DNA of 64,000 nucleotides from Hyphomicrobiales bacterium. GTDB taxonomy: Bacteria > Pseudomonadota > Alphaproteobacteria > Rhizobiales > Beijerinckiaceae. Of this stretch, positions 1 to 64,000 are shown piece after piece. The notes beneath the pieces were generated by a model. It worked only from the letters and a program-made list of their open reading frames with translations. It did not search any database and was not told the DNA's origin. The stretch spans positions 1 to 64,000 of the forward strand of contig CANGPL010000006.1 of NCBI GenBank assembly GCA_947455725.1. The letters are read 5' to 3'. Each line of letters opens with the position of its first letter. Positions within the stretch are counted from its first letter, which is position 1. The translations under genes were made by a program, and so were the position numbers.

Positions 1-158
1 CGGCGGACCGCTTCTGCTTCTTCGCGAACGCGCTTTTCCGATGGCTTTTCGTAATGGCCACGGAGCTTCATTTCGCGGAAGATGCCTTCACGTTGCATCT
101 TCTTCTTAAGCGCCTTGAGCGCTTGGTCTACATTGTTGTCACGGACGAGAACCTGCAC
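1..158 (-). CDS. rpsU: 30S ribosomal protein S21 (3' end outside window)
   Basis: Small basic protein of the 30S subunit that helps base-pairing of mRNA leaders with 16S rRNA. The 52 visible residues start [20 protein letters not shown] and continue through [19 protein letters not shown], which is the S21 signature. The basic C-terminal tail runs off the left edge, since the family is usually about 70 residues. The start is a GTG at 156-158 with a purine-rich stretch (ACGGGAA) a few bases upstream. It lies downstream of purK on the same strand after a gap of about 155 bp, so it probably has its own promoter, although I cannot point to a convincing one. Confidence 0.95.
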
Positions 159-314
159 GCGTGTTTTCCCGTAATTAAAAGGTCAATTCTGGAGCCGCCA
201 GTTTTTCTTCGCTAGAAGCCTTGGCAACGTGAGCGCGCTTCCTAACAGAAAGGATCCGTGCTGTCCACGCCTCTACGGGTTAAAAAGCTAAGGTTTTTAC
301 GGCGTTGGACGATT

Positions 315-1385
315 CTATCGAATAACGCGCGTAATATGTCCCATCTTACGCCCCGGACGTGCTTCCCGCTTGCCATAAAGATCGATGATCAAGCCCGGCT
401 CAGCCAGTAAGTCGGCCCAGCGCGCAACATCATCACCGATCAGATTTTCCATCTCAATTTGGCCCAAACGCTTCACGCTGCCCAAAGGCCAGCCGGAAAC
501 GGCGCGAATATGCTGCTCAAATTGCGAGGTTTCAGCGCCACCTAAGGTCCAATGCCCGGAATTATGCACGCGAGGCGCAATTTCATTCACCAGTAACGCT
601 TCTTGCTCGCCTGAACCGGCCACAAAAAACTCAACCGCAAAGACGCCGACATAACCAAGCGCCTCAGCGATTTTTTTCGCAGCCTCTTTTGCAAGCCCTT
701 CGGTTTGAGCGGAGATGGAAGCAGGAAGGATTGTCTTATCAAGAATGTGATGTTTGTGGCGGTTCTCGCACACATCATAGGCGACAAACTCGCCCGTCAG
801 CGCGCGCGCTGCGACGACGGAGACCTCACGGTCAAACGGAACAAAGGCTTCTAAAATGGCTGGTGCATGACCAATCGCATCCCACGCGTCGCGTGCGGAT
901 ACATGATCGCGGATCATCGCCTGCCCTTTGCCGTCATATCCAAGACGACGTGTCTTAAGCACCGATGGTCGGCCGATTGTCACGAGCGCCGCTTCGAGTT
1001 CCTCAAGCGAAGAAACGGCGATAAAATCAGGCACGATCAAACCAAGATCCCGGATGAAGCTTTTCTCTGTGAACCGATCTTGGGTAATCGCCAAAGCGCG
1101 AGGCGCGGGCAATACGGGCACCTGAGCGGATAGGATATCGGCAGTCGCAGCCGGCACGTTTTCAAACTCATATGTGACAACGGAAACCGCAGCGGCAAAA
1201 CGTTTTAAAGCGTCTGCATCTTCATATCCCGCAACGGTCCGCGCCGCAGAAATGTCAAAAGCCGGATTATCGCCTTCGGGCGCAAAAATATGACATTTGA
1301 GGCCCAAAGGCGCGGCTGCAAGCGCCATCATCCGGGCCAATTGCCCACCGCCCAAAATGCCAACCGTATCGCCGGGTTTTAACAT
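315..1385 (-). CDS. purK: N5-carboxyaminoimidazole ribonucleotide synthase
   Basis: Cytosolic ATP-grasp enzyme of purine synthesis. It carboxylates aminoimidazole ribonucleotide with ATP and bicarbonate to give N5-CAIR, which PurE then rearranges. At 356 residues it has the normal length. Visible signatures are the N-terminal GILGGGQLARMM (9-20), the grasp loop LGYDGKGQ (148-155) and the catalytic-face motif NEIAPRVHNSGHWT (267-280). The ATG at 1385 was chosen because it places the family N-terminus (MLKPGDTVGILGGG) at residue 1. An in-frame ATG at 1400 would overlap purE further. The purE stop lies 5 bp upstream, so the two genes are translationally close and certainly one operon. Confidence 0.96.
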   Translation of the reverse strand: MLKPGDTVGILGGGQLARMMALAAAPLGLKCHIFAPEGDNPAFDISAARTVAGYEDADALKRFAAAVSVVTYEFENVPAATADILSAQVPVLPAPRALAITQDRFTEKSFIRDLGLIVPDFIAVSSLEELEAALVTIGRPSVLKTRRLGYDGKGQAMIRDHVSARDAWDAIGHAPAILEAFVPFDREVSVVAARALTGEFVAYDVCENRHKHHILDKTILPASISAQTEGLAKEAAKKIAEALGYVGVFAVEFFVAGSGEQEALLVNEIAPRVHNSGHWTLGGAETSQFEQHIRAVSGWPLGSVKRLGQIEMENLIGDDVARWADLLAEPGLIIDLYGKREARPGRKMGHITRVIR

Positions 1386-1389
1386 TGCA

Positions 1390-1887
1390 TCAGGCCTCAT
1401 CGGATGGCGTTTCAGCAACCGATGCCGACTGCCGCGCGCGCCACGCATCCAAACGATCGGCTAGAGCGCGATCATGCAACGCCAGAACAGAAACGGCGAG
1501 TAATGCCGCATTTACTGCGCCGGCCTTTCCGATAGCGAGCGTTCCAACCGGAATTCCGGCGGGCATCTGAACAATTGAGAGAAGACTATCTTGACCAGAT
1601 AATGCTTTGGATTCCACCGGCACGCCAAAAACGGGCAAAGGCGTCATGGCCGCTGTCATACCGGGCAGATGGGCGGCACCGCCAGCACCCGCGATAATCA
1701 CGTGAAAACCATTATTCCGCGCCGAACGGGCAAAATCATAAAGCCGTTCAGGGGTCCGGTGCGCCGAGACAATGCGCGCATCATAGGCCACGCTAAGGGC
1801 GTCGAGCGTTTCAGCGGCGTGCCGCATGGTGGCCCAATCGGACTGGCTGCCCATGATGATGGCGACGGGCGTCTTGGCTTCGGTCAT
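1390..1887 (-). CDS. purE: N5-carboxyaminoimidazole ribonucleotide mutase (class I PurE)
   Basis: Converts N5-CAIR to CAIR in de novo purine synthesis, directly after PurK. The 165 residues match class I PurE in length. The phosphate-binding MGSQSDW (12-18), the catalytic-histidine motif SAHRTP (His43) and the [10 protein letters not shown] loop are all present. It is the first gene of a purE-purK operon, and purK begins just past its stop. The presence of PurK shows the bacterial N5-CAIR route rather than the single-step class II AIR carboxylase route. The adjacent upstream region is short (about 80 bp) before the end of a DUF465 gene on the same strand. Confidence 0.97.
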
Positions 1888-1966
1888 TTCTATGCCTTTC
1901 CGCTTAAAAACGCTGCCTATCTTCCGACGGTGACGAAGGCAAGAGCAGAGATCGCGATTTGCCTAT

Positions 1967-2188
1967 TTAGGCGATGATATCGGGCGTAATTTGATCCTCA
2001 ATCTGTCGGATCAAATCTTTGAGCAATAATTTGCGGCGCTTAAACCGGCGGATTTGAAGCTGATCGGCTTGGCCAATGGCCTCTAAGGCCTCAACCGCAT
2101 CGCTGATATCTTTATGCTCAATCCGCAAGCGTTGCAGCTCGGCCATGAGCGCAGCAGGATCAACGGGCAAATCGGACGAATCAGTCAT
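1967..2188 (-). CDS. YdcH-like DUF465 small coiled-coil protein
   Basis: A 73-residue protein of the DUF465/YdcH family, whose function is unknown. After an acidic N-terminus it consists of a charged helical region ending in a basic RRFKRRKLLLKDLI stretch, typical of the family and consistent with a coiled coil. The ATG at 2188 removes an unlikely upstream extension and gives the usual family length. It sits upstream of purE on the same strand. A second DUF465 gene is divergently transcribed 234 bp away and shares the basic KRKKLxLK core, so the two are probably paralogues. No targeting signal or membrane segment is visible. Confidence 0.85.
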   Translation of the reverse strand: MTDSSDLPVDPAALMAELQRLRIEHKDISDAVEALEAIGQADQLQIRRFKRRKLLLKDLIRQIEDQITPDIIA

Positions 2189-2422
2189 TTCACGGCCTTT
2201 TCCGGATGACCGGATTGCTGACATGGAAACTATGGCAGACCACACGCTGAACGCGCAAGTCGACGCAGCGGGGAAAATGCGGACAAAACGATGATAATCA
2301 ACGCTTAAAAGCTAATCCATCAAAGATTCATCGTTCATCAAAGATGAGCACTCGACAGTTGCCAATTTTATGACAAACTCATGAATACCGGTCTTGAACC
2401 CGCCCCCATCAGGAGGAGCAGC

Positions 2423-2611
2423 ATGTCGTTACAATCGCATTTGGTTGAACTCGAACGCCGCCATCAGGCTCTTGAACGCGAAATACAAACGGAACAAATC
2501 CATCCTTCGGCCAGCGATCTGAAAATCAGGGAGCTCAAGCGCAAAAAGCTCCATCTCAAACAAGAAATTGAAAAGCTGAAAGTGCAAACCGTCAAAACGG
2601 TGCTGCATTAA
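2423..2611 (+). CDS. YdcH-like DUF465 small coiled-coil protein, second copy
   Basis: A 62-residue DUF465 protein starting MSLQSHLVELERRHQALE, followed by a heptad-rich helix and the family basic core IRELKRKKLHLKQEIEKL. The start at 2423 is decided by a strong ribosome binding site (AGGAGGAG, 2411-2418); an in-frame ATG 42 bp upstream lacks one. It is divergent from the DUF465 gene at 1967-2188. The next gene downstream is tRNA-Arg on the opposite strand, so this is a single-gene unit. Function is not known. The coiled-coil character is inferred from the spacing of Leu and Ile residues. Confidence 0.85.
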   Translation: MSLQSHLVELERRHQALEREIQTEQIHPSASDLKIRELKRKKLHLKQEIEKLKVQTVKTVLH

Positions 2612-2651
2612 GCGAAACTTCCGCGTCATCTCGGCCGCTTGAGATGAAAAT

Positions 2652-2728
2652 TGGCGATCCCGGGATGACTCGAACATCCGACCTACGGTTTAGGAAACCG
2701 TCGCTCTATCCTGCTGAGCTACGGGACC
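2652..2728 (-). tRNA. tRNA-Arg, anticodon CCT
   Basis: Read on the minus strand, the sequence folds as a complete cloverleaf of 77 nt with an encoded CCA end (2652-2654). The acceptor stem GGTCCCG/CGGGATC pairs fully with one G-U. The D-arm contains AGCTCAGC...GGATAGAGC, the anticodon stem ACGGT/ACCGT closes a loop TTCCTAA with anticodon CCT, and the T-arm contains GTTCGAGTC. It decodes the rare AGG arginine codon. It stands alone between a DUF465 gene and the M48 peptidase gene. No integrated element is seen at its 3' end. Confidence 0.95.
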
Positions 2729-2892
2729 GCACGCTTTTGTGCATATCACGGCTTTTGTAATTTTGCAGCCGGTCGGATCAATATTTTGTCGCCTTTTAGC
2801 CGGGCTAAACGCTTGAAAAATGGGCCCCGGACGCGCTATCCCAAAGTCAGAGCTAAGATGTCCCTACGACATCAAGCAAGGCCAGGGAGCAA

Positions 2893-4314
2893 ATGGCGAT
2901 GTTAAGGCCATTGAACATCAAGCGGTTTGCGCTTCTGGCGTGCATTGGCTTTTTGGCCTCAGGCTGCATGAGCCTTTCAGGCGAGCGCCCGAAAGCAACC
3001 GTTCTGGTCGCCCCGACGGTCCAAGATCAAGCGGTCAACGCCGAACGGGAGCGGCTCGTTGCAACCTTCGGCGGCGAATATCGTGCACCCGGCCCGGTCC
3101 TTGATCTTGTGCGCGAAATTGTCGAGCGGGTGGTTGCCTCAAGCGATGATCCTTCGGCGCATTATCGCGTCGCGGTCTTAAATTCGCCCTCGATCAATGC
3201 TTTCGCGCTTCCAACGGGTGATATTTACGTCACGCGTGGATTACTCGCTCTGGCCAATGATACATCCGAGCTGGCCGCTGTTCTCGCCCATGAAGTCGGT
3301 CACGTTACGGCTAGGCACGCGGCCCAACGCGCCGAATTTGAAAAGCTCGCGACGTCCTCGGTGCTAGACCCTATTTCGGGCACATCAGCGATCAATTCTC
3401 GGTTCTTGCTCGCAAGCTTCTCGCGGGGGCAAGAATTGGAGGCCGATGAAATCGGAATTCGGACCATCGCAAAGGCAGGCTATGATCCCTATGGATCAGC
3501 CCGTTTCCTGTCGTCTTTGGCGCGGCAAACATCCTTTTCGGGCGAAACGCGGCCTGCGGCGCGCTTCAGTTTCCTCTCTAGCCATCCATCAACGCCGCAG
3601 CGCATGGCCGCGGCTTTGGAAGTGGCCCGCAGCAGCGTCAGCCCATCAGCTATCGAGGCAGATCGCGTCCGTTATCTGACCGCGCTCAATGGATTAGCCT
3701 ATGGCGAAGACCCGACGGGCGGGGTGATCCGAGGCAGGCGGTTTCTCCATTCGCGCCTCGATTTCACGCTTACCGCGCCTGAGGGTTTCATCTTGGAGAA
3801 TTCGGCGCAGGCCGTTGTCGGTATTGCCGCCAATGGCAATCAAGCCCTGCGTCTTGATACGATCCAAGCAGGATCAACGAGTCTTGAAGCCTCGCTTGCG
3901 GCAGGCTGGATCGACAATGCGCCGAGCGCCGACATCACATCCTTTTCGATCGGCGCATTTTCGGGTGCAACGGCTATAGCGAGGGGGCCGGAATGGACCT
4001 TCCGACTGGCCGCGATCCAAAAAAATGATCAAATCTTTCGGATCATTTTTGCCGCGCGCGAGTTAACGCCTCAGCTTGACCGGGCATTTTTGGCAGCCAT
4101 TGGCAGTTTCCGCGCTCTAACGCCGGATGAAATCAATTCAATAAGACCGCAACACCTCGCCATTGTCGCTGCGACGGCAGAGGATACGGCGGCTTCACTG
4201 GCGGCCAAAGGCGATAGCGGCGATCAAGCGCTGGATCGGTTTTTAATGTTAAACGGGTTAGACCGGCCAAAAATCAAACCGAGCGAACTCTATAAAATGA
4301 TCGCCACAGACTAA
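2893..4314 (+). CDS. M48 family zinc metallopeptidase lipoprotein
   Basis: Predicted envelope metalloprotease. The N-terminus has a lipoprotein signal peptide with lipobox LASGC (Cys25), so the mature protein should be lipid-anchored facing the periplasm. The M48 catalytic motif HEVGH is at 133-137 and the third zinc ligand lies in the ELEAD segment near 181-185. The region beyond about residue 270 is a C-terminal extension I cannot assign to a known domain. M48 lipoproteins of the BepA/LoiP type degrade misfolded outer-membrane proteins, and a similar role is an inference here. The ATG at 2893 follows GGGAG; a second ATG two codons later is also possible. A strong terminator overlaps its stop codon. 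Confidence 0.9.
   Translation: MAMLRPLNIKRFALLACIGFLASGCMSLSGERPKATVLVAPTVQDQAVNAERERLVATFGGEYRAPGPVLDLVREIVERVVASSDDPSAHYRVAVLNSPSINAFALPTGDIYVTRGLLALANDTSELAAVLAHEVGHVTARHAAQRAEFEKLATSSVLDPISGTSAINSRFLLASFSRGQELEADEIGIRTIAKAGYDPYGSARFLSSLARQTSFSGETRPAARFSFLSSHPSTPQRMAAALEVARSSVSPSAIEADRVRYLTALNGLAYGEDPTGGVIRGRRFLHSRLDFTLTAPEGFILENSAQAVVGIAANGNQALRLDTIQAGSTSLEASLAAGWIDNAPSADITSFSIGAFSGATAIARGPEWTFRLAAIQKNDQIFRIIFAARELTPQLDRAFLAAIGSFRALTPDEINSIRPQHLAIVAATAEDTAASLAAKGDSGDQALDRFLMLNGLDRPKIKPSELYKMIATD
4021..4050 (+). repeat. perfect 10-bp inverted repeat followed by a T run, inside the M48 gene
   Basis: AAAAATGATC is separated by 10 nt from its exact reverse complement GATCATTTTT. The right arm ends in five T residues, so the RNA would form a weak, AT-rich hairpin with a U tract. 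It lies within coding sequence near the 3' end of the peptidase gene. It may be chance or an internal attenuation point. Confidence 0.45.
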
Positions 4315-4338
4315 AAAGGGCGCCAATGGCGCCCTTTT
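4314..4338. terminator. Bidirectional rho-independent terminator
   Basis: AAAAGGGCGCC and GGCGCCCTTTT form an 11-bp perfect stem with a 3-nt loop. A or T runs on both sides allow it to work on both strands. It separates the convergent M48 peptidase gene and carD, and its first base is the last base of the peptidase stop codon. Confidence 0.9.
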
Positions 4339-4363
4339 ATTCAAAATTCGTCGGGATCGACGA

Positions 4364-4957
4364 TTATGCTGCTTCTTCCTGCTCGTCTTCGAGATCCGCA
4401 TCAATTTCTGCTTCAGCTTCGGCACTCTTGTTGCGCTTTGGCGATTTCGCCAGATGGGCTTCGACCAATTTGAGCGCTTCGTTTTCCATCGAAGCATTAA
4501 CAGCCGCTACTTCACGCACCAGACGATCAAGCGCTGCTTCATAAAGCTGACGCTCGGAATAAGACTGTTCAGGCTGCGCGTCGGAGCGATAAAGGTCGCG
4601 CACGACCTCCGCGATTTGGATAATGTCACCGGAATTGATCTTCGCTTCATATTCCTGCGCCCGACGCGACCACATCGTACGCTTGATCCGCGCGCGGCCG
4701 CTGACCGTTTCAAGAGCCTTCGTAATCAAACCAGACTCAGAGAGCTTGCGCATGCCAACGGCCGCCGCTTTGGCGGTTGGAACACGCAGCGTCATCTTAT
4801 CTTTTTCAAAAAAGATCACGAATAATTCGAGCTTGAAACCCGCAACTTCTTGTTCTTCGATCGCCGTAATGCGGCCAACACCATGCGTTGGATAAACAAC
4901 CGATTCACCCGTTTTGAAACCCTGGCGATTAGCGGTCTTCTTTGTTCCTGTCGTCAT
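4364..4957 (-). CDS. carD: CarD family transcriptional regulator
   Basis: CarD/CdnL proteins bind the beta subunit of RNA polymerase and stabilise open promoter complexes, notably at ribosomal and housekeeping promoters. The 197-residue protein begins with the RNA-polymerase-interacting Tudor-like domain (GESVVYPTHGVGRITAIEE, about 17-35, followed by beta strands to about 75). A helical DNA-contacting domain follows, and an acidic tail rich in Glu ends it. The tail is typical of alphaproteobacterial CarD proteins. It is a single gene between a terminator and fdxA, and the 258-bp upstream gap (4958-5215) presumably holds its promoter. Confidence 0.93.
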   Translation of the reverse strand: MTTGTKKTANRQGFKTGESVVYPTHGVGRITAIEEQEVAGFKLELFVIFFEKDKMTLRVPTAKAAAVGMRKLSESGLITKALETVSGRARIKRTMWSRRAQEYEAKINSGDIIQIAEVVRDLYRSDAQPEQSYSERQLYEAALDRLVREVAAVNASMENEALKLVEAHLAKSPKRNKSAEAEAEIDADLEDEQEEAA

Positions 4958-5215
4958 TGTGACGCGTACTTTCTATGTTGCGCCGAAAAACGGCGAAAAG
5001 CGAAAAAGTCACTGGCTATTTTTATCATTGTCGACCGAGCCAAACGACAGAATTTCTCCCCAAACTAGCGGTCAATCGAACCAAGTTATGGGGAAGTGCC
5101 GAATGTTCCAGTCAGTGGAAAAATAACCCGAACCCGTCTTTTCAACGGGATATCACGGTATATATCAGAAAAATGACGCTTTTCCAAGTCTTATGCGCGT
5201 TGCGTCGAAAGACGG

Positions 5216-5551
5216 TTAATCGCCCTCGCCCGGATTAGGTGAAAAGAGCGCGAGCTTATCGGCCTTACCATCAAAATCCTTCGCATCGGGAGCAGCATCG
5301 CGCTTGATGGTGATATTAGGCCAGGTCTTGGCATAATCAGCGTTGAGCTTGAGCCAGCTCTCGAGACCCGATTCCGTATCGGGCTTGATCGCGTCCGCAG
5401 GGCATTCGGGCTCGCAAACGCCGCAATCAATGCATTCGTCGGGATGGATGACGAGCATATTCTCGCCTTCATAGAAGCAATCGACCGGGCATACCTCGAC
5501 GCAGTCCATATATTTGCACTTAATGCAATTTTCGACGACCACATATGTCAT
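5216..5551 (-). CDS. fdxA: 7Fe ferredoxin ([3Fe-4S][4Fe-4S])
   Basis: Small cytosolic electron carrier. Of 111 residues, Cys9, Cys17 and Cys50 match the ligands of the [3Fe-4S] cluster, and Cys21, Cys40, Cys43 and Cys46 those of the [4Fe-4S] cluster, as in Azotobacter ferredoxin I. Cys12 and Cys25 are also present. The sequence [12 protein letters not shown] and the C-terminal DYAKTWPNI region are typical of alphaproteobacterial FdxA. It lies upstream of carD on the same strand after a 258-bp gap, a common neighbourhood in Hyphomicrobiales. The redox partner cannot be read from the window. Confidence 0.96.
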
Positions 5552-5649
5552 TGTAAGCTCCGGTAAAGCGCGTTCAATCTAGGCAATTCTGCTAGCCGAG
5601 TTCTTGAACGGTTGCAAGCGAGGCAACGCGACCCCGACGGAAGAAAAAA

Positions 5650-6477
5650 TTAGAGCTTTCGGCCAGCCGGCAAAGGCGGCGCTTCACGGATCAGCAGCAA
5701 ATCAACGCGGCGATTAGCGGGCAATTGCGGATTATCGGGAAATAGGGGGTCGGCATCCGCTTTACCAATAATCGCCGTAAACCGATCCTGCGGCAGTCCA
5801 TATTCGACTAAAATTTTACGAATTGACGCGGCCCTGCCCACCGAGAGCTCCCAAGGCGAGACGTCGGGCTGAACACCCGCCGGTGGCGCTGCTGTATGAC
5901 CGGTAATCTCAATCCTATTGGACAATTTTTTCAATGCCGGGACCAAACGACGCAACGCATCGCGGACATAAGGATAGGGCTCTACCGAGCCATCAGGAAA
6001 CATCGAGCGGCCGGTTTGATCGACCAGCGATACGTCAAGCCCGTCTTTGTTTTCTTGAACAATCAGGTTTTTCGATAATTCGGCGATTTCTGGCAAATCG
6101 GCGATCGCCTGTCGTAGCGTTGCAGCTGCAAGGCCAAAGGTCCGGTCATTGGTGGCAAGATCAAGCCCCTCGTCGCGCCGTTCACCGACCAAAGGACCGG
6201 CTTGGTCGGTTCCCTCTTCGGGCGGAAGAAATTTAGCATTCTTCAGGAAGGGCTTGGTCGGTGTACCGTTCATTTCGATCATGGAGGCGAAGCGATTTTC
6301 GCGCTGCATCCCGAATGCGTCGCGCATTGATCCGGCAACCAGTTTCATCTTGGCCTGATCTTGGGTGGAAAAGGCCACGAGCATCACGAAGAAGCTCATC
6401 AGGAGACCCATAAGGTCGGCAAAGGTCACAAACCACCCATGCCCTCCGCCGCCATGACCACCTTTCTTGCGCGCCAT
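5650..6477 (-). CDS. MotB-like stator protein with OmpA-type C-terminal domain
   Basis: Partner of the MotA-like protein encoded just upstream. The N-terminus has the MotB plug/TM segment WFVTFADLMGLLMSFFVMLVAF with the proton-conducting Asp21. A C-terminal OmpA/MotB domain (about 150-270) contains ELSVGRA and ends with the family ANRRVDLLL. One oddity is that the peptidoglycan-binding GHTD motif reads GHTAAPPAG, with Ala in place of the Asp expected to contact diaminopimelate. No other flagellar genes are in the window, so it may be an orphan flagellar stator or a stator-like energy transducer. It is 275 residues long and starts 5 bp after the motA stop, so the two are translationally linked. 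Confidence 0.85.
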   Translation of the reverse strand: MARKKGGHGGGGHGWFVTFADLMGLLMSFFVMLVAFSTQDQAKMKLVAGSMRDAFGMQRENRFASMIEMNGTPTKPFLKNAKFLPPEEGTDQAGPLVGERRDEGLDLATNDRTFGLAAATLRQAIADLPEIAELSKNLIVQENKDGLDVSLVDQTGRSMFPDGSVEPYPYVRDALRRLVPALKKLSNRIEITGHTAAPPAGVQPDVSPWELSVGRAASIRKILVEYGLPQDRFTAIIGKADADPLFPDNPQLPANRRVDLLLIREAPPLPAGRKL

Positions 6478-6482
6478 CGTGC

Positions 6483-7247
6483 TTAAGCCGCCGCAAGTGC
6501 TTCGCGGTGTTTCACCGGAAGATAGGCCACCAGCATTTCGCGCACGACTGCCGGACTTTTTGCCTCGCGGATCTGCATGACGCCATCAATAACAAGCGCG
6601 CGGCAGACATCCTCTTCTTCCAGTTTGAGCTGGAGTTTATCAGCAATCGGCAGGCAGATCAGGTTCGCGACCAACGCGCCATAGAGGGTGGCAAGGAGCG
6701 AAATCGCCATAAAAGGCCCAAGTTTTGATGGGTCTTCCATATGGCTGAACATCTGCACCATACCGAGAAGCGTGCCGATCATGCCCCATGCCGGTGCCGC
6801 GTCACCAATCGAACGATAAAGCTTGCCGCCCTCCTCAAGCCGCATCAAAAAATTATCGGTGTCGCGCTGCAAGGTTTCGCGAATAAATTCGCGATCATAA
6901 CCGTCGGCAATATAGCGAATGCCCTGCGCCAAGAATTTGTCTTTGACCGTCACGCGCTCAAGCGCTGCAGCACCCGAACGGCGCGCGGTATCAGCAACTT
7001 TCGTGATTTCTTCGATCAGTTCACGCGGCTCTGACGAATGCATCATGAAAGCGTAGCGCATGCCCGTCGGAAAGCCGTGTAGTAGCGTCGAAAGCGGAAA
7101 TCGGATCAGCGTTGCACCGGAGCAACCACCGAAAATAACGATCAGCGCATGTTCGCTCACAAAGGCGCTTGGCGACCCTTCAGCCGTCGTCAGGAAGCCT
7201 AAAACAACGAGTCCAATTACAAGGCCAAGCCCGGTCGCAATATCCAT
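6483..7247 (-). CDS. MotA/PomA-type stator channel protein
   Basis: Inner-membrane ion channel subunit of 254 residues, closer in length to PomA than to E. coli MotA. Four membrane segments are visible: two near the N-terminus (about 4-22 and 33-53) and two in the second half (about 150-172 and 183-203). The large cytoplasmic loop between them holds the charged torque-generating region. The conserved third-segment sequence PAWGMIGTLLGMVQMF and fourth-segment LLATLYGALVANLICLPIA support the MotA/TolQ/ExbB superfamily, MotA branch. It forms a two-gene operon with the MotB-like gene. Whether it drives flagellar rotation cannot be decided without the rest of the genome. Confidence 0.87.
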   Translation of the reverse strand: MDIATGLGLVIGLVVLGFLTTAEGSPSAFVSEHALIVIFGGCSGATLIRFPLSTLLHGFPTGMRYAFMMHSSEPRELIEEITKVADTARRSGAAALERVTVKDKFLAQGIRYIADGYDREFIRETLQRDTDNFLMRLEEGGKLYRSIGDAAPAWGMIGTLLGMVQMFSHMEDPSKLGPFMAISLLATLYGALVANLICLPIADKLQLKLEEEDVCRALVIDGVMQIREAKSPAVVREMLVAYLPVKHREALAAA

Positions 7248-7336
7248 TGCTTACGTCCAATTTCATGAGGATTTGAAATAAGTGACGTAACGTTAGACGA
7301 AGACCCTAAACAAATCGTAAGCTAATCGCGAAAAAT

Positions 7337-7366
7337 TTAAAAAGAGGCCGCCCTTGCGAGCGACCT
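7337..7366 (-). terminator. Rho-independent terminator after the CNNM/CorC gene
   Basis: On the minus strand, AGGTCGC and GCGGCCT form a 7-bp stem (one G-U pair) with an 8-nt loop, followed by CTTTTT. It lies about 30 bp beyond the stop of the gene at 7394-8692 and upstream of the motA promoter region. Confidence 0.75.
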
Positions 7367-7393
7367 TTTCGGCTTTATCAAAAGCACTTCAGC

Positions 7394-8692
7394 TTAATCA
7401 GTGGATTTTCGGCGCTGTAGCGATGTAATTTTTAAAAGTGTGATCCGGTTGCGCGCTTTACGCAGCACTTCAAAACGATAGGTATAGAAGGTGAAAATCT
7501 GTCCCGTATCCGGAATGGTTTGAGCTTCATGAATAACGAGGCCTGCAATGGTTGTGGCCTCTTCATCGGGTAAATCCCAATCCATAGCGCGGTTCAAATC
7601 ACGGATGGGTACAGAGCCATCGACGCGAACCGAACCATCCGGCAATGGCCGCAACCCTTGGACGCGCACATCGTGCTCGTCACGGATATCACCGACAATT
7701 TCTTCCAAAATATCTTCGAGCGTGACCAGACCCATCACTTCGCCATATTCGTCAACAACGAGGGCAAAATGCATTTTTTTCGATAAAAAAGCCTTTAATT
7801 GGTCCTGAAGCGAGTTGGTATCCGGCACAAACCACGGATCAAGGGCGATTTCGCGCACATCGAGATTTGCGGCCTTTCCACCTGCTGCATCATAAGCGCG
7901 CAGTAAATCCTTCGCATGCAACACGCCGATAATGTTGTCGGGCGAGCCTGACCACAGCGGCAGTCGTGTGTGGGGTGAAGAAAGCACTTCACGCACAATC
8001 TCTTCCGGCGGCAAATCGGCCGATATGGTCCGCATTTTGGTGCGATGAACCATAATATCGGAAACTTCGAGCTCCGCGAGATCGAGTAAGCCGCCAAACA
8101 TTTTGCGTGCTTCGGTTTCAACGCTGCCTTCACTATGCAGCAAATCAACCGCACCTCGAAGCTCTTCGGTGGCCGAAAGCACAGCCTCGTTCTCGCCAAT
8201 CTTGAAGCCAAAAGGCCGCAAAATGCCGCGTACAACGGCCTCAATCGCGAGCGTTAAAGGACCAAACAGGGCGACAACGAGCGAAACGGGACGCGCGAGC
8301 AAAAGAGCGGAACGATCCGGCGTCGAAATTGCCATAGTTTTCGGCATTACTTCCGCGAAAATAATGATCAAAATCGACATTACGACAGTGGCGTAAATGG
8401 CGCCTTCCGCCCCGAAAAACTGCACCAAAACGCTGGTCGTGAAGGCTGACGCGCCGATATTCACAATCGAGTTGCCGATCAGCATCGCGCCAATCAGACG
8501 CTCTTTCGCAAGCAGTAATCGGTTAATAATCCCCGCCCGTTCATCGCCCGCGGTTTCAAGCGCATGCATGCGAGCGCGTGAGGCCGCGGTCAGCGCCGTC
8601 TCTGATCCGGAAAAAAAGGCGGACAGCGCAAGACAGACAAGGACAATGCCCAATGCTAGAAAGGGGTCGGTATGAATTTCGACGCTTTCCAT
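7394..8692 (-). CDS. CNNM/CorC-HlyC family membrane protein with CBS domains
   Basis: Integral membrane protein of 432 residues in the family linked to magnesium or cobalt homeostasis. The order is a DUF21/CNNM transmembrane domain (about 10-190, starting LGIVLVCLALSAFFSGSETAL), a CBS pair (about 205-335, with VVDEYGEVMGLVTLEDILEE at its end) and a C-terminal CorC_HlyC domain. Older annotations call such proteins hemolysins, which is poorly supported. Its stop is followed by a terminator. The gene begins 5 bp after the end of aroKB on the same strand, so it is probably co-transcribed with it. The transported ion is not evident from the sequence. Confidence 0.92.
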   Translation of the reverse strand: MESVEIHTDPFLALGIVLVCLALSAFFSGSETALTAASRARMHALETAGDERAGIINRLLLAKERLIGAMLIGNSIVNIGASAFTTSVLVQFFGAEGAIYATVVMSILIIIFAEVMPKTMAISTPDRSALLLARPVSLVVALFGPLTLAIEAVVRGILRPFGFKIGENEAVLSATEELRGAVDLLHSEGSVETEARKMFGGLLDLAELEVSDIMVHRTKMRTISADLPPEEIVREVLSSPHTRLPLWSGSPDNIIGVLHAKDLLRAYDAAGGKAANLDVREIALDPWFVPDTNSLQDQLKAFLSKKMHFALVVDEYGEVMGLVTLEDILEEIVGDIRDEHDVRVQGLRPLPDGSVRVDGSVPIRDLNRAMDWDLPDEEATTIAGLVIHEAQTIPDTGQIFTFYTYRFEVLRKARNRITLLKITSLQRRKSTD

Positions 8693-8697
8693 CGTGC

Positions 8698-10455
8698 TTA
8701 ACCTCTTACCATGTTCAGATGTTCATCAAGATAGGCGCGCACATCATCAGCCGAAACATCCGGCGCGATAAAACTCTCACCGATCCCGCGGGCGAGAATG
8801 AAGGTCAATTTTCCGCGCTTTACTTTTTTATCCTGCGCCATCGCATCCAATATCGCGTTTGAATCGGCATCCCAGCCCAGAATATCGCGAATATGGGTAG
8901 GCAAACCGACCTGCTTAAGATGCGCTTCAATGCGAACGGCATCTTGCCCGTTACAAAGGCCAAGCTTGGTTGAAAAACGGAAAGCGCAGCATAAACCAAT
9001 CGCCACCGCTTCACCATGCACTAGACGCGCGCCGTCATAAGCTACAATGCGTTCAAACGCGTGCGCAAATGTATGCCCAAGGTTCAACAAAGCACGGTCA
9101 CCATCCTCGCGCTCATCACGCATGACGATGGCGGCTTTGGCCTTACACGAGACTTCAATCGCATGAACGCGATCAGGCCCACCGGCAAAAACACCCGTAT
9201 GATGCGCTTCAAGCCAATTAAAGAACGGCGCGTCTGATATCAGCCCGTATTTGACGACTTCGGCGTAACCCGCAGCGAATTCACGTTTCGAAAGCGTGTC
9301 GAGCACATCAACATCCGCCAAAACCAAGCTTGGTTGATGAAAAGCACCGATGAGATTTTTACCGTGTGGAGAATTAACGCCGGTTTTGCCCCCGACAGAT
9401 GAATCGACTTGCGCAAGCAAAGTCGTCGGAATTTGTACAAACCGCATACCGCGGCGGGTGATGGCTGCCGCAAATCCGGCCAAGTCACCAACAACACCGC
9501 CCCCCAACGCCACCACCAAATCACCGCGTTCCATCTTGGCGGATAAAATACCGTCCACCACGCGATCAAGCTCGGCCATGGATTTCGAGCGCTCGCCGGA
9601 CGGCACCTGAATGGCAGCTGTGCGAATTCCCGCTGCTTTCAAACTATCTTCCAATACGGCGAGATGAAGGCCAGCAACCCGATCATCGGTCACAATGGCG
9701 CAGGCGGCACCAGGAGCCAGTGCTGCAATCCGCTCACCGGCCTCCTCTAAAAGATTGCTACCAATGGCAATAACATAGGCTCGCCCCGGCAAATCGACAC
9801 GAACATGGGCTTGGGAGAGAGGCTTAGCGGTCACGAGAGGAACTCCGATACCGAGATGGCGTGAAATAGCGGCGATAATTTCATCGACAATCACATCATG
9901 CGCCACATCGCGCGACTGAACATGCAGATCCGTGAGCGCATAAACGGGATAACGCGTCTCCATCAGGCGTTTAAGCGTTCCCTCTGGATCAGGGTTTTGC
10001 AAAAGTGGCCGGTTCGACCGTTTGCGAACGCGGCGCATCAGCACGTCAAATTCGGCTTTCAGCCAAATAGAAACCCCTTGCTGACTAATCAATTGTCGTG
10101 TCGAATCATTCATATAGGCGCCGCCACCGGTCGCCAAAATCATCGGGCCATCGCTTAAGAGGCGCGCAATAACGCGTTGCTCACCCTGCCGAAATTCTGC
10201 TTCGCCGCGTTTTTCAAAAATTTCCGGGATCGACATACCGGCCGCCCGTTCGATTTCCGTATCCGCATCAAAGAAGGGCAGGCCGAGGCGTTGCGATAGA
10301 CGTTTGCCAACCGAGCTTTTACCCGCGCCCATCATGCCTACAAGAACAATCGAACGCTTTCCTAACGCATTCGAAATTGGCGCCCTTTTTTCGGCCTCGC
10401 GCGCGCCATCGCTCAAGCCGCCAAATGCTTCCACGGTCGTAACTCCATTCGTCAT
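8698..10455 (-). CDS. aroKB: Bifunctional shikimate kinase / 3-dehydroquinate synthase fusion
   Basis: A 585-residue fusion of two enzymes of the shikimate pathway. Residues about 33-205 are a shikimate kinase, with Walker A GMMGAGKS (40-47), the FFDADTEIE segment and the substrate-binding ATGGGA loop near 108-113. Residues about 215-580 are 3-dehydroquinate synthase, with the NAD-binding GGGVVGDLAGF (318-328), PTTLLAQVDSSVGGKTGVN (343-361) and zinc-ligand LNLGHTFAHAFE. In many bacteria aroK and aroB are adjacent but separate. Here there is no internal stop or frameshift, and the two domains are joined by a short linker. A roughly 30-residue N-terminal extension precedes the kinase. The enzymes are steps 5 and 2 of the pathway, so the fusion does not channel consecutive intermediates. 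Confidence 0.95.
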   Translation of the reverse strand: MTNGVTTVEAFGGLSDGAREAEKRAPISNALGKRSIVLVGMMGAGKSSVGKRLSQRLGLPFFDADTEIERAAGMSIPEIFEKRGEAEFRQGEQRVIARLLSDGPMILATGGGAYMNDSTRQLISQQGVSIWLKAEFDVLMRRVRKRSNRPLLQNPDPEGTLKRLMETRYPVYALTDLHVQSRDVAHDVIVDEIIAAISRHLGIGVPLVTAKPLSQAHVRVDLPGRAYVIAIGSNLLEEAGERIAALAPGAACAIVTDDRVAGLHLAVLEDSLKAAGIRTAAIQVPSGERSKSMAELDRVVDGILSAKMERGDLVVALGGGVVGDLAGFAAAITRRGMRFVQIPTTLLAQVDSSVGGKTGVNSPHGKNLIGAFHQPSLVLADVDVLDTLSKREFAAGYAEVVKYGLISDAPFFNWLEAHHTGVFAGGPDRVHAIEVSCKAKAAIVMRDEREDGDRALLNLGHTFAHAFERIVAYDGARLVHGEAVAIGLCCAFRFSTKLGLCNGQDAVRIEAHLKQVGLPTHIRDILGWDADSNAILDAMAQDKKVKRGKLTFILARGIGESFIAPDVSADDVRAYLDEHLNMVRG

Positions 10456-10526
10456 CGCGCATGCTCATAGCATAGCGGCACCGAATCTTGCATCATGGTA
10501 ACGAAAAGAGATTGCAGGTGCTCGTC

Positions 10527-11453
10527 ATGCCAGATGCCATCGATGGTTTTTTAGCCATGCTTGCCGCTGAGCGCGGGGCTGCAAAAAATACGATCGAGGC
10601 CTATCGCCGCGATTTGGAAGGGGCGCAGTCGGTGCTCGAACGCGATGGTGTGGCCCTTATAGACGCCTCAACCGATGATTTGCGCGACTATCTCACCACT
10701 TTAGATCAATCCGGACTCAAAGCATCAACCGCCGCCCGAAAACTCGCCGCGTTGCGGCAGTTTTACCGCTTTCTCTACGCGGAAGGCCAAAGGAGTGATG
10801 ATCCGGCACAGGCCCTTTCAGGCCCGAAACAGGGCCGCCCTTTGCCAAAGACGCTCTCCGTTGCCGATGTCGATCGGCTTTTAACAATTGTGCAGGAAGG
10901 CATTGATGACGCAGACCGGCCTGAGAGCGAGCGTTTTCGGGCAGTGCGCATGGCGGCCTTGCTCGAGCTTTTATACGCAACAGGCTTGCGCGTCTCTGAA
11001 CTTGTTGCGCTGCCAATCAGAGCCGCACGAACGAAAGACCGGCTTTTAGCCGTCAAAGGCAAAGGTGGGCGCGAGCGTCTCTTACCGCTTACGGAAAAAT
11101 CCAAAGAAGCGATGCAGCGTTACGTTGCACTTGGCGAAGGACGATTAAAGGCCTCGCAATGGCTCTTCCCGTCGGACAGCAAAAGCGGTCACATGACGAG
11201 GCAGGCCTTTGCGCGAGATTTAAAAACGCTTGCGGCAGCGGCCGGCATACCAACCCGCCTGATCAGCCCGCACGTGCTACGCCACGCTTTTGCCAGCCAT
11301 TTGCTTCAAAATGGTGCCGATTTACGCGTCGTCCAGCAGCTTTTAGGGCATGCCGATATCTCGACGACGCAGATTTACACCCATCTGCCCGATGAGCGGC
11401 TCAAAAGCCTTGTGCGGGATTTGCATCCTTTGGGGGATAGAGAGAGCGAGTAG
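10527..11453 (+). CDS. xerD: Tyrosine recombinase XerD
   Basis: Resolves chromosome dimers at dif together with XerC, under control of FtsK. The 308-residue protein has the N-terminal SAM-like DNA-binding domain (about 1-90) and the catalytic domain. The tyrosine-recombinase residues are visible: Arg155 (ATGLRVSEL), Lys177, His249 and Arg252 (SPHVLRHAFASHLL), His275 (LLGHADISTTQ) and the nucleophile Tyr284 (IYTHL). The start at 10527 (MPDAIDGFLAMLAAERGAAK) gives the usual N-terminus; in-frame GTG (10518) and ATG (10488) codons upstream are possible. It is divergent from aroKB. The partner XerC and the dif site are not in the window. Confidence 0.93.
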   Translation: MPDAIDGFLAMLAAERGAAKNTIEAYRRDLEGAQSVLERDGVALIDASTDDLRDYLTTLDQSGLKASTAARKLAALRQFYRFLYAEGQRSDDPAQALSGPKQGRPLPKTLSVADVDRLLTIVQEGIDDADRPESERFRAVRMAALLELLYATGLRVSELVALPIRAARTKDRLLAVKGKGGRERLLPLTEKSKEAMQRYVALGEGRLKASQWLFPSDSKSGHMTRQAFARDLKTLAAAAGIPTRLISPHVLRHAFASHLLQNGADLRVVQQLLGHADISTTQIYTHLPDERLKSLVRDLHPLGDRESE

Positions 11454-11487
11454 GGCAATTTTAAAAGCAAAATCAACGCCTTGTCTT

Positions 11488-11638
11488 CCTTCTACTTAAA
11501 GGAGAAGGTGGCCCCCGAACGGGGGTCGGATGAGGTTCTGGAGGTGGCAGTAGGAGGCTGAACCTTGAGGTATCTAAATAACAACCATTAGACCCTCATC
11601 CGGCTGCTTCGCAGCCACCTTCCCCCTCAGGGGGAAGG
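11488..11638. repeat. Dispersed structured repeat, copy 1 (about 151 bp)
   Basis: Multi-hairpin palindromic element between the converging ends of xerD and metW. It is bounded by two CCTTC...GAAGG hairpins. Inside, GAAGGTGGC and CGGATGAGG on the left pair with CCTCATCCG and GCCACCTTC on the right, and each side carries its own hairpin: CCCCC-GAAC-GGGGG (11512-11525) and GGCTGC-TTC-GCAGCC (11602-11616). A second copy lies at 55399-55548 with the same plan. It resembles the RIME/Bru-RS class of intergenic repeats of Rhizobiales, but I cannot assign it to a named family. Confidence 0.9.
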
Positions 11639-11655
11639 AAATCCAACGGCCTGTT

Positions 11656-12291
11656 TTACTTCCCCGACAAAACAAAAACCGCCTGCTCACCAAACAAATT
11701 CCACATCGCGCGTGGCAAACTCATTTCGACTGGCCGTCCGAACCGGTCGAGTGCCGAGGCTTGTTCGATCACGGCGCCCATCTCATCAACCAAATCGATA
11801 AAGTCATTGATCGTGCAGAAATGGATATTTGGCGTCTCGTACCAAGAATAGGAAAGATTTTTCGTAACCGGCATACGGCCTGAGGTGAGGAGTTGCAGGC
11901 GGATTTTCCAATGGCCGAAATTCGGAAAGGACACGATCGCCCGCTGCCCGATCCTTAGCATATGTTCAAGCACCACACGCGGCTGCCGCATCGCCTGAAG
12001 CGTTTGCGACAAGATCACATAATCAAACGAGCCATCGGGGTAATAAACAAGGTCGGTATCGGCATCGCCTTGAATGACCGAAAGTCCTTTCGCGACGCAC
12101 AGATTAACGCCCGATTGCGACAACTCAATACCGCGCGCATCAACGCTGCGCTTTTCGGCAAGCAGGCGCAAAAGCGAGCCATCTCCGCAGCCAACGTCCA
12201 AAACACGCGAGCCAGGTTCGACCATGGAAGCGAGGTTGAGAAGATCGACGCGCGCAAAGGCGGCATCCGCATTGATTTCCAACGGGCTCAT
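11656..12291 (-). CDS. metW: Methionine biosynthesis protein MetW
   Basis: A 211-residue methyltransferase-fold protein with the SAM-binding motif [15 protein letters not shown] near residues 24-38. In alpha- and betaproteobacteria MetW is encoded with MetX and is needed for methionine synthesis; it is thought to assist homoserine acylation. The C-terminal half ([20 protein letters not shown]) matches the family. It overlaps metX by 4 bp (ATGA), showing translational coupling. Its 3' end faces xerD across a structured repeat, which may also act as the transcription boundary because no simple terminator is seen. Confidence 0.95.
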
Positions 12292-13484
12292 GCCTCGGCC
12301 CTCCGTTTTGGAACAGCCAAGCCACGCGCCCGCGCGGCGGAATCGATAAAACCGCGCGTCGTTTCAAACAGTTCCGGCACATTGAGTAAGAACGCGTCGT
12401 GGCCCTTATCCGTCTCTATTTCGACAAAGGAAACAGATGCGCCAGCGGCGTTCAACGCATGAACAATAGCACGCGAGTCGCGTGTTGGAAAAAGCCAATC
12501 GGACGTAAACGACACGATACAAAACCGCGTTTTCGAGCCCTTAAAAGCACGCGCCAAAACGCCGTCATGATCTTTCGCGAGATCGAAATAATCCATCGCG
12601 CGCGTCAGAAATAAATAGGAATTGGCATCAAACCGCTCGACAAAAGAGCGGCCTTGATAACGCAAATAGGATTCAACTTCGAAATCGGCATCAAACGAAA
12701 AAGTCGGCGCGGAACGATCCTGAAAATTGCGTCCGAATTTACGATGCAAAGCCTGCTCGGAGAGATAGGTAATATGCGCTGCCATACGCGCCACGGCGAG
12801 GCCTTTTTCAGGCCGCGTGCCTTCTTCCAAATAGCGACCCGAATGCCAATCCGGGTCCGCCATCACCGCCTGGCGGCCAACTTCATGAAACGCAATGTTT
12901 TGCGCGGTATGTTTGGCAGCCGTTGCAATCGGCATTGCTGAGAAAACGCGTTCCGGATGGCTTGCAGCCCATTCGAGCACTTGCATACCGCCCATCGAGC
13001 CGCCCGCAACACAAAACAGCGTTTCAATGCCTAAGCGATCCACAAGTCTGGCTTGCGCATTGACCATATCGCGAATGGTCACGACGGGAAAATTGAGCGC
13101 GTAAGGTTTACCGGTCTTGGGATCAAGCGATGCAGGTCCGGTTGTGCCGAGGCACGATCCCAACACATTGGCACAAAGGATAAAAAACCGATCCGTATCA
13201 TAGGGCTTGCCGGGACCGACCATCGTCTCCCACCAGCCCGATTTTCCCGTCACAGGATTGATATTTGCCACATGTTGATCGCCGGTCAGCGCATGACAGA
13301 GCAAAATAGCGTTCGATTTATCGGCATTGAGCGCGCCATAGGCCTGATAGGCAATGGACCAGGGACCAAGGCTCTCGCCGCTTTCAAGCGCCAAAGGCTC
13401 GTCTGGGCCAAAATGGGCAACCAAGCTTGAGGGCTCAATAGCCTCATTGCGCTTATCGGGATCAGCCGCGTGGTGACGGGTCAT
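12288..13484 (-). CDS. metX: Homoserine O-acyltransferase (MetX)
   Basis: Alpha/beta-hydrolase enzyme that acylates homoserine, the first committed step to methionine. At 398 residues it is of normal length. The nucleophile elbow GGSMGG holds Ser163, and the C-terminal Asp ([12 protein letters not shown]) and His (DKGHDAFLL) complete the triad. The oxyanion-region CHALTGDQH is also present near 63-71. Sequence alone does not settle whether acetyl-CoA or succinyl-CoA is used; recent work shows many MetX proteins use succinyl-CoA. It is first in a metX-metW operon. The leader (13485-13576) does not contain a recognisable SAM-II riboswitch. Confidence 0.95.
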
Positions 13485-13651
13485 TTAAGTCTGCTTTCAA
13501 TCGGTTACGTTCTATATGTCGAATTTTTAGACCTTAATCAAGAACCATTCGGTATTTTCATAGACGCCCCGCAAGGGTGGGCTTTGCCTTTCTCAAGCGC
13601 GCGTTCTATGACATTTCGCAACTAACGCCCTTCCGAATGTGGACCTTCCCT

Positions 13652-14473
13652 ATGGCCCTGCCCTCACTTTCCGATTTGCGGCAAGAAATCGACCGGATCG
13701 ATGCCTCAATGCACGATCTGTTGATGGAGCGCGGCACCATCATCGATACGCTGATCGAGGTCAAAAAAACCGTCGATTCCGGCTCTGCATTCCGTCCCGG
13801 TCGCGAAGCTTCCATGATGCGGGCGCTGGCTGAGCGTCACCATGGTTTGCTGCCGTTTGATACGGTGGAGAGCATTTGGCGGGTCATTATCTCGACTTTT
13901 ACCTATGTACAGGCGCCCTATGCGGTTCACGCCGATATTTCAGTCGGTGATGCGCCCATGCGGGACACGGCGCGGTTTCATTTTGGCTTTACGGTACCCT
14001 ATCACACGCATGTGACGGCGAGCGATGTCATGACAGCGGTCGGTCAAGCCGCTGGCGATCTCGGCATTTTTGCCGTGACAACACCGGGGCCTTGGTGGCT
14101 TGACCTAATCGGCGAAGGCACACCTAAAATCATTGCGCGCTTGCCTTTTGTCGAGCGGCCCGATCACCCCGCAGGTACGCCGGTCTTCGTGATTTCAAAG
14201 CCATTGGCCGATGCCGCCGTGCGCGAACGCGTGCTTTACACTGCCCAGACAGAGCGATGGCGAGGCGATATTACCCCTACGCTTGCAAAAGACGACATCG
14301 CAATTGAATCGCATTCGACGACAGATAGTCTCTCTTCTTTGTTGATCTCGGCTCCGGGCGCCTTAGACCCCGCTCGCCTTAAATCCACTTTTTCTACCCT
14401 TGGCCTATCGGTTTCTGATCTCTATGAAATAGGCAGCCACGCGCAACGCTTTCATCTCTCCCAACCGGATTAA
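13652..14473 (+). CDS. Chorismate mutase (AroQ domain plus C-terminal extension)
   Basis: Rearranges chorismate to prephenate, feeding tyrosine and phenylalanine synthesis. The AroQ helical domain occupies about residues 4-95 ([20 protein letters not shown], then [23 protein letters not shown]), with the active-site Arg and Lys positions visible. The remaining 175 or so residues form a C-terminal region I do not recognise as a named domain; similar long chorismate mutases occur in Rhizobiales. The ATG at 13652 was chosen because the domain begins at once; ATG and GTG codons further upstream extend the frame. It overlaps hisC by one base (TAATG), placing it first in a chorismate mutase-hisC-tyrA operon. 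Confidence 0.88.
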
Positions 14474-15597
14474 TGCCGATGACCACGACCTTAGATCGCC
14501 CTGTTCCCCGCCCCGGCGTGCTCGACATCGAGGCCTATGTGCCCGGCAAAAGCGCCGCCGCTCCCGGCGTCAAAGTCTATAAGCTTTCGTCCAACGAGAC
14601 CCCGCTTGGCGCGTCGCCCGCTGCCATTGCCGCATTCGGCTCGCTGCACGATCGGCTCGAACTCTATCCTGATGGTTCATCGACCCGTTTGCGCGAAGCC
14701 ATCGGCGCGCGCTACGGCCTTGATCCGGCTCGTATTGTCTGCGGTTCCGGCTCTGATGAACTCCTTTCACTGATCACCAGTGCCTATATCGGCCCCGGTG
14801 ACGAAGGTATTTTCACGACACATGGCTTTTTGGTGTATAAAATTGCCATCATGGCCGCTGGTGGCGTGCCTGTCGTGGCGGAAGAAAAAAACCTCACCAC
14901 CGATGTCGATGCCATTTTGGCCAAAGTCACACCACGCACGAAAATCGTCTATCTCGCCAACCCGAATAATCCGACGGGAACCTATATTCCTTTTGATGAA
15001 GTAAAACGCTTGCATGCAGCGCTGCCAAAGCACGTTGTTTTGGTGCTCGATGCGGCCTATGCTGAATATGTCCGCCGCAATGATTACGCCTCTGGCATAG
15101 AGCTTGTCGCGACAAGCGAAAACGTTGTTATGACGCGGACATTTTCAAAAATTTATGGCCTCGCAATGTTGCGCCTTGGTTGGTGCTACGGACCCGTCGG
15201 CATCATCGACGCGTTAAACCGCATTCGTGGCCCGTTCAATGTGAACGGACCCGCATTGGAAGCTGGCATTGCTGCGCTCAATGATGAAGAACATCTCGCA
15301 AAAGCGCTGGCGCACAATGATAAATGGCTGCCATGGCTCACCGCCGAAATTGAAAAACTCGGCATTGGCGTCACACCAAGCGTCGGCAATTTCCTATTGC
15401 TGCATTTCCCAAAAATGCCCGGCAAAACGGCAAAAGATGCCGATGCGTTTTTATCCTCGCATGGTCTCGTGCTACGCGCGGTCGGTGCCTATGGTCTGCC
15501 CGATTGCCTGCGTCTGACGATTGGACCGGAGGAGGCGAACCGCAAGGTCGTTGATACGCTTGCGGCCTTTATGAGTGGGAATTCCGCTCGTGCCTGA
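14473..15597 (+). CDS. hisC: Histidinol-phosphate / aromatic aminotransferase
   Basis: PLP-dependent class I/II aminotransferase of 374 residues. The PLP lysine is Lys226 in [15 protein letters not shown]. Substrate and cofactor motifs include LSSNETPLG near the N-terminus and NPNNPTGTY in the middle. HisC makes histidinol phosphate, but its position between chorismate mutase and tyrA suggests it also transaminates prephenate or aromatic keto acids, as known for HisC paralogues with this neighbourhood. The other his genes of the window are 37 kb away. The ATG at 14473 overlaps the preceding stop, and an ATG two codons later is an alternative start. Confidence 0.93.
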
Positions 15598-16543
15598 TCG
15601 TTTAGGACCACCGCTTACAACGCCTGTTTTTGACCGTCTGGCGCTCATTGGCTTAGGGCTTATCGGCTCATCGCTAGCCCGCGTTGCGCGGCAGAAAAAT
15701 CTTGCGCGCCATATTGTGGCTATTGATGCCTCGGAAGATGTGCGCAGCCGTGTATCCGAGCTCAAACTCGCGGATACAGTTACAGGTGATGTCACTGATG
15801 GCGTACGCAACGCAGACTGCGTGATCTTATGTGTGCCGGTAGGTGCATGCGGTAGCGTCGCAGAAGCGATGCAAGCGGGCCTCAAACAAGGCGCGATTAT
15901 TTCCGATGTTGGCTCGGTCAAAGGCTCAATTGTTGCACAAGTCGAGCCCTATATCCCCGAAGGCGTGCATTTTGTCCCCGCCCATCCCGTTGCTGGTACC
16001 GAACAATCCGGGCCTGATGCGGGCTTTCCGACCCTCTTTCTGAACCGCTGGTGCATTTTAACACCTCCCGAAGGCCAAGACCCTCAAGCCGTCGCCAGGA
16101 CGCGCGCATTCTGGGAGGGTGCAGGTTCAATGGTCGAGGAAATGTCGCCCGCCCACCACGACCTTGTGCTCGCCATCACTAGCCATTTACCGCATTTGAT
16201 TGCCTATAATATTGTGGGCACAGCTGCTGATCTTGAGGCGGTCACGCAATCAGAAGTGATCAAATTCTCAGCCGGTGGCTTTCGCGATTTCACCCGCATT
16301 GCAGCGTCTGATCCGACGATGTGGCGTGATGTGTTTTTGAACAATAAAGACGCCGTTCTCGAAATGCTGGGGCGGTTTACCGAAGACCTCTCCGCGCTCC
16401 AACGCGCGATCCGCTATGGCGATGGCGAGGCGCTCTTTAACCACTTCACGCGCACCCGCGCGATCAGGCGTTCGATTATCGAAATCGGACAGGATTCAGC
16501 CGCGCCCGATTTCGGTCGGCAACCTAAAAACGGCAATCAATAA
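15590..16543 (+). CDS. tyrA: Prephenate/cyclohexadienyl dehydrogenase
   Basis: NAD(P)-dependent dehydrogenase of tyrosine synthesis, acting on prephenate or arogenate. The Rossmann motif [17 protein letters not shown] is near the N-terminus. Other family motifs are [14 protein letters not shown], with the catalytic His, and the helical dimer domain containing [15 protein letters not shown]. The GTG at 15590 overlaps the end of hisC by 8 bp and follows a GTGGGA ribosome-binding-like stretch; an in-frame GTG at 15575 is the alternative. It is the last gene of the chorismate mutase-hisC-tyrA operon. Its end overlaps the convergent DUF2125 gene by 7 bp. No ACT domain is visible. Confidence 0.93.
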
Positions 16544-17517
16544 AGCGGCGGAATTTCGGCAAGCTTTAAGGGTCCAATCAGCACCCTGCCTTTGTTTAAA
16601 GTCAGCGGTAATTTAACGCTGCCTGCGCCAATCGAGCCGCCTAGAATAGAAAGTCCCGACTCTTTCAAGGTTTCGCCAAGACCCGTGGCAGAAAAATCGA
16701 TCTTGCCATTGAGACGATGGGTTTCATCAAGGCTTAGCGAGCCTTTCAGCGCAAGAGCTTGCTCGCCCCGTTTCATGTCCCATTGATCGATGAGAATTTC
16801 ACCGCCCGACGCGCGCCAATTCTCAAAGCTCGACGGACCGGGGTTTTCAGCGAGAAGCGAACCTTTTTTAGTGATGACATGCGCATCTAATGATCCCGTC
16901 GTCTGAGCATCACGCAGGCTGGCATCGGATGCGGTGATCACGGTTTCTACATCGGACGGGGCATTTGCCTCGCCGTCGATTTTCCGCATGTGAAACTCAG
17001 CGTGACCCAGTTTTCCCACGACAAGTGGATTGGAGGTTTCAAGCACTGCGCCATCAATCACCCAAGATGCACGGTCCGCTCGAAGCGGCGTTTCGAAATG
17101 AAGGCTCGATCGCATGGTTTTCCACGATATCGAAGCCGTTTGACCATTTGCCAATCGAGCGCTCATCGGACCATTGACATCAACAAGAACGAGCTTCGGA
17201 TTATAAATCTGCGCAAGGGCCAGAAAGCCGCCTAAGGAAACCGCGCGTAACTCGCCTTTTTCAGCGCTCATGGTCAGACCATCACAACGCAATTCAATCC
17301 GGAAAGGATAACCCGCCATCGAACGTGAAGCACAGCTCCATTGCCGCCCTAAGCTCGCTTCATTCGCAAGCCAACGGTCAAATCCGGCATCTGCGACGCG
17401 CGTTGCGGCAACCCACCAAATGGAAACGGCAATACCCAAAACAAGGATGAAACCGGGTACAATATAAAGACCGAGCCGCGATGGTTTTTTAGGCGATAGA
17501 ACAGAGGTGTCGGTCAC
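16537..17517 (-). CDS. DUF2125 domain protein, membrane-anchored
   Basis: A 326-residue protein of the DUF2125 family, common in Alphaproteobacteria and without an established function. A single hydrophobic segment at about 14-37 (LGLYIVPGFILVLGIAVSIWW) should anchor it in the inner membrane with the rest in the periplasm. The body is beta-rich and contains the family core SMAGYPFRIELRCDGL near residue 67, resembling AsmA-like or lipid-transfer beta structures. It overlaps the 3' end of the convergent tyrA gene and is divergent from chaC. I would not assign a function beyond envelope location. Confidence 0.87.
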   Translation of the reverse strand: MTDTSVLSPKKPSRLGLYIVPGFILVLGIAVSIWWVAATRVADAGFDRWLANEASLGRQWSCASRSMAGYPFRIELRCDGLTMSAEKGELRAVSLGGFLALAQIYNPKLVLVDVNGPMSARLANGQTASISWKTMRSSLHFETPLRADRASWVIDGAVLETSNPLVVGKLGHAEFHMRKIDGEANAPSDVETVITASDASLRDAQTTGSLDAHVITKKGSLLAENPGPSSFENWRASGGEILIDQWDMKRGEQALALKGSLSLDETHRLNGKIDFSATGLGETLKESGLSILGGSIGAGSVKLPLTLNKGRVLIGPLKLAEIPPLY

Positions 17518-17625
17518 GATGAAGCTTTCCTGATGGAATGACGATCAATCTAACGCAGGCAAGCGCCGAACGCCAATCGCCAAACACCGCTTGCGACCTC
17601 GGAGAAGCACTGATAGGTCGATTTT

Positions 17626-18171
17626 ATGATGATAGGCACGGCACATGAGGATCTTTGGGTATTCGGCTATGGCTCGCTGATGTGGCGGCCGGGCTTTGAG
17701 TATGAAGAACGCGTACAAGCGACGTTGAACGGTTATCACCGCGCGTTGTGCATTCTCTCCGTTCATCATCGCGGCAGCGTTGAACGTCCCGGTCTTGTTT
17801 TAGGGCTTGATAAAGGTGGCTCCTGTCGCGGTATCGCCTTTCGGGTGGCGAAGCACAAAGCCGAAGCCACGCTTGAATATTTGCGGGAGCGCGAACAGGT
17901 CACATCGGTTTATCTCGAAACCCATCATCGCTTGCGATTGGCCGATGGCCGGCTCGTTCAAGGAACAGCCTTCACGGCCGATCGAAACCATTCGCAATAT
18001 GCCCGAAAATTATCGCATGAGGATTTGGTAGACCGTGTTCGCCATGGTGTCGGCGTATCGGGCAATAATCCGGATTATGTGCGCGCAACCGTTGCTGAAT
18101 TGCAGAAAATCGGCATTAAAGACCGCACGCTGGCGCGGATTATCGCCGCACTCGACGATCCTAGCGGCTAG
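17626..18171 (+). CDS. chaC: Glutathione-specific gamma-glutamylcyclotransferase (ChaC family)
   Basis: Cytosolic enzyme that degrades glutathione to 5-oxoproline and Cys-Gly. The substrate-binding VFGYGSLMW (12-20) and the catalytic Glu (Glu90 in YLREREQ) fit ChaC. At 181 residues it is slightly short of E. coli ChaC. The ATG at 17626 is followed by a second ATG, and either could be the start. It converges with the ubiquinone hydroxylase gene, overlapping it by 11 bp at the 3' ends. No cation-transport gene accompanies it, so the historic name reflects family history only. Confidence 0.92.
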   Translation: MMIGTAHEDLWVFGYGSLMWRPGFEYEERVQATLNGYHRALCILSVHHRGSVERPGLVLGLDKGGSCRGIAFRVAKHKAEATLEYLREREQVTSVYLETHHRLRLADGRLVQGTAFTADRNHSQYARKLSHEDLVDRVRHGVGVSGNNPDYVRATVAELQKIGIKDRTLARIIAALDDPSG

Positions 18172-19390
18172 CGTTAAAGCCCGGCAAAACCTCGCCCCGC
18201 ATCAAACGCGGCATATGGCTATTAACGGCAGCCGCTTCGCGGATCAAACGACCCTTTACCCGGGGCATACGGTCAACAATGCCGAGCCCGAAATCGCGCA
18301 GCAGACGAATAGGCATGACATCGTTTGAAAAGAGCCGGTTCATGCCGTCCGTTACCACCGACATCGAAACCGTATCCGCGCGGCGCGAGCGTTCATAGGC
18401 GTCAATCACGGATACATCACCAACATCAAGCCCAAGCGCTACCTGATCGGTGATGATTTCCGCCAAAGCCGCCACATCGCGAAGGCCAAGATTAAGCCCT
18501 TGTCCTGCAATGGGGTGGATCATATGCGCCGCATCGCCCACCAAGGCCAGTCGCTCGGCACCGAAACGGCGAGCTATTCCGAACCCAAGCGGATAGGCGC
18601 GTGGTTTACTTAAAAGCTTCAAATTGCCGAGCCGCAAACCAACGCGCTTTTCGATCTCCTCAATCATCTCGACATCATCGCGGGCCAAAAGCCTTCTCAC
18701 GCGATCGGTTGCTTCGGTCCACACCATCGTGAAGCGATTGCCTGTCAGGGGCAAAACGGCAAAAGGCCCTGAGGGAAGAAAATGCTCTTCTGCCCGGCCA
18801 TGATGATCGCGCTCAATGCCAATTGTCGCCACGATGCCCGATTGCTTATAGGCCCAATGAACCCACCCGATACCAGCATCTTCCCGAAGCCGCGACTTCG
18901 CGCCATCGCAGGCCAAAAGAAGCGATGCCTTGATCACCGTTCCATCGGCAAACGTGACGAGTGTTCCGCCCGCTTCCGGCTTGCTGCGAATGGCTTCGCC
19001 ATGCACCCGCTCGATACCGGAGTCTTTGATAGCATCTTGCAGCGCATGAAGAACAGAATGTTCCGGAATCATGTGCGCGAAAGGCTCGCCCTGCTCGGCT
19101 TCTCCGCCAAAAGTCAAAAACACCGGACGGATCGGATCATCCAACCGGCTATCGGTGATCACCATTTCATGAATGGGCTGGGCATCGGGTTCAATCGCAT
19201 CCCAAACACCAAGCGCTTGAAGCAGACGTTTAGACCCGGCTGAAAACGCAAAGGCGCGGTCATCATCACGCGCCGCGGGCGGCTCAATCAAACAAACGGA
19301 GAGGGCGCCACGCAAAACATGGCTTACGGTTAGCGCGAGGCTCAACCCGGTAATGCCGCCCCCTGCAATAACAATGTCGAACCGCTTCAT
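18161..19390 (-). CDS. UbiH/UbiF/VisC/COQ6-type ubiquinone biosynthesis hydroxylase
   Basis: FAD-dependent aromatic monooxygenase of 409 residues that hydroxylates a ring position of the ubiquinone precursor. The dinucleotide-binding IAGGGITGLSLAL is near residues 8-20, the central DGAKSRLRE motif near 164, and the C-terminal FAD motif LVGDAAHMIHPIAGQGLNLGLRD near 285-307. Sequence motifs do not tell which ring carbon it acts on; alphaproteobacteria use different numbers of these hydroxylases. It is transcribed divergently from tesB with about 130 bp between the start codons. It is probably membrane-associated through its quinone substrate. Confidence 0.92.
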   Translation of the reverse strand: MKRFDIVIAGGGITGLSLALTVSHVLRGALSVCLIEPPAARDDDRAFAFSAGSKRLLQALGVWDAIEPDAQPIHEMVITDSRLDDPIRPVFLTFGGEAEQGEPFAHMIPEHSVLHALQDAIKDSGIERVHGEAIRSKPEAGGTLVTFADGTVIKASLLLACDGAKSRLREDAGIGWVHWAYKQSGIVATIGIERDHHGRAEEHFLPSGPFAVLPLTGNRFTMVWTEATDRVRRLLARDDVEMIEEIEKRVGLRLGNLKLLSKPRAYPLGFGIARRFGAERLALVGDAAHMIHPIAGQGLNLGLRDVAALAEIITDQVALGLDVGDVSVIDAYERSRRADTVSMSVVTDGMNRLFSNDVMPIRLLRDFGLGIVDRMPRVKGRLIREAAAVNSHMPRLMRGEVLPGFNASR

Positions 19391-19520
19391 ACCGTATCGC
19401 CTTCAGCCAAATTCCCACTGGTTTACGCCCCGCCACTCAAACCCGCAATGCGGCAATCTATTCAGGGTGGCAAATCAGTCCGATCTGAACCAATATCGTG
19501 AGCAATCTAAGGAGATGATG

Positions 19521-20387
19521 ATGCGGTCTGCCGTCAATGATTTGCTAACAATCCTCGATCTTGAAAAACTCGAAGAAAACCTCTTCCGCGGGCAAAGCCC
19601 GGATGCCGGATGGCAAAGGGTCTTTGGCGGGCAAGTCATCGGCCAAGCCCTCGTTGCGGCAAGCCGAACGGTCGAGGGCCGCGCCCCACATTCGCTCCAT
19701 GGCTATTTTCTATTGGCGGGCGACCCTAAAATTCCAATCATCTATGATGTTGAGCGCATTCGCGATGGCCGGAGCTTCACCACACGGCGCGTAAAAGCCA
19801 TTCAGCACGGCCAGCCTATTTTTACGCTTTCGGCCTCTTTTCAGGTCGATGAGCCGGGTTTTAGCCACGAAATCACGATGCCTTCCGTGCCGGACCCGGA
19901 TGACTTGCCCAATGAGCAAGACATTCGAGCGCGCGTCATGCCTTTAATGCCCGACCCCGTGCGCAAATATTTCGAGCGCGAGCGACCCATTGAGCTGCGC
20001 CCCGTCGAATTCAAACGCTATATGTCACGCGAACCGCTCGAACCCCGCTTTAATGTCTGGATCCGCGCGACGGGACCGCTGCCGGATGATCCGGCCATCC
20101 ATCAAGCGGTCTTGGCCTATGCCTCCGACATGACGCTGCTTGACTCAACCTTGGTGGCGCATGGTCGAACCGTCTTCGAGCGCGAAGTGCAAGCCGCAAG
20201 CCTTGATCACGCGCTCTGGTTTCACCGCCCCTTCCGCGCCGATGAATGGCTGCTCTATGCCCAAGATAGCCCCTTTACCGGCGGCGCACGCGGCTTTGCG
20301 CGGGGTTCTATTTTTACCCGCCAAGGCCAGCTGATCGCCTCGGTTGCACAAGAAGGGCTCATCCGGCATCGCCCCGATCTTGCCTAA
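19521..20387 (+). CDS. tesB: Acyl-CoA thioesterase II
   Basis: Hydrolyses medium- and long-chain acyl-CoA. The 288-residue protein is a double hotdog fold. The N-terminal domain includes LFRGQSPDAGWQRVFGGQVIGQAL and the C-terminal domain carries YASDMTLLDSTL and SLDHALWFHRPF, where the catalytic Asp, Thr and Gln of TesB lie. The start is fixed by an AAGGAG ribosome binding site at 19509-19514. Of the three consecutive ATG codons, the third (19521) has the best spacing. It is a single gene followed by the nitrogen-regulated glnK-amtB operon on the same strand. Confidence 0.94.
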   Translation: MRSAVNDLLTILDLEKLEENLFRGQSPDAGWQRVFGGQVIGQALVAASRTVEGRAPHSLHGYFLLAGDPKIPIIYDVERIRDGRSFTTRRVKAIQHGQPIFTLSASFQVDEPGFSHEITMPSVPDPDDLPNEQDIRARVMPLMPDPVRKYFERERPIELRPVEFKRYMSREPLEPRFNVWIRATGPLPDDPAIHQAVLAYASDMTLLDSTLVAHGRTVFEREVQAASLDHALWFHRPFRADEWLLYAQDSPFTGGARGFARGSIFTRQGQLIASVAQEGLIRHRPDLA

Positions 20388-20424
20388 TCTTTAAATGCTT
20401 AAAAAATAGGCAAATGACGTTTAG

Positions 20425-20901
<477 letters not shown>

Positions 20902-20925
20902 CGCCGTCATAAGGGGGATAGTTTC

Positions 20926-22395
20926 ATGACACTTTCCAAATCCATTAAATCTGTGCTCGGGGGCGTTGCCCTTGCCGCACTCGCCGGCACGGTGGCTTAC
21001 GCCGCCGACGCACCGGTTCCAAACAAGGGCGATACCGCCTGGATGCTGATTTCGACGGCTCTCGTCTTGATGATGTCGGTCCCGGGCCTTGCATTGTTCT
21101 ATGGCGGCCTTGTGCGCACCAAGAATATGCTCTCGGTTCTTGCCCAAGTCTTCGCCATCGTCGCCATCGTTGCCATTCTTTGGGTGGCCTATGGTTATTC
21201 GCTGGCCTTCACCAATGGCGGTGGCCTCAATGACTATGTCGGCGGCTTCTCGAAGGCCTTCCTCATCGGCGTAACACCCGATGCAACAGCTGCGACATTC
21301 TCGAATGGCGTTTACATTCCTGAACTCGTCTATATGGCCTTCCAGATGACCTTTGCTTGCATCACGCCAGCTTTGATCATCGGCTCAATCGTTGAGCGCG
21401 TGCGTTTCTCCGCGCTGATCGTATTCATCGTTCTTTGGGTCACGGTCATTTATTTCCCAATCGCCCATATGGTTTGGTATTGGGGCGGCCCAGACGCGAT
21501 CGGCAATGCGGCAGCAGCAGTGGCTGCGGCAACGGATGATGCCGCTAAGGCAACAGCACAGGCTGCCCTTGATGCGGTCACAGCCGACTCCGGCTTGGTG
21601 TTCAAATGGGGCGCACTCGACTTTGCTGGTGGTACAGTCGTTCACATCAATGCCGGTATTGCAGGCATGGTTGGCGCCCTCATCATTGGCAAGCGTACAG
21701 GCTATGGCAAAGAGTTGATGGCTCCGCACTCGCTGACGATGACCATGATCGGCGCCTCACTTCTGTGGGTGGGCTGGTTCGGCTTCAACGCTGGTTCGAA
21801 CCTCGAAGCCAACGGCACGACCGCTCTCGCCTTCGTGAACACCTTTGTCGCCACCGCAGCAGCCGCTCTTTCCTGGTTGTTTGTGGAGTGGATGGCTAAG
21901 GGCAAGCCTTCGCTGCTCGGTCTCGTATCGGGCGCGGTTGCTGGCCTCGTCGCCATCACCCCAGCCTCAGGCTATGCGGGTCCAATGGGTTCGATCGTTC
22001 TCGGTCTCCTTGCCGGCGGCGTCTGCTTCTTCTTCTGCTCGACGGTGAAGAATGCCTTTGGTTACGACGACTCGCTCGACGTGTTCGGCGTTCACTGCGT
22101 CGGTGGTATCCTTGGCGCGCTTGCAACGGGCGTCTTGGTGTCGAAGGGTCTCGGCGGTGTTGGCCTCGTTGATTATAGCCTCACCCCAGGCACCGCAGCT
22201 GAAGCACCCTACGACATGCTGGCACAGGTCATCACGCAGGCGAAGGCCGTTGGCCTGACCTTGGTCTGGTCCGGTGTTGGCTCCGCCATCCTCTATAAGC
22301 TTGTCGACCTTGTTATCGGTCTTCGGGTTCCGGTTGAACAGGAACGCGAAGGTCTCGACATCGCAAGCCATGGCGAGCGTGCGTACAACAACTGA
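20926..22395 (+). CDS. amtB: Ammonium transporter AmtB
   Basis: Inner-membrane trimeric ammonium channel/transporter of 489 residues. A cleavable signal peptide (about 1-27, ending VAYAAD) precedes eleven expected membrane segments. Family motifs include DTAWMLISTALVLMMSVPGLALFYGGLVR, the pore-region HMVWYWGG, and the second pore histidine in DVFGVHCVGGILG. An extra alanine-rich loop (about residues 195-220, AAAAVAAATDDAAKATAQAA) is inserted between membrane segments in the periplasmic or cytoplasmic face. It is co-transcribed with glnK, and the operon ends at a double hairpin terminator. Confidence 0.97.
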   Translation: MTLSKSIKSVLGGVALAALAGTVAYAADAPVPNKGDTAWMLISTALVLMMSVPGLALFYGGLVRTKNMLSVLAQVFAIVAIVAILWVAYGYSLAFTNGGGLNDYVGGFSKAFLIGVTPDATAATFSNGVYIPELVYMAFQMTFACITPALIIGSIVERVRFSALIVFIVLWVTVIYFPIAHMVWYWGGPDAIGNAAAAVAAATDDAAKATAQAALDAVTADSGLVFKWGALDFAGGTVVHINAGIAGMVGALIIGKRTGYGKELMAPHSLTMTMIGASLLWVGWFGFNAGSNLEANGTTALAFVNTFVATAAAALSWLFVEWMAKGKPSLLGLVSGAVAGLVAITPASGYAGPMGSIVLGLLAGGVCFFFCSTVKNAFGYDDSLDVFGVHCVGGILGALATGVLVSKGLGGVGLVDYSLTPGTAAEAPYDMLAQVITQAKAVGLTLVWSGVGSAILYKLVDLVIGLRVPVEQEREGLDIASHGERAYNN

Positions 22396-22404
22396 TCATC
22401 TTCC

Positions 22405-22479
22405 CGGGGGGCTTTCGGCCCCCCGTTGGGTTTCCTCCAAAAAGCACCTTAACGGCCCCTTCTGGGGCCGTCTTTTTTT
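22405..22479 (+). terminator. Tandem hairpins ending the glnK-amtB operon
   Basis: A first 8-bp GC stem (CGGGGGGC/GCCCCCCG, 22405-22425) is followed by a second stem (ACGGCCCC/GGGGCCGT, 22452-22471, 4-nt loop) directly followed by C and seven T residues (22473-22479). The second hairpin is a textbook intrinsic terminator. Confidence 0.92.
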
Positions 22480-22561
22480 GTGCCCTATCGGCAAGGTTAA
22501 GCAGGCGTTAACCCGCCCGGCATAAACCAAGATAAACCCCTTCAAAGGCTTCATTGTATCG

Positions 22562-25039
22562 ATGCGTCTTTCCCGTTCCCGCCAAGCCGAATTCGACGAG
22601 GTGTCAGGCCACCTGAAGCTGTTTTTCGGCCGCCGTCTTTCGGAGATTATCGGCATTGGTTTGATCGTAATTGCCATCTGCATCGCCTTGGCGCTTGTCT
22701 CCTGGTCAGTTCAAGACCCGAGCTTTAATCAGGCGGTTAATCGACCGGTGAGTAATCTGCTCGGTCGCCCCGGCGCTATTCTGTCGGACGTAATGATCCA
22801 GCTCTTTGGCCTCGGCGCTATAGCTTGGCTGGCTCCGCTTGGCTTTTTGGGCTTCCGGCTGATGTCCGGCAAAGTGATCACGCCGATCAAGCTTCGCCTC
22901 TTCGTTTGGGTATTAGGCGGTCTATCCCTCTGCGGACTGATCAGCGCGCTGCCCATGATGGGCAATTGGCCCCTACCGATCGGCTTAGGTGGGATCGTTG
23001 GCGACGCGATGCTCAACGCCGTTCAGAAGCTGCCCGCTTTTGCAGGAACATCAACGCGCGCTTTGATGCTGGCCCTCTTCGGCTTCATCGGATTTTTCGG
23101 GCTCGTCATCGCCTCAGGAATTGGCTTTGGACCAACCAAAGCCTCTCAATCATCCTGGAGCGAAACGGACGGGCACTCTTCGTCCTATCATGATCTTGAT
23201 GATGAAGATCAGGATCACCAGAGCGACCCCAATACGGCAATCGTTTGGCTAGGGGCCATAATCCATAGTTTTTTACGGCTCAAAAATGCGATCCATCGTT
23301 GGTATCTGGCGCGCGTCACACCGGAGGATCCATTCAATGCGCTGCATTCAAAGCGTAACGGACGAATGGAGCCGGGACTATCGGAAGTCCCCGTCGCGGA
23401 TCAAGGTGAGCCAATCGCTGCGCCGATAGCGACGCGCACGCGAAAAGCGCCTGCAAAGCCCGCAAAACCAGCCGTCACCCAGAGCGGCGAGCTCGATCTC
23501 TATACGCTGCCATCGGAAACACTCCTGACCGAAGCCAAAAAATCGGTGGGGCCCGTTATGTCGAGCGATGCGCTGGAGCAAAACGCCCGATTGCTTGAAG
23601 GTGTGCTCGAAGATTTCGGCGTACGCGGCGAAATCGTCAATGTGCGACCCGGGCCTGTCGTTACGCTTTACGAACTTGAACCGGCACCAGGCATCAAATC
23701 CTCCCGCGTCATCGGTTTGGCCGATGATATTGCGCGTTCCATGAGCGCCATTTCCGCGCGTGTCGCGGTTGTTCCGGGACGCAATGCCATCGGCATCGAA
23801 CTGCCCAATCAGCGCCGCGAAACCGTCTATTTACGCGAATTGATTTCACAAGATGATTTCGCCGAAAGCCAGATGAAGCTTGCTTTGGCGCTTGGCAAAA
23901 CCATTGGCGGCGAGCCAGTGATGGTTGATCTCGCGCGCATGCCACATTTGCTCGTAGCGGGCACCACTGGCTCCGGTAAATCGGTGGCCATCAATACGAT
24001 GATCTTGTCGCTGCTCTATCGGCTTAAACCCGAGCAGTGCCGCTTGATCATGGTCGATCCCAAAATGCTGGAACTATCCGTCTATGACGGCATTCCCCAT
24101 CTCCTGACCCCCGTCGTGACGGACCCGCGCAAAGCGGTTGTCGCGTTGAAATGGGCGGTTCGCGAAATGGAAGAGCGCTACAAGAAAATGTCAAAGCTTG
24201 GCGTTCGCAATATTGACGGGTTTAACGCCCGCGTGACAGAGGCTGCCGCCAAGGGTGAAACCATCACCCGCACCGTGCAAACCGGCTTTGATCGCGATAC
24301 CGGCGAGGCGATTTTCGAAGACGAGATCATGAAGCTCGAACCGATCCCCTATATTGTGGTGATCGTCGACGAGATGGCCGATCTTATGATGGTGGCGGGA
24401 AAAGATATCGAAGGCGCCATCCAACGCTTGGCCCAGATGGCGCGCGCCGCTGGCATTCATGTCGTACTCGCGACGCAGCGGCCTTCGGTGGATGTCATCA
24501 CCGGTACGATCAAAGCGAACTTCCCGACGCGCATTTCCTTCCAAGTCACCTCCAAAATCGACAGCCGTACGATCTTGGGTGAACAAGGTGCTGAGCAGCT
24601 CTTAGGCCAAGGCGATATGTTGTTCATGGCAGGTGGCGGACGCATTAGTCGCGTTCACGGCCCCTTTGTTTCCGATAGTGAAGTCGAAAAAGTCGTGGCG
24701 CATCTCAAAGCGCAAGGCCGTCCAAATTATCTCGACGAAGTCACGCGCGAAGATCAGGCCGATCTTGAAGACGGGGCAAACGGTGCCGTTTTTGATCAGG
24801 GTAGTTTTGGTGCCGCAAGCCAAGATCCCTATGATCAAGCGGTCGCCATTGTGCTGCGAGACCGTAAAGCCTCAACGTCTTACATCCAAAGACGCTTGCA
24901 AATTGGCTATAATCGGGCAGCATCCATTATGGAGCGCATGGAAGACGAAGGCATTGTTGGCCAACCGAACCATGCTGGCAAACGCGAAATTCTGATCGAG
25001 GCACGGCCTGAAAGCGGACGCGATTTTGACGCTGACTAA
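22562..25039 (+). CDS. ftsK: DNA translocase FtsK
   Basis: Septum-located hexameric ATPase that pumps chromosome termini and activates XerCD at dif. At 825 residues it has a short linker compared with E. coli FtsK. N-terminal membrane segments occupy about residues 27-190. A charged linker follows, then the motor, with Walker A GTTGSGKS (467-474) and Walker B VVIVDEMADLMM (Asp603 region). The C-terminal winged-helix gamma domain (YDQAVAIVLRDRKASTSYIQRRLQIGYNRAASIMERME) reads DNA polarity. The ATG at 22562 is preceded by a poor ribosome binding site. It overlaps lolA by 14 bp. xerD is found 11 kb upstream. Confidence 0.97.
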   Translation: MRLSRSRQAEFDEVSGHLKLFFGRRLSEIIGIGLIVIAICIALALVSWSVQDPSFNQAVNRPVSNLLGRPGAILSDVMIQLFGLGAIAWLAPLGFLGFRLMSGKVITPIKLRLFVWVLGGLSLCGLISALPMMGNWPLPIGLGGIVGDAMLNAVQKLPAFAGTSTRALMLALFGFIGFFGLVIASGIGFGPTKASQSSWSETDGHSSSYHDLDDEDQDHQSDPNTAIVWLGAIIHSFLRLKNAIHRWYLARVTPEDPFNALHSKRNGRMEPGLSEVPVADQGEPIAAPIATRTRKAPAKPAKPAVTQSGELDLYTLPSETLLTEAKKSVGPVMSSDALEQNARLLEGVLEDFGVRGEIVNVRPGPVVTLYELEPAPGIKSSRVIGLADDIARSMSAISARVAVVPGRNAIGIELPNQRRETVYLRELISQDDFAESQMKLALALGKTIGGEPVMVDLARMPHLLVAGTTGSGKSVAINTMILSLLYRLKPEQCRLIMVDPKMLELSVYDGIPHLLTPVVTDPRKAVVALKWAVREMEERYKKMSKLGVRNIDGFNARVTEAAAKGETITRTVQTGFDRDTGEAIFEDEIMKLEPIPYIVVIVDEMADLMMVAGKDIEGAIQRLAQMARAAGIHVVLATQRPSVDVITGTIKANFPTRISFQVTSKIDSRTILGEQGAEQLLGQGDMLFMAGGGRISRVHGPFVSDSEVEKVVAHLKAQGRPNYLDEVTREDQADLEDGANGAVFDQGSFGAASQDPYDQAVAIVLRDRKASTSYIQRRLQIGYNRAASIMERMEDEGIVGQPNHAGKREILIEARPESGRDFDAD

Positions 25040-25823
25040 CCGCCCTTCCCGCCAAAGGCGGCGGACGCAAACCCGCTATCCTATCCTATTGCTCGGTTTG
25101 ATCGGTCTTGAGCTTATCGCAAGCTCATCGGCCTTTAGCCAAACGGCCACCGGCAAAATCCCGCTACCGCCACGCCGCCCACCTAATTTTGGCATCGTAG
25201 CGCCGGCGCCGGTTCAAGACGCAACACCGGTTATCCAACCAGCTAAACCAGCTCCTCTCAAACCAGCCGCGATAGACATGTCGCCTGAGGAGATGCTCAC
25301 CAATATCAATGAATCGCTGACCAATTTGAAGCAATTCAGCGCAAAATTTGCCCAATATAGTGGGAACGGCCAGCAGACATCCGGCAAACTTACTGTCGTT
25401 CGGCCAGGGCGCTTGCGCTTCGATTATAACCCGCCCAGCACGATTACGATTATTGCCGACGGCAATTCTGTCGCCGTAATCGATTCAAAGCTTAACACGC
25501 AAGACGTCTATTCCATCGGTATGACCCCGCTGAAATTCTTGCTCGGCGGAACGATAAATCTCTCGCGCGATTTCAAAGTTACCGAAGTGGTCAATGAAGG
25601 GGATCGTATCGCCGTCTATGCCGAAGACTCATCAACCTTCGGTGGCACATCCCGCATCGTGATGGGCTTTGACCCAAAATCCTTCATGCTCAAACAATGG
25701 ACCGTCACGGATCCACAAGGTTATGAAGTCAATGTCGTGCTCGCCAATATCGACACACGGCACGAACCTGATTTGATGCAGTTTGTCATTCCAGAAAATC
25801 CCAACGTAAACCGCAAAAAATAA
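25026..25823 (+). CDS. lolA: LolA-family outer-membrane lipoprotein carrier
   Basis: Periplasmic chaperone that ferries lipoproteins from the LolCDE complex to the outer membrane. A basic N-terminus and hydrophobic stretch (PILLLGLIGLELIASSSAFS, about 19-38) form a signal peptide. A proline-rich linker follows, then the LolA beta-barrel domain (about 95-260, starting NINESLTNLKQFSAKFAQYS and including GKLTVVRPGRLRFDYNPPS). The start appears to be TTG at 25026 within the end of ftsK. No ATG is available before the signal peptide, so the exact start is uncertain. ftsK-lolA linkage is common in proteobacteria. Confidence 0.88.
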   Translation: MTLTNRPSRQRRRTQTRYPILLLGLIGLELIASSSAFSQTATGKIPLPPRRPPNFGIVAPAPVQDATPVIQPAKPAPLKPAAIDMSPEEMLTNINESLTNLKQFSAKFAQYSGNGQQTSGKLTVVRPGRLRFDYNPPSTITIIADGNSVAVIDSKLNTQDVYSIGMTPLKFLLGGTINLSRDFKVTEVVNEGDRIAVYAEDSSTFGGTSRIVMGFDPKSFMLKQWTVTDPQGYEVNVVLANIDTRHEPDLMQFVIPENPNVNRKK

Positions 25824-25908
25824 GTGTTTTCATGAGGCCAACAGCGTTTCTCGGCTTGCTAGTCCCGGCGTGAAACAATACCCCTGATATCAGAAGAGGG
25901 GATCTGCT

Positions 25909-26721
25909 TTGAGCCTTACCGTCGCAACTTGGAATATCAACTCCGTTCGCCTTCGCTCAGGCTTGGTGCAGCGTTTCTTGGAAGAAACGCGGCCTGATGT
26001 GCTCTGCCTACAGGAAACGAAATGTCCCGACGATCAATTCCCAAGCGGCGACTTTAAAAAGCTCGGCTACAACCATATCGCGATGAATGGACAAAAGGGC
26101 TATCACGGTGTCGCCATTCTCTCGCGCCTGCCTTTTACGAGTCAGGAAAGCCGCATTTTTGTGGAAAAAAACGACTGCCGCCATATCAGCGTGACGTTCG
26201 GCAAAGAAGCGCGCGCGGCGAAAGACGTCACCATCCATAATTTCTACGTACCCGCTGGCGGCGACGTACCGGATCCGGAGGCGAATGATAAATTCGCACA
26301 CAAGCTCGCCTTCTTGGATGAAATGCGCGATTGGGGCCAATCGCATAAACCTGCCGCCGGTAAAGCTATTCTTGTTGGCGATCTCAATGTCGCTCCCCTC
26401 GAAAATGACGTGTGGAGTCATAAGCAGATGTTGGATGTTGTGTCTCACACACCCATCGAATGCGAAAAATTAAATGCCGCGATTGACGCTGCCGAATGGG
26501 TCGATGCCATTCGCACGCTTAAGCCGGAACCTGAGCGGGTTTATACGTGGTGGAGCTATCGCGCTGCCGATTGGGCCGCTTCAAACCGTGGTCGTCGGCT
26601 CGATCATGTGTGGGTATCAAAGGCGCTGGCACCGGAGCTTTCAGCACTTACCATTCATCGCGACGCGCGCAGTTGGGAGCGTCCGTCCGATCACGTTCCT
26701 GTGACGATCGAACTCGCCTAG
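25909..26721 (+). CDS. xthA: Exodeoxyribonuclease III
   Basis: AP endonuclease and 3'-5' exonuclease of base-excision repair. It is 270 residues with the EEP fold: WNINSVRLR at the start, CLQETKCPDDQFP (metal-binding Glu), VGDLNVAP (catalytic Asp/Asn) and the C-terminal RLDHVWVSKAL and SDHVPV (catalytic His). The start is TTG at 25909, supported by AGAGGGG 7 nt upstream. It follows lolA by 85 bp. The convergent cyclic-nucleotide-binding protein gene starts immediately after its stop, so the two share a 3' boundary. Confidence 0.95.
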   Translation: MSLTVATWNINSVRLRSGLVQRFLEETRPDVLCLQETKCPDDQFPSGDFKKLGYNHIAMNGQKGYHGVAILSRLPFTSQESRIFVEKNDCRHISVTFGKEARAAKDVTIHNFYVPAGGDVPDPEANDKFAHKLAFLDEMRDWGQSHKPAAGKAILVGDLNVAPLENDVWSHKQMLDVVSHTPIECEKLNAAIDAAEWVDAIRTLKPEPERVYTWWSYRAADWAASNRGRRLDHVWVSKALAPELSALTIHRDARSWERPSDHVPVTIELA

Positions 26722-26722
26722 A

Positions 26723-27169
26723 TCAGGCGCCAAGTCGGGCGACAATCCGCTCTAGGGATTGAGCAAAAGCATCGGCGCGCTCGGCGAGCTTTTGACGAAG
26801 TGCAACCGCCGCGTCGGGATATTCACTTAACAAGCGTAATATCAGTTTACGCGGGAAAATAATAACCCGCGACGTCTCGCGCGCCGTAGCATTCGTCGCC
26901 CGCTCACTCTCAGCCAAAAGCGAATATTCACCGATCAACATTCCAGGGCGAACAAATTCAGCCGGCGTGTTCGGGTCACCATTCAGTGAAATGAGCCCGG
27001 ATTGCAGTAGAAAGCCCTCATTGGCCGCATCGCCCTTTTTGAAGAGAACTTCATTCGGTCGAAATATGCGAGAATCCGCCGCAAACAGAATGAGCCGCAA
27101 CTGATCAGGCTGAAACACTTGGAAAAAATCGAGCCGTCTCAGCAATACGATATCGTCATCAATGGCCAT
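26723..27169 (-). CDS. Stand-alone cyclic-nucleotide-binding domain protein
   Basis: A 148-residue protein that is essentially one CRP-type cNMP-binding domain with a C-terminal helix and no DNA-binding domain. The phosphate-binding cassette is present (IGEYSLLAESERATNATA, about 86-103), with the Glu and Arg-Ala-Thr positions that contact cyclic nucleotide. It therefore probably binds cAMP or cGMP. Its start overlaps the end of the upstream winged-helix regulator gene by 11 bp on the same strand, so the two are translationally coupled and likely work together. The partner and output are not known to me. Confidence 0.85.
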   Translation of the reverse strand: MAIDDDIVLLRRLDFFQVFQPDQLRLILFAADSRIFRPNEVLFKKGDAANEGFLLQSGLISLNGDPNTPAEFVRPGMLIGEYSLLAESERATNATARETSRVIIFPRKLILRLLSEYPDAAVALRQKLAERADAFAQSLERIVARLGA

Positions 27170-27836
27170 TCGAATCTGCCTTATCTGCCGCCTCTACAAG
27201 CCGATAACCACCAAGCTCGGTGACCAAAAGCTCCGCATTTGCGGGATCTTTTTCAATTTTTTGGCGCAACCGATAAATATGCGTCTCAAGCGTATGCGTG
27301 GTGACTTGGGCGTTATAGCCCCAAATTTCAGCTAACAACACATCGCGCGACACAATTTCACCGCGGGCGCGATGCATGAAGCTTAAAAAATCGGCTTCCT
27401 TATCGGTGAGCCTCTCCGCTTGCCCATCGGGGCCTTCAAGCACACGCGTTCCTTGTGAAAGACGATAAGGTCCAATCGTCAACCAAGGATCTTCGCGCAC
27501 TTTAAACGTCCGGATCAAACTACGAATACGGCCAATCAAAACCGATACGCGCATCGGAAGCTCGATGGTTTCAATCTCATCAGCCGCTCCATCGCTCTGG
27601 CCTAATCGTAAAAACGGGCCCCGATAGCCTAAGGCTCTTAATTGGCTCACATCTTCACTGAAACCATCAAAACCAATCACAAGATCGATCCGTTCCGCAT
27701 CCAGCGGCCGTTCAAATTGATGTGGCTTTTCTGACGAACGGATAGCGAGATCGGAATCAAGCACCAATTGCTCGGCAAGGAGGGCGTGACGGCCCTTTAT
27801 GTCGCCCAATAACAAGATCGAAAGCGTTTCAGCCAT
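27159..27836 (-). CDS. OmpR-type winged-helix regulator with degenerate receiver
   Basis: A 225-residue protein with a receiver-like N-terminal domain (about 5-110) and a complete OmpR/PhoB winged helix (about 118-215, with LTDKEADFLSFMHRARGEIV and THTLETHIYRLRQKIE). The receiver looks non-phosphorylatable: the position after the third strand reads IGFDGFS, the switch Ser/Thr is replaced (FLRLGQ), and the conserved Lys before Pro is Leu (ELPMR). No histidine kinase gene is nearby. It overlaps the cyclic-nucleotide-binding gene and is divergent from the YkuD gene, with 117 bp between start codons. I infer that it is regulated by something other than phosphorylation. Confidence 0.88.
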   Translation of the reverse strand: MAETLSILLLGDIKGRHALLAEQLVLDSDLAIRSSEKPHQFERPLDAERIDLVIGFDGFSEDVSQLRALGYRGPFLRLGQSDGAADEIETIELPMRVSVLIGRIRSLIRTFKVREDPWLTIGPYRLSQGTRVLEGPDGQAERLTDKEADFLSFMHRARGEIVSRDVLLAEIWGYNAQVTTHTLETHIYRLRQKIEKDPANAELLVTELGGYRLVEAADKADSNGH

Positions 27837-27953
27837 TCAATCGAAAACCTTCTTCATCCGGCCTTGTCCATCGCATCATCCGTGAGTAGACCAGCCTGAG
27901 GACAAGTGGCAAGTCTTTGCTCTTGGTTCACGCGGCTGCAACGGATATCGCGC

Positions 27954-28466
27954 ATGATTGCCCATCTCTTTCGGCGGATCGGCCAAAAACATTTGGGCGT
28001 TCTGCAGATAGGAACGCTTTCGCTTCCTTGCGCGATCGGCCGGTCAGGTATCGTCACACAAAAGCACGAGGGCGATGGTGGCACCCCGCGCGGCATGCTT
28101 CGTCCGGTAGCGATTTATTTCAGACCCGACCAGTTGAAACTTCACGGTTTTGCATTGCCCGCAAAATCGATCACCCGCGAGGCGGGCTGGTGTGATGATC
28201 TGCACTCGCCTCGATATAACCGCCTGATCGCGCTGCCCAGCGCACTATCCCACGAGAAACTTTGGCGTGAAGATCCGCTCTATGACATCGTGATTGAAAC
28301 CGACTGGAATCGAAAGCCAGCCATTCGCGGTAAAGGCAGCGCCATTTTCATCCATTTGGCGCGGCCTGGTTTTAAACCCACCGAGGGCTGCATTGCGTTT
28401 GATCGCAAAGGAATGAAGCTTTTCTTATCGCTGTTGCGTATGAATCTACGCATTCACATCCACTGA
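27954..28466 (+). CDS. L,D-transpeptidase catalytic-domain (YkuD) family protein
   Basis: A 170-residue protein of the YkuD fold, short form, without a visible signal peptide. It contains the family segments LPCAIGRSGIVTQKHEGDGGTP and YDIVIETDWN, and the catalytic-cysteine motif IHLARPGFKPTEGCIAF. The chosen ATG (27954) lies just before the first predicted strand. An in-frame GTG at 27906 with GAGGA upstream is an alternative and would add 16 residues. Proteins of this length are often annotated as L,D-transpeptidases, but cytoplasmic location makes peptidoglycan cross-linking doubtful. It is divergent from the pseudo-receiver regulator, which may control it. Confidence 0.83.
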   Translation: MIAHLFRRIGQKHLGVLQIGTLSLPCAIGRSGIVTQKHEGDGGTPRGMLRPVAIYFRPDQLKLHGFALPAKSITREAGWCDDLHSPRYNRLIALPSALSHEKLWREDPLYDIVIETDWNRKPAIRGKGSAIFIHLARPGFKPTEGCIAFDRKGMKLFLSLLRMNLRIHIH

Positions 28467-28478
28467 AAGACATCATAC

Positions 28479-29153
28479 GTGCCTCATCCTCTGGAACCCT
28501 GCCTGCTTTTCGATATCGACGGAACGCTCGTTGATACGGATAAAGTCCATATCATTGCGTTCAACGAGATTATGGGTTGCTATGGCGTCCATGTAGATGA
28601 GGAAGTCTATCGGCACCGTATTTCAGGGCGGATGAATGGCGATATTTTGGCCGATTTACTGCCCGATCTCGCTGTTTCCGACCATACCGCCATCGGCCGC
28701 GAAAAAGAGGCGCGTTTTCGGGAACTTGTTGGCGATATGGAACCGATTGAAGGCCTGATCGATCTCCTCGATTGGGCCGATTCGGTCGGTCTGCGCTACG
28801 CCGCCGTCACCAATGCCCCAAAAGAAAATGCCGAGCTTGTTTTAAGATCACTTCAAGCGACAGAGCGGTTTTCCGGGGTAATTTTATCGGATGATCTTGA
28901 TCACGCCAAACCTCACCCACTGCCCTACCTCACCGGATTGGCGCATCTTAAAGGTGATGTTGCTCGAAGCGTTGCATTTGAAGACTCAAAATCGGGCGTC
29001 ACCTCAGCCCACGCCGCAGGCCTTGGCGTGATCGGTCTTACAACATCGCTTGATGGCGCAACGCTGCAATCCTTCGGCGCGAGCCTCACCGCGCCGGATT
29101 ATCGCGACGAAGAACTTAAACGCTTCATCAAAGATCGGACGGGCAAGCGCTAA
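28479..29153 (+). CDS. HAD-superfamily phosphatase / phosphatase-like hydrolase
   Basis: A 224-residue HAD hydrolase. Motif I is LFDIDGTLVDTD (nucleophile Asp and acid/base Asp), motif II lies in AAVTNAP, and motifs III/IV in HAKPHPLPY and VAFEDSKSGVTSA. The alpha-helical cap fits subfamily I, close to beta-phosphoglucomutase and phosphoglycolate phosphatase. The substrate cannot be told from sequence. The GTG at 28479 follows TGAAAGA and lies 12 bp after the YkuD stop, so it is probably co-transcribed with it. It overlaps the convergent yggS gene by 4 bp. Confidence 0.9.
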   Translation: MPHPLEPCLLFDIDGTLVDTDKVHIIAFNEIMGCYGVHVDEEVYRHRISGRMNGDILADLLPDLAVSDHTAIGREKEARFRELVGDMEPIEGLIDLLDWADSVGLRYAAVTNAPKENAELVLRSLQATERFSGVILSDDLDHAKPHPLPYLTGLAHLKGDVARSVAFEDSKSGVTSAHAAGLGVIGLTTSLDGATLQSFGASLTAPDYRDEELKRFIKDRTGKR

Positions 29154-29830
29154 AACCGATGGCCAAAAATGGCGCTGCCAACGCGAATATGCGTGGCACC
29201 CATTTGGATCGCCTCTTCAAAATCGGCGCTCATTCCCATCGAGAGAATTTTAATACCGTGTTTCTCGGCTATTTTCCGCAAAAGCCCGAAATGGGGTGAA
29301 GGCGGCTCATCGACCGGCGGGATACACATCAAGCCTTCGATCGTGAGCTTCCACTCGTCCTTACAGCGGGTCAAAAAGGCATCAGCATCGAGTGGCAAAA
29401 TGCCCGCTTTTTGCGGTTCCTCGCCCGTGTTGACCTGCACATAGAGCTTCGGCCTGCGATCCGTTTTGGTAAATTCTTTGGCAATCGCCTCGGCAATGGA
29501 TGGTCGGTCAATCGTCTCGATCACATCAAACAGAGCGACAGCTTCTTTTGCTTTGTTGCTTTGTAGTGGTCCAATCAAATGCAATTCGATACCGGCAAAT
29601 TGCGCCTTTAACTCCGGCCATTTTTGCATGGATTCTTGAACGCGGTTTTCACCGAAGACGCGTTGGCCGTCTTCAAGCACAGGGACGATCGAATCGGCAA
29701 AATAGGTTTTGGAAACGGCAACAAGCGTCACCTCGTCAGGATTTCGTCCCGCATGACGTACGGCGCGGGTCATCTCGGAGCGTACCTTGTGGAGGCGCGC
29801 GACAACGTTATGTTCTTGTGCGTCCGACAT
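29150..29830 (-). CDS. yggS: YggS-family PLP homeostasis protein
   Basis: A PLP-binding protein of 226 residues (COG0325, PROSC/YggS) that holds pyridoxal phosphate and keeps B6 vitamers balanced rather than catalysing a known reaction. The PLP lysine lies in VTLVAVSKTY, and the FGENRVQE and HLIGPLQSNKAKE motifs are intact. C-terminal LSMGMSADFEEAIQMGATHIRVGSAIFG completes the family signature. The ATG at 29830 was chosen because it lies just before the family N-terminus and follows GGGAG. It is divergent from leuS. Confidence 0.95.
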   Translation of the reverse strand: MSDAQEHNVVARLHKVRSEMTRAVRHAGRNPDEVTLVAVSKTYFADSIVPVLEDGQRVFGENRVQESMQKWPELKAQFAGIELHLIGPLQSNKAKEAVALFDVIETIDRPSIAEAIAKEFTKTDRRPKLYVQVNTGEEPQKAGILPLDADAFLTRCKDEWKLTIEGLMCIPPVDEPPSPHFGLLRKIAEKHGIKILSMGMSADFEEAIQMGATHIRVGSAIFGHRF

Positions 29831-29957
29831 TCTTAATGCTCCCGACTGCGAAAGATTGACCCCAAGGCGTAAATCGTGTCCTAGTCCGGTTGAGCCGCGC
29901 GACGCAAGCGTTTGCGTGAAGCTATTGTAGTGCATCACTGACGATACCGGAATTGAC

Positions 29958-32585
29958 ATGAGAACCGAGCGTTACAACGCCCGCGAAGCTGAGCGGAAAT
30001 GGCAGCAGGTCTGGGACACAAAAGAGCTTTTTCGTACGAAAAACGACGATCCTGCGCCTAAATACTACGTCCTTGAAATGTTTCCCTATCCATCGGGCCG
30101 CATTCACATGGGCCATGTGCGCAATTACGCCATGGGTGACGTGGTGGCGCGTTATAAGCGCGCACGTGGTTTCAACGTCTTGCATCCCATGGGTTGGGAC
30201 GCGTTCGGTATGCCCGCGGAGAATGCGGCAATGGCCAATAAGACGCATCCGGCAACATGGACCTACGCCAATATCGCAACCATGCGCGCACAGCTCAAAA
30301 GCATGGGCCTCTCGCTTGATTGGCATCGCGAAATCGCGACCTGCGATCCATCCTATTACAAACACCAACAGCGGATGTTTCTCGACTTCCTGCAAAATGG
30401 TCTGATTGATCGCAAGACCGCGAAGGTCAATTGGGATCCGGTCGATCAAACCGTGCTTGCGAATGAACAAGTCATTGACGGTCGCGGTTGGCGTTCGGGC
30501 GCGCTCGTTGAGCAGCGCGAATTAACACAATGGTTCTTCAAAATTTCCTACTATGCGCAAGAGCTCAATGACGCCTTAGATGGGTTGGAACGTTGGCCTG
30601 AAAAAGTCCGGCTTATGCAGAAAAACTGGATCGGTCGTTCGGAGGGACTTTCGGTTCGTTTTGCGCTTGATAAAGCGACCGCGCCTTCTGAAATTAGCGA
30701 AGTCGAAATCTACACGACACGTCCCGATACGCTGTTTGGCGCAAGCTTTGTTGCGCTCGCGCCAGAGCATCCTTTGGCAAAAAAGGCAGCCGCGCAAAAT
30801 GCCGAACTTGCCGCCTTTATCGACGACTGCCGTAAAATGGGAACCGCGCAAGAAGCCATTGATAAAGCAGAGAAAAAGGGCTTTGATACCGGTATTCGCG
30901 TAACCCATCCCTTCGATCCGAATTGGACGCTTCCGGTCTATGTCGCCAATTTCATTTTGATGGATTACGGCACCGGCGCGATCTTTGGCTGCCCCGCCCA
31001 TGACCAGCGCGATTTTGATTTCGCAACCGCCTATAGACTCCCGATCAAAACCGTCGTTTGCCCGTCAGATGCGGATCCAAAAACCTATCAAGTGGGCGAT
31101 GCACCGTTCGATGGCGAAGGTCTATTGATCAACTCGTCCTTCTTAGACGGAATGACCATCGCTCAGGCCAAAGAAGAAGTTGCAAAGCGGCTTGAATCCG
31201 TCTCGCTCGGTAACTCGCCCGTCGGCAAACGCAAAGTGAATTTCCGCCTTCGCGATTGGGGTATTTCGCGTCAACGCTATTGGGGCTGCCCGATTCCCGT
31301 CATCCATTGCGAAGTCTGCGGCACGGTTCCCGTTCCGATCAAGGATTTGCCTGTTAAATTGCCGGAAGACGTGACCTTTGACGTACTGGGCAATCCGCTT
31401 GATCGTCACCCGACCTGGAAACATGTCGGCTGCCCGCAATGCGGTAAAGACGCGCGGCGCGAAACCGACACCATGGATACCTTTGTCGATTCATCCTGGT
31501 ATTTCGCACGCTTCACCGATCCATGGATTGAAGACCGTCCAACGGACCGCAAAGCCGTCGATGGTTGGCTGCCAGTAAACCAATATATTGGCGGTATTGA
31601 GCACGCGATTTTGCATCTACTCTATTCGCGTTTCTTTACACGCGCGATGCAGAAGACAGGTCATGCTGGCATCAGCGAGCCGTTTGATGGGCTCTTCACG
31701 CAAGGCATGGTGGTTCACGAAACCTATCGCGACAGCAATGGTCAATGGGTTTCGCCTGCAGAGATTGAAATCGTCAGCGATGGCACGGATCGTAAAGCCA
31801 AGCTCCTTTCAACAGGCGCATCGGTTGAAATCGGCTCCATCGAGAAAATGTCGAAATCGAAACGGAACACAATTGATCCGGACGATATTATCGGCACATT
31901 CGGCGCCGATACGGCCCGTTGGTTCATGCTGTCCGACTCCCCACCCGAACGCGACGTCATCTGGACCGAGGAGGGTGTGCAAGGTGCCGCTCGTTTCGTG
32001 CAGCGTCTATGGCGTTTGGTCGGCGAAGTTATTGATCTGAACCCATCACCCAATGCGCATGATGCAGCCGCCGAAGATGCCGTAATTACCATACGTAAAG
32101 CGGCGCATCGCGCGGTCATACGCGTTGAGGAAGATGTCGAACGTCTGCGGTTTAACCGGTGTGTGGCGCATGCCTATGAATTGGCCAATGCGCTTCAGGC
32201 CGAACTGGCCGTCAAAAAAGACAAGCCCGTCAGCCCTGAATTCGTTACCGCGATGCGCGAAGCGGCAACATTCCTGATCCAGATCATTGCACCCATGATG
32301 CCGCATTTGGCTGAAGAGTGCTGGAAGGAACTTGGTTTCACACAATTGGTGGCTGAGACGGCTTGGCCGAAAGCCGATCACGCTTTGATCGTCGAAAATG
32401 ACATCACGATTCCAATCCAAATCAATGGAAAGAAACGCGGTGAAATCACGATTAGCCGTGAAGCGGACGCCAAAACCGTTGAGACGGCTGTTTTAGCGCT
32501 TGAAACGATACAGACGGCCCTTGAAGGAAAACCGGTCAAGAAAGTCGTTGTTGTTCCGCAAAGGATCGTCAATGTCGTGGTCTAA
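29958..32585 (+). CDS. leuS: Leucyl-tRNA synthetase
   Basis: Class I aminoacyl-tRNA synthetase of 875 residues that charges tRNA-Leu. The HIGH-type motif is HMGH (50-53) within [19 protein letters not shown]. The KMSKS loop is at 630-634, and the CP1 editing domain (about 225-420) contains TTRPDTLFG and the [10 protein letters not shown] region. A leucine-specific zinc-type knuckle ([14 protein letters not shown]) is visible. It is first of a leuS-lptE-holA run. lptE starts inside its last codons, so translation is coupled. Confidence 0.97.
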
Positions 32586-33105
32586 ATCGATCAGACAGGC
32601 CAGCCGTCTGAGCATGATAGGGTTAGCATTACTCGGTTTAATGCTAACGACCGCCTGTATCAGGCCGCTTTACGGAACCTCGGCGAATGGTGGAACGGTT
32701 CAGCGCGAGCTTGCAGCAATTGACGTAGCACCAATGGGCGATGTTGCCGGCCATTATTTGCGTGAAGAGCTGCTCTTCAATCTTTCTGGCGGCAATTACA
32801 CATCCTTGGAACATAAGTATAAATTGGTCATAACGACGAGCGAAAGTACAATATCGGCAGCGGTTGATACGACATCCGGGCGAGCCGATGCCGCGGCGCT
32901 TCGGTTAACCGCTCAATTTAAGCTAACAGATTTAAACGAAAAGACCCTGTTCGAAAGCTCGGCTTTCGCAACCGCCTCCATTGATCGTTTATCGCAGCGC
33001 TTTGCGGCCGTTCGCGCCCAACGGGATTCGCGTATTCGGGTGGCAAAAGATGTGGCCGAACAGATCCAGCTTAGCTTGGCCGCTTATTTCTCAAGCCGCT
33101 CCTAA
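32572..33105 (+). CDS. lptE: LPS-assembly lipoprotein LptE
   Basis: Outer-membrane lipoprotein that forms the LPS translocon plug with LptD. The 177-residue protein has a lipoprotein signal peptide with the lipobox LTTAC near residue 29. The short, low-similarity mature domain contains [11 protein letters not shown] and [13 protein letters not shown] as in alphaproteobacterial LptE. The ATG at 32572 follows AAAGGA and overlaps leuS by 14 bp. holA follows after 18 bp. The leuS-lptE-holA order is conserved across proteobacteria and strongly supports the assignment. Confidence 0.88.
32622..32648 (+). repeat. Perfect 10-bp inverted repeat in the lptE signal-peptide region
   Basis: GTTAGCATTA and TAATGCTAAC are exact reverse complements separated by 7 nt, about 50 bp into lptE. 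In RNA this is a stable hairpin close to the start codon. It may affect leuS/lptE translation or be accidental. Confidence 0.45.
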
Positions 33106-33123
33106 CACGGGAGTACCGTTGCC

Positions 33124-34155
33124 ATGGTCGCTATAAAAGGCGGAGATATTGACCGGTTCGTCAAAAAGCCGGACCGCCGTTTTTCCGTGATCTTGGTGTA
33201 TGGCCCAGATGCCGGTTTGGTCCATGAGCGATGCCGGATGATCGCCCGCTCTCTGGTCGATGATCCGGACGATGCTTTTCAATTGATCCGCATGGACGGC
33301 GATGAATTAGGCAGCGATGCCACGCGCATTGTCGATGAAGCGAATACTTTAGGGCTATTCGGCGGCAGCCGAGCGATTTGGGTGCGCGTCGGGTCTCGGC
33401 AAATTAATTCGGCCATTGAACCGCTTCTATCGGCTAAGCCCGAAAACCCCGTTGTGATCGAAGCAGGTGATCTTCCTGCCAAACACGCGTTGCGCGCGGG
33501 TGTTGAAAAATCGAGCCACGCAGTAGCCCTGCCCTGTTATGCCGATGAAGTTCGGGATCTACCACGGCTCATCGATGAGATTTTGGCCGAGCACGGGCTC
33601 AAAGCGACAAACGAAGCCAAATCGCTGATGACCGGGCTGTTAGGCGCTGATCGGCTGTTATCGCGAAGCGAAATTGAAAAATTAGCGCTTTATGCTCGCG
33701 GTAAAGCAATGGTCGGGCCAGAAGACGTTGAGGCGATCATGGCCGATGCTTCGGCATTAGCGACAGATCTTCTTACAGACGCGGTTTTTATGGGCGATTC
33801 GGTCGGCGCAGATGCTGCGTTGCATCGCTCTCTCAAAGAAGGTCAGGATTCGGGCGTTATCGTCGGCGCACTCTTGCGCCACGCTTTGCTGCTGGCCAAA
33901 TCCCGGATCGGCCTTGACCGCGGGCAAACGATGCAAGATGTCGAACGCCAGGCCCGTATCTTTTTCAAGCGCAGCGCGGCCTTCCAACGCCATTTGTCGC
34001 TGTGGTCACTCTCAAGCCTTGAAAGCGCAATTACAACGCTCGGCGAAGCCCAAGCAGCGTGCCGAAAAAACGCAGCGCTCGGGGAAAGTCTCGTATCTCG
34101 GGCGTGCTTAACTTTGGCAATCGCCGCAAGGCGGTCCCAAGCCGGTCGAACTTAA
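33124..34155 (+). CDS. holA: DNA polymerase III subunit delta
   Basis: Clamp-loader wrench that opens the beta sliding clamp. The 343-residue protein has the delta fold: an N-terminal domain resembling an AAA+ ATPase without a functional P-loop (FSVILVYGPDAGLVHERC near residues 19-36) and a C-terminal collar domain (LLRHALLLAKSRIGL, RACLTLAIAARRSQ). Sequence conservation in HolA is low, so its place after leuS-lptE carries much of the weight. The ATG at 33124 is 18 bp after lptE. Its 3' end overlaps the convergent parB by 4 bp, where the gene orientation changes toward the origin. Confidence 0.9.
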   Translation: MVAIKGGDIDRFVKKPDRRFSVILVYGPDAGLVHERCRMIARSLVDDPDDAFQLIRMDGDELGSDATRIVDEANTLGLFGGSRAIWVRVGSRQINSAIEPLLSAKPENPVVIEAGDLPAKHALRAGVEKSSHAVALPCYADEVRDLPRLIDEILAEHGLKATNEAKSLMTGLLGADRLLSRSEIEKLALYARGKAMVGPEDVEAIMADASALATDLLTDAVFMGDSVGADAALHRSLKEGQDSGVIVGALLRHALLLAKSRIGLDRGQTMQDVERQARIFFKRSAAFQRHLSLWSLSSLESAITTLGEAQAACRKNAALGESLVSRACLTLAIAARRSQAGRT

Positions 34156-35024
34156 TCGCGCAAGCGACGGCAGACCGCATCCAATTGCTCAAGCGTCCGG
34201 TATTTGATCTTCAACTCGCCGCCACGTGAACCATGGGTGATCGATACCGATAGGCCGAGCACGTCTTCGATCGCCTTTTCCAACGCGCGGGTATCCGGAT
34301 CCTTTTCGCGACGACGTGCTGTCTGCGGAGCCTTTTCGGTTTTATCGTCTTCATTAGCGATACGCTCGACGTCACGGACGGTCATGCCGCGCTCGACGAT
34401 CCGGCGCGCCAAGGCTTCTGGATCTTTAACGGATAAAAGCGCCCGGCCATGGCCCGCCGTTAATTCACCACTCGCCAGCATCGCTTTGACGCTATCCGGC
34501 AAACGGGCCAAACGGATCGTGTTGGCGATATGGCTACGGCTTTTACCAATGATTTTTGATAAATCATTTTGCGAATAGCCATATTCGGCGATCAACTGCT
34601 CATAGCCCAACGCTTCTTCAAGCGCGTTGAGGTCCGAACGCTGGACATTTTCGATAATCGCGATTTCCAGCGCCTCTTTATCGCCTGCCTCAACGATGAG
34701 GATCGGAACCTCGTGCAAAGACGCGCGTTGCGCGGCCCGCCAACGGCGCTCACCGGCGATAATCTCGAATACATCGTCCATTCCGGGAATATTACGGACG
34801 AGAATCGGCTGAATAATTCCCTTTTCCCGGACGGAGTTCACAAGATCGTCGAGATCGGCTTCAACAAAGGTCCGGCGAGGATTGCGGGGGTTAGGGCGCA
34901 AAAATTCGGTCGGCACCCGTCTTTGACCCCGCGCGCGCTCGGCGGGAATGGCCGCTTCGCCAACATCGCCAATCAATGCCGCAAGTCCGCGACCCAAACG
35001 TGACCGGGTGGGCTCCTCAGCCAT
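34152..35024 (-). CDS. parB: Chromosome partitioning protein ParB
   Basis: CTP-dependent DNA-sliding clamp that loads at parS and organises the origin region. The 290-residue protein shows ParB box I near 45-55, the CTP-binding box II GERRWRAAQR (91-100), ENVQRSDLN (125-133), and the parS-binding helix-turn-helix (149-176, GYSQNDLSKIIGKSRSHIAN). A charged linker and a dimerising C-terminus (LKIKYRTLEQLDAVCRRL) follow. It is encoded downstream of parA in a rsmG-parA-parB order typical of bacterial chromosomes. Two perfect parS sites lie within 4 kb. Confidence 0.97.
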   Translation of the reverse strand: MAEEPTRSRLGRGLAALIGDVGEAAIPAERARGQRRVPTEFLRPNPRNPRRTFVEADLDDLVNSVREKGIIQPILVRNIPGMDDVFEIIAGERRWRAAQRASLHEVPILIVEAGDKEALEIAIIENVQRSDLNALEEALGYEQLIAEYGYSQNDLSKIIGKSRSHIANTIRLARLPDSVKAMLASGELTAGHGRALLSVKDPEALARRIVERGMTVRDVERIANEDDKTEKAPQTARRREKDPDTRALEKAIEDVLGLSVSITHGSRGGELKIKYRTLEQLDAVCRRLRD

Positions 35025-35063
35025 AGTAAATCCCCTTATGCTATCGGTGTAATCGTGAGATGG

Positions 35064-35915
35064 TTAGGCGGCCTGCAAGGCGCGCTCGCGTTGGATAACC
35101 TCAGAAGCAAGCCGCAAATAGGCCTGCGCACCTGTTGATTTGAGATCATACAACAAAACAGGCTTGCCGTGCGAGGGAGCCTCCGACACGCGAACATTGC
35201 GCGGGATCACCGTATCGTAAACCTTGGTACCCATGAAGGCGCGCACATCATCCACAACTTGCGAGCATAGATTGTTACGAGCATCGAACATGGTCAAAAC
35301 AATGCCGTGGATGGATAGGCCCGGATTAAGTGACTCGCGCACCTGATCAACGGTCTTAAGCAGCTGGCTTAAACCTTCAAGCGCGAAGAACTCGCACTGG
35401 AGCGGAACAACAACCGCATCAGCCGCGGCCATGGCATTAATCGTCAGCAAATTGAGCGATGGCGGACAATCGACAAGCACATAGGTAAAGCCCTCTTCAC
35501 CCGCCAGCATCTGGGTGACATGCAGGCTGGCAATCGCCTTTTTCAACTTGTGCGCGCGGTCGCGATCATTGGCAATCTCGAGCTCGAGACCCAAAAGATC
35601 CAAGGTCGATGGCGAGACAGAAAGACGTGGTACAGCGGTCACATGAATAGCGTCGGCCAGTTTCGCCTCGCCGGTCATAATATCATAGGTGGAAACCGTA
35701 CGGCTCTTTTGATCAATCCCAAGACCGGTCGAGGCGTTGCCCTGCGGATCGAGGTCGATGATCAAGACACGCTCGCCAATGGCAGCCAGTGCCGTTCCAA
35801 GATTGATGGCCGTCGTCGTCTTACCAACGCCACCCTTTTGATTGGCCAAGGCAAGGACGCGCGGCTTTTGACCGGAACGGGACAACCGGATGGAAGCGAG
35901 GTCGGACTTTTCCAT
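35064..35915 (-). CDS. parA: Chromosome partitioning ATPase ParA
   Basis: Nucleoid-binding ATPase that moves ParB-parS complexes apart. The deviant Walker A is at residues 27-34 (KGGVGKTT) of a 283-residue product. Walker A' (LIIDLDPQGNAS) and Walker B (YVLVDCPPSL) follow. It is of the short chromosomal Soj type, without an N-terminal helix-turn-helix. The ATG at 35915 follows AAAAGG; an upstream ATG at 35945 overlaps the rsmG stop (TGATG) and is an alternative that adds 10 residues. It is transcribed with rsmG and parB in the direction away from the origin. Confidence 0.95.
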   Translation of the reverse strand: MEKSDLASIRLSRSGQKPRVLALANQKGGVGKTTTAINLGTALAAIGERVLIIDLDPQGNASTGLGIDQKSRTVSTYDIMTGEAKLADAIHVTAVPRLSVSPSTLDLLGLELEIANDRDRAHKLKKAIASLHVTQMLAGEEGFTYVLVDCPPSLNLLTINAMAAADAVVVPLQCEFFALEGLSQLLKTVDQVRESLNPGLSIHGIVLTMFDARNNLCSQVVDDVRAFMGTKVYDTVIPRNVRVSEAPSHGKPVLLYDLKSTGAQAYLRLASEVIQRERALQAA

Positions 35916-35944
35916 GGCATAAACCTTTTCACGAAACCCGGGCA

Positions 35945-36610
35945 TCAAACCTTCAAAGAGGCTGCGATCACTTCGACAATATTACCGGTCGGATCGGTGA
36001 TGCTCTTGTGTATTTTCGCCTGTATATTCCAATATTTAGCGGCTTCCGTCAATTCCGCATCAACATCTTGTCCCTTTAGAAACAAGCCTATACACGGATT
36101 TTTGGTAATTTTCGCTTGCATTTCTAAAAGCTCTTTGAGCGATGCCAGCGCGCGCGCAGACAGACAATCGATCTTCTCAGGAAGAGCAGAAAAGGCGGCC
36201 TCGATCCGGCAATTATGGACCGTGACCGGCAAATGAAGGGTTCGTGCGACCTCTCGTAAAAAGGCGGATTTTCTACCATTGCTCTCCACAAGGTGCATAT
36301 GGAAGCCGGGTCGGTCCGCCAAGAGGATAGCGATCACCAATCCTGGGAATCCGGCGCCGGATCCGATATCGACCCATATTTTAGCCTCTTGGGCATAAGC
36401 CGTCAGCTGTGCGCTATCGGCGATATGGCGGGTCCAAATCGATGCCATCGTTCCGGGGCCGACAAGATTTTTGATCGTCTGCCAACGCTGTAGAAGCCCG
36501 ACATATTGGTCGAACATCGCCAGTGTTTCACGTGAAACAGAGAGAAGCGGCAAGGCTCGAAGACGATCTTCTTCAAGCTCACTCCCGACGGCACTCGGCC
36601 TACGCGCCAT
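35945..36610 (-). CDS. rsmG: 16S rRNA (guanine-N7) methyltransferase RsmG
   Basis: Methylates G527 of 16S rRNA using SAM. The 221-residue protein carries the SAM-binding [19 protein letters not shown] and the [19 protein letters not shown] continuation. It begins within the last codons of mnmG (11-bp overlap), and its stop touches parA, so mnmG-rsmG-parA-parB is one unit, known in other bacteria as the gid-par cluster. A perfect parS site lies inside its 5' coding region and is translated as VSRET. Confidence 0.95.
36524..36539. promoter_or_regulatory. parS centromere site 1
   Basis: TGTTTCACGTGAAACA, a perfect 16-bp palindrome identical to the consensus chromosomal parS. It lies inside the rsmG coding sequence, where it encodes Val-Ser-Arg-Glu-Thr, 1.5 kb from parB and about 6.4 kb from the presumed origin. 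It is the loading site for ParB. Confidence 0.95.
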
Positions 36611-38510
36611 GTTCAGCCGCCTGACGATCTTGCGGCTTTGGCCGACGACGAGCTTTCGCTGCCAGCACCGTGAGCGCAGCAGGCGTCATCCCCTCAATAC
36701 GCCCCGCCTGCCCTAGAGTCCGTGGCTTTACCATTGCCAGCTTATTACGGAGCTCGGTCGACAGTCCCGAGACGTCCGAATAATCCATGTCAGGCGGCAT
36801 GGTCAGCGACTCGTCCCTTTTGAACGACTCGATGTCTTTTAGTTGACGATCCAGATAGACGGCATAACGGGCGTCATTCTCGAGACGGTCAACCATTTTG
36901 GAGCCGAATCGGTTGAGCTCCGGCCAGAGCTGCGCGAGCCCCGCCATGGTTTGCCGAGGATAGGACAAGATATCAAAGGCCGTCCTACGAATGCCATCTT
37001 GGTTCAGCTTCAGGCCACGCCCTATCGCTTCTGTCGGCGTAATCGAAAGACTTTTGAGCAGCGCCCGGCCCTGCTCCAGTTCTTCAAATCGTGTTTCAAA
37101 GTCAATCTGACGGGTACGGCCAACAATACCCCAAGCCAACCCTTTTGGGGTCAAGCGCTCATCCGCATTATCCGAACGCAAGGACAGGCGATATTCCGAC
37201 CGCGATGTAAACATGCGGTAAGGCTCCGTCACTCCTTGCGTGACGAGATCATCAATCAACACACCAATATAGGCTTCTGTTCGATCAAGCGTGACACCAT
37301 CGAGACCGCCCGCCCGGCGCGCGGCATTCAAGCCCGCGATTAGACCTTGAGCGGCCGCCTCTTCATAACCCGTCGTCCCATTGATCTGACCGGCGCAAAA
37401 CAGACCGGTTACGTTTTTTGTTTCAAGCGTCGGCCAAAGCGCGCGCGGATCAATAAAGTCATATTCAATGGCGTAACCTGGACGAATGATCCGAGCCTTT
37501 TCCAATCCCGGGATCGTCGCGACAAAAGCCTGCTGGACCTCTTCCGGCATCGAGCTTGATATACCATTCGGATAAATCGTCGGATCATCTAACCCTTCGG
37601 GCTCCAAAAAAATCTGATGGGTCGTTCTGTCTCCGAATCGAACCACCTTATCCTCAATCGAAGGACAATAGCGCGGCCCTCGCCCCGCGATCTGACCCGT
37701 ATAGATGGGCGCGCTTCCAAGGCTTTGCCGAATGATCTCGTGCCCGGCCTCCGTCGTCGCTGTTACGCCACAGCCGACCTGACGCTGTTCGATCTTCTCC
37801 GTAAGCGACGAAAAAGGCTCAATGGGATCATCGCCATATTGCATTTCGAGGCGATCCCACTCAATAGTCCGCCCGTCAAGCCTTGGTGGTGTTCCAGTCT
37901 TCAGCCTGCCAAGCTCAAATCCAACCGATTGCAGTGCACCCGAGAGTAAACGCGCCGGAGGCTCGCCAATACGGCCAGCAGAAAACCGCACAGGCCCGAT
38001 ATGAACAAGACCATTCAAGAACGTCCCAGCGGTCAAGACCACGGCACCAGCCATCAGGCGCCGACCATCTTTTAGAACAACGCCACTCGCGCGATGGGCA
38101 TCGTCATCGATGATTAAATCATCGACCATACCCTGAACAAAGTGCAGATTTTCCGTTTCCTTCAACAGCAGCTGGACAGCTTGACGGTATAATTTCCGAT
38201 CGGCCTGCGCACGCGGCCCCCTAACGGCAGGGCCTTTACTCCGATTGAGAACACGAAATTGAATGCAGCCAAGATCGGCAGCGCGCGCCATCACGCCATC
38301 CAACGCGTCGATCTCCCGAACGAGATGCCCCTTACCGAGACCGCCAATGGCCGGATTGCACGACATCGTGCCAATTGCATCCAAGGACGTGGTGACCAAT
38401 ACGGTACGCGCGCCAAACCGAGCAGCCGCAGCTGCGGCTTCAGTACCCGCATGGCCGCCGCCTACAACGATAACATCGTATCGGTCATTCTGTTCGCTAT
38501 GGATCTTCAT
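36600..38510 (-). CDS. mnmG: tRNA uridine-34 5-carboxymethylaminomethyl synthesis enzyme MnmG
   Basis: FAD-dependent partner of MnmE that modifies wobble U34 of several tRNAs. The FAD-binding [14 protein letters not shown] is at about 13-26. The conserved [31 protein letters not shown] and [21 protein letters not shown] motifs are all present, as is the C-terminal helical tRNA-binding region. The ATG at 38510 is preferred because AAGGG stands 9 nt upstream; an earlier GTG at 38540 would run translation through a parS site. The 636-residue length is normal. mnmE is encoded just upstream, so both halves of the modifying complex are co-transcribed. Confidence 0.96.
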
Positions 38511-38523
38511 CGGATCCGACCCT

Positions 38524-38539
38524 TGTTTCACGTGAAACA
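38524..38539. promoter_or_regulatory. parS centromere site 2
   Basis: A second perfect TGTTTCACGTGAAACA palindrome, in the 36-bp gap between the end of mnmE and the start of mnmG. It is exactly 2,000 bp from site 1 and about 4.4 kb from the presumed origin. Confidence 0.95.
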
Positions 38540-38546
38540 CCCCACT

Positions 38547-39866
38547 CTATTTCCCAATACAGAACTGAGAAAACAACTGATCCAGAATGTCGTCTATGCC
38601 GACATGTCCCGTGACGCGAGCAATGGCCCGCATTGCAATTCGGACTTCCTCGACAACCAGCTCGGTGCCCGCTGAATGAAGGACGGCCAGCGCCCTGTCA
38701 ACCGATTCGAGCGCTTCAGCCACCGCCTCGCGATGCCGAGCGCGCGTCAGTACCGCCCCTTCGCCACCCTGACCCATTAAATTGTGAACCAGTTCAGTAA
38801 GGGTCCGAACTAGTTCATCCATCCCTTCTCCCGTCAGAGCCGAAATCGCGAGATCTTCCCAACCTGCCTTATATCGATCAATCTGGGTCACCACCGGCAT
38901 CAACAGGCCCGGTATGCTCCGAATCTCATCGGGTATTGCCGAATCCGCTTCATCCCCGCTCCGCAGCCAAACCACAATGTCCGCAACAGCAGCGCGTGCC
39001 AGCATACGCCGAACGCCCTCTTGCTCAATCGCATCGGACGATTCTCTTAAGCCAGCTGTATCGAGCAGCGTCACCGGATAGCCACCTAAATCAAGCCGCA
39101 CCTCGACAATGTCCCGCGTCGTACCCGGTATCGAGGACACAATCGCGATGTCACGTTGTGCTAACACATTTAAAAGCGTCGACTTACCAGCATTCGGCGC
39201 GCCGGCCAAAACGATAGTAATGCCCTCCCTAAGCCGCTCGCCGCGCGTGCCAGTCGCCAGCACCTTTCCCATTTGATCGCGGATACGGGACAGACGGCTT
39301 TCTGCCTGAACCAAGACGCCCGTATCGACATCGCCCTCATCTGAAAAATCGAGATTCGCCTCAAATAACGCCAGCACACCAATCAAATCGGTCCGCCAAT
39401 GGTCGATTTCGCAACTCAAACCTCCGGTCAACTGTCGGATAGCCTGCTGTCTTTGCTGTTCCGTTTCCGAATCGATTAGGTCAGCCAGGCCTTCTGCCTC
39501 GGTCAGATCCATCCGACCATTATCAAGCGCCCGCCGCGAGAATTCACCTGGCCGCGCCAGTCGAAACCCCGGGATCAAGCCCAACGTCTCCATCATCAAG
39601 GCGACAACACTGAGCGCCCCATGACACTGAAACTCGACCGTATCTTCGCCAGTGAAACTATCCGGCCCGGGAAACCATAGGCACAGCGCCTCATCAATGA
39701 TACGCCCATCCGGCATCTTTAACCGCCGGAGCGAAGCTCGGCGGGGTCTTAAAGATCCGACGTGCAAAAAATCCAACGCCTTAGCCGCATCAGGCCCACT
39801 GACCCTGATCACGCTCAAGCCCGCTTTTCCCCGGCCCGTCGCAACGGCAAAGATCGTCTCAGTCAC
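38547..39866 (-). CDS. mnmE: tRNA modification GTPase MnmE
   Basis: Dimeric GTPase that works with MnmG on wobble uridines. The N-terminal tetrahydrofolate-binding domain (about 1-118), the helical domain and the inserted G domain are all visible. G1 is GAPNAGKSTLLN, G2/G3 are GTTRDIVE and DTAGLRES, and the protein ends with the invariant C-terminal CIGK motif that carries the catalytic Cys. At 439 residues it is of normal length. It lies 30 bp after rho on the same strand and upstream of a parS site and mnmG. Confidence 0.97.
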   Translation of the reverse strand: MTETIFAVATGRGKAGLSVIRVSGPDAAKALDFLHVGSLRPRRASLRRLKMPDGRIIDEALCLWFPGPDSFTGEDTVEFQCHGALSVVALMMETLGLIPGFRLARPGEFSRRALDNGRMDLTEAEGLADLIDSETEQQRQQAIRQLTGGLSCEIDHWRTDLIGVLALFEANLDFSDEGDVDTGVLVQAESRLSRIRDQMGKVLATGTRGERLREGITIVLAGAPNAGKSTLLNVLAQRDIAIVSSIPGTTRDIVEVRLDLGGYPVTLLDTAGLRESSDAIEQEGVRRMLARAAVADIVVWLRSGDEADSAIPDEIRSIPGLLMPVVTQIDRYKAGWEDLAISALTGEGMDELVRTLTELVHNLMGQGGEGAVLTRARHREAVAEALESVDRALAVLHSAGTELVVEEVRIAMRAIARVTGHVGIDDILDQLFSQFCIGK

Positions 39867-39896
39867 GAATCGATCCCCATTTTACAACGAATAGGA

Positions 39897-41162
39897 TCAG
39901 GTATTCATCGATTCAAAGAAGTCGGTATTGGTCTTGGTTTGGCGCAGCTTATCGGCCAAGAACTCGATCGCGTCCACGGTGCCCATCGGATTAAGGATAC
40001 GGCGGAGCACATACATTTTCTTGAGCACATCGGCCGGCACAAGAAGCTCTTCCTTACGTGTACCCGACCGCGTGATGTCGAGCGCCGGGAAGACGCGCTT
40101 ATCGGAGACCTTACGGTCCAGAATGATTTCCGAGTTACCGGTGCCCTTAAACTCTTCGAAAATCACTTCGTCCATGCGGCTACCGGTATCAATCAGAGCG
40201 GTTGCTATAATCGTCAGTGAACCACCCTCTTCAATGTTACGCGCCGCACCAAAGAACCGCTTCGGGCGTTGCAGAGCATTCGCATCGACGCCGCCGGTCA
40301 ACACCTTACCGGAGGACGGCACAACCGTATTATACGCACGACCAAGGCGTGTGATCGAATCAAGCAGAATCACCACATCGCGGCCATGCTCAACGAGGCG
40401 CTTGGCCTTTTCAATCACCATCTCAGCAACTTGAACGTGGCGCGACGCTGGTTCGTCAAAGGTCGACGATACAACTTCACCATTCACGGAACGCTGCATA
40501 TCGGTCACCTCTTCCGGACGCTCATCGATAAGCAACACGATAAGGTAACATTCCGGATGGTTGGTTGTGATGGACTGCGCAATATTTTGTAACAATACGG
40601 TCTTACCCGTCCGTGGCGGCGCAACAATTAGACCACGCTGTCCTTTGCCAATCGGCGACACAATATCGATGACGCGTGCCGAGAAATCCTTGCGCGTAGG
40701 GTCTTCAATTTCTAGCTTCAAGCGCTCATTTGGATATAGAGGCGTCAAATTGTCGAAATTCACCTTGTGACGCGACTTTTCAGGATCTTCGAAATTAATC
40801 GTATTGACCTTCACCAGCGCGAAATAACGCTCGCCATCCTTCGGACCCCGAATTTGCCCCTCGACCGTATCGCCGGTCCGCAAACCAAATCGACGGATTT
40901 GCGCGGGCGACACGTAAATATCATCCGGACCGGCGAGATAGTTTGAATCCGGCGAGCGCAAAAATCCGAAACCGTCAGGCAAGACTTCGACAACACCTTC
41001 GCCAATAATTTCCGTCTCATTGGCCGCGAGTTGCTTCAGAATGGCAAACATCAATTCCTGCTTGCGCATCGTCCCGGCATTTTCGACCGATAATTCGTCA
41101 GCAAAAGCCAACATCTCGGTCGGGGACTTCTTTTTAAGTTCCTGAAGCTTCATCTCGCGCAT
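39897..41162 (-). CDS. rho: Transcription termination factor Rho
   Basis: Hexameric RNA helicase that ends transcription of untranslated RNA. The 421-residue protein has the N-terminal helix bundle ([18 protein letters not shown]), the cold-shock-like RNA-binding domain ([24 protein letters not shown]), Walker [16 protein letters not shown] and Walker [12 protein letters not shown]. The ATG at 41162 gives the typical MREMKLQ start; downstream in-frame ATG at 41153 is less likely. A leader of about 210 bp separates it from hemJ. In several bacteria rho autoregulates through its leader, and a similar role is possible here. Confidence 0.97.
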
Positions 41163-41372
41163 AAAATAGACTCTAGAATGCTGCAACGCCGGACGGCATC
41201 ACAAAGGGATTATTGGGGAAAATCAAAACCAACAGACATCCAGCAAACAGCTGGCCCAACCGACTGGGAAGGCGAGGATGCCACCCGTCAAGATCGGAGG
41301 TTTCGAGCACAGAACGATGTTTCGATACCGTCTTTTTTGAAAAAGAGCAAGCGAACACCAAAGCGGCGTCAA

Positions 41373-41798
41373 TTAGAAAGGCTTAAGCACAACCAATGTG
41401 ACCGCGATGATCATCAATAAAGTCGGTATCTCATTGAAAATACGGTAATATTTGGCCGAATGCCGATTTTCATCCCGTGCAAACTGCTTCACTTGCACCG
41501 CCATCATGCCATGCGCGCCACTCAGAATCAGTACGGCCAATAATTTGGCGTGGAACCAACCCTCGCCAATCGCTTGGCTCGATACCGCCATCCACAAACC
41601 CGCAATCCAAGCCACAATCATCGCTGGCGTCATAATCGCCTTTAACAATCGCCGTTCCATAATCTTGAAGGTCTCTGATGTGGCCGAGCCCACTTCCACA
41701 GTCGAATGATAAACAAAGAGCCGCGGCAAATAGAGCAAACCGGCCATCCACGAAATGACCGCCAAAATATGCAAAACTTTCACCCAGAGATAGACCAC
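41373..41798 (-). CDS. hemJ: HemJ-type protoporphyrinogen oxidase
   Basis: Small membrane protein of 141 residues with four predicted membrane helices (about 6-25, 56-74, 84-102 and 122-140). The family signature VKVLHILAVISWMAGLLYLPRLFVYH contains His10 and Arg26-region residues that bind heme. HemJ oxidises protoporphyrinogen IX to protoporphyrin IX and is the usual enzyme for this step in bacteria that lack HemG and HemY. It lies directly downstream of hemE with 2 bp between the genes, so two enzymes of heme synthesis share an operon that reads away from the origin. Confidence 0.9.
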   Translation of the reverse strand: MVYLWVKVLHILAVISWMAGLLYLPRLFVYHSTVEVGSATSETFKIMERRLLKAIMTPAMIVAWIAGLWMAVSSQAIGEGWFHAKLLAVLILSGAHGMMAVQVKQFARDENRHSAKYYRIFNEIPTLLMIIAVTLVVLKPF

Positions 41799-41800
41799 GC

Positions 41801-42853
41801 TTAACCCCGTACGCGCTTAATCAGTCTTTCGACGTGAGCGACTGGCGTTTCTGGCACAATGCCATGACCGAGATTGAAAATATGGGGACCTTGTGAAAAC
41901 GCCTCAATAATCGCATCGACACGCCGATCCATCTGGTCCCCACCCGCAACAACCGATAGCGGGTCCAAATTACCTTGAACGGGCTTTAACGGCTGCAATG
42001 TAGCGGCCGCCCATTTCTGATCCGTGCCCCAATCGATCGCAACCGCGTCAGCACCCGTCTTCGACGCGTATTGAAGATGATTAGCGCCAGATCCACGTCC
42101 AAAAACGATAAATTTCGCCTGCGGATGCTTCATCCGAACGCCTTCAATGATCCGTCTAATCGGCCCAATCGACCATTGCTCGATCCCGTCTGCCGTCAAC
42201 GCGCCTGCAAAGCTCTCAAAAATCTGCAATGCATCGACGCCCGCTTCAACTTGCCGGCAAAGATAATCAATCGACGAAACAACAAGCAGATTGATCAAAC
42301 GCTCTAAATATTCAGGATTGCGATAGGCTACCAATCGAATAGGTGCCAATTCCGGCGTACTTTTACCGGCGATCATGTAACTCGCCACCGTCCAAGGCGC
42401 GCCACAAAAGCCTAAAAAAGTCGTTTCTTTCGGTAACGCCGCTTTAACCCGACCAATCGTCTCAAAAACAGGCCCTAATCGATCAAGATCAATCTGACCT
42501 TTCAATTCGGAGAGATTATTTTCGACAAGCAATGGCGGAAGGCGCGGACCTTCATTCTCAACAAAAGATACACCTTGACCTAAAGCATCGGGAACAACCA
42601 GAATATCCGAAAACAAAATAGCTGCATCAAAACCAAACCGACGAATGGGCTGCAGCGTGACTTCGGTCGCTAAATCCGGCGAATAACAAAAATCGATAAA
42701 AGATTTTGAACGCGCTCTTACTTCTCGATATTCTGGAAGATATCGGCCTGCCTGCCGCATAATCCAAATCGGCGGCCTCTTTTGTTGGATGCCATTGAGC
42801 GTTGCTAGCAAGGGTTTATCGACAGAAGCGACACTATTCACCGATTGGGTCAA
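41801..42853 (-). CDS. hemE: Uroporphyrinogen III decarboxylase
   Basis: Cytosolic enzyme removing four carboxyl groups from uroporphyrinogen III to make coproporphyrinogen III. The N-terminal signature PPIWIMRQAGRYLPEYR holds the substrate-binding Arg, and ILFSDILVVPDALG the catalytic Asp. GFCGAPWTVASYM is also present. At 350 residues it has the normal length. The start is TTG at 42853, supported by AAGGAA 7 nt upstream. That ribosome binding site overlaps a CtrA box, so its expression is probably linked to origin activity, as in Caulobacter. It borders the replication origin. Confidence 0.96.
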   Translation of the reverse strand: MTQSVNSVASVDKPLLATLNGIQQKRPPIWIMRQAGRYLPEYREVRARSKSFIDFCYSPDLATEVTLQPIRRFGFDAAILFSDILVVPDALGQGVSFVENEGPRLPPLLVENNLSELKGQIDLDRLGPVFETIGRVKAALPKETTFLGFCGAPWTVASYMIAGKSTPELAPIRLVAYRNPEYLERLINLLVVSSIDYLCRQVEAGVDALQIFESFAGALTADGIEQWSIGPIRRIIEGVRMKHPQAKFIVFGRGSGANHLQYASKTGADAVAIDWGTDQKWAAATLQPLKPVQGNLDPLSVVAGGDQMDRRVDAIIEAFSQGPHIFNLGHGIVPETPVAHVERLIKRVRG

Positions 42854-42864
42854 AAAGAGATTCC

Positions 42865-42879
42865 TTAAGATATTCTTAA
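42865..42879. promoter_or_regulatory. CtrA-type binding site TTAA-N7-TTAA
   Basis: TTAAGATATTCTTAA matches the CtrA consensus spacing exactly. It sits 12 bp before the hemE start codon and overlaps the hemE ribosome binding site. In Caulobacter CtrA silences the origin and the adjacent hemE-directed promoter. Confidence 0.7.
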
Positions 42880-42919
42880 TTTTTGTTGTTGTTAGACAGG
42901 GATTAAAGATAACACGAAC

Positions 42920-42928
42920 TCATCCACA
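42920..42928 (+). promoter_or_regulatory. DnaA box candidate (TCATCCACA)
   Basis: One mismatch to the consensus TTATCCACA, in the hemE-proximal part of the presumed origin. Confidence 0.6.
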
Positions 42929-42935
42929 GAATGTC

Positions 42936-42951
42936 CACGGTTTTGACCGTG
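42936..42951. repeat. Inverted repeat in the presumed origin
   Basis: CACGGT and ACCGTG form a perfect 6-bp stem with a 4-nt loop, just right of the first DnaA-box candidate. Confidence 0.5.
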
Positions 42952-42967
42952 TTTGTCAATTTTGTTG

Positions 42968-42982
42968 GACAAAAATTTTGTC
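42968..42982. repeat. AT-rich palindrome in the presumed origin
   Basis: GACAAAAATTTTGTC is a perfect odd palindrome (7 bp arms, one central base) directly before the AT-rich stretch at 42986-43040, a candidate unwinding region. Confidence 0.55.
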
Positions 42983-43020
42983 ATGTTTAAATTCTAATAG
43001 CGCCTAAATTTATCTAATCA

Positions 43021-43033
43021 AATCAATTGTTTA
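43021..43033 (+). promoter_or_regulatory. IHF binding site candidate
   Basis: AATCAATTGTTTA fits the IHF consensus WATCAA-N4-TTR without mismatch and lies in the middle of the presumed origin, next to the AT-rich stretch. IHF bending is known at the Caulobacter origin. Confidence 0.6.
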
Positions 43034-43073
43034 AAACTAACCCGTCAATTAGGTCTAGGTCGCGGCTAAAAAT

Positions 43074-43082
43074 TTATCCCCG
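43074..43082 (+). promoter_or_regulatory. DnaA box candidate (TTATCCCCG)
   Basis: Two mismatches to TTATCCACA; the TTATCC core is intact. Directly followed by a GANTC site (GATTC), the CcrM methylation target. Confidence 0.45.
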
Positions 43083-43185
43083 ATTCTGCCAAGTTCCAGG
43101 TTGCCCGTTGCTCGAAAAAGGCATCTGTTGATGAAATTACATCGCTAGGAGATACGGGTTTTCGACCCCTCCCTCTTGGCCTGAT

Positions 43186-43194
43186 TTATCCCCA
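43186..43194 (+). promoter_or_regulatory. DnaA box candidate (TTATCCCCA)
   Basis: One mismatch to TTATCCACA, 29 bp before the ppsR start codon. A weaker nonamer GCGTCCACA follows at 43207-43215, so ppsR expression may respond to DnaA. Confidence 0.55.
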
Positions 43195-43222
43195 TTACCC
43201 GTCAAAGCGTCCACAGCTTGCC

Positions 43223-44071
43223 ATGATCGGATTGACTGATTTGAACCGCAACTATTTCCATCTTCATCTCGTGTCTGATTCAACTGGCGAAACCCTGATT
43301 GCGGTTAGCCGAGCCGCAGCCGCGCAATATGAAACCGTTTCAGCGATTGAACATGTCTACCCGCTCATCCGAAATGAAGCGCAGCTTGATCGCGTGATCG
43401 TGGGACTGGAAAACGCGCCCGGTATCGTTCTTTACACGCTTGTTGATCAAGTTTTAGCGAGACGGCTTGAAACTGCATGCGCTGACTTTGGTTGCCCCTG
43501 TCTTTCGGTGCTCGATCCGGTTTTGTCGATTTTTCAAGCCTATTTGGGCTTAAGTTATACCCACCGCCCTGGTGCCCAGCACGTTTTGAATTCGGATTAT
43601 TTCAAACGCATCGATGCGCTTAATTACACGATGATGCATGATGATGGCCAACAGGGGCAGGATTTGGATGCCGCCGATATTATTTTGGTCGGTGTGAGCC
43701 GCACATCTAAAACGCCAACGAGCATTTATCTCGCTAATCGGGGGTATAAAACGGCGAATGTTCCGCTGGTCCCCGGCATCGCTACACCCGCTGGGCTTGA
43801 AACCGTTAAAAAGCCATTGGTTGTTGGCTTGGTTGCGAGTCCCGAGCGAATTGTCCAAATCCGGCAAAATCGGCTTTTGACATTAAATGCCCCCGAAAAC
43901 TCGCCCTATATTGATAAAACGGCGGTTACAGAAGAAATCGCGCACTCGCGACGGCTTTGCGCACGTCATAATTGGCCTATGATTGATGTTTCCCGCCGCT
44001 CCATCGAGGAAACTGCCGCAGCCATCATCGATCTATACCGCGATCATCTGCGCCAGCGGGAAATTTCATGA
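43223..44071 (+). CDS. ppsR: DUF299 pyruvate-dikinase regulatory kinase/phosphotransferase
   Basis: Bifunctional ADP-dependent kinase and Pi-dependent pyrophosphorylase that switches phosphoenolpyruvate synthase or pyruvate phosphate dikinase off and on. The 282-residue protein has the family N-terminus [14 protein letters not shown] and the nucleotide-binding [15 protein letters not shown] near residue 156. It is the homologue of the Rickettsia RP001-type gene that flanks the origin in Caulobacter. Its target enzyme is not in the window. It starts a run ppsR-maf-aroE-coaE-dnaQ whose first four junctions overlap or nearly touch. Confidence 0.93.
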
Positions 44072-44694
44072 GTCCCGATACTTCAGTGTGGATCAGCGAA
44101 TATCCGCTCATTTTGGCATCCAAAAGCAAAACCCGTAAGGATCTTTTACAAGGTGCGCATTTTGCAGCTAAAATCCATGTTCCAGAATTTGATGAACGCG
44201 CTTTTGAGCATTCGCTTGAAGCCGAGCGCAAAACACCTGCCGAGCGTGCACGAGCCCTCGCTTGCGAAAAAGCCCGTTTGGCGAGCCTTTCTTTTCCGCA
44301 CCATTATGTGATCGGTGCGGATCAAATCTTGGCGTGCGAAAATACCGTTCTGCATAAAGCCCAAAACCTGAATGAGGCTAAACATCAAATAGCGTTTCTG
44401 AGCGGTAAAACACATCAACTCATCAGTGCGTTTGCGATTGCCCAAGATGGACATATCCTTTTCGAGGATCATGACACGGCTGACATGACGATGCGCGTGA
44501 TGACGGAGACGCAAATTGATCGCTATTGCGAGCAAGCCGGTGATGCCGTTCTCAACAATGTTGGTTGCTATGCGTTAGAAGGATTAGGCGTTCATCTTTT
44601 TGAACGCGTTGAGGGCAATTTCTTTACTGTGTTAGGATTGCCGCTTGAACGCATGATTGGATTTTTTCGGCGCGAAGGATGTCTATCTTTATGA
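44068..44694 (+). CDS. maf: Maf-like nucleoside triphosphate pyrophosphatase
   Basis: House-cleaning enzyme that hydrolyses non-canonical or pyrimidine nucleoside triphosphates to monophosphates. The 208-residue protein has [17 protein letters not shown] near the start, the catalytic-Asp segment [11 protein letters not shown], and [18 protein letters not shown] near the end. It begins 4 bp before the ppsR stop (ATGA). Maf proteins can affect septation in some bacteria, which fits an origin-linked cluster, but that link is inference. aroE begins inside its end. Confidence 0.92.
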
Positions 44695-45539
44695 GCGAAA
44701 ACAGTTTGGGCGCTTGTGTCATTGGTCACCCCATCGCTCATTCGCGATCGCCGATGATTCATGGCTATTGGTTGAAGCAATTAGGGCTCGCAGGACATTA
44801 TAACCGGGAAGACATTTTGCCCGAACATTTTGCTGGTTTCGTGCGCGCGTTACGGGAGCACGGGTATAAAGGATGCAATGTAACGCTTCCGTATAAAGAG
44901 GCGGCGTTTCATCTTCTTGATCGCGCCACACCCCGCGCGCAACAATTGCAAGTCGCCAATACGCTTTGGTTTGAAGGCGATATTCTATGCGGCGACAATA
45001 CCGATGTTGAAGGCTTTGTCGCTAATCTCGATGAGCGTGCACCGCATTGGGATAAAGACCTTAAAAAGGCCGTCGTATTGGGTGCTGGCGGTGCTGCGGC
45101 AAGCATTATTGTTGGTTTACAAGAGCGCGGCGCATCAGAAATTTATGTCGTCAATCGGACCTTTGAAAAAGCCGAAATTCTCGCCAAACGGTTTGGCGCA
45201 AATGTTCACCCGGCCCATTGGTCTGACTTAAGTGAATGCCTCAAGAACAGCGATATATTGGTCAACACAACCTCGTTAGGCATGAAGGGCCAGAGTGAGC
45301 TCGAAATAAACCTTGATCCTTTGCCACTAACGGCACTTGTGACCGATATTGTCTATGTACCTCTAGAAACAGGATTGCTCCGCCAAGCCAAACAGCGCGG
45401 CAATCCAATCGCCGATGGGTTAGGCATGCTTTTGTATCAAGCTGTGCCGGGTTTTGAGCATTGGTTTGGTCAACGGCCTATCGTTACCAAAGAGCTGCGT
45501 CGTTTGATTGAAGATAATATTAGAGGCGTAACCGCATGA
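44691..45539 (+). CDS. aroE: Shikimate dehydrogenase
   Basis: NADP-dependent reduction of 3-dehydroshikimate to shikimate. Key motifs are the shikimate-binding GHPIAHSRSPMIHGYW, the catalytic Lys in NVTLPYKEAA, the Asp in GDNTDVEGF, and the NADP-binding GAGGAAASI. The ATG at 44691 overlaps the maf stop (ATGA) and gives 282 residues; an ATG at 44679 is also in frame but lacks a separate ribosome binding site. The pathway steps before and after it are partly covered by the aroKB fusion 35 kb away. It overlaps coaE by 4 bp. Confidence 0.95.
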   Translation: MSENSLGACVIGHPIAHSRSPMIHGYWLKQLGLAGHYNREDILPEHFAGFVRALREHGYKGCNVTLPYKEAAFHLLDRATPRAQQLQVANTLWFEGDILCGDNTDVEGFVANLDERAPHWDKDLKKAVVLGAGGAAASIIVGLQERGASEIYVVNRTFEKAEILAKRFGANVHPAHWSDLSECLKNSDILVNTTSLGMKGQSELEINLDPLPLTALVTDIVYVPLETGLLRQAKQRGNPIADGLGMLLYQAVPGFEHWFGQRPIVTKELRRLIEDNIRGVTA

Positions 45540-46162
45540 CCTTTGTGCTCGGCCTTACGGGCTCGATTGGCATGGGAAAATCGACAACGTCCAATCTCTT
45601 TCGAGAGCGGGGCGTGCCCATTTATGATGCCGATGCGGCGGTTCATGCGTTGTATCGCGGTAAAGCAGCGCCCTTCATTGAAGCCGCTTTTCCCGGCAGC
45701 GTTATCGACGGTGTGGTTGATCGCAAGCGGTTATCGCCGATGGTGCTTGGCAATTCGGACGCGATGAAACGCCTCGAAGAGATCATCCATCCGCTTGTGC
45801 GCGAAGCGGAACGAGCCTTTTTGCGCGATGCTGTCGCTCGTTCCGTGCCGCTTGTGGTCTTGGATATTCCTTTATTGTTGGAAACCAAGGGGCAGGATCG
45901 GGTTGATGCGATTATCCTCGTTTCAACCGATTATTCTGTTCAGAAAGCGCGCGTACTCGAGCGTCCCGGCATGACGGTAGAGCATTTTCAGGCGATTTTG
46001 GCGCGTCAAATTCCCGATTCGGAAAAACGAAAGCACGCGCATTTGATTATCGATACGAGCTATGGTGTTTCCGATGCTGGTCGTCAGGTTGATGCCGCGA
46101 TTCGTACCTTTCGTGGTCGGATCGGCCACGCGGCTATCAACGCTATTAAAGGAAGCGCCTAA
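45536..46162 (+). CDS. coaE: Dephospho-CoA kinase
   Basis: Last enzyme of coenzyme A synthesis, phosphorylating dephospho-CoA at the ribose 3' hydroxyl. The P-loop GLTGSIGMGKSTT is at residues 6-18. The YDADAAVH and LVVLDIPLLLETK segments contain the substrate-binding Asp residues. At 208 residues it has normal length. It overlaps aroE by 4 bp. The first enzyme of the same pathway, coaA, is also in the window at 51375-52364. Confidence 0.95.
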   Translation: MTFVLGLTGSIGMGKSTTSNLFRERGVPIYDADAAVHALYRGKAAPFIEAAFPGSVIDGVVDRKRLSPMVLGNSDAMKRLEEIIHPLVREAERAFLRDAVARSVPLVVLDIPLLLETKGQDRVDAIILVSTDYSVQKARVLERPGMTVEHFQAILARQIPDSEKRKHAHLIIDTSYGVSDAGRQVDAAIRTFRGRIGHAAINAIKGSA

Positions 46163-46165
46163 TTT

Positions 46166-46882
46166 ATGCGTGAAATTGTTTTTGATACCGAAACAACGGG
46201 GCTTAATCCGCTCGGTGGCGACCGCATCGTTGAAATTGGTTGCGTCGAATTGTTCAATCGGCTGCCGACTGGCGAGACCTTTCACGTTTATCTCAATCCG
46301 GAACGCGATATGCCTGAGGCCGCTTTTCGCGTGCACGGCCTTTCGACGGAGTTTTTGGCCGATAAACCGCTCTTTTCGGAGATTGTTCAGGACTTCATCG
46401 ATTTTATCGGTGATGCTGCTCTAGTCGCCCATAATGCGTCATTCGATATGGGCTTCATCAATGCGGAATTGGTGCGGGTGGACCGCCCTGTTATTGATTC
46501 TGAACGCGTGATCGACACGCTACAAATTGCGCGGCGGAAACATCCATTTGGCCCCAATAGCCTTGATGCGCTTTGTCAGCGCTACAATATCGACAATTCC
46601 AAGCGCACAAAGCACGGCGCTTTGCTCGATTCGGAAATTCTGGCGGAAGTTTATATTGAACTTACCGGCGGGCGGCAGGCCGATTTAGGCCTTGCTGCCG
46701 TTGAAACGGCAAAGTCTGAGCGCTCACGATTAAATGACGGCGTGAGAGTAGGGCTGAAGCGGCCAAACGCTTTACCCAATCGCCTCACTGAATCTGAATT
46801 GGCCGCCCATCAGGCTTTCGTCGCCACGCTCGGTGGCGACGTGATTTGGAAAGACTATATTCGCGACGCGGCGGACGACTGA
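46166..46882 (+). CDS. dnaQ: DNA polymerase III subunit epsilon (3'-5' proofreading exonuclease)
   Basis: Proofreading exonuclease of the replicative polymerase. The DEDDh motifs are visible: Exo I VFDTETTGLNP, Exo II HNASFDMGFINAE and Exo III with His and Asp in KHGALLDSEILAEVYIEL. The C-terminal part after residue 180, which binds the polymerase alpha subunit, is present. The 238-residue length is typical. It closes the origin-linked cluster, and dnaQ at this place is conserved in alphaproteobacteria. It converges with secB with a 12-bp gap. Confidence 0.95.
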   Translation: MREIVFDTETTGLNPLGGDRIVEIGCVELFNRLPTGETFHVYLNPERDMPEAAFRVHGLSTEFLADKPLFSEIVQDFIDFIGDAALVAHNASFDMGFINAELVRVDRPVIDSERVIDTLQIARRKHPFGPNSLDALCQRYNIDNSKRTKHGALLDSEILAEVYIELTGGRQADLGLAAVETAKSERSRLNDGVRVGLKRPNALPNRLTESELAAHQAFVATLGGDVIWKDYIRDAADD

Positions 46883-46894
46883 GCGAATGATCTT

Positions 46895-47365
46895 TTAAGC
46901 GTTGCCGACGGTTTCGCTTTGTAATTGCGATATTTTCTGCTGATAAAGCCCGGCAAAATCGATCGGATCGATCAACAATGGTGGGAAACCGCCATTCCGG
47001 ACGCTATCGGCAATAATTTGCCGCGCGAACGGGAAGAGCAGGCGCGGACACTCAATCATGATCACGCCCTGAACATTGTCAGCTGGAATATTGAGGACGC
47101 GGAAAATTCCTGCATAAATAAGCTCAAACCGGAACATAAGGTCTTCGGCTTCACCTGCTTTGCCTTCCAACAGCAGCTCAACTTCAAAATCGGTTTCGCT
47201 CAATTGCTTGGCGTTCACATTGACGGAGATCGCGATGTTCGGTCCATTTTCGCGCGGCGCTAAAGAATTTGGCGCATTCGGATTTTCGAACGATAGGTCC
47301 TTGATATACTGCCCAAGTGCCGAGAGGCTGGGGCGTGCTTGGTTGGCTGTGTCGGCATCGGTCAT
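46895..47365 (-). CDS. secB: Protein-export chaperone SecB
   Basis: Tetrameric cytosolic chaperone that keeps preproteins unfolded for SecA. The 156-residue product contains YIKDLSFENPNAP, the VELLLEGKA strand and ECPRLLFPFARQIIADSVRNGGFPPLLIDPIDFAGLY, the classical SecB signature. The ATG at 47365 has a GGAG-like site upstream, and earlier in-frame codons would add an unlikely extension. It is the only minus-strand gene between the origin and 51 kb. It is divergent from timA with 180 bp between the start codons. Confidence 0.95.
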   Translation of the reverse strand: MTDADTANQARPSLSALGQYIKDLSFENPNAPNSLAPRENGPNIAISVNVNAKQLSETDFEVELLLEGKAGEAEDLMFRFELIYAGIFRVLNIPADNVQGVIMIECPRLLFPFARQIIADSVRNGGFPPLLIDPIDFAGLYQQKISQLQSETVGNA

Positions 47366-47545
47366 CGTCAAAGACTCCAAGAAGCTGGTCGAATAAGAGA
47401 AAAAATCGACATAAGATCGTTCTATGATAGACCAGAACGTGATTTTTACCCTAAGGTCAAGCACGTGCCATTTGGATTTTGATGATAAATTCCCATATAG
47501 GGTTAAGCGATTGGTTTAGCTCCCAACAGGCTTGGTAAGATTTTC

Positions 47546-48244
47546 ATGCAGGATGGCTTTGATTTGTCGATTATTGTTTTTTTATTGCTCGCCGTCTTTG
47601 TAGGCTGGCGACTTTATAGTGTGCTTGGAACCCGGCCTGAACGCGACGATCAGGGCGTAACCCCCTCTAATTCCAACGTAACCAAACTGATTTTGCCGAC
47701 GGCACCGCGAGACGCAGCCCCTCAACCCGTTGCCGAAGCGGCTCATGAGGCCGATCCCGCACGCTGGAAAGGGATCGCTGAACTTGGAACACCTTTAGCC
47801 GATTCGTTGGATGCGCTTGTCGCTGCGGATCCAAGCTTCGACGCGCGCCAATTTATTGCCGGCGCCCGCGGTGCTTATGAAGCGATTGTGGTTGCCTTTG
47901 CATCGGGTGATCGAAACACGCTTCGCGAGCTTTTATCGCGCGATGTCTTTGAGAGCTTCGTTACAGCGATAGCCGAACGTGAAAAACGCGGCGAAACGGT
48001 TGAGACGACTTTTGTTGGCATTGAAAAAGTTGATCTTCATCACGTGCAATTGCGCGGTAATGCAGCGCAGATAACGGTACAGTTTCTCTCTAAACTGATC
48101 ACGGCCACGCGCGATGCGGCTGGTGTTATTACCGACGGTGCAGCCGATAAGGTTGTTGATGTCACCGATATCTGGACCTTCGCGCGCGAACTTAATAGCC
48201 GCGATCCCGTTTGGAAATTAATCGCTACCGAGGCCGCGCACTGA
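47546..48244 (+). CDS. Tim44/TimA-like membrane-anchored protein
   Basis: A 232-residue protein with an N-terminal membrane helix (about 6-26, DLSIIVFLLLAVFVGWRLYSVLG) and a Tim44-like domain (about 85-230, FIAGARGAYEAIVVAFASGD onward). Tim44-domain proteins of alphaproteobacteria (TimA) are related to the mitochondrial import motor subunit. Their bacterial role in envelope biogenesis is poorly defined. A linker of about 60 residues separates the helix from the domain. It begins a timA-mltA-smr-xre run on the plus strand and is divergent from secB. Confidence 0.9.
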   Translation: MQDGFDLSIIVFLLLAVFVGWRLYSVLGTRPERDDQGVTPSNSNVTKLILPTAPRDAAPQPVAEAAHEADPARWKGIAELGTPLADSLDALVAADPSFDARQFIAGARGAYEAIVVAFASGDRNTLRELLSRDVFESFVTAIAEREKRGETVETTFVGIEKVDLHHVQLRGNAAQITVQFLSKLITATRDAAGVITDGAADKVVDVTDIWTFARELNSRDPVWKLIATEAAH

Positions 48245-48253
48245 GTGTGATGA

Positions 48254-49339
48254 ATGCTACCCGAGCTCATCGATGCTGATCTTAAACCCATCTCCTTTTC
48301 GGTGATTGAGCATTGGTCCTCGGATGAGCATCAGCACGCCTTTGTGAGTTTTTTAAAAACGGCAAAATCAGAAATTGCGCAAACGCCGCATTTACGGCCG
48401 GCGCGGTTCCATGATCCGCGCCTGTTACCGATCTATCACAAGGCGCTTGAACACGCGGCCCAGCAAGGTGACGCGCGAGGCTTTTTTGAAACTTATTTCG
48501 TGCCCTACAAAGTTGAACCGCATCAGAGCCGAGGCTTTTTGACGGGCTATTACGAGCCGGAAATTCTAGGCTCGGTTGAGAAAACAGAGCAATTTTCAAT
48601 TCCCGTCCTCGCTAGACCTGCCGATCTCGTCACCTTCGCGCAAGATGAGCCCTCACCGCTTGAATTCTATTCCGCAGCCCGAGAAACGCCTGATGGGCTT
48701 GTGCCCTATTTCGACCGCGCGGCGATTTGGGATGGTGCGCTTGATGGGTTGGGTCTGGAGCTTCTCTATTTGCCCGACAAGGTCGAATTGTTTTTCGCGC
48801 ATATTCAGGGTTCAGCCCGCGTCCGACTACAAAACGGCAAAATCTGTCGCCTGACCTATGCCGGTCGTAACGGCCATCCTTACACCACGATTGCCAAAAT
48901 CATCGTCGCTGAAGGGCATATGGCGCTGGGCGATATCCATCTCGAATCGCTGAAAGCCTGGTTGCGCAGCAATCCGGAACATGCCGAACGGTTGATGCGG
49001 CTAAACCGATCTTACATTTTTTTCTCCCGCTCGGATGATTTGCCCGAAACCGAAGGCCCGATCGGTGCCGCGTCAACGAGCCTTGATGCAGGCTGTTCCA
49101 TTGCGGTTGATAGGCGGCAATGGAGCTATGGATTACCCTTTTTCATTTCCGCTGATTTGCCCGACGGGCATGGACAAATCGCGCCGTTTTCGCGTTTGAT
49201 GATCGCGCAAGATACCGGATCAGCGATATTGGGTGCAGCTCGCGCCGATCTCTTTATGGGGTCGGGCGATGAAGCGGGCCGTCGCGCGGGGCTTATTCGT
49301 CATCCGGGCGAGTTCATTGTTTTATTGCCACGGAGCTAA
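48254..49339 (+). CDS. mltA: Membrane-bound lytic murein transglycosylase A
   Basis: Cleaves glycan strands of peptidoglycan with formation of 1,6-anhydromuramic acid. The 361-residue protein has the MltA domain (SRGFLTGYYEPEILG near residue 94) and the C-terminal 3D domain with the catalytic Asp in LMIAQDTGSAILGAARADLFMGSG. No clear signal peptide or lipobox is visible at the chosen start (MLPELIDADLKPISF), so export is not explained by this N-terminus. It starts 9 bp after the timA stop and is followed by an Smr gene after 6 bp. Confidence 0.93.
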   Translation: MLPELIDADLKPISFSVIEHWSSDEHQHAFVSFLKTAKSEIAQTPHLRPARFHDPRLLPIYHKALEHAAQQGDARGFFETYFVPYKVEPHQSRGFLTGYYEPEILGSVEKTEQFSIPVLARPADLVTFAQDEPSPLEFYSAARETPDGLVPYFDRAAIWDGALDGLGLELLYLPDKVELFFAHIQGSARVRLQNGKICRLTYAGRNGHPYTTIAKIIVAEGHMALGDIHLESLKAWLRSNPEHAERLMRLNRSYIFFSRSDDLPETEGPIGAASTSLDAGCSIAVDRRQWSYGLPFFISADLPDGHGQIAPFSRLMIAQDTGSAILGAARADLFMGSGDEAGRRAGLIRHPGEFIVLLPRS

Positions 49340-49345
49340 ATTCTT

Positions 49346-49957
49346 ATGTCGGGCGGACGGCGAAAACGGACACTAACGGCAGATGAAGTGTCGCTTTGGT
49401 CGCATGTCACGCGCCATATCGAGCCTATCCGCGCCAAAGCGCCGAAGATTGAGGCTCCCGCCCCACCGGCTGAACCGGTGATCGAGGTAAAAGCGCCTCC
49501 ACCGCCACCCAAATTTACAAAACCGCCAAAATTTGAGGCACCAGCCCCACCCCCGCCTGTTAAACCGCCCGCACACCCACCTATCCCGCCGCTTGCTCCG
49601 TTGGAACGGCGGCTTCGGCAACGTCTATCTCGCGGTGCGCAGCCAATCGATTCCGTCATCGATCTTCACGGCAAGCGACAGGACGAGGCCCATGAGGCTT
49701 TAAGGCGCTTTATTATCGGGGCCCATGCGATGGGTTATGCCGTCATTCTGGTGGTGACCGGAAAAGGCGCGTCAGGTCCGAATGATCAAGGCATGTTCGA
49801 AGAGCGCGGCGTTTTGCGTCGTACCGTGCCGCATTGGCTCCGTATGCCCGATATGCGGCCTTACGTGATTGGCTTTGAACCCGCGGCCCAACACCATGGC
49901 GGCTCGGGCGCGCTTTATGTCCGCATCCGGCGGAAGCGCGGAGGTGGTGGCTCATGA
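49346..49957 (+). CDS. Smr domain protein with proline-rich linker
   Basis: A 203-residue protein. The C-terminal Smr domain (about 100-200) has the DLHG motif in SVIDLHGKRQDEAHEAL, the VTGKG turn and the HGGSGALYVRIRR end. Residues about 38-88 are extremely rich in Pro and Ala (runs of PPPPP), an extended linker. Smr domains act as nickases or ribosome-collision nucleases in different proteins; which applies here is unknown. It overlaps the following HTH gene by 4 bp, so the two are coupled. This pairing is found in related bacteria. Confidence 0.92.
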   Translation: MSGGRRKRTLTADEVSLWSHVTRHIEPIRAKAPKIEAPAPPAEPVIEVKAPPPPPKFTKPPKFEAPAPPPPVKPPAHPPIPPLAPLERRLRQRLSRGAQPIDSVIDLHGKRQDEAHEALRRFIIGAHAMGYAVILVVTGKGASGPNDQGMFEERGVLRRTVPHWLRMPDMRPYVIGFEPAAQHHGGSGALYVRIRRKRGGGGS

Positions 49958-50325
49958 CCCCCTTCGGTGCCCGTTTACGCCAGTTGCGCGAAGACCGCGG
50001 TTTGCGCCTCAAAGACATGGCGGATGAATTGGGCGTCTCCGCCACCTATCTTTCAGCGCTCGAACATGGCCGCCGCTCCAAGCCCAATTGGAGCTTTATC
50101 CAGCGCGTCATCCATTATTTCAACATCATCTGGGATGAGGCCGACGAATTGCAGCGTCTTGCCGATCTATCAAACCCGAAAATCACCGTCGAAACGGCAG
50201 GCCTTCCACCCAAAGCAACCGAGTTTGCCAATCGCCTTGCGCGCGAGATCGCAACGCTCGAAGAAACCGAGCTCGAAGCGCTTCTGGCAACGCTCGATAG
50301 CGCGCGAAAACGCGTCCGGACTTGA
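49954..50325 (+). CDS. XRE-family helix-turn-helix regulator
   Basis: A 123-residue Cro/CI-type regulator. The HTH domain occupies about residues 4-62 (FGARLRQLREDRGLRLKDMADELGVSATYLSALEHGRRSKP), followed by a helical tail. It overlaps the smr gene by 4 bp at the end of the timA-mltA-smr-xre run. Targets are unknown. Its core-genome setting argues against a phage or toxin-antitoxin origin, and no toxin-like gene is adjacent. Confidence 0.9.
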   Translation: MTPFGARLRQLREDRGLRLKDMADELGVSATYLSALEHGRRSKPNWSFIQRVIHYFNIIWDEADELQRLADLSNPKITVETAGLPPKATEFANRLAREIATLEETELEALLATLDSARKRVRT

Positions 50326-50383
50326 CGGCAGTCTCGCTCACTGCCAAACGGGCGCGCGTTTCATTGTTAGAGAAAGTTTTTAA

Positions 50384-51388
50384 ATGGCCAATCAATCCCA
50401 CGATGTTTTAGGCATCGGCAACGCCATCGTCGATGTGTTGGCCCATACCGAAGACGATTTTCTCGTCGCCAATCAGCTTAATAAAGGCTCGATGCGGCTC
50501 ATCGACGAAGCGGAAGCCGAGCGCCTTTATGGTGCGATGGGACCGGCAACGATCATCTCTGGTGGATCAGCCGCCAATACCACCGTCGGCATCGCGTCGC
50601 TTGGTGGCAACGCAGCCTTTATCGGCAAAATTCGGCAGGACGCGGTGGGAGATGTTTTTGCGCATGACATTCGTGCCATCGGCGTGCGCTTTGATACGCC
50701 CCGCTCAGTTGAAGGCCCCGCCACCGCGCGTAGTTTCATCCTCGTTACACCCGATGGCGAACGCACGATGAATACCTATCTCGGCGCCTGCCAATTGCTG
50801 AATCCCGATGACATTGACGAAGCCCTCGTTGAGGCCTCCACTATCACCTATCTCGAAGGCTATTTGTGGGATCCGCCAGACGCGAAAGACGCGTTTCGTA
50901 AAGCCGCAGCCATTGCCCATCGCGCCGGCAATAAAGTGTCGATCACGCTATCGGACAGCTTCTGCGTCGATCGTTACCGCGACGAGTTCCGCGAATTGCT
51001 ACGCGATAAAACCATCGACATCCTTTTCGCCAATGAGCACGAGCTTAAAAGCCTCTATGCCACGTCGGATTTCGACAGCGCGCTCGCAGCCTTACGGCAA
51101 GAAGGCACGCTCGGCGTCGTTACCCGTTCCGAGCACGGCTCGCTCGTCGTCACCCATAATGCGACCAAGGCCGTCCCCGCTTTTCCGATTGAAACGCTGG
51201 TCGATACGACAGGCGCGGGCGATCTTTTTGCCGCGGGCTTTCTGTTGGGCTTATCGCGCGGCATCTCGCATGAAGATTGCGCGCGGATGGGTGCTTTGGC
51301 TGCGGCTGAAGTGATCCAGCATCTCGGCGCAAGGCCGCAAACGAGCCTTAAAGATTTAGCGCTTCAAAACGGGCTTACAATTTCCTAA
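50384..51388 (+). CDS. PfkB-family sugar/adenosine kinase
   Basis: A 334-residue ribokinase-fold kinase. The substrate-binding [16 protein letters not shown] motif is near residues 63-78, and the catalytic PfkB signature [17 protein letters not shown] near 271-287. Fold-level and length features point to adenosine kinase, as such genes in Rhizobiales are usually annotated, but ribokinase-like specificity is possible. The preceding gap is 58 bp. It converges with coaA and overlaps it by 14 bp. Confidence 0.9.
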
Positions 51389-52364
51389 GCGCTACTTCGG
51401 TAATGCTGTGATGCCCACCTTTGGTCAAAATAAGGTCGGCGCGGGGACGCGTCGGCTCGATATTTTCACGCAAATTGGTGAGGTTAATCCGGTGCCAAAT
51501 ATCGCGCGCCATGGCTTCTGCATCTTGATCGCTTAGCTCGGCATATTTGCGGAAAAAGCTGCGTGGATCGCGAAACGCCGTATCGCGCAACCGCATGAAG
51601 CGATTGACATACCAGCGCTCTAAATCATCTTCCGGCGCATCGAGATAAATCGAAAAATCAAAAAAGTCGGACACGAAGGGAATAGGCTTCGACGATTTAG
51701 GCAGCCGGTTCGGCAACAACACGTTCAAACCTTCAACGATCAGAATATCCGGCCGATCTACCGTGATCTTTTCGCCCTTCACGACATCATACACCAAGTG
51801 CGAATAGACCGGCGCTTCGACATGGTGCTTGCCCGCTTTGATATCCGATAAAAACCGGATCAAGGCCGTGCCATCATAGCTTTCCGGAAAACCCTTACGT
51901 TCCATCAAGCCGAGCGCTTCAAGCTCGGCATTAGGCAGCAAAAATCCGTCTGTTGTGACGAGCTCCACCTTCGGCGTGTTGGGCCAGCGCGACAGCAGCG
52001 CTTTCAACACACGCGCGGTGGTTGATTTTCCCGCACTCACCGAGCCTGCAAGGCCGATGACGTAAGGCATTTTGCCGTCTTCAGCCATCAGGAAGCGCTG
52101 CGTTGCTTTAAATAGGCCCTGGGTTGCCGCAACATAAAGCGACAACAAACGCGAAAGCGGCAGATAAATCGCCACAACCTCATCAAGCGAAATCGGATCG
52201 CTCAAGGATTGTAATTTTTGTAAGTCATCCGCCGTCAACGTCATCGGTGTATCGGCACGCAAAGCGGCCCATTCCTGACGGGAGAACACGCGATAGGGCG
52301 ATAAAGCTTCCGCTAGTGCGTCCGATTCTGCTTCGTAGCTCAGATAATCACCAATGCCGCTCAT
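51375..52364 (-). CDS. coaA: Type I pantothenate kinase
   Basis: First and rate-setting step of coenzyme A synthesis, phosphorylating pantothenate; the family is feedback-inhibited by CoA. The 329-residue protein has the P-loop [17 protein letters not shown] near residue 103 and the conserved [26 protein letters not shown] segment. It is the last gene of the his cluster on this strand, 17 bp after hisE, an arrangement frequent in Rhizobiales. It overlaps the convergent kinase gene by 14 bp. Confidence 0.96.
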
Positions 52365-52381
52365 GCGCGTTGGATCCAGTC

Positions 52382-52705
52382 TTAAGCGTGTGGCCGAGCC
52401 GCTTTTTCAGCAAGGCCCGTTTGCGCGGTGCGCCGTTTCAGTTCTGCCATGACATCCTCAAGCGGAATATTGGCGGCTTTGAGCACCACGAGCAAATGAT
52501 ACAGCACATCCGCGCTTTCAGCGACGAGATGCTCGCGATCCTTCATGACGGCTGCAATCACGGCCTCCACGGCTTCTTCGCCAAGTTTCTTGGCCGAAAC
52601 CTCGATCCCGCGCGCAATCAATTTCGCCGTATAGGATTCATCCGGTGAGGCCTTGGCGCGTTCAGCGACGATGCGTTCGAGATCACTCAGCGAAAAATCA
52701 TTCAT
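52382..52705 (-). CDS. hisE: Phosphoribosyl-ATP pyrophosphatase
   Basis: Second step of histidine synthesis, cleaving PRATP to PRAMP. At 107 residues it is a free-standing HisE, unlike the HisIE fusion of enterics. The MazG-like fold shows [24 protein letters not shown] and the metal-binding [11 protein letters not shown]. It touches hisF directly (stop and start separated by no bases) and is followed by coaA. HisI is not in the window. Confidence 0.95.
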
Positions 52706-53479
52706 TTAATCGATCCTCACGGGCAAGCCATTGGCGCGAAGTTTTTCTTTGGCCTCGCGGATCGTGTGTTCACCAAAATGAAAAATCGAGGCCGCTAATA
52801 CAGCGCTCGCATGACCATCGCGAATTCCCTCAACCATATGGTCGAGCGACCCAACTCCACCAGAGGCGATCACAGGAATCGTAACCGCGTCTGCAATCGC
52901 GCGCGTCAACGCAATATCGTAGCCGATCTTGGTGCCATCGCGATCCATCGAGGTCAGCAAAATTTCGCCTGCGCCTAAAGCGGCCACTTCTTGCGCGTAT
53001 TGAATGGCATCAATGCCAGTGGGCTTCCTGCCGCCATGGGTGAAAATCTCCCAACGGTCCGGTGAACCCGCTTCTGAAACTTTTTTAGCATCCACCGCCA
53101 CAACAATACATTGCGTGCCGAATTTTTCCGCCGCACGCCTTACAAAATCGCGGTCATTCACAGCGGCGGTCATAATCGAAACCTTATCAGCCCCGGCAAG
53201 CAGCAGATTGCGGATATCCTCGATCGTTCGCACCCCGCCACCAACCGTTAGCGGCATAAAGCAGGCTTCTGCCGTACGGCTGACAACATCCATCAGTGTG
53301 CCACGGTTTTCATGGCTTGCGGTGATATCGAGAAAGCACAATTCATCGGCGCCCGCCGCATCATAGGCAATGGCGGATTCAACCGGATCGCCTGCATCCC
53401 GCAGATCGACGAATTGCACGCCTTTAACAACGCGGCCATCCTTCACATCAAGGCATGGAATAACCCTGACCTTAAGCAT
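52706..53479 (-). CDS. hisF: Imidazole glycerol phosphate synthase subunit HisF
   Basis: Cyclase subunit that joins PRFAR and ammonia from HisH to give imidazole glycerol phosphate and AICAR. The (beta/alpha)8 barrel of 257 residues has catalytic Asp11 ([14 protein letters not shown]) and Asp130 (VVAVDAKKV). Phosphate loops IASGGVG and GGGVRTI are present. It overlaps hisA by 8 bp. Its partner HisH is two genes upstream in the same operon. Confidence 0.97.
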
Positions 53480-54227
53480 GGGAGCGTCCTTTGCTCGACC
53501 GGATCAAGGCCAAGGCTTCCGCCGGATCAAGTCGACCATCATAGAGCGCCCGCCCGCTGATCGCGCCTTCAAGCACCGCGCAATCCGGTTGCGTGAGCCG
53601 CGCAATATCCTCAATCGAAGCCAACCCACCGGAAGCGATAACCGGAATGGTGAGCGCATTCGCCAAGGCAAGGGTTGAATCGATATTAAGACCCTTCAAC
53701 AGTCCATCGCGCGAAATATCGGTGTAGATAATCGCCGCCACGCCCGCGTCTTGGAAGCGTAAACCCAATTCTTCCGCAGACATTTCCGAAAGGCTCGCCC
53801 AGCCATCAACGGCGACACGACCATCGCGCGCATCAATCCCCACCGCTACGCGTCCGGGAAAACGCCGCGCTGCTTCGCGCACAAAGGACGGATCTTTCAC
53901 CGCAGCCGTGCCGATAATCACCCGGCGAATGCCCGCTTCTAACCAGCCCTCAACGGTGCGAATATCGCGGATGCCGCCGCCCAATTGAATAGGCAGGCTG
54001 ATGCGTTTCACAATCGCACGAACCGCTTCCGCATTGACGGGCTTGCCCGCAAAAGCACCATCCAAGTCAACAATATGCAGCCACTCAAAACCCTGTGCCT
54101 CAAAACTCGCGGCTTGATCGGCAGGGTGGTCGCTAAACACGGTGGCTTGCGCCATATCGCCTTGAATCAGACGAACACAGCGGCCTTCTTTTAGATCGAT
54201 GGCAGGAAACAAAATCACGGACGCCAC
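53472..54227 (-). CDS. hisA: ProFAR isomerase HisA
   Basis: Isomerises ProFAR to PRFAR for the HisF/HisH enzyme. The 251-residue barrel has catalytic Asp11 ([14 protein letters not shown]) and Asp132 (VGIDARDG), and phosphate motifs QLGGGIR and IASGGLAS. It is overlapped by hisF at its 3' end and by hisH at its 5' end (13 bp), so the three are tightly coupled. Confidence 0.97.
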
Positions 54228-54865
54228 CTCAAAAAATTGGCAATCAAAGCAAGACCGAGTTTTTGGCTCTTCTCGGGATGAAATTGGGTACCTGCCACGG
54301 TGCCTTTTGCAACAAGCGCGGTGACAGAACCGCCATATTGCGTTGTCGCGATGACCGTATCAGGCGTTGCGGGTTGCAAATGGAAGGAATGGACAAAATA
54401 GGCATGCCATCCATCCGTCCCCGTTGGAATGCCCGCTAATAAAGCGTGATCGCGGCCCTGGTCGAGCGTATTCCAGCCCATATGCGGAATTTTAAGCGCA
54501 TGATCTTGGGGCTTAATTTCAACGACATCGCCACCAATCCAACCGAGACCCGGAGTCGTTGTATGTTCAAGCCCGCGATCGGCTAATAATTGCATGCCAA
54601 CGCAAATCCCTAAAAAGGGGCGACCTTTTTCATGCACCGCTTCCGTCATGGCTGCGACCATGCCCGGCACCGCGTCCAAACCACGCCTGCAATCGGCAAA
54701 AGCACCAACGCCTGGCAGCACCACGCGGTCGGCCGAGCGGACAAGTTCAGGGTCCGAAGTCACGATGATATCGCCACCAATGCCTGATTCAGATGCTGCG
54801 CGCTCAAAGGCTTTGTGGGCCGAGTGGAGATTGCCCGAGCCGTAATCAATAATGGCAACCTTCAT
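54215..54865 (-). CDS. hisH: Imidazole glycerol phosphate synthase subunit HisH
   Basis: Glutamine amidotransferase subunit that supplies ammonia to HisF. The class I triad is visible: Cys88 in [11 protein letters not shown], and His196 and Glu198 in QFHPEKS. N-terminal DYGSGNLHS and the oxyanion PGVGAF are typical. The 216-residue length is normal. It overlaps hisA by 13 bp and the upstream DUF2628 gene by 4 bp. Confidence 0.97.
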
Positions 54866-55338
54866 CCGCGCGATACCTGTTCCGGAAATAGTCCAATCAC
54901 ACCATAGCTCCGCGAGGATGGCGAAGGCACGATAATCGCCGCTTCATCAGGCTTATTCGCGGCCATTCGCTCAAAATACCGATATTCCGCGTCTTCGCGA
55001 TTATCCGCCTGCACAATTTCGCTCAATTCGAACCCGCGCCGTTCCAAGGCGAGACAAAACCAATTGCGCGCTTCAAGCCCGACAAACAGCATTTCTAAAA
55101 TGCCCGCTGCGGCAATCGCCGACGATGAAACACCAAACCGGTTGCTCAAAAGCATGAGGACCACGTCAAAGGCGATAAGGGCAAGCGCCCAACGCCAGAC
55201 TCTGTGCCACAAGAGCCAGATCACGGGGAACAAAAATCCACCCCACGAAAATCCATCCCGAACAAAGCGCGCTTGTTCAAGCCGGGTATCAGAGACACCC
55301 GCGCGTGCTTTGGGGAGATAGACGGAAAAGAGCGCCAT
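54862..55338 (-). CDS. DUF2628 membrane protein within the his cluster
   Basis: A 158-residue protein of the DUF2628 family. Membrane segments lie at about 33-52 ([21 protein letters not shown]), 53-67 and 70-90, followed by a cytoplasmic-type tail ending in [14 protein letters not shown]. It overlaps hisH by 4 bp, so it is translated with the his genes. In Hyphomicrobiales a DUF2628 gene is commonly found between hisB and hisH. No link to histidine synthesis is established. A structured repeat lies between it and hisB. Confidence 0.87.
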
Positions 55339-55398
55339 GGTGTTAAACCTTGTCTATACGGACCGCGCGGCTCCTGCCGCGCTAGTAAGGAAAGATTT

Positions 55399-55548
55399 CC
55401 TTCTCCTTGAAGGAGAAGGTGTCATGCATAGCATGACGGATGAGGTTCTGGAGTTCATAGCGTGAGGCTCAACCTTAGCACCCTTAACCGCCACCATCAT
55501 TCCCTCATCCGGTTGCTCCGCAACCACCTTCTCCCGAATGGGAGAAGG
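55399..55548. repeat. Dispersed structured repeat, copy 2 (about 150 bp)
   Basis: Same plan and orientation as the element at 11488-11638: outer hairpins CCTTCTCCTT-G-AAGGAGAAGG and CCTTCTCCC-GAAT-GGGAGAAGG, core arms CGGATGAGG/CCTCATCC, and inner hairpins TCATGC-ATA-GCATGA (55422-55436) and GGTTGC-TCC-GCAACC (55511-55525). Compared with copy 1 the inner hairpins differ in sequence yet stay paired. It lies between hisB and the DUF2628 gene, both on the minus strand, so it would be transcribed if they share an RNA. Confidence 0.9.
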
Positions 55549-55560
55549 ACATTTTATAGC

Positions 55561-56148
55561 CTACAAACTACCCTTGGTTGACGGCACCCGTCCTTCTTCG
55601 CGCGGATCAATAGCAACAGCGCTTCGCAACGCGCGGGCGAGTCCTTTGAAGCAGCTTTCTGCAATGTGATGCGCATTGTCACCATAGAGCGTTTCGACAT
55701 GTAGCGTAACACCCGCATTGATCGCGAAGGCTTGGAACCATTCACGAACGAGTTCTGTGTCAAACTCGCCAATTTTCTCGCGGGCGAATTCCGTCTTGAA
55801 CACAAGAAATGGCCGCCCTGAAACATCAACCGCAACGCGGCTCAACGTCTCGTCCATCGGCAAATAGGAATGCGCGTAGCGTGTAATACCCTTTTTACCG
55901 CCAAGCGCCTGTTTGAAGGCTTGGCCGAGGGCAATTCCGATATCTTCTACCGAGTGATGCTGATCAATTTCAAGGTCGCCTTTGCAGCTGACCGAAATGT
56001 CGAACAGCGCATGGCGGGCCAAAAGCGTCAGCATATGGTCCAGAAAGCCAACACCGCTCGATATCTTGGCTTCACCTGTCCCATCGAGCGCCACGCTAAC
56101 CGCAATATCGGTTTCGCTGGTCTTTCGTTTGATGGTTGCTGACCGCAT
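55561..56148 (-). CDS. hisB: Imidazoleglycerol-phosphate dehydratase
   Basis: Sixth step of histidine synthesis, dehydrating IGP to imidazole acetol phosphate. It is a single-function HisB of 195 residues, without the phosphatase domain of enteric HisB. Two manganese-binding His clusters are seen: HHSVEDIG (near 64-71) and [12 protein letters not shown] (near 163-174), with FLDHML and [11 protein letters not shown]-like segments between. It is the first his gene on this strand, separated from the DUF2628 gene by a repeat-bearing gap of 222 bp, and divergent from hslV. Confidence 0.96.
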
Positions 56149-56304
56149 GTCACCCTACTCCTTCACCTTGATCAATAGGATCTAAAAATGTCTCTAGCAA
56201 TTTGAGCCGTCGGACGCCACCTGTGATATGCGAAAAGACGACACTTTGCGCCGTGCCTGCGTTTAAGCTAGAGCCATAAGGCTGAAAGCACCGAGGGATT
56301 TTCG

Positions 56305-56865
56305 ATGATGAACGAAGAAGCCGATAAAAAATGGCGGGCAACGACCATTCTCATGGTTCGCAAAGGCGGACGCGTCGTCATCGGCGGCGATGGTCAGGTG
56401 AGCCTTGGACCAACCGTCATGAAGGGAAATGCCCGTAAAGTCCGCCGCCTTGGCAAAGGCGAGGTGATTTCGGGCTTTGCAGGCGCCACCGCTGACGCTT
56501 TTACGCTCTTTGAACGGCTTGAATCAAAATTGGAACAATATCCCGGCCAATTGATGCGCGCCTGCGTCGAGCTTGCCAAGGATTGGCGCACCGATCGCTA
56601 TCTGCGCCGTCTTGAGGCCATGATGCTGGTAGCTGACAAAAATGTCGGGTTGATTTTATCCGGCACTGGCGATGTTCTGGAACCCGAGACCGGCGTGATG
56701 GGCATCGGCTCCGGCGGCAATTATGCGCTTGCCGCCGCACGTGCTTTGATTGACACCGATCTGGACGCTGAAGCCATCGTGCGTAAGAGTATGGGTATTG
56801 CTGCCGATATTTGCGTTTATACCAATCATTCTTTGACCATTGAATCGCTCGATACCGCAGAGTGA
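56305..56865 (+). CDS. hslV: ATP-dependent protease peptidase subunit HslV
   Basis: Threonine peptidase core of the HslUV (ClpYQ) protease. The N-terminal catalytic Thr (Thr13 in [24 protein letters not shown]) follows a 12-residue propeptide, as usual in alphaproteobacteria, where E. coli has only Met. The 186-residue length and the [11 protein letters not shown] and [16 protein letters not shown] segments fit. GAGGGA stands 6 nt before the ATG. It overlaps the hslU start region (stop TGA within the first codons), so both subunits are made together. It is divergent from hisB. Confidence 0.97.
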
Positions 56866-56870
56866 ACCTG

Positions 56871-58178
56871 ATGACCGATTTTTCTCCCCGCGAGATCGTT
56901 TCCGAACTCGACCGTTACATCGTAGGCCAAAAAGACGCCAAACGCGCGGTGGCGATTGCCCTTCGCAACCGCTGGCGTCGCTTAAAGCTTGAAGGCGCGA
57001 TGCGGGAAGAAGTGCTTCCTAAAAACATCCTGATGATCGGGCCGACGGGCTGCGGCAAAACCGAAATTGCCCGCCGTTTGGCCAAATTGGCCGGTGCGCC
57101 CTTTTTGAAGGTCGAAGCCACGAAATTCACCGAAGTTGGCTATGTTGGCCGCGATGTCGAACAGATCATCCGCGATTTGGTCGAAGTTGGCATTGCTTTG
57201 GTCAAAGAAACCAAACGCAAAGGCGTCCATGCGCGGGCCGAAACAGCCGCCGAGGAACGCGTGCTTGATGCGCTCGTTGGTCCAACCGCAAGCCCTGCGA
57301 CCCGCGAATCCTTCCGCAAACGGCTCCGCGCCGGGGAATTAGCTAAAAAAGAAATCGAGATCGAAATCGCCTCGCCATCGGGCGGCGGCGTACCCATGTT
57401 CGATATTCCGGGCATGCCCGGTGCTCAATTGGGCGCGATTTCATTGAACGACATTTTTGGCAAAATGGGCCGCCCACCCAAAACCCGCCGCGTCACTGTG
57501 GAGGAGGCCCACGCCCCTCTTGTGGCGGAAGAGAGCGACAAGCTGTTTGATCAAGAGCAAATTATTTCAGAGGCCATTTCTGAAGTCGAAAACAATGGCA
57601 TCGTGTTCTTGGACGAGATCGACAAAATTTGCGGACGCGAAAGCCGCGGTGGTGCGGATATTTCGCGCGAAGGTGTTCAGCGCGATTTGCTACCTCTGAT
57701 CGAAGGCACCACCGTTTCAACCAAACATGGCGCGGTGAAAACCGACCATATTTTATTTATCGCATCGGGTGCGTTTCATGTATCGAAACCCTCCGATTTA
57801 TTACCTGAACTGCAGGGTAGATTACCCATAAGGGTCGAATTACTATCTCTTAAAGAAGAGGATTTTCGGCGAATCCTGACGGAAACGGAAGCAAGCCTGA
57901 TCCGCCAATCCGTCGCCTTGATGGCCACCGAAGGCGTCGAATTGGTCTTTACCCCCGATTCCATCGACGCCATCGCCAAAATCGCGGTCGAAGTGAACGC
58001 TAATGTCGAAAATATCGGCGCCAGAAGGCTTCAAACCGTCATCGAGCGGATTTTGGACGAAATTTCCTACACCGCCTCCGACCGATCCGGCGAAACCGTC
58101 ACGATTGACGCCCCTTACGTCGAAAAAGCCATTGGTGATCTCGCCAAGAATGCCGATTTAGGCCGGTTTATTCTCTAA
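56871..58178 (+). CDS. hslU: ATP-dependent protease ATPase subunit HslU
   Basis: AAA+ unfoldase that feeds substrates to HslV. Of 435 residues, Walker A is GPTGCGKT (57-64), Walker B and sensor segments are [14 protein letters not shown] and LPLIEGTTV, and the I-domain lies between. The C-terminus GRFIL is the conserved tail that docks into HslV. The ATG at 56871 gives the usual [20 protein letters not shown]; an in-frame GTG at 56862 is an alternative. It follows hslV directly. Confidence 0.97.
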
Positions 58179-58255
58179 CGCGTGAGAGCCAACCCCTTGC
58201 GTTAAGCCCGTCTGATTGTCATAAGCCGCGAAAGCATCGACGGGACAACACAATC

Positions 58256-59293
58256 ATGGCGTCATTCAAGGAATTGGTCTTCTCCGGCGTTCAGCCAACG
58301 GGAAATCTCCATTTAGGCAATTATCTCGGGGCCATTACGAAGTTCGTGGCCCTTCAAGACAGCCATGATTGCATCTATTGCGTCGTTGATCTGCACGCGA
58401 TTACGGTGCCACAAGACCCTGCGGCGCTAACCGCTAATATTCGCGAAGTCACCGCCGCCTTTATCGCCTGCGGCATTGATCCCAAAAAGCACATCATCTT
58501 CAACCAAAGCCAAGTGCCAGAACACGCCGAATTAGCCTGGGTGTTTAACTGCACGGCGCGTCTCGGTTGGTTAAACCGCATGACCCAATTCAAGGAAAAA
58601 GCAGGCAAAGACCGCGAAAACGCGTCCGTTGGCCTCTATGCTTACCCAGCCTTGATGGCAGCCGATATTTTGGTCTACCGCGCCACGCATGTTCCTGTTG
58701 GCGAAGATCAAAAACAGCATCTCGAATTGGCCCGCGATATTGCGCAGAAATTCAACAATGATTTGTCGGAGTCGATTGCATCGCATGGCTTTGGCGATGC
58801 TTTTTTCCCGCTGCCTGAACCCCTTATTCAAGGCCCCGCTACCCGCGTGATGAGCTTGCGCGATGGCACGAAAAAAATGTCGAAATCAGATCCGTCAGAT
58901 TATTCGCGCATCAATCTCACCGATGATGCCGATGCGATTGCACAAAAAGTCCGCAAAGCAAAAACAGATCCCGAGCCTTTGCCGTCAGAAGAAAAAGGCC
59001 TCGAGCCACGTCCGGAAGCCGATAATCTCGTCGGCATCTATGCGGCCTTGTCCGATGTTACGAAGGCAGATGTATTGGCCGAGTTTGGTGGCGCGCAATT
59101 CTCAACCTTCAAATCGGCGCTCGTTGACCTTTCAGTTGCAAAGCTTGGCCCAATTGGCAGCGAAATGAAGCGTTTGGTTGCCGATCCGGCCTATATTGAT
59201 CGCGTTCTGGCCGATGGTTCCGAGCGCGCAGGCGTCTTGGCGCGGGAAAACATGAACGCCGTCAAGGATATTTTGGGCTTTATTCGGCGCTAA
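58256..59293 (+). CDS. trpS: Tryptophanyl-tRNA synthetase
   Basis: Class I synthetase that charges tRNA-Trp. The HIGH-type motif is PTGNLHLGN (14-22), and the KMSKS motif is complete at 207-211 ([13 protein letters not shown]). The 345-residue length matches bacterial TrpS. It begins 77 bp after hslU on the same strand. The gap contains no recognisable terminator, so it may be partly co-transcribed with hslVU. Confidence 0.97.
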
Positions 59294-59393
59294 CTCTTCC
59301 AACCCGTCGTTGGTGTGGCAATAGCGCCAACGGAATGCTATATTAAAACCTTCCGAAACCATCCGCCGGCCTTGAACCGGCTGCGAGGGCACC

Positions 59394-59960
59394 ATGTTTA
59401 TCCAAACCGAAGCAACCCCCAATCCCGCCACGTTGAAATTTCTGCCAGGCCGCAGCCTGATGCAAAGCGGCACGCTTGAAATTCGCGACGCGCAAGCCGC
59501 TGAGCGTTCACCGCTTGCCAAACGCCTCTTTGCGGTTGAAGGCGTCACGGGTGTGTTTTTTGGCTATGATTTTGTCTCCGTCACCAAAGGCGACGGCGAA
59601 TGGCAGCATTTAAAGCCCGCTATTCTTGGCGCCATCATGGAATTTTTCATGAGTGGCGATTCATTGCTCTCCGATAAAACGCCAGAGCAACATGGCGATG
59701 AGCCAGAGGGTGAATTTTTCGACCCGAAGGATCAACCGACTGTTGATACGATTAAAGAATTACTCGAAACCCGCATCCGTCCGGCCGTGGCTGGTGATGG
59801 TGGCGATATCGTCTTCCGCGGTTTCCGCGAGGGTGTTGTCTATCTGGCGATGAAGGGCTCATGTTCCGGCTGCCCGTCTTCAACGGCCACGTTAAAGAAT
59901 GGCGTGCAAAATCTTTTGCGCCATTTCTTGCCCGATGTTCACGAAGTGCAATCGGTTTAA
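59394..59960 (+). CDS. Nfu-type iron-sulfur cluster scaffold/carrier
   Basis: A 188-residue protein with an Nfu_N domain (about 1-88, starting MFIQTEATPNPATLKFLPGR) and a NifU C-terminal domain (about 115-185). The cluster-binding CxxC is Cys157 and Cys160 (GSCSGCPSS). Such proteins carry [4Fe-4S] clusters to client enzymes, for example lipoyl synthase in mitochondria and aconitase in bacteria. It lies 29 bp before tsaB on the same strand. MiaB, a client-type [4Fe-4S] enzyme, is encoded 2.2 kb downstream. Confidence 0.94.
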   Translation: MFIQTEATPNPATLKFLPGRSLMQSGTLEIRDAQAAERSPLAKRLFAVEGVTGVFFGYDFVSVTKGDGEWQHLKPAILGAIMEFFMSGDSLLSDKTPEQHGDEPEGEFFDPKDQPTVDTIKELLETRIRPAVAGDGGDIVFRGFREGVVYLAMKGSCSGCPSSTATLKNGVQNLLRHFLPDVHEVQSV

Positions 59961-59989
59961 TACGGATCGCTTAGAGAGGTATTGATCCC

Positions 59990-60673
59990 TTGCGCATCTT
60001 GGCAATCGATACCGCTCTGGCGCTGTGTTCGGCGAGCGTTTTTGACACCGACACCGATACCGCGCTTTCATCCGAAAGCGTGCGGATGGATCGCGGTCAC
60101 GCGGAAGCGCTGATGCCGCTGATTGAGCGAGTGATGCAACGGGTTGAGGGTGGCTTCCCATCGCTTGATCGGATTGCAGCGTCCACCGGTCCGGGAAGTT
60201 TTACAGGCCTTCGCGTCGGATTAGCCGCTGGTCGCGCCATTGGCGTCGCAGCCGACATTCCGGTCGTTGGCGTCAATACGCTATCGGCCTTTGCAGGCCC
60301 CTTTGTCGGGCAATCGGGTGACGCATCCATTGTCAGCGTGATCGATGCGCGCCATAGCCATGTCTATCTTCAAATGGTGGGTGCAGAGGGCAAACTCGTG
60401 CTTGCGCCGCAAATTATTTCGATTGCTGATGCGGTATCAGCGATTGGATCGCAACCGGTAAACATCGTCGGCTCAGGCGCGTCGCTTCTCGCGGAAGCTT
60501 TACGAGAACAAGGCCAATCGCCTCACGCTGAAGCTGATCTCGCAGGCGCGGATATTGATTGGATTGCTCGCTTGGGCGCTATCGCGGATCCGCAATTTTC
60601 GCCGCCGTCACCGCTTTATCTAAGACCACCCGATGCCACCCCACAGACCAATGGTCGAATAGCGTTGATGTGA
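59990..60673 (+). CDS. tsaB: tRNA threonylcarbamoyladenosine synthesis protein TsaB
   Basis: Pseudo-ATPase partner of TsaD in making t6A37 on ANN-decoding tRNAs. The 227-residue ASKHA fold begins RILAIDTALALCSASVFD and has GPGSFTGLRVGLAAGRAIG near residue 64. The start is a TTG at 59990 with AGAGAGG about 10 nt upstream, so the exact start is somewhat uncertain. It is followed by rimI after 9 bp, a linkage conserved in many bacteria. TsaD, TsaE and TsaC are not in the window. Confidence 0.93.
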   Translation: MRILAIDTALALCSASVFDTDTDTALSSESVRMDRGHAEALMPLIERVMQRVEGGFPSLDRIAASTGPGSFTGLRVGLAAGRAIGVAADIPVVGVNTLSAFAGPFVGQSGDASIVSVIDARHSHVYLQMVGAEGKLVLAPQIISIADAVSAIGSQPVNIVGSGASLLAEALREQGQSPHAEADLAGADIDWIARLGAIADPQFSPPSPLYLRPPDATPQTNGRIALM

Positions 60674-60682
60674 ACATAGCGC

Positions 60683-61177
60683 ATGCGGTGGCCGTTTTTT
60701 TCAAAGCTTGAAATCGCTATTCGGTCGGCCAAAGCCACCGATTCCGATAAAATTGCGGAGCTTCATCGTGAGGGCGGCTTTTTCGCCTCCTGGAGCGCTC
60801 AAGAAATTGAAAGCCTGATGGCTGATCGCGCGGTTGTGACCGACACGGCTTGCGACAGTCGAAAAAGCGACCAACTCTACGGCTTCGTTATGAGCCGTTG
60901 CGCGGCGGATGAGGCAGAAATTTTGACGATTGCTGTGCAGTCTAAAACCCGCGGAAAAGGTATTGGTCGTAGGCTCCTTGAAGCCCATCTTCCCAAACTG
61001 GCACAAAAAGGCGTCAAAATTCTCTATTTGGAAGTCGAAGAAGATAATCGGCCAGCGCGTGTTCTTTACGAAAGAATCGGCTTTGCAACCGCGGGCCTTC
61101 GCAAAGCTTACTACCGCAAGCCCGATGGCAGCTTGGCCAATGCTCTTATTATGAAACTTGATTTGGATCGATTGTGA
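60683..61177 (+). CDS. rimI: Ribosomal-protein-alanine N-acetyltransferase RimI
   Basis: GNAT-fold acetyltransferase of 164 residues. The acetyl-CoA-binding segment TIAVQSKTRGKGIGRRLLEAHL is near residues 92-113 and the C-terminal LYLEVEEDNRPARVLYERIGF is typical of RimI. RimI acetylates the N-terminal Ala of ribosomal protein S18 in enterics, and the tsaB linkage supports the assignment, though GNAT specificity is hard to prove. The N-terminus extends about 10 residues before the fold. It is followed by a 70-82-bp gap before the acyltransferase gene. Confidence 0.88.
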   Translation: MRWPFFSKLEIAIRSAKATDSDKIAELHREGGFFASWSAQEIESLMADRAVVTDTACDSRKSDQLYGFVMSRCAADEAEILTIAVQSKTRGKGIGRRLLEAHLPKLAQKGVKILYLEVEEDNRPARVLYERIGFATAGLRKAYYRKPDGSLANALIMKLDLDRL

Positions 61178-61259
61178 GTAAGCGATTGAACCGTCTTTTT
61201 CCTGTCACACAGATCAGGAAGAGATCGAGCATCATCTTGATGGTTAAGTGGATTTGACC

Positions 61260-62048
61260 ATGCTTGCACGCCTTCGCATCGGTATCTTTTTAAGCATCGT
61301 AACGCCGTTCACGCTCTTTCTCATTCCCATCCAATGGCTGGCGATCAAGACGGGCTCGCCAATGGCGCGTCATTTGCCGGTTTTTTATCATCGCGTCGTT
61401 TGCGTGTTGTTGCGTTTGAAAGTAACCGTCATCGGCAACCGCGCGAGTGATCGCCCTTTATTGCTGCTCTCTAATCATTCCTCTTGGCTTGATATCATCG
61501 CCTTAAGCAGCGTGATGCCGGTTTCCTTCATCGCCAAATCGGAAGTCGCGACATGGCCGATTTTTGGATTATTTGCTAAGCTGCAGCGCTCCGTCTTCAT
61601 TGATCGTTCACGTCGCATGGCGACCCGCGATGCGCACCAGGCCGTATCCGAGCGGCTCAAATCCGGTGATGCAATGGTCCTGTTCGCCGAGGGCACAACA
61701 AGCGATGGCCACCGCGTCCTTTCGTTTCGGTCTTCGCTCGTGGGTGCGGCTGGGGATCTTATCGATGGCGAGCAATCCCGTATCCAGCCGGTAGCCATCA
61801 CCTATACGCGTCGAATGGGTCTGCCTATTCCGCGTGCCGAGCGGCCTTGCATCGCATGGTACGGCGATATGGATCTCGTCCCGCATTTTAAGGGCATCCT
61901 GCTTGGTGGCCCGATTGATGTGACGATCTCGTTTTGCGACCCGCTCACCGGCGAATTGGCTCAAAACCGCAAACGAGCCGCGCTGGCCGCTGAACAAGCA
62001 ATCCGGGTAAAGGCATCTGAAATCATGCGCGGTCGAATTGCTGCATGA
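61260..62048 (+). CDS. plsC: 1-acyl-sn-glycerol-3-phosphate acyltransferase (PlsC family)
   Basis: Adds the second acyl chain in phosphatidic acid synthesis, or a related lysolipid acylation. The HX4D motif is NHSSWLD with His73 and Asp78, and the second block is FAEGTTSDGHRV. An N-terminal membrane segment (about 5-25, IGIFLSIVTPFTLFLIPIQWLA) anchors it. The ATG at 61260 has AAGTGGA upstream; a GTG at 61248 is also in frame. In related genomes a fur-like gene is often found between rimI and this gene; none is present here. Confidence 0.9.
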   Translation: MLARLRIGIFLSIVTPFTLFLIPIQWLAIKTGSPMARHLPVFYHRVVCVLLRLKVTVIGNRASDRPLLLLSNHSSWLDIIALSSVMPVSFIAKSEVATWPIFGLFAKLQRSVFIDRSRRMATRDAHQAVSERLKSGDAMVLFAEGTTSDGHRVLSFRSSLVGAAGDLIDGEQSRIQPVAITYTRRMGLPIPRAERPCIAWYGDMDLVPHFKGILLGGPIDVTISFCDPLTGELAQNRKRAALAAEQAIRVKASEIMRGRIAA

Positions 62049-62165
62049 ATTTGCCTCGAATACGCGAATTTTTGTTCTCTTATTTTCGATAAACCCCTAA
62101 TACTGACCCAATAAATGGGTCGGCCTGATTCTCTCTTTTTTAACGCCCGAACCCTGGCGAGACGG

Positions 62166-63536
62166 ATGACCATAGCTTCGGCAAAACGTGTTTTCGTAAA
62201 ATCTTACGGGTGCCAAATGAATGTCTACGATGCCGAGCGCATGGGAGACATTTTGGAACGCGAAGGCTATGCGGGCACCGAAAACATCGAAGATGCCGAC
62301 CTTGTCGTGTTGAACACCTGCCATATTCGCGAAAAGGCTGCCGAAAAAGTCTATTCAGAACTTGGTCGTATCCGCGAAATGAAGCGCGACCGTAAGCAGC
62401 GCGGGCTCGAAACGCGCATTGTTGTTGCGGGCTGCGTGGCGCAGGCCGAAGGCGGTGAGATCCTTCGTAGAGCACCGGCGGTTGACCTCGTGGTTGGTCC
62501 GCAAAATTATCAGAACCTCCCCACTCTTTTGCAGCAATCGCTTAAAAAGCCGGTGGTCGAGACCGAGTTTCCCGCTGAGGATAAGTTTGTATCCCTGCCT
62601 TCGCCGACCCCGCAAACCATCCGCGCCCGTGGCGTCTCGTCCTTTGTGACGGTGCAGGAAGGCTGCGATAAATTCTGCACGTTCTGCGTCGTCCCTTACA
62701 CACGGGGTGCCGAATTCTCCCGCTCTGTCGCCGAGATTATGACCGAGATCGAGCGCCTTACCGCTTCAAGCGTCCGTGAAATTACGCTGTTAGGGCAGAA
62801 TGTGAACGCCTATCATGGCGTGGATGAGCGTGGTCAGTCCGTTACCCTCGCCGAGCTTTTGGACCGTGTCGCCGCGATGCCGGGCATTGCCCGTTTGCGC
62901 TACACGACCAGCCATCCGCTGGATATGGATGAGACGCTCGCCCGCGCGCATCAGGACAACCCCGCTTTGATGCCCTATCTGCATCTGCCGGTGCAATCGG
63001 GCTCTGACCGTATTCTCGATCTCATGAATCGTCGTCACACGGTTGACGACTTTAGAAACGCCATTGCCCGCGTTAAACATTATCGCCCCGATATCGCCTT
63101 TTCGTCTGATTTTATCGTCGGTTTCCCGGGTGAGACAGACGCTGATTTTGCAGCCACCATGCAGCTTGTCGAAGAAGTCGGCTTTTCAAGCGCCTATACG
63201 TTCAAATATAGCCCAAGGCCCGGTACGCCAGCGGCCGATATGGCGGACCAAGTTCCAGAATCCGTCAAAGACGCGCGCCTTCAAGCCCTTCAAGCCTTGG
63301 TCACAAAACAACAACGCGCGTTTCAAGAATCCATGGTGGGTCGCACACTCGACGTGTTGGTGGAGCGCCCCGGTCGCAAACCCGGTCAGGTTTCGGGCAA
63401 GTCCCCGCATCTTTTAGCGGTTGCTTTTGAGGGCAGCACGGATCTGATCGGTCAGATTGTATCGGTCGATATTGTTGAGAGCGTAACCAATAGCCTAGTC
63501 GGTCAATTATCGAACCGCCAATCTGCGGTTGCTTGA
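62166..63536 (+). CDS. miaB: tRNA-2-methylthio-N6-dimethylallyladenosine synthase MiaB
   Basis: Radical SAM methylthiotransferase acting on i6A37 of tRNAs. The N-terminal UPF0004 domain has three cluster ligands, Cys15 (SYGCQMN), Cys52 (NTCHIREKA) and Cys90 (GCVAQAEG). The radical SAM cluster is Cys167, Cys171 and Cys174 ([16 protein letters not shown]), and a TRAM domain ends the protein. Two [4Fe-4S] clusters are thus expected. The ATG at 62166 is preceded by GAGACGG; an ATG at 62115 would add 17 residues of unusual sequence. phoH follows after 13 bp. Confidence 0.96.
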
Positions 63537-63549
63537 ACAGGAGAAAGTC

Positions 63550-64000
63550 TTGAGAGCCAATGATGGCGCGACGCGTTTTCCAAATGCTCCCCGCAAACAG
63601 GGAATCATTGAATCAGCGGATCTTCGTTTATCCTTCGCTGATAACCGGGTGGCCGGTCTGATCTTCGGCCATTTCGATCAAAATCTCGCCCATATTGAGC
63701 GCCGCCTTGGCATTCAAACGGTGGCCAATGGCAATCAAGTAACGCTCAAAGGCAGCCCCGAACAAACCGAACATGCCCGCTTTGTGCTCGAACGTCTCAA
63801 TGAGCGCGTTCTCGAAGGATTATCCATCGCAAAAGGAGACATTGATGGCGCGATCGAGGAAGCCGCCATGCAAGGCTCGTTGTTCCCCACTGCCGCGGCA
63901 GAAGGAACGCCAGACCGGTTGACGTTTGACGAAATCAATACCCGCAAAAAGCGCATCAAGGCCCGCAATGCTGCGCAACATGCCTATCTGAAAGCGCTTA
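63550..64000 (+). CDS. phoH: PhoH-family ATPase, 5' part (3' end outside window)
   Basis: The reading frame is open to the right edge; 150 codons are visible. The N-terminal part contains FGHFDQNLAHIERRLGIQTVANGNQ and ends in NTRKKRIKARNAAQHAYLKAL, which in PhoH/YbeZ proteins stands just before the ATPase Walker A, here beyond the edge. The start is TTG at 63550, supported by AGGAGA at 63539-63544. PhoH/YbeZ works with YbeY in rRNA maturation, and miaB-phoH-ybeY is a conserved order, so ybeY is expected just outside. Confidence 0.9.
   Translation, partial: MRANDGATRFPNAPRKQGIIESADLRLSFADNRVAGLIFGHFDQNLAHIERRLGIQTVANGNQVTLKGSPEQTEHARFVLERLNERVLEGLSIAKGDIDGAIEEAAMQGSLFPTAAAEGTPDRLTFDEINTRKKRIKARNAAQHAYLKAL

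Follow-up and report, generated by a model that had tools for sequence, protein, structure and literature searches.

Where does chromosome replication begin in the organism from which this DNA was recovered? The window (the whole 64,000-nucleotide stretch analysed) belongs to a Beijerinckiaceae-like alphaproteobacterium, and judging by ppsR its closest named relatives are Beijerinckiaceae, Hyphomicrobiales and similar MAGs, followed by Alsobacter. The original prediction placed oriC in a gene-free 369-bp segment between hemE and ppsR. We consider it very probable that this gap is the chromosomal replication origin, acting by the mechanism proposed below; the prediction is supported by synteny, conserved site cores, adjacent parABS and a skew minimum in a closed genome of the same family (G020). 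The gap and its borders are as follows.

41801..42853, minus strand: hemE, uroporphyrinogen decarboxylase, left border (TIGR01464 above cut-off)
42854..43222, no strand: predicted oriC, the intergenic region between divergent hemE and ppsR
43223..44071, plus strand: ppsR-like kinase/pyrophosphorylase gene (DUF299, COG1806), right border (NF003742 above cut-off; PF03618)

The predicted coordinates proved correct: hemE starts at 42853 and ppsR at 43223, and the 369 bp between them (40% GC, 60% AT) contain no ORF of at least 80 amino acids. The hemE start codon is TTG, on the minus strand and with AGGA upstream, while that of ppsR is ATG on the plus strand. Because the N-terminal residues of HemE differ between relatives, the true hemE start is uncertain. 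The ppsR product passes the general PPDK/PEPS-regulator model NF003742 and falls below the cut-off of the narrower PpsR equivalog model NF049928. To the left, on the minus strand, follow hemE, a UPF0093 gene that we take to be hemJ, rho, mnmE, mnmG, rsmG, parA and parB; to the right, on the plus strand, ppsR, maf, aroE, coaE and dnaQ, where the best matches of maf are Maf-like models with scores just or well below their cut-offs. Transcription runs away from the gap on both sides (hemE and the genes beyond it leftward, ppsR to dnaQ rightward), which we counted in favour of an origin. The genome encodes DnaA, CtrA, IHF alpha, IHF beta, GcrA and one protein with a RAMA domain, a domain also carried by CcrM. 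As predicted, dnaA is not nearby: it is absent from the window and has its sole match on contig C19. An Rfam search of 41-45 kb gave no match, and a promoter and terminator scan of 42700-43400 returned chance-level signals only.

Conservation of this gene order is one line of evidence. Of 30 loci from the genome itself and its relatives, 29 (the window's own included) have hemE and ppsR diverging from a gap of 358-622 bp, and among further genomes of the family and order the divergent pair recurs in 19 of 20 regions, with gaps of 371-1099 bp. In other orders it is present in 26 of 28 loci, these being the best-scoring among the 78 genomes with a match, of 114 searched. Among the 80 loci of the genome_contigs set, hemE adjoins ppsR in 44. 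In the remaining 36, one of which has only 412 bp upstream, we found no hemE beside ppsR; we counted these against an origin, together with the genomes that gave no ppsR match (5 of 60 relatives and 36 of 114 in the class sample). Thirty-two of the 36 loci are titled Bradyrhizobium or Afipia, and hemJ is the next gene found before ppsR in 35. Loci L073-L113, mostly from these two genera, have no hemE match between hemJ and ppsR, and their other gene order is largely preserved; there hemE may be divergent, relocated or replaced.

Some published origins occupy the same place. As the original prediction held, the location is that of the Caulobacter crescentus origin, Cori: the hemE and COG1806 (ppsR/DUF299) borders agree with those in PMC1914354, and DnaA, CtrA and IHF sites are shared (PMC1914354, PMC4468827). 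The Rickettsia prowazekii origin, also between hemE and a COG1806 gene, is 384 bp long and AT-richer than its genome (PMC1914354 Table 1), but its 82.6% AT compares with 60% in the window's gap. The original prediction also held that the order maf-aroE-coaE-dnaQ is shared with Rickettsia; our comparison with Rickettsia covered the hemE and COG1806 borders given in that paper. Wolbachia and relatives have origins predicted beside hemE in silico by DnaA, CtrA and IHF sites, but there the other border gene is COG1253 and the CtrA sites range from none to several (PMC1914354). Measured by the criteria of the same paper, the gap has border genes (hemE/COG1806) homologous to those of its relatives, and its 369 bp lie within 200-1000 bp. 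Among origins of the hemE/COG1806 class it is an ordinary one.

For the counts that follow, 74 gaps (44 from the genome_contigs set, the window's own and 29 from the loci of the genome and its relatives) were reduced to 62 distinct ones, and 19 of the 20 further regions brought these to 81; L220, without hemE, was dropped, and L205 contributed the gap of 1099 bp. The 20 regions came from 25 genomes that had a match and no locus, with G042, G044, G049, G011 and G046 left out. A greedy cut at 62% identity sorted the gaps into 60 clusters. Expectations are from simple letter shuffles for word over-representation and from dinucleotide-preserving shuffles for CtrA spacers, DnaA boxes, DnaA cores and IHF sites.

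Aligned with L034-L040 (eight rows), the window's gap resolves into short conserved islands amid diverged DNA. In ten rows of the genus, TTATCCCC occurs in 10, TTATCCCCA in 8, TCCACA in 7, TCATCCACAG and TGTTGAT in 6 each and CTGTTGAT in 5. Similarity to close relatives, in binding sites particularly, is a further criterion of PMC1914354, and both the alignment and the word counts display it. Across the order, TCCACA is found in 67 of the 81 distinct gaps (7.7 in letter shuffles), TTATCCCC in 22 (0.5) and CTGTTGAT in 19 (0.2); the most over-represented words are of origin type. TCCACA reaches 3.45 per kb in gaps vs 0.57 in 82 other noncoding runs taken from 80 related loci, and GANTC 8.92 per kb in the 81 gaps vs 2.89 in those runs. 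Spacings of 11, 10 and 21 bp between DnaA-like cores recur in 18, 10 and 8 of the 60 clusters, respectively. In the window's gap we recognized the following elements.

42859..42863, no strand: GATTC, candidate CcrM methylation site (GANTC enriched in gaps)
42865..42879, plus strand: perfect CtrA box TTAAGATATTCTTAA, TTAA-N7-TTAA, with 11 bp between it and the hemE start codon
42892..42906, plus strand: second CtrA-like box, degenerate, TTAG-N7-TTAA (5/10 genus rows have a near match, at offset 38-39)
42920..42928, plus strand: predicted DnaA box TCATCCACA, one mismatch (TCATCCACAG in 6/10 genus rows)
42931..42939, plus strand: weak DnaA-like box, TCCAC core, 11 bp after the previous core (the spacing of 18/60 clusters)
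42987..43036, no strand: AT-rich stretch, 80% AT over 50 bp, candidate unwinding element
43021..43033, plus strand: IHF consensus match AATCAATTGTTTA, also given as WATCAANNNNTTR (same offset in 3/10 genus rows)
43074..43082, plus strand: weak DnaA-like box TTATCCCCG (genus alignment)
43082..43086, no strand: GATTC, candidate CcrM methylation site (GANTC enriched in gaps)
43125..43132, plus strand: CTGTTGAT element, 64 bp before the DnaA-like core at 43189
43186..43194, plus strand: DnaA-like box TTATCCCCA, one mismatch (TTATCCCCA in 8/10 genus rows)
43207..43215, plus strand: weak DnaA-like box, TCCACA core (genus alignment)

The original prediction listed several DnaA-box-like nonamers, two of them with one mismatch, an IHF consensus and an AT-rich stretch, and all of these were recovered. 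Exactly two one-mismatch DnaA nonamers lie in the gap, at 42920 and 43186, vs 0.10 expected (P = 0.0055), while the whole window has 12 vs 8.6 expected, which is chance level. None of the nonamers in the gap is a perfect E. coli-type DnaA box, a point that we counted against an origin. The TCC[AC]C core occurs five times in the gap, always on the plus strand, where 1.2 are expected (P = 0.0035). The weak box at 43074 includes ATTTATCCCC, a 10-nt direct repeat with its other copy at 43184. The weak DnaA sites of Cori fall into two classes, G-boxes and W-boxes; the window has predicted TCATCCACA and TTATCCCC boxes instead of the T-to-G change described for Cori. The gap has one IHF match, at 43021 (P = 0.031), and the whole window two, vs 1.94 expected, again chance level. 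In the three genus rows that share the match the consensus is exact and the spacer letters differ, and across the order 11 of 81 gaps have an IHF match vs 1.6 in shuffles. The AT-rich stretch reaches 80% AT across 50 bp from 42987. The gap as a whole (60% AT) exceeds the window's 2-kb steps (43-52% AT); PMC1914354 expects an AT content above that of the genome, for which the window is our yardstick. By sequence match it also holds the DnaA and IHF sites that the paper expects in excess of other noncoding DNA; our comparison covered shuffled sequence and, for TCCACA, the 82 other noncoding runs of related loci. The CtrA, DnaA, core and IHF signals within the window alone are each modest.

The palindromes listed in the original prediction fared differently. 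Two short ones are readable at 42936-42951 and 42968-42982, and four inverted repeats with arms of at least 9 nt exist (three imperfect, the fourth a perfect pair of 9-nt arms 82 nt apart). The genus alignment does not keep the two palindromes strictly, and we rejected palindromes as an origin feature.

From these elements we infer DnaA, IHF and CtrA binding, unwinding and fork start. DnaA would bind the box pair on the hemE side and the weaker group on the ppsR side, and IHF would bend the AT-rich middle. This middle would then open and give rise to two diverging forks, after which the new origins would be separated with the help of ParB bound at two parS sites, 4-6 kb away.

The role of CtrA requires separate treatment, as the original prediction called this an origin of the CtrA-controlled type on the strength of a perfect CtrA box. 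The box is present at 42865-42879. A gap of such make-up contains at least one by chance with P = 0.033 under dinucleotide shuffling, so the window's box is weak evidence when taken alone. In the genus, a perfect box is located at offset 11 in 6 of the 10 rows and at offset 35 in one, with none in three (offsets are measured from the hemE match, not necessarily the start codon). Across the order, perfect TTAA-N7-TTAA occurs in 37 of 81 gaps, where shuffles give a mean of 0.96 and a maximum of 3, and in 30 of the 60 clusters. Spacers of 3-6 and 8-14 bp give 0-4, so the enrichment is limited to the 7-bp spacer. Seventeen of the 37 perfect boxes have TTAAC in both halves. Among noncoding runs of the same 80 related loci, the box is found in 0 of the 82 other runs vs 13 of the 45 upstream of ppsR; among gaps of other orders, 3 of 26 have it, vs 0-1 at other spacers. 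The encoded CtrA has 81% identity to the typed C. crescentus protein and scores above the NF045991 cut-off. The claim of CtrA control has partial support: the regulator is encoded and its motif is conserved in much of the order, but the window has a single perfect box, placed where hemE starts.

Beyond the genus, 27 of 30 boxes are in the middle of the gap, at a distance of 127-245 bp from the hemE match. A FastTree tree of hemE, with local supports only, groups all ten rows of the genus in one clade (99), nested in a clade of 16 (87); of the other six rows in the latter, five have a mid-gap box and one has none. The box-position label needs 17 changes over the whole tree. The simplest reading would be that the mid-gap box was lost, and a hemE-side box gained, in the window's genus.

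CtrA probably binds the hemE-side box, restraining initiation, hemE transcription or both, and for a direct effect on initiation the odds appear about even. Nearly as probable, at a little under an even chance, is that the gap is oriC and the box only controls the hemE promoter (or is a GcrA/CcrM promoter element resembling a CtrA box), with no direct action of CtrA on replication. The box begins 12 bp from the start codon of hemE; this position, its absence from three genus rows and the chance level of a single box all suit such a promoter role. The mid-gap position of most boxes outside the genus and the enrichment of only the 7-bp spacer (37 of 81 vs 0-4) speak against it. In a Caulobacter-type origin, several strong CtrA sites overlap or adjoin DnaA boxes; here the single perfect box is 40 bp from the first DnaA box and the degenerate one 13 bp from it, with no overlap.

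Sinorhizobium meliloti belongs to the same order as the window's organism, and Hyphomonas neptunium to a different one. Published work on CtrA at alphaproteobacterial origins bears on both readings. The S. meliloti origin is reported to be without CtrA motifs and unbound by CtrA (PMC4433202), whereas the window's perfect box is common to many relatives; a lack of origin binding is likewise reported for B. abortus CtrA (PMC2877005). Cori carries five CtrA sites of high affinity, compared with one perfect and one degenerate predicted box in the window, and weakening all five only mildly perturbed replication in laboratory culture (PMC4468827). These three reports favor a promoter role. The same review text, in contrast, has C. 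crescentus CtrA thought to exclude DnaA from the origin, which favors a direct role; it also states that CtrA sites were not seen in non-Caulobacter origins, with R. prowazekii a possible exception (PMC4468827). CtrA sites have been predicted in Wolbachia and Rickettsia origins (PMC1914354), and in H. neptunium a CtrA site beside the origin was bound in ChIP-seq (PMC7200025), whereas in the window binding is only predicted. Within the openly licensed literature, among the titles and passages covered, we found no report of CtrA boxes at origins of this group. The conserved CtrA motif is the one unexpected feature of the gap, in an order where two studied species reportedly lack CtrA at the origin.

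Together with the phased CTGTTGAT, the conserved CtrA box lifts the gap above routine annotation. A TCC[AC]C core lies 63-65 bp downstream in 18 of the 24 gaps that contain CTGTTGA (12 of 18 clusters), where chance is 0.038 per position. In these 18 gaps the distance from CTGTTGA to the ppsR match ranges from 98 to 224 bp; because the distance to the core is fixed, the element is tied to the DnaA group and not to the gene. In other orders the element appears, as CTGTTGA, in 3 of 26 gaps, at offsets that vary. We considered CTGTTGAT as an IHF site, since its reverse holds ATCAA, and rejected this, as by eye the TTR half is absent in the four contexts compared (L004, L008, L014 and L028). Among the titles listed by a text search for CTGTTGAT together with oriC, none concerns origins of this group.

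A more general model, which we advance tentatively and regard as rather more likely wrong than right, is that in Beijerinckiaceae and several other Hyphomicrobiales families CtrA would act directly on oriC via a single conserved TTAA-N7-TTAA box (often TTAAC-N6-TTAAC), unlike what is reported for S. meliloti and Brucella. The genus would have relocated its box to the hemE edge while the origin stayed, and part of the group would share CTGTTGAT, separated by about six helical turns from the DnaA boxes on the ppsR side, as the site of a further origin-binding factor.

Whatever the role of CtrA, the identification as oriC also draws on partition genes and sites.

34152..35024, minus strand: parB (ParB_N, HTH_ParB, ParB_C)
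35064..35948, minus strand: parA (AAA_31, CbiA)
36524..36539, no strand: perfect parS TGTTTCACGTGAAACA, within rsmG
38524..38539, no strand: perfect parS TGTTTCACGTGAAACA, at the 5′ end of mnmG

These genes and the two perfect parS sites are all within 4-9 kb of the gap, the parS sites alone at 4-6 kb; a parS core is found in 63 of 80 related loci. The two palindromes, which the original prediction did not list, are exactly 2000 bp apart. The sequences show the location, the motif conservation and the linked parS.

GC skew, a shift of which at the site is also among the criteria of PMC1914354, was used as a further guide. The assembly comprises 128 contigs, and on the window's contig (C6) skew passes from -0.11 at 40-44 kb to +0.05 at 44-48 kb. 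After 48 kb it is again negative to 64 kb and then near zero, which we counted against an origin. The closed 4.24 Mb genome of the same family (G020; 40 sampled stretches) has a two-arc skew pattern, with a mean of +0.016 from 745 kb to 2.635 Mb and -0.018 elsewhere, and its chromosome-wide sampled minimum falls between the samples at 640 and 745 kb. In contiguous sequence from 605 to 805 kb, the cumulative G-C minimum is at 706 kb, about 2.5 kb from the hemE-ppsR gap at 703.4-703.8 kb, with parS cores at 714 and 717 kb. Two other closed genomes, each also sampled in 40 stretches, have no two-arc pattern: in G054 the cumulative minimum is at the contig end and the site at 3.77 Mb, and in G031 the detrended minimum is at 2.15 Mb and the site at 5.165 Mb. 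Because they lack this pattern, their skew is neither support nor strong counter-evidence, so that one closed relative speaks for oriC and two are uninformative.

These data bear on whether the gap could be an ordinary regulatory region between divergent housekeeping genes, with the origin elsewhere. Skew support is missing in two of three closed genomes, and the gap's CtrA match and its IHF match, each taken by itself, have P values near 0.03. Gap length, gene pair, DnaA-core enrichment, the 10/11/21-bp core spacings, parS linkage and the G020 minimum fit an origin instead, and we regard the regulatory reading as very improbable. Even less probable is a former origin, conserved as a site while another is now used: the chromosome, in so many contigs, cannot be viewed whole, but present use is indicated because close species keep the core motifs amid much diverged intervening sequence.

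The nearest named relatives of this lineage (L034-L040) are all metagenome-assembled genomes, and identification of the gap as oriC gives the lineage a well-supported origin. The analysis also shows a CtrA box at the origin to be common in Hyphomicrobiales beyond the two species where CtrA was sought at the origin and not found. A mid-gap box is present in named Alsobacter, Rhodoblastus and Camelimonas strains, so direct vs indirect restraint by CtrA is testable there.

When examining the wider neighbourhood of the gap, we noted that in three Rhodoblastus loci (L049, L051 and L068) rho, mnmE and mnmG are on the ppsR side, and that L045 has an inversion of the block from mnmE to parB. In these Rhodoblastus loci and in L045 the origin region has been rearranged on one side.
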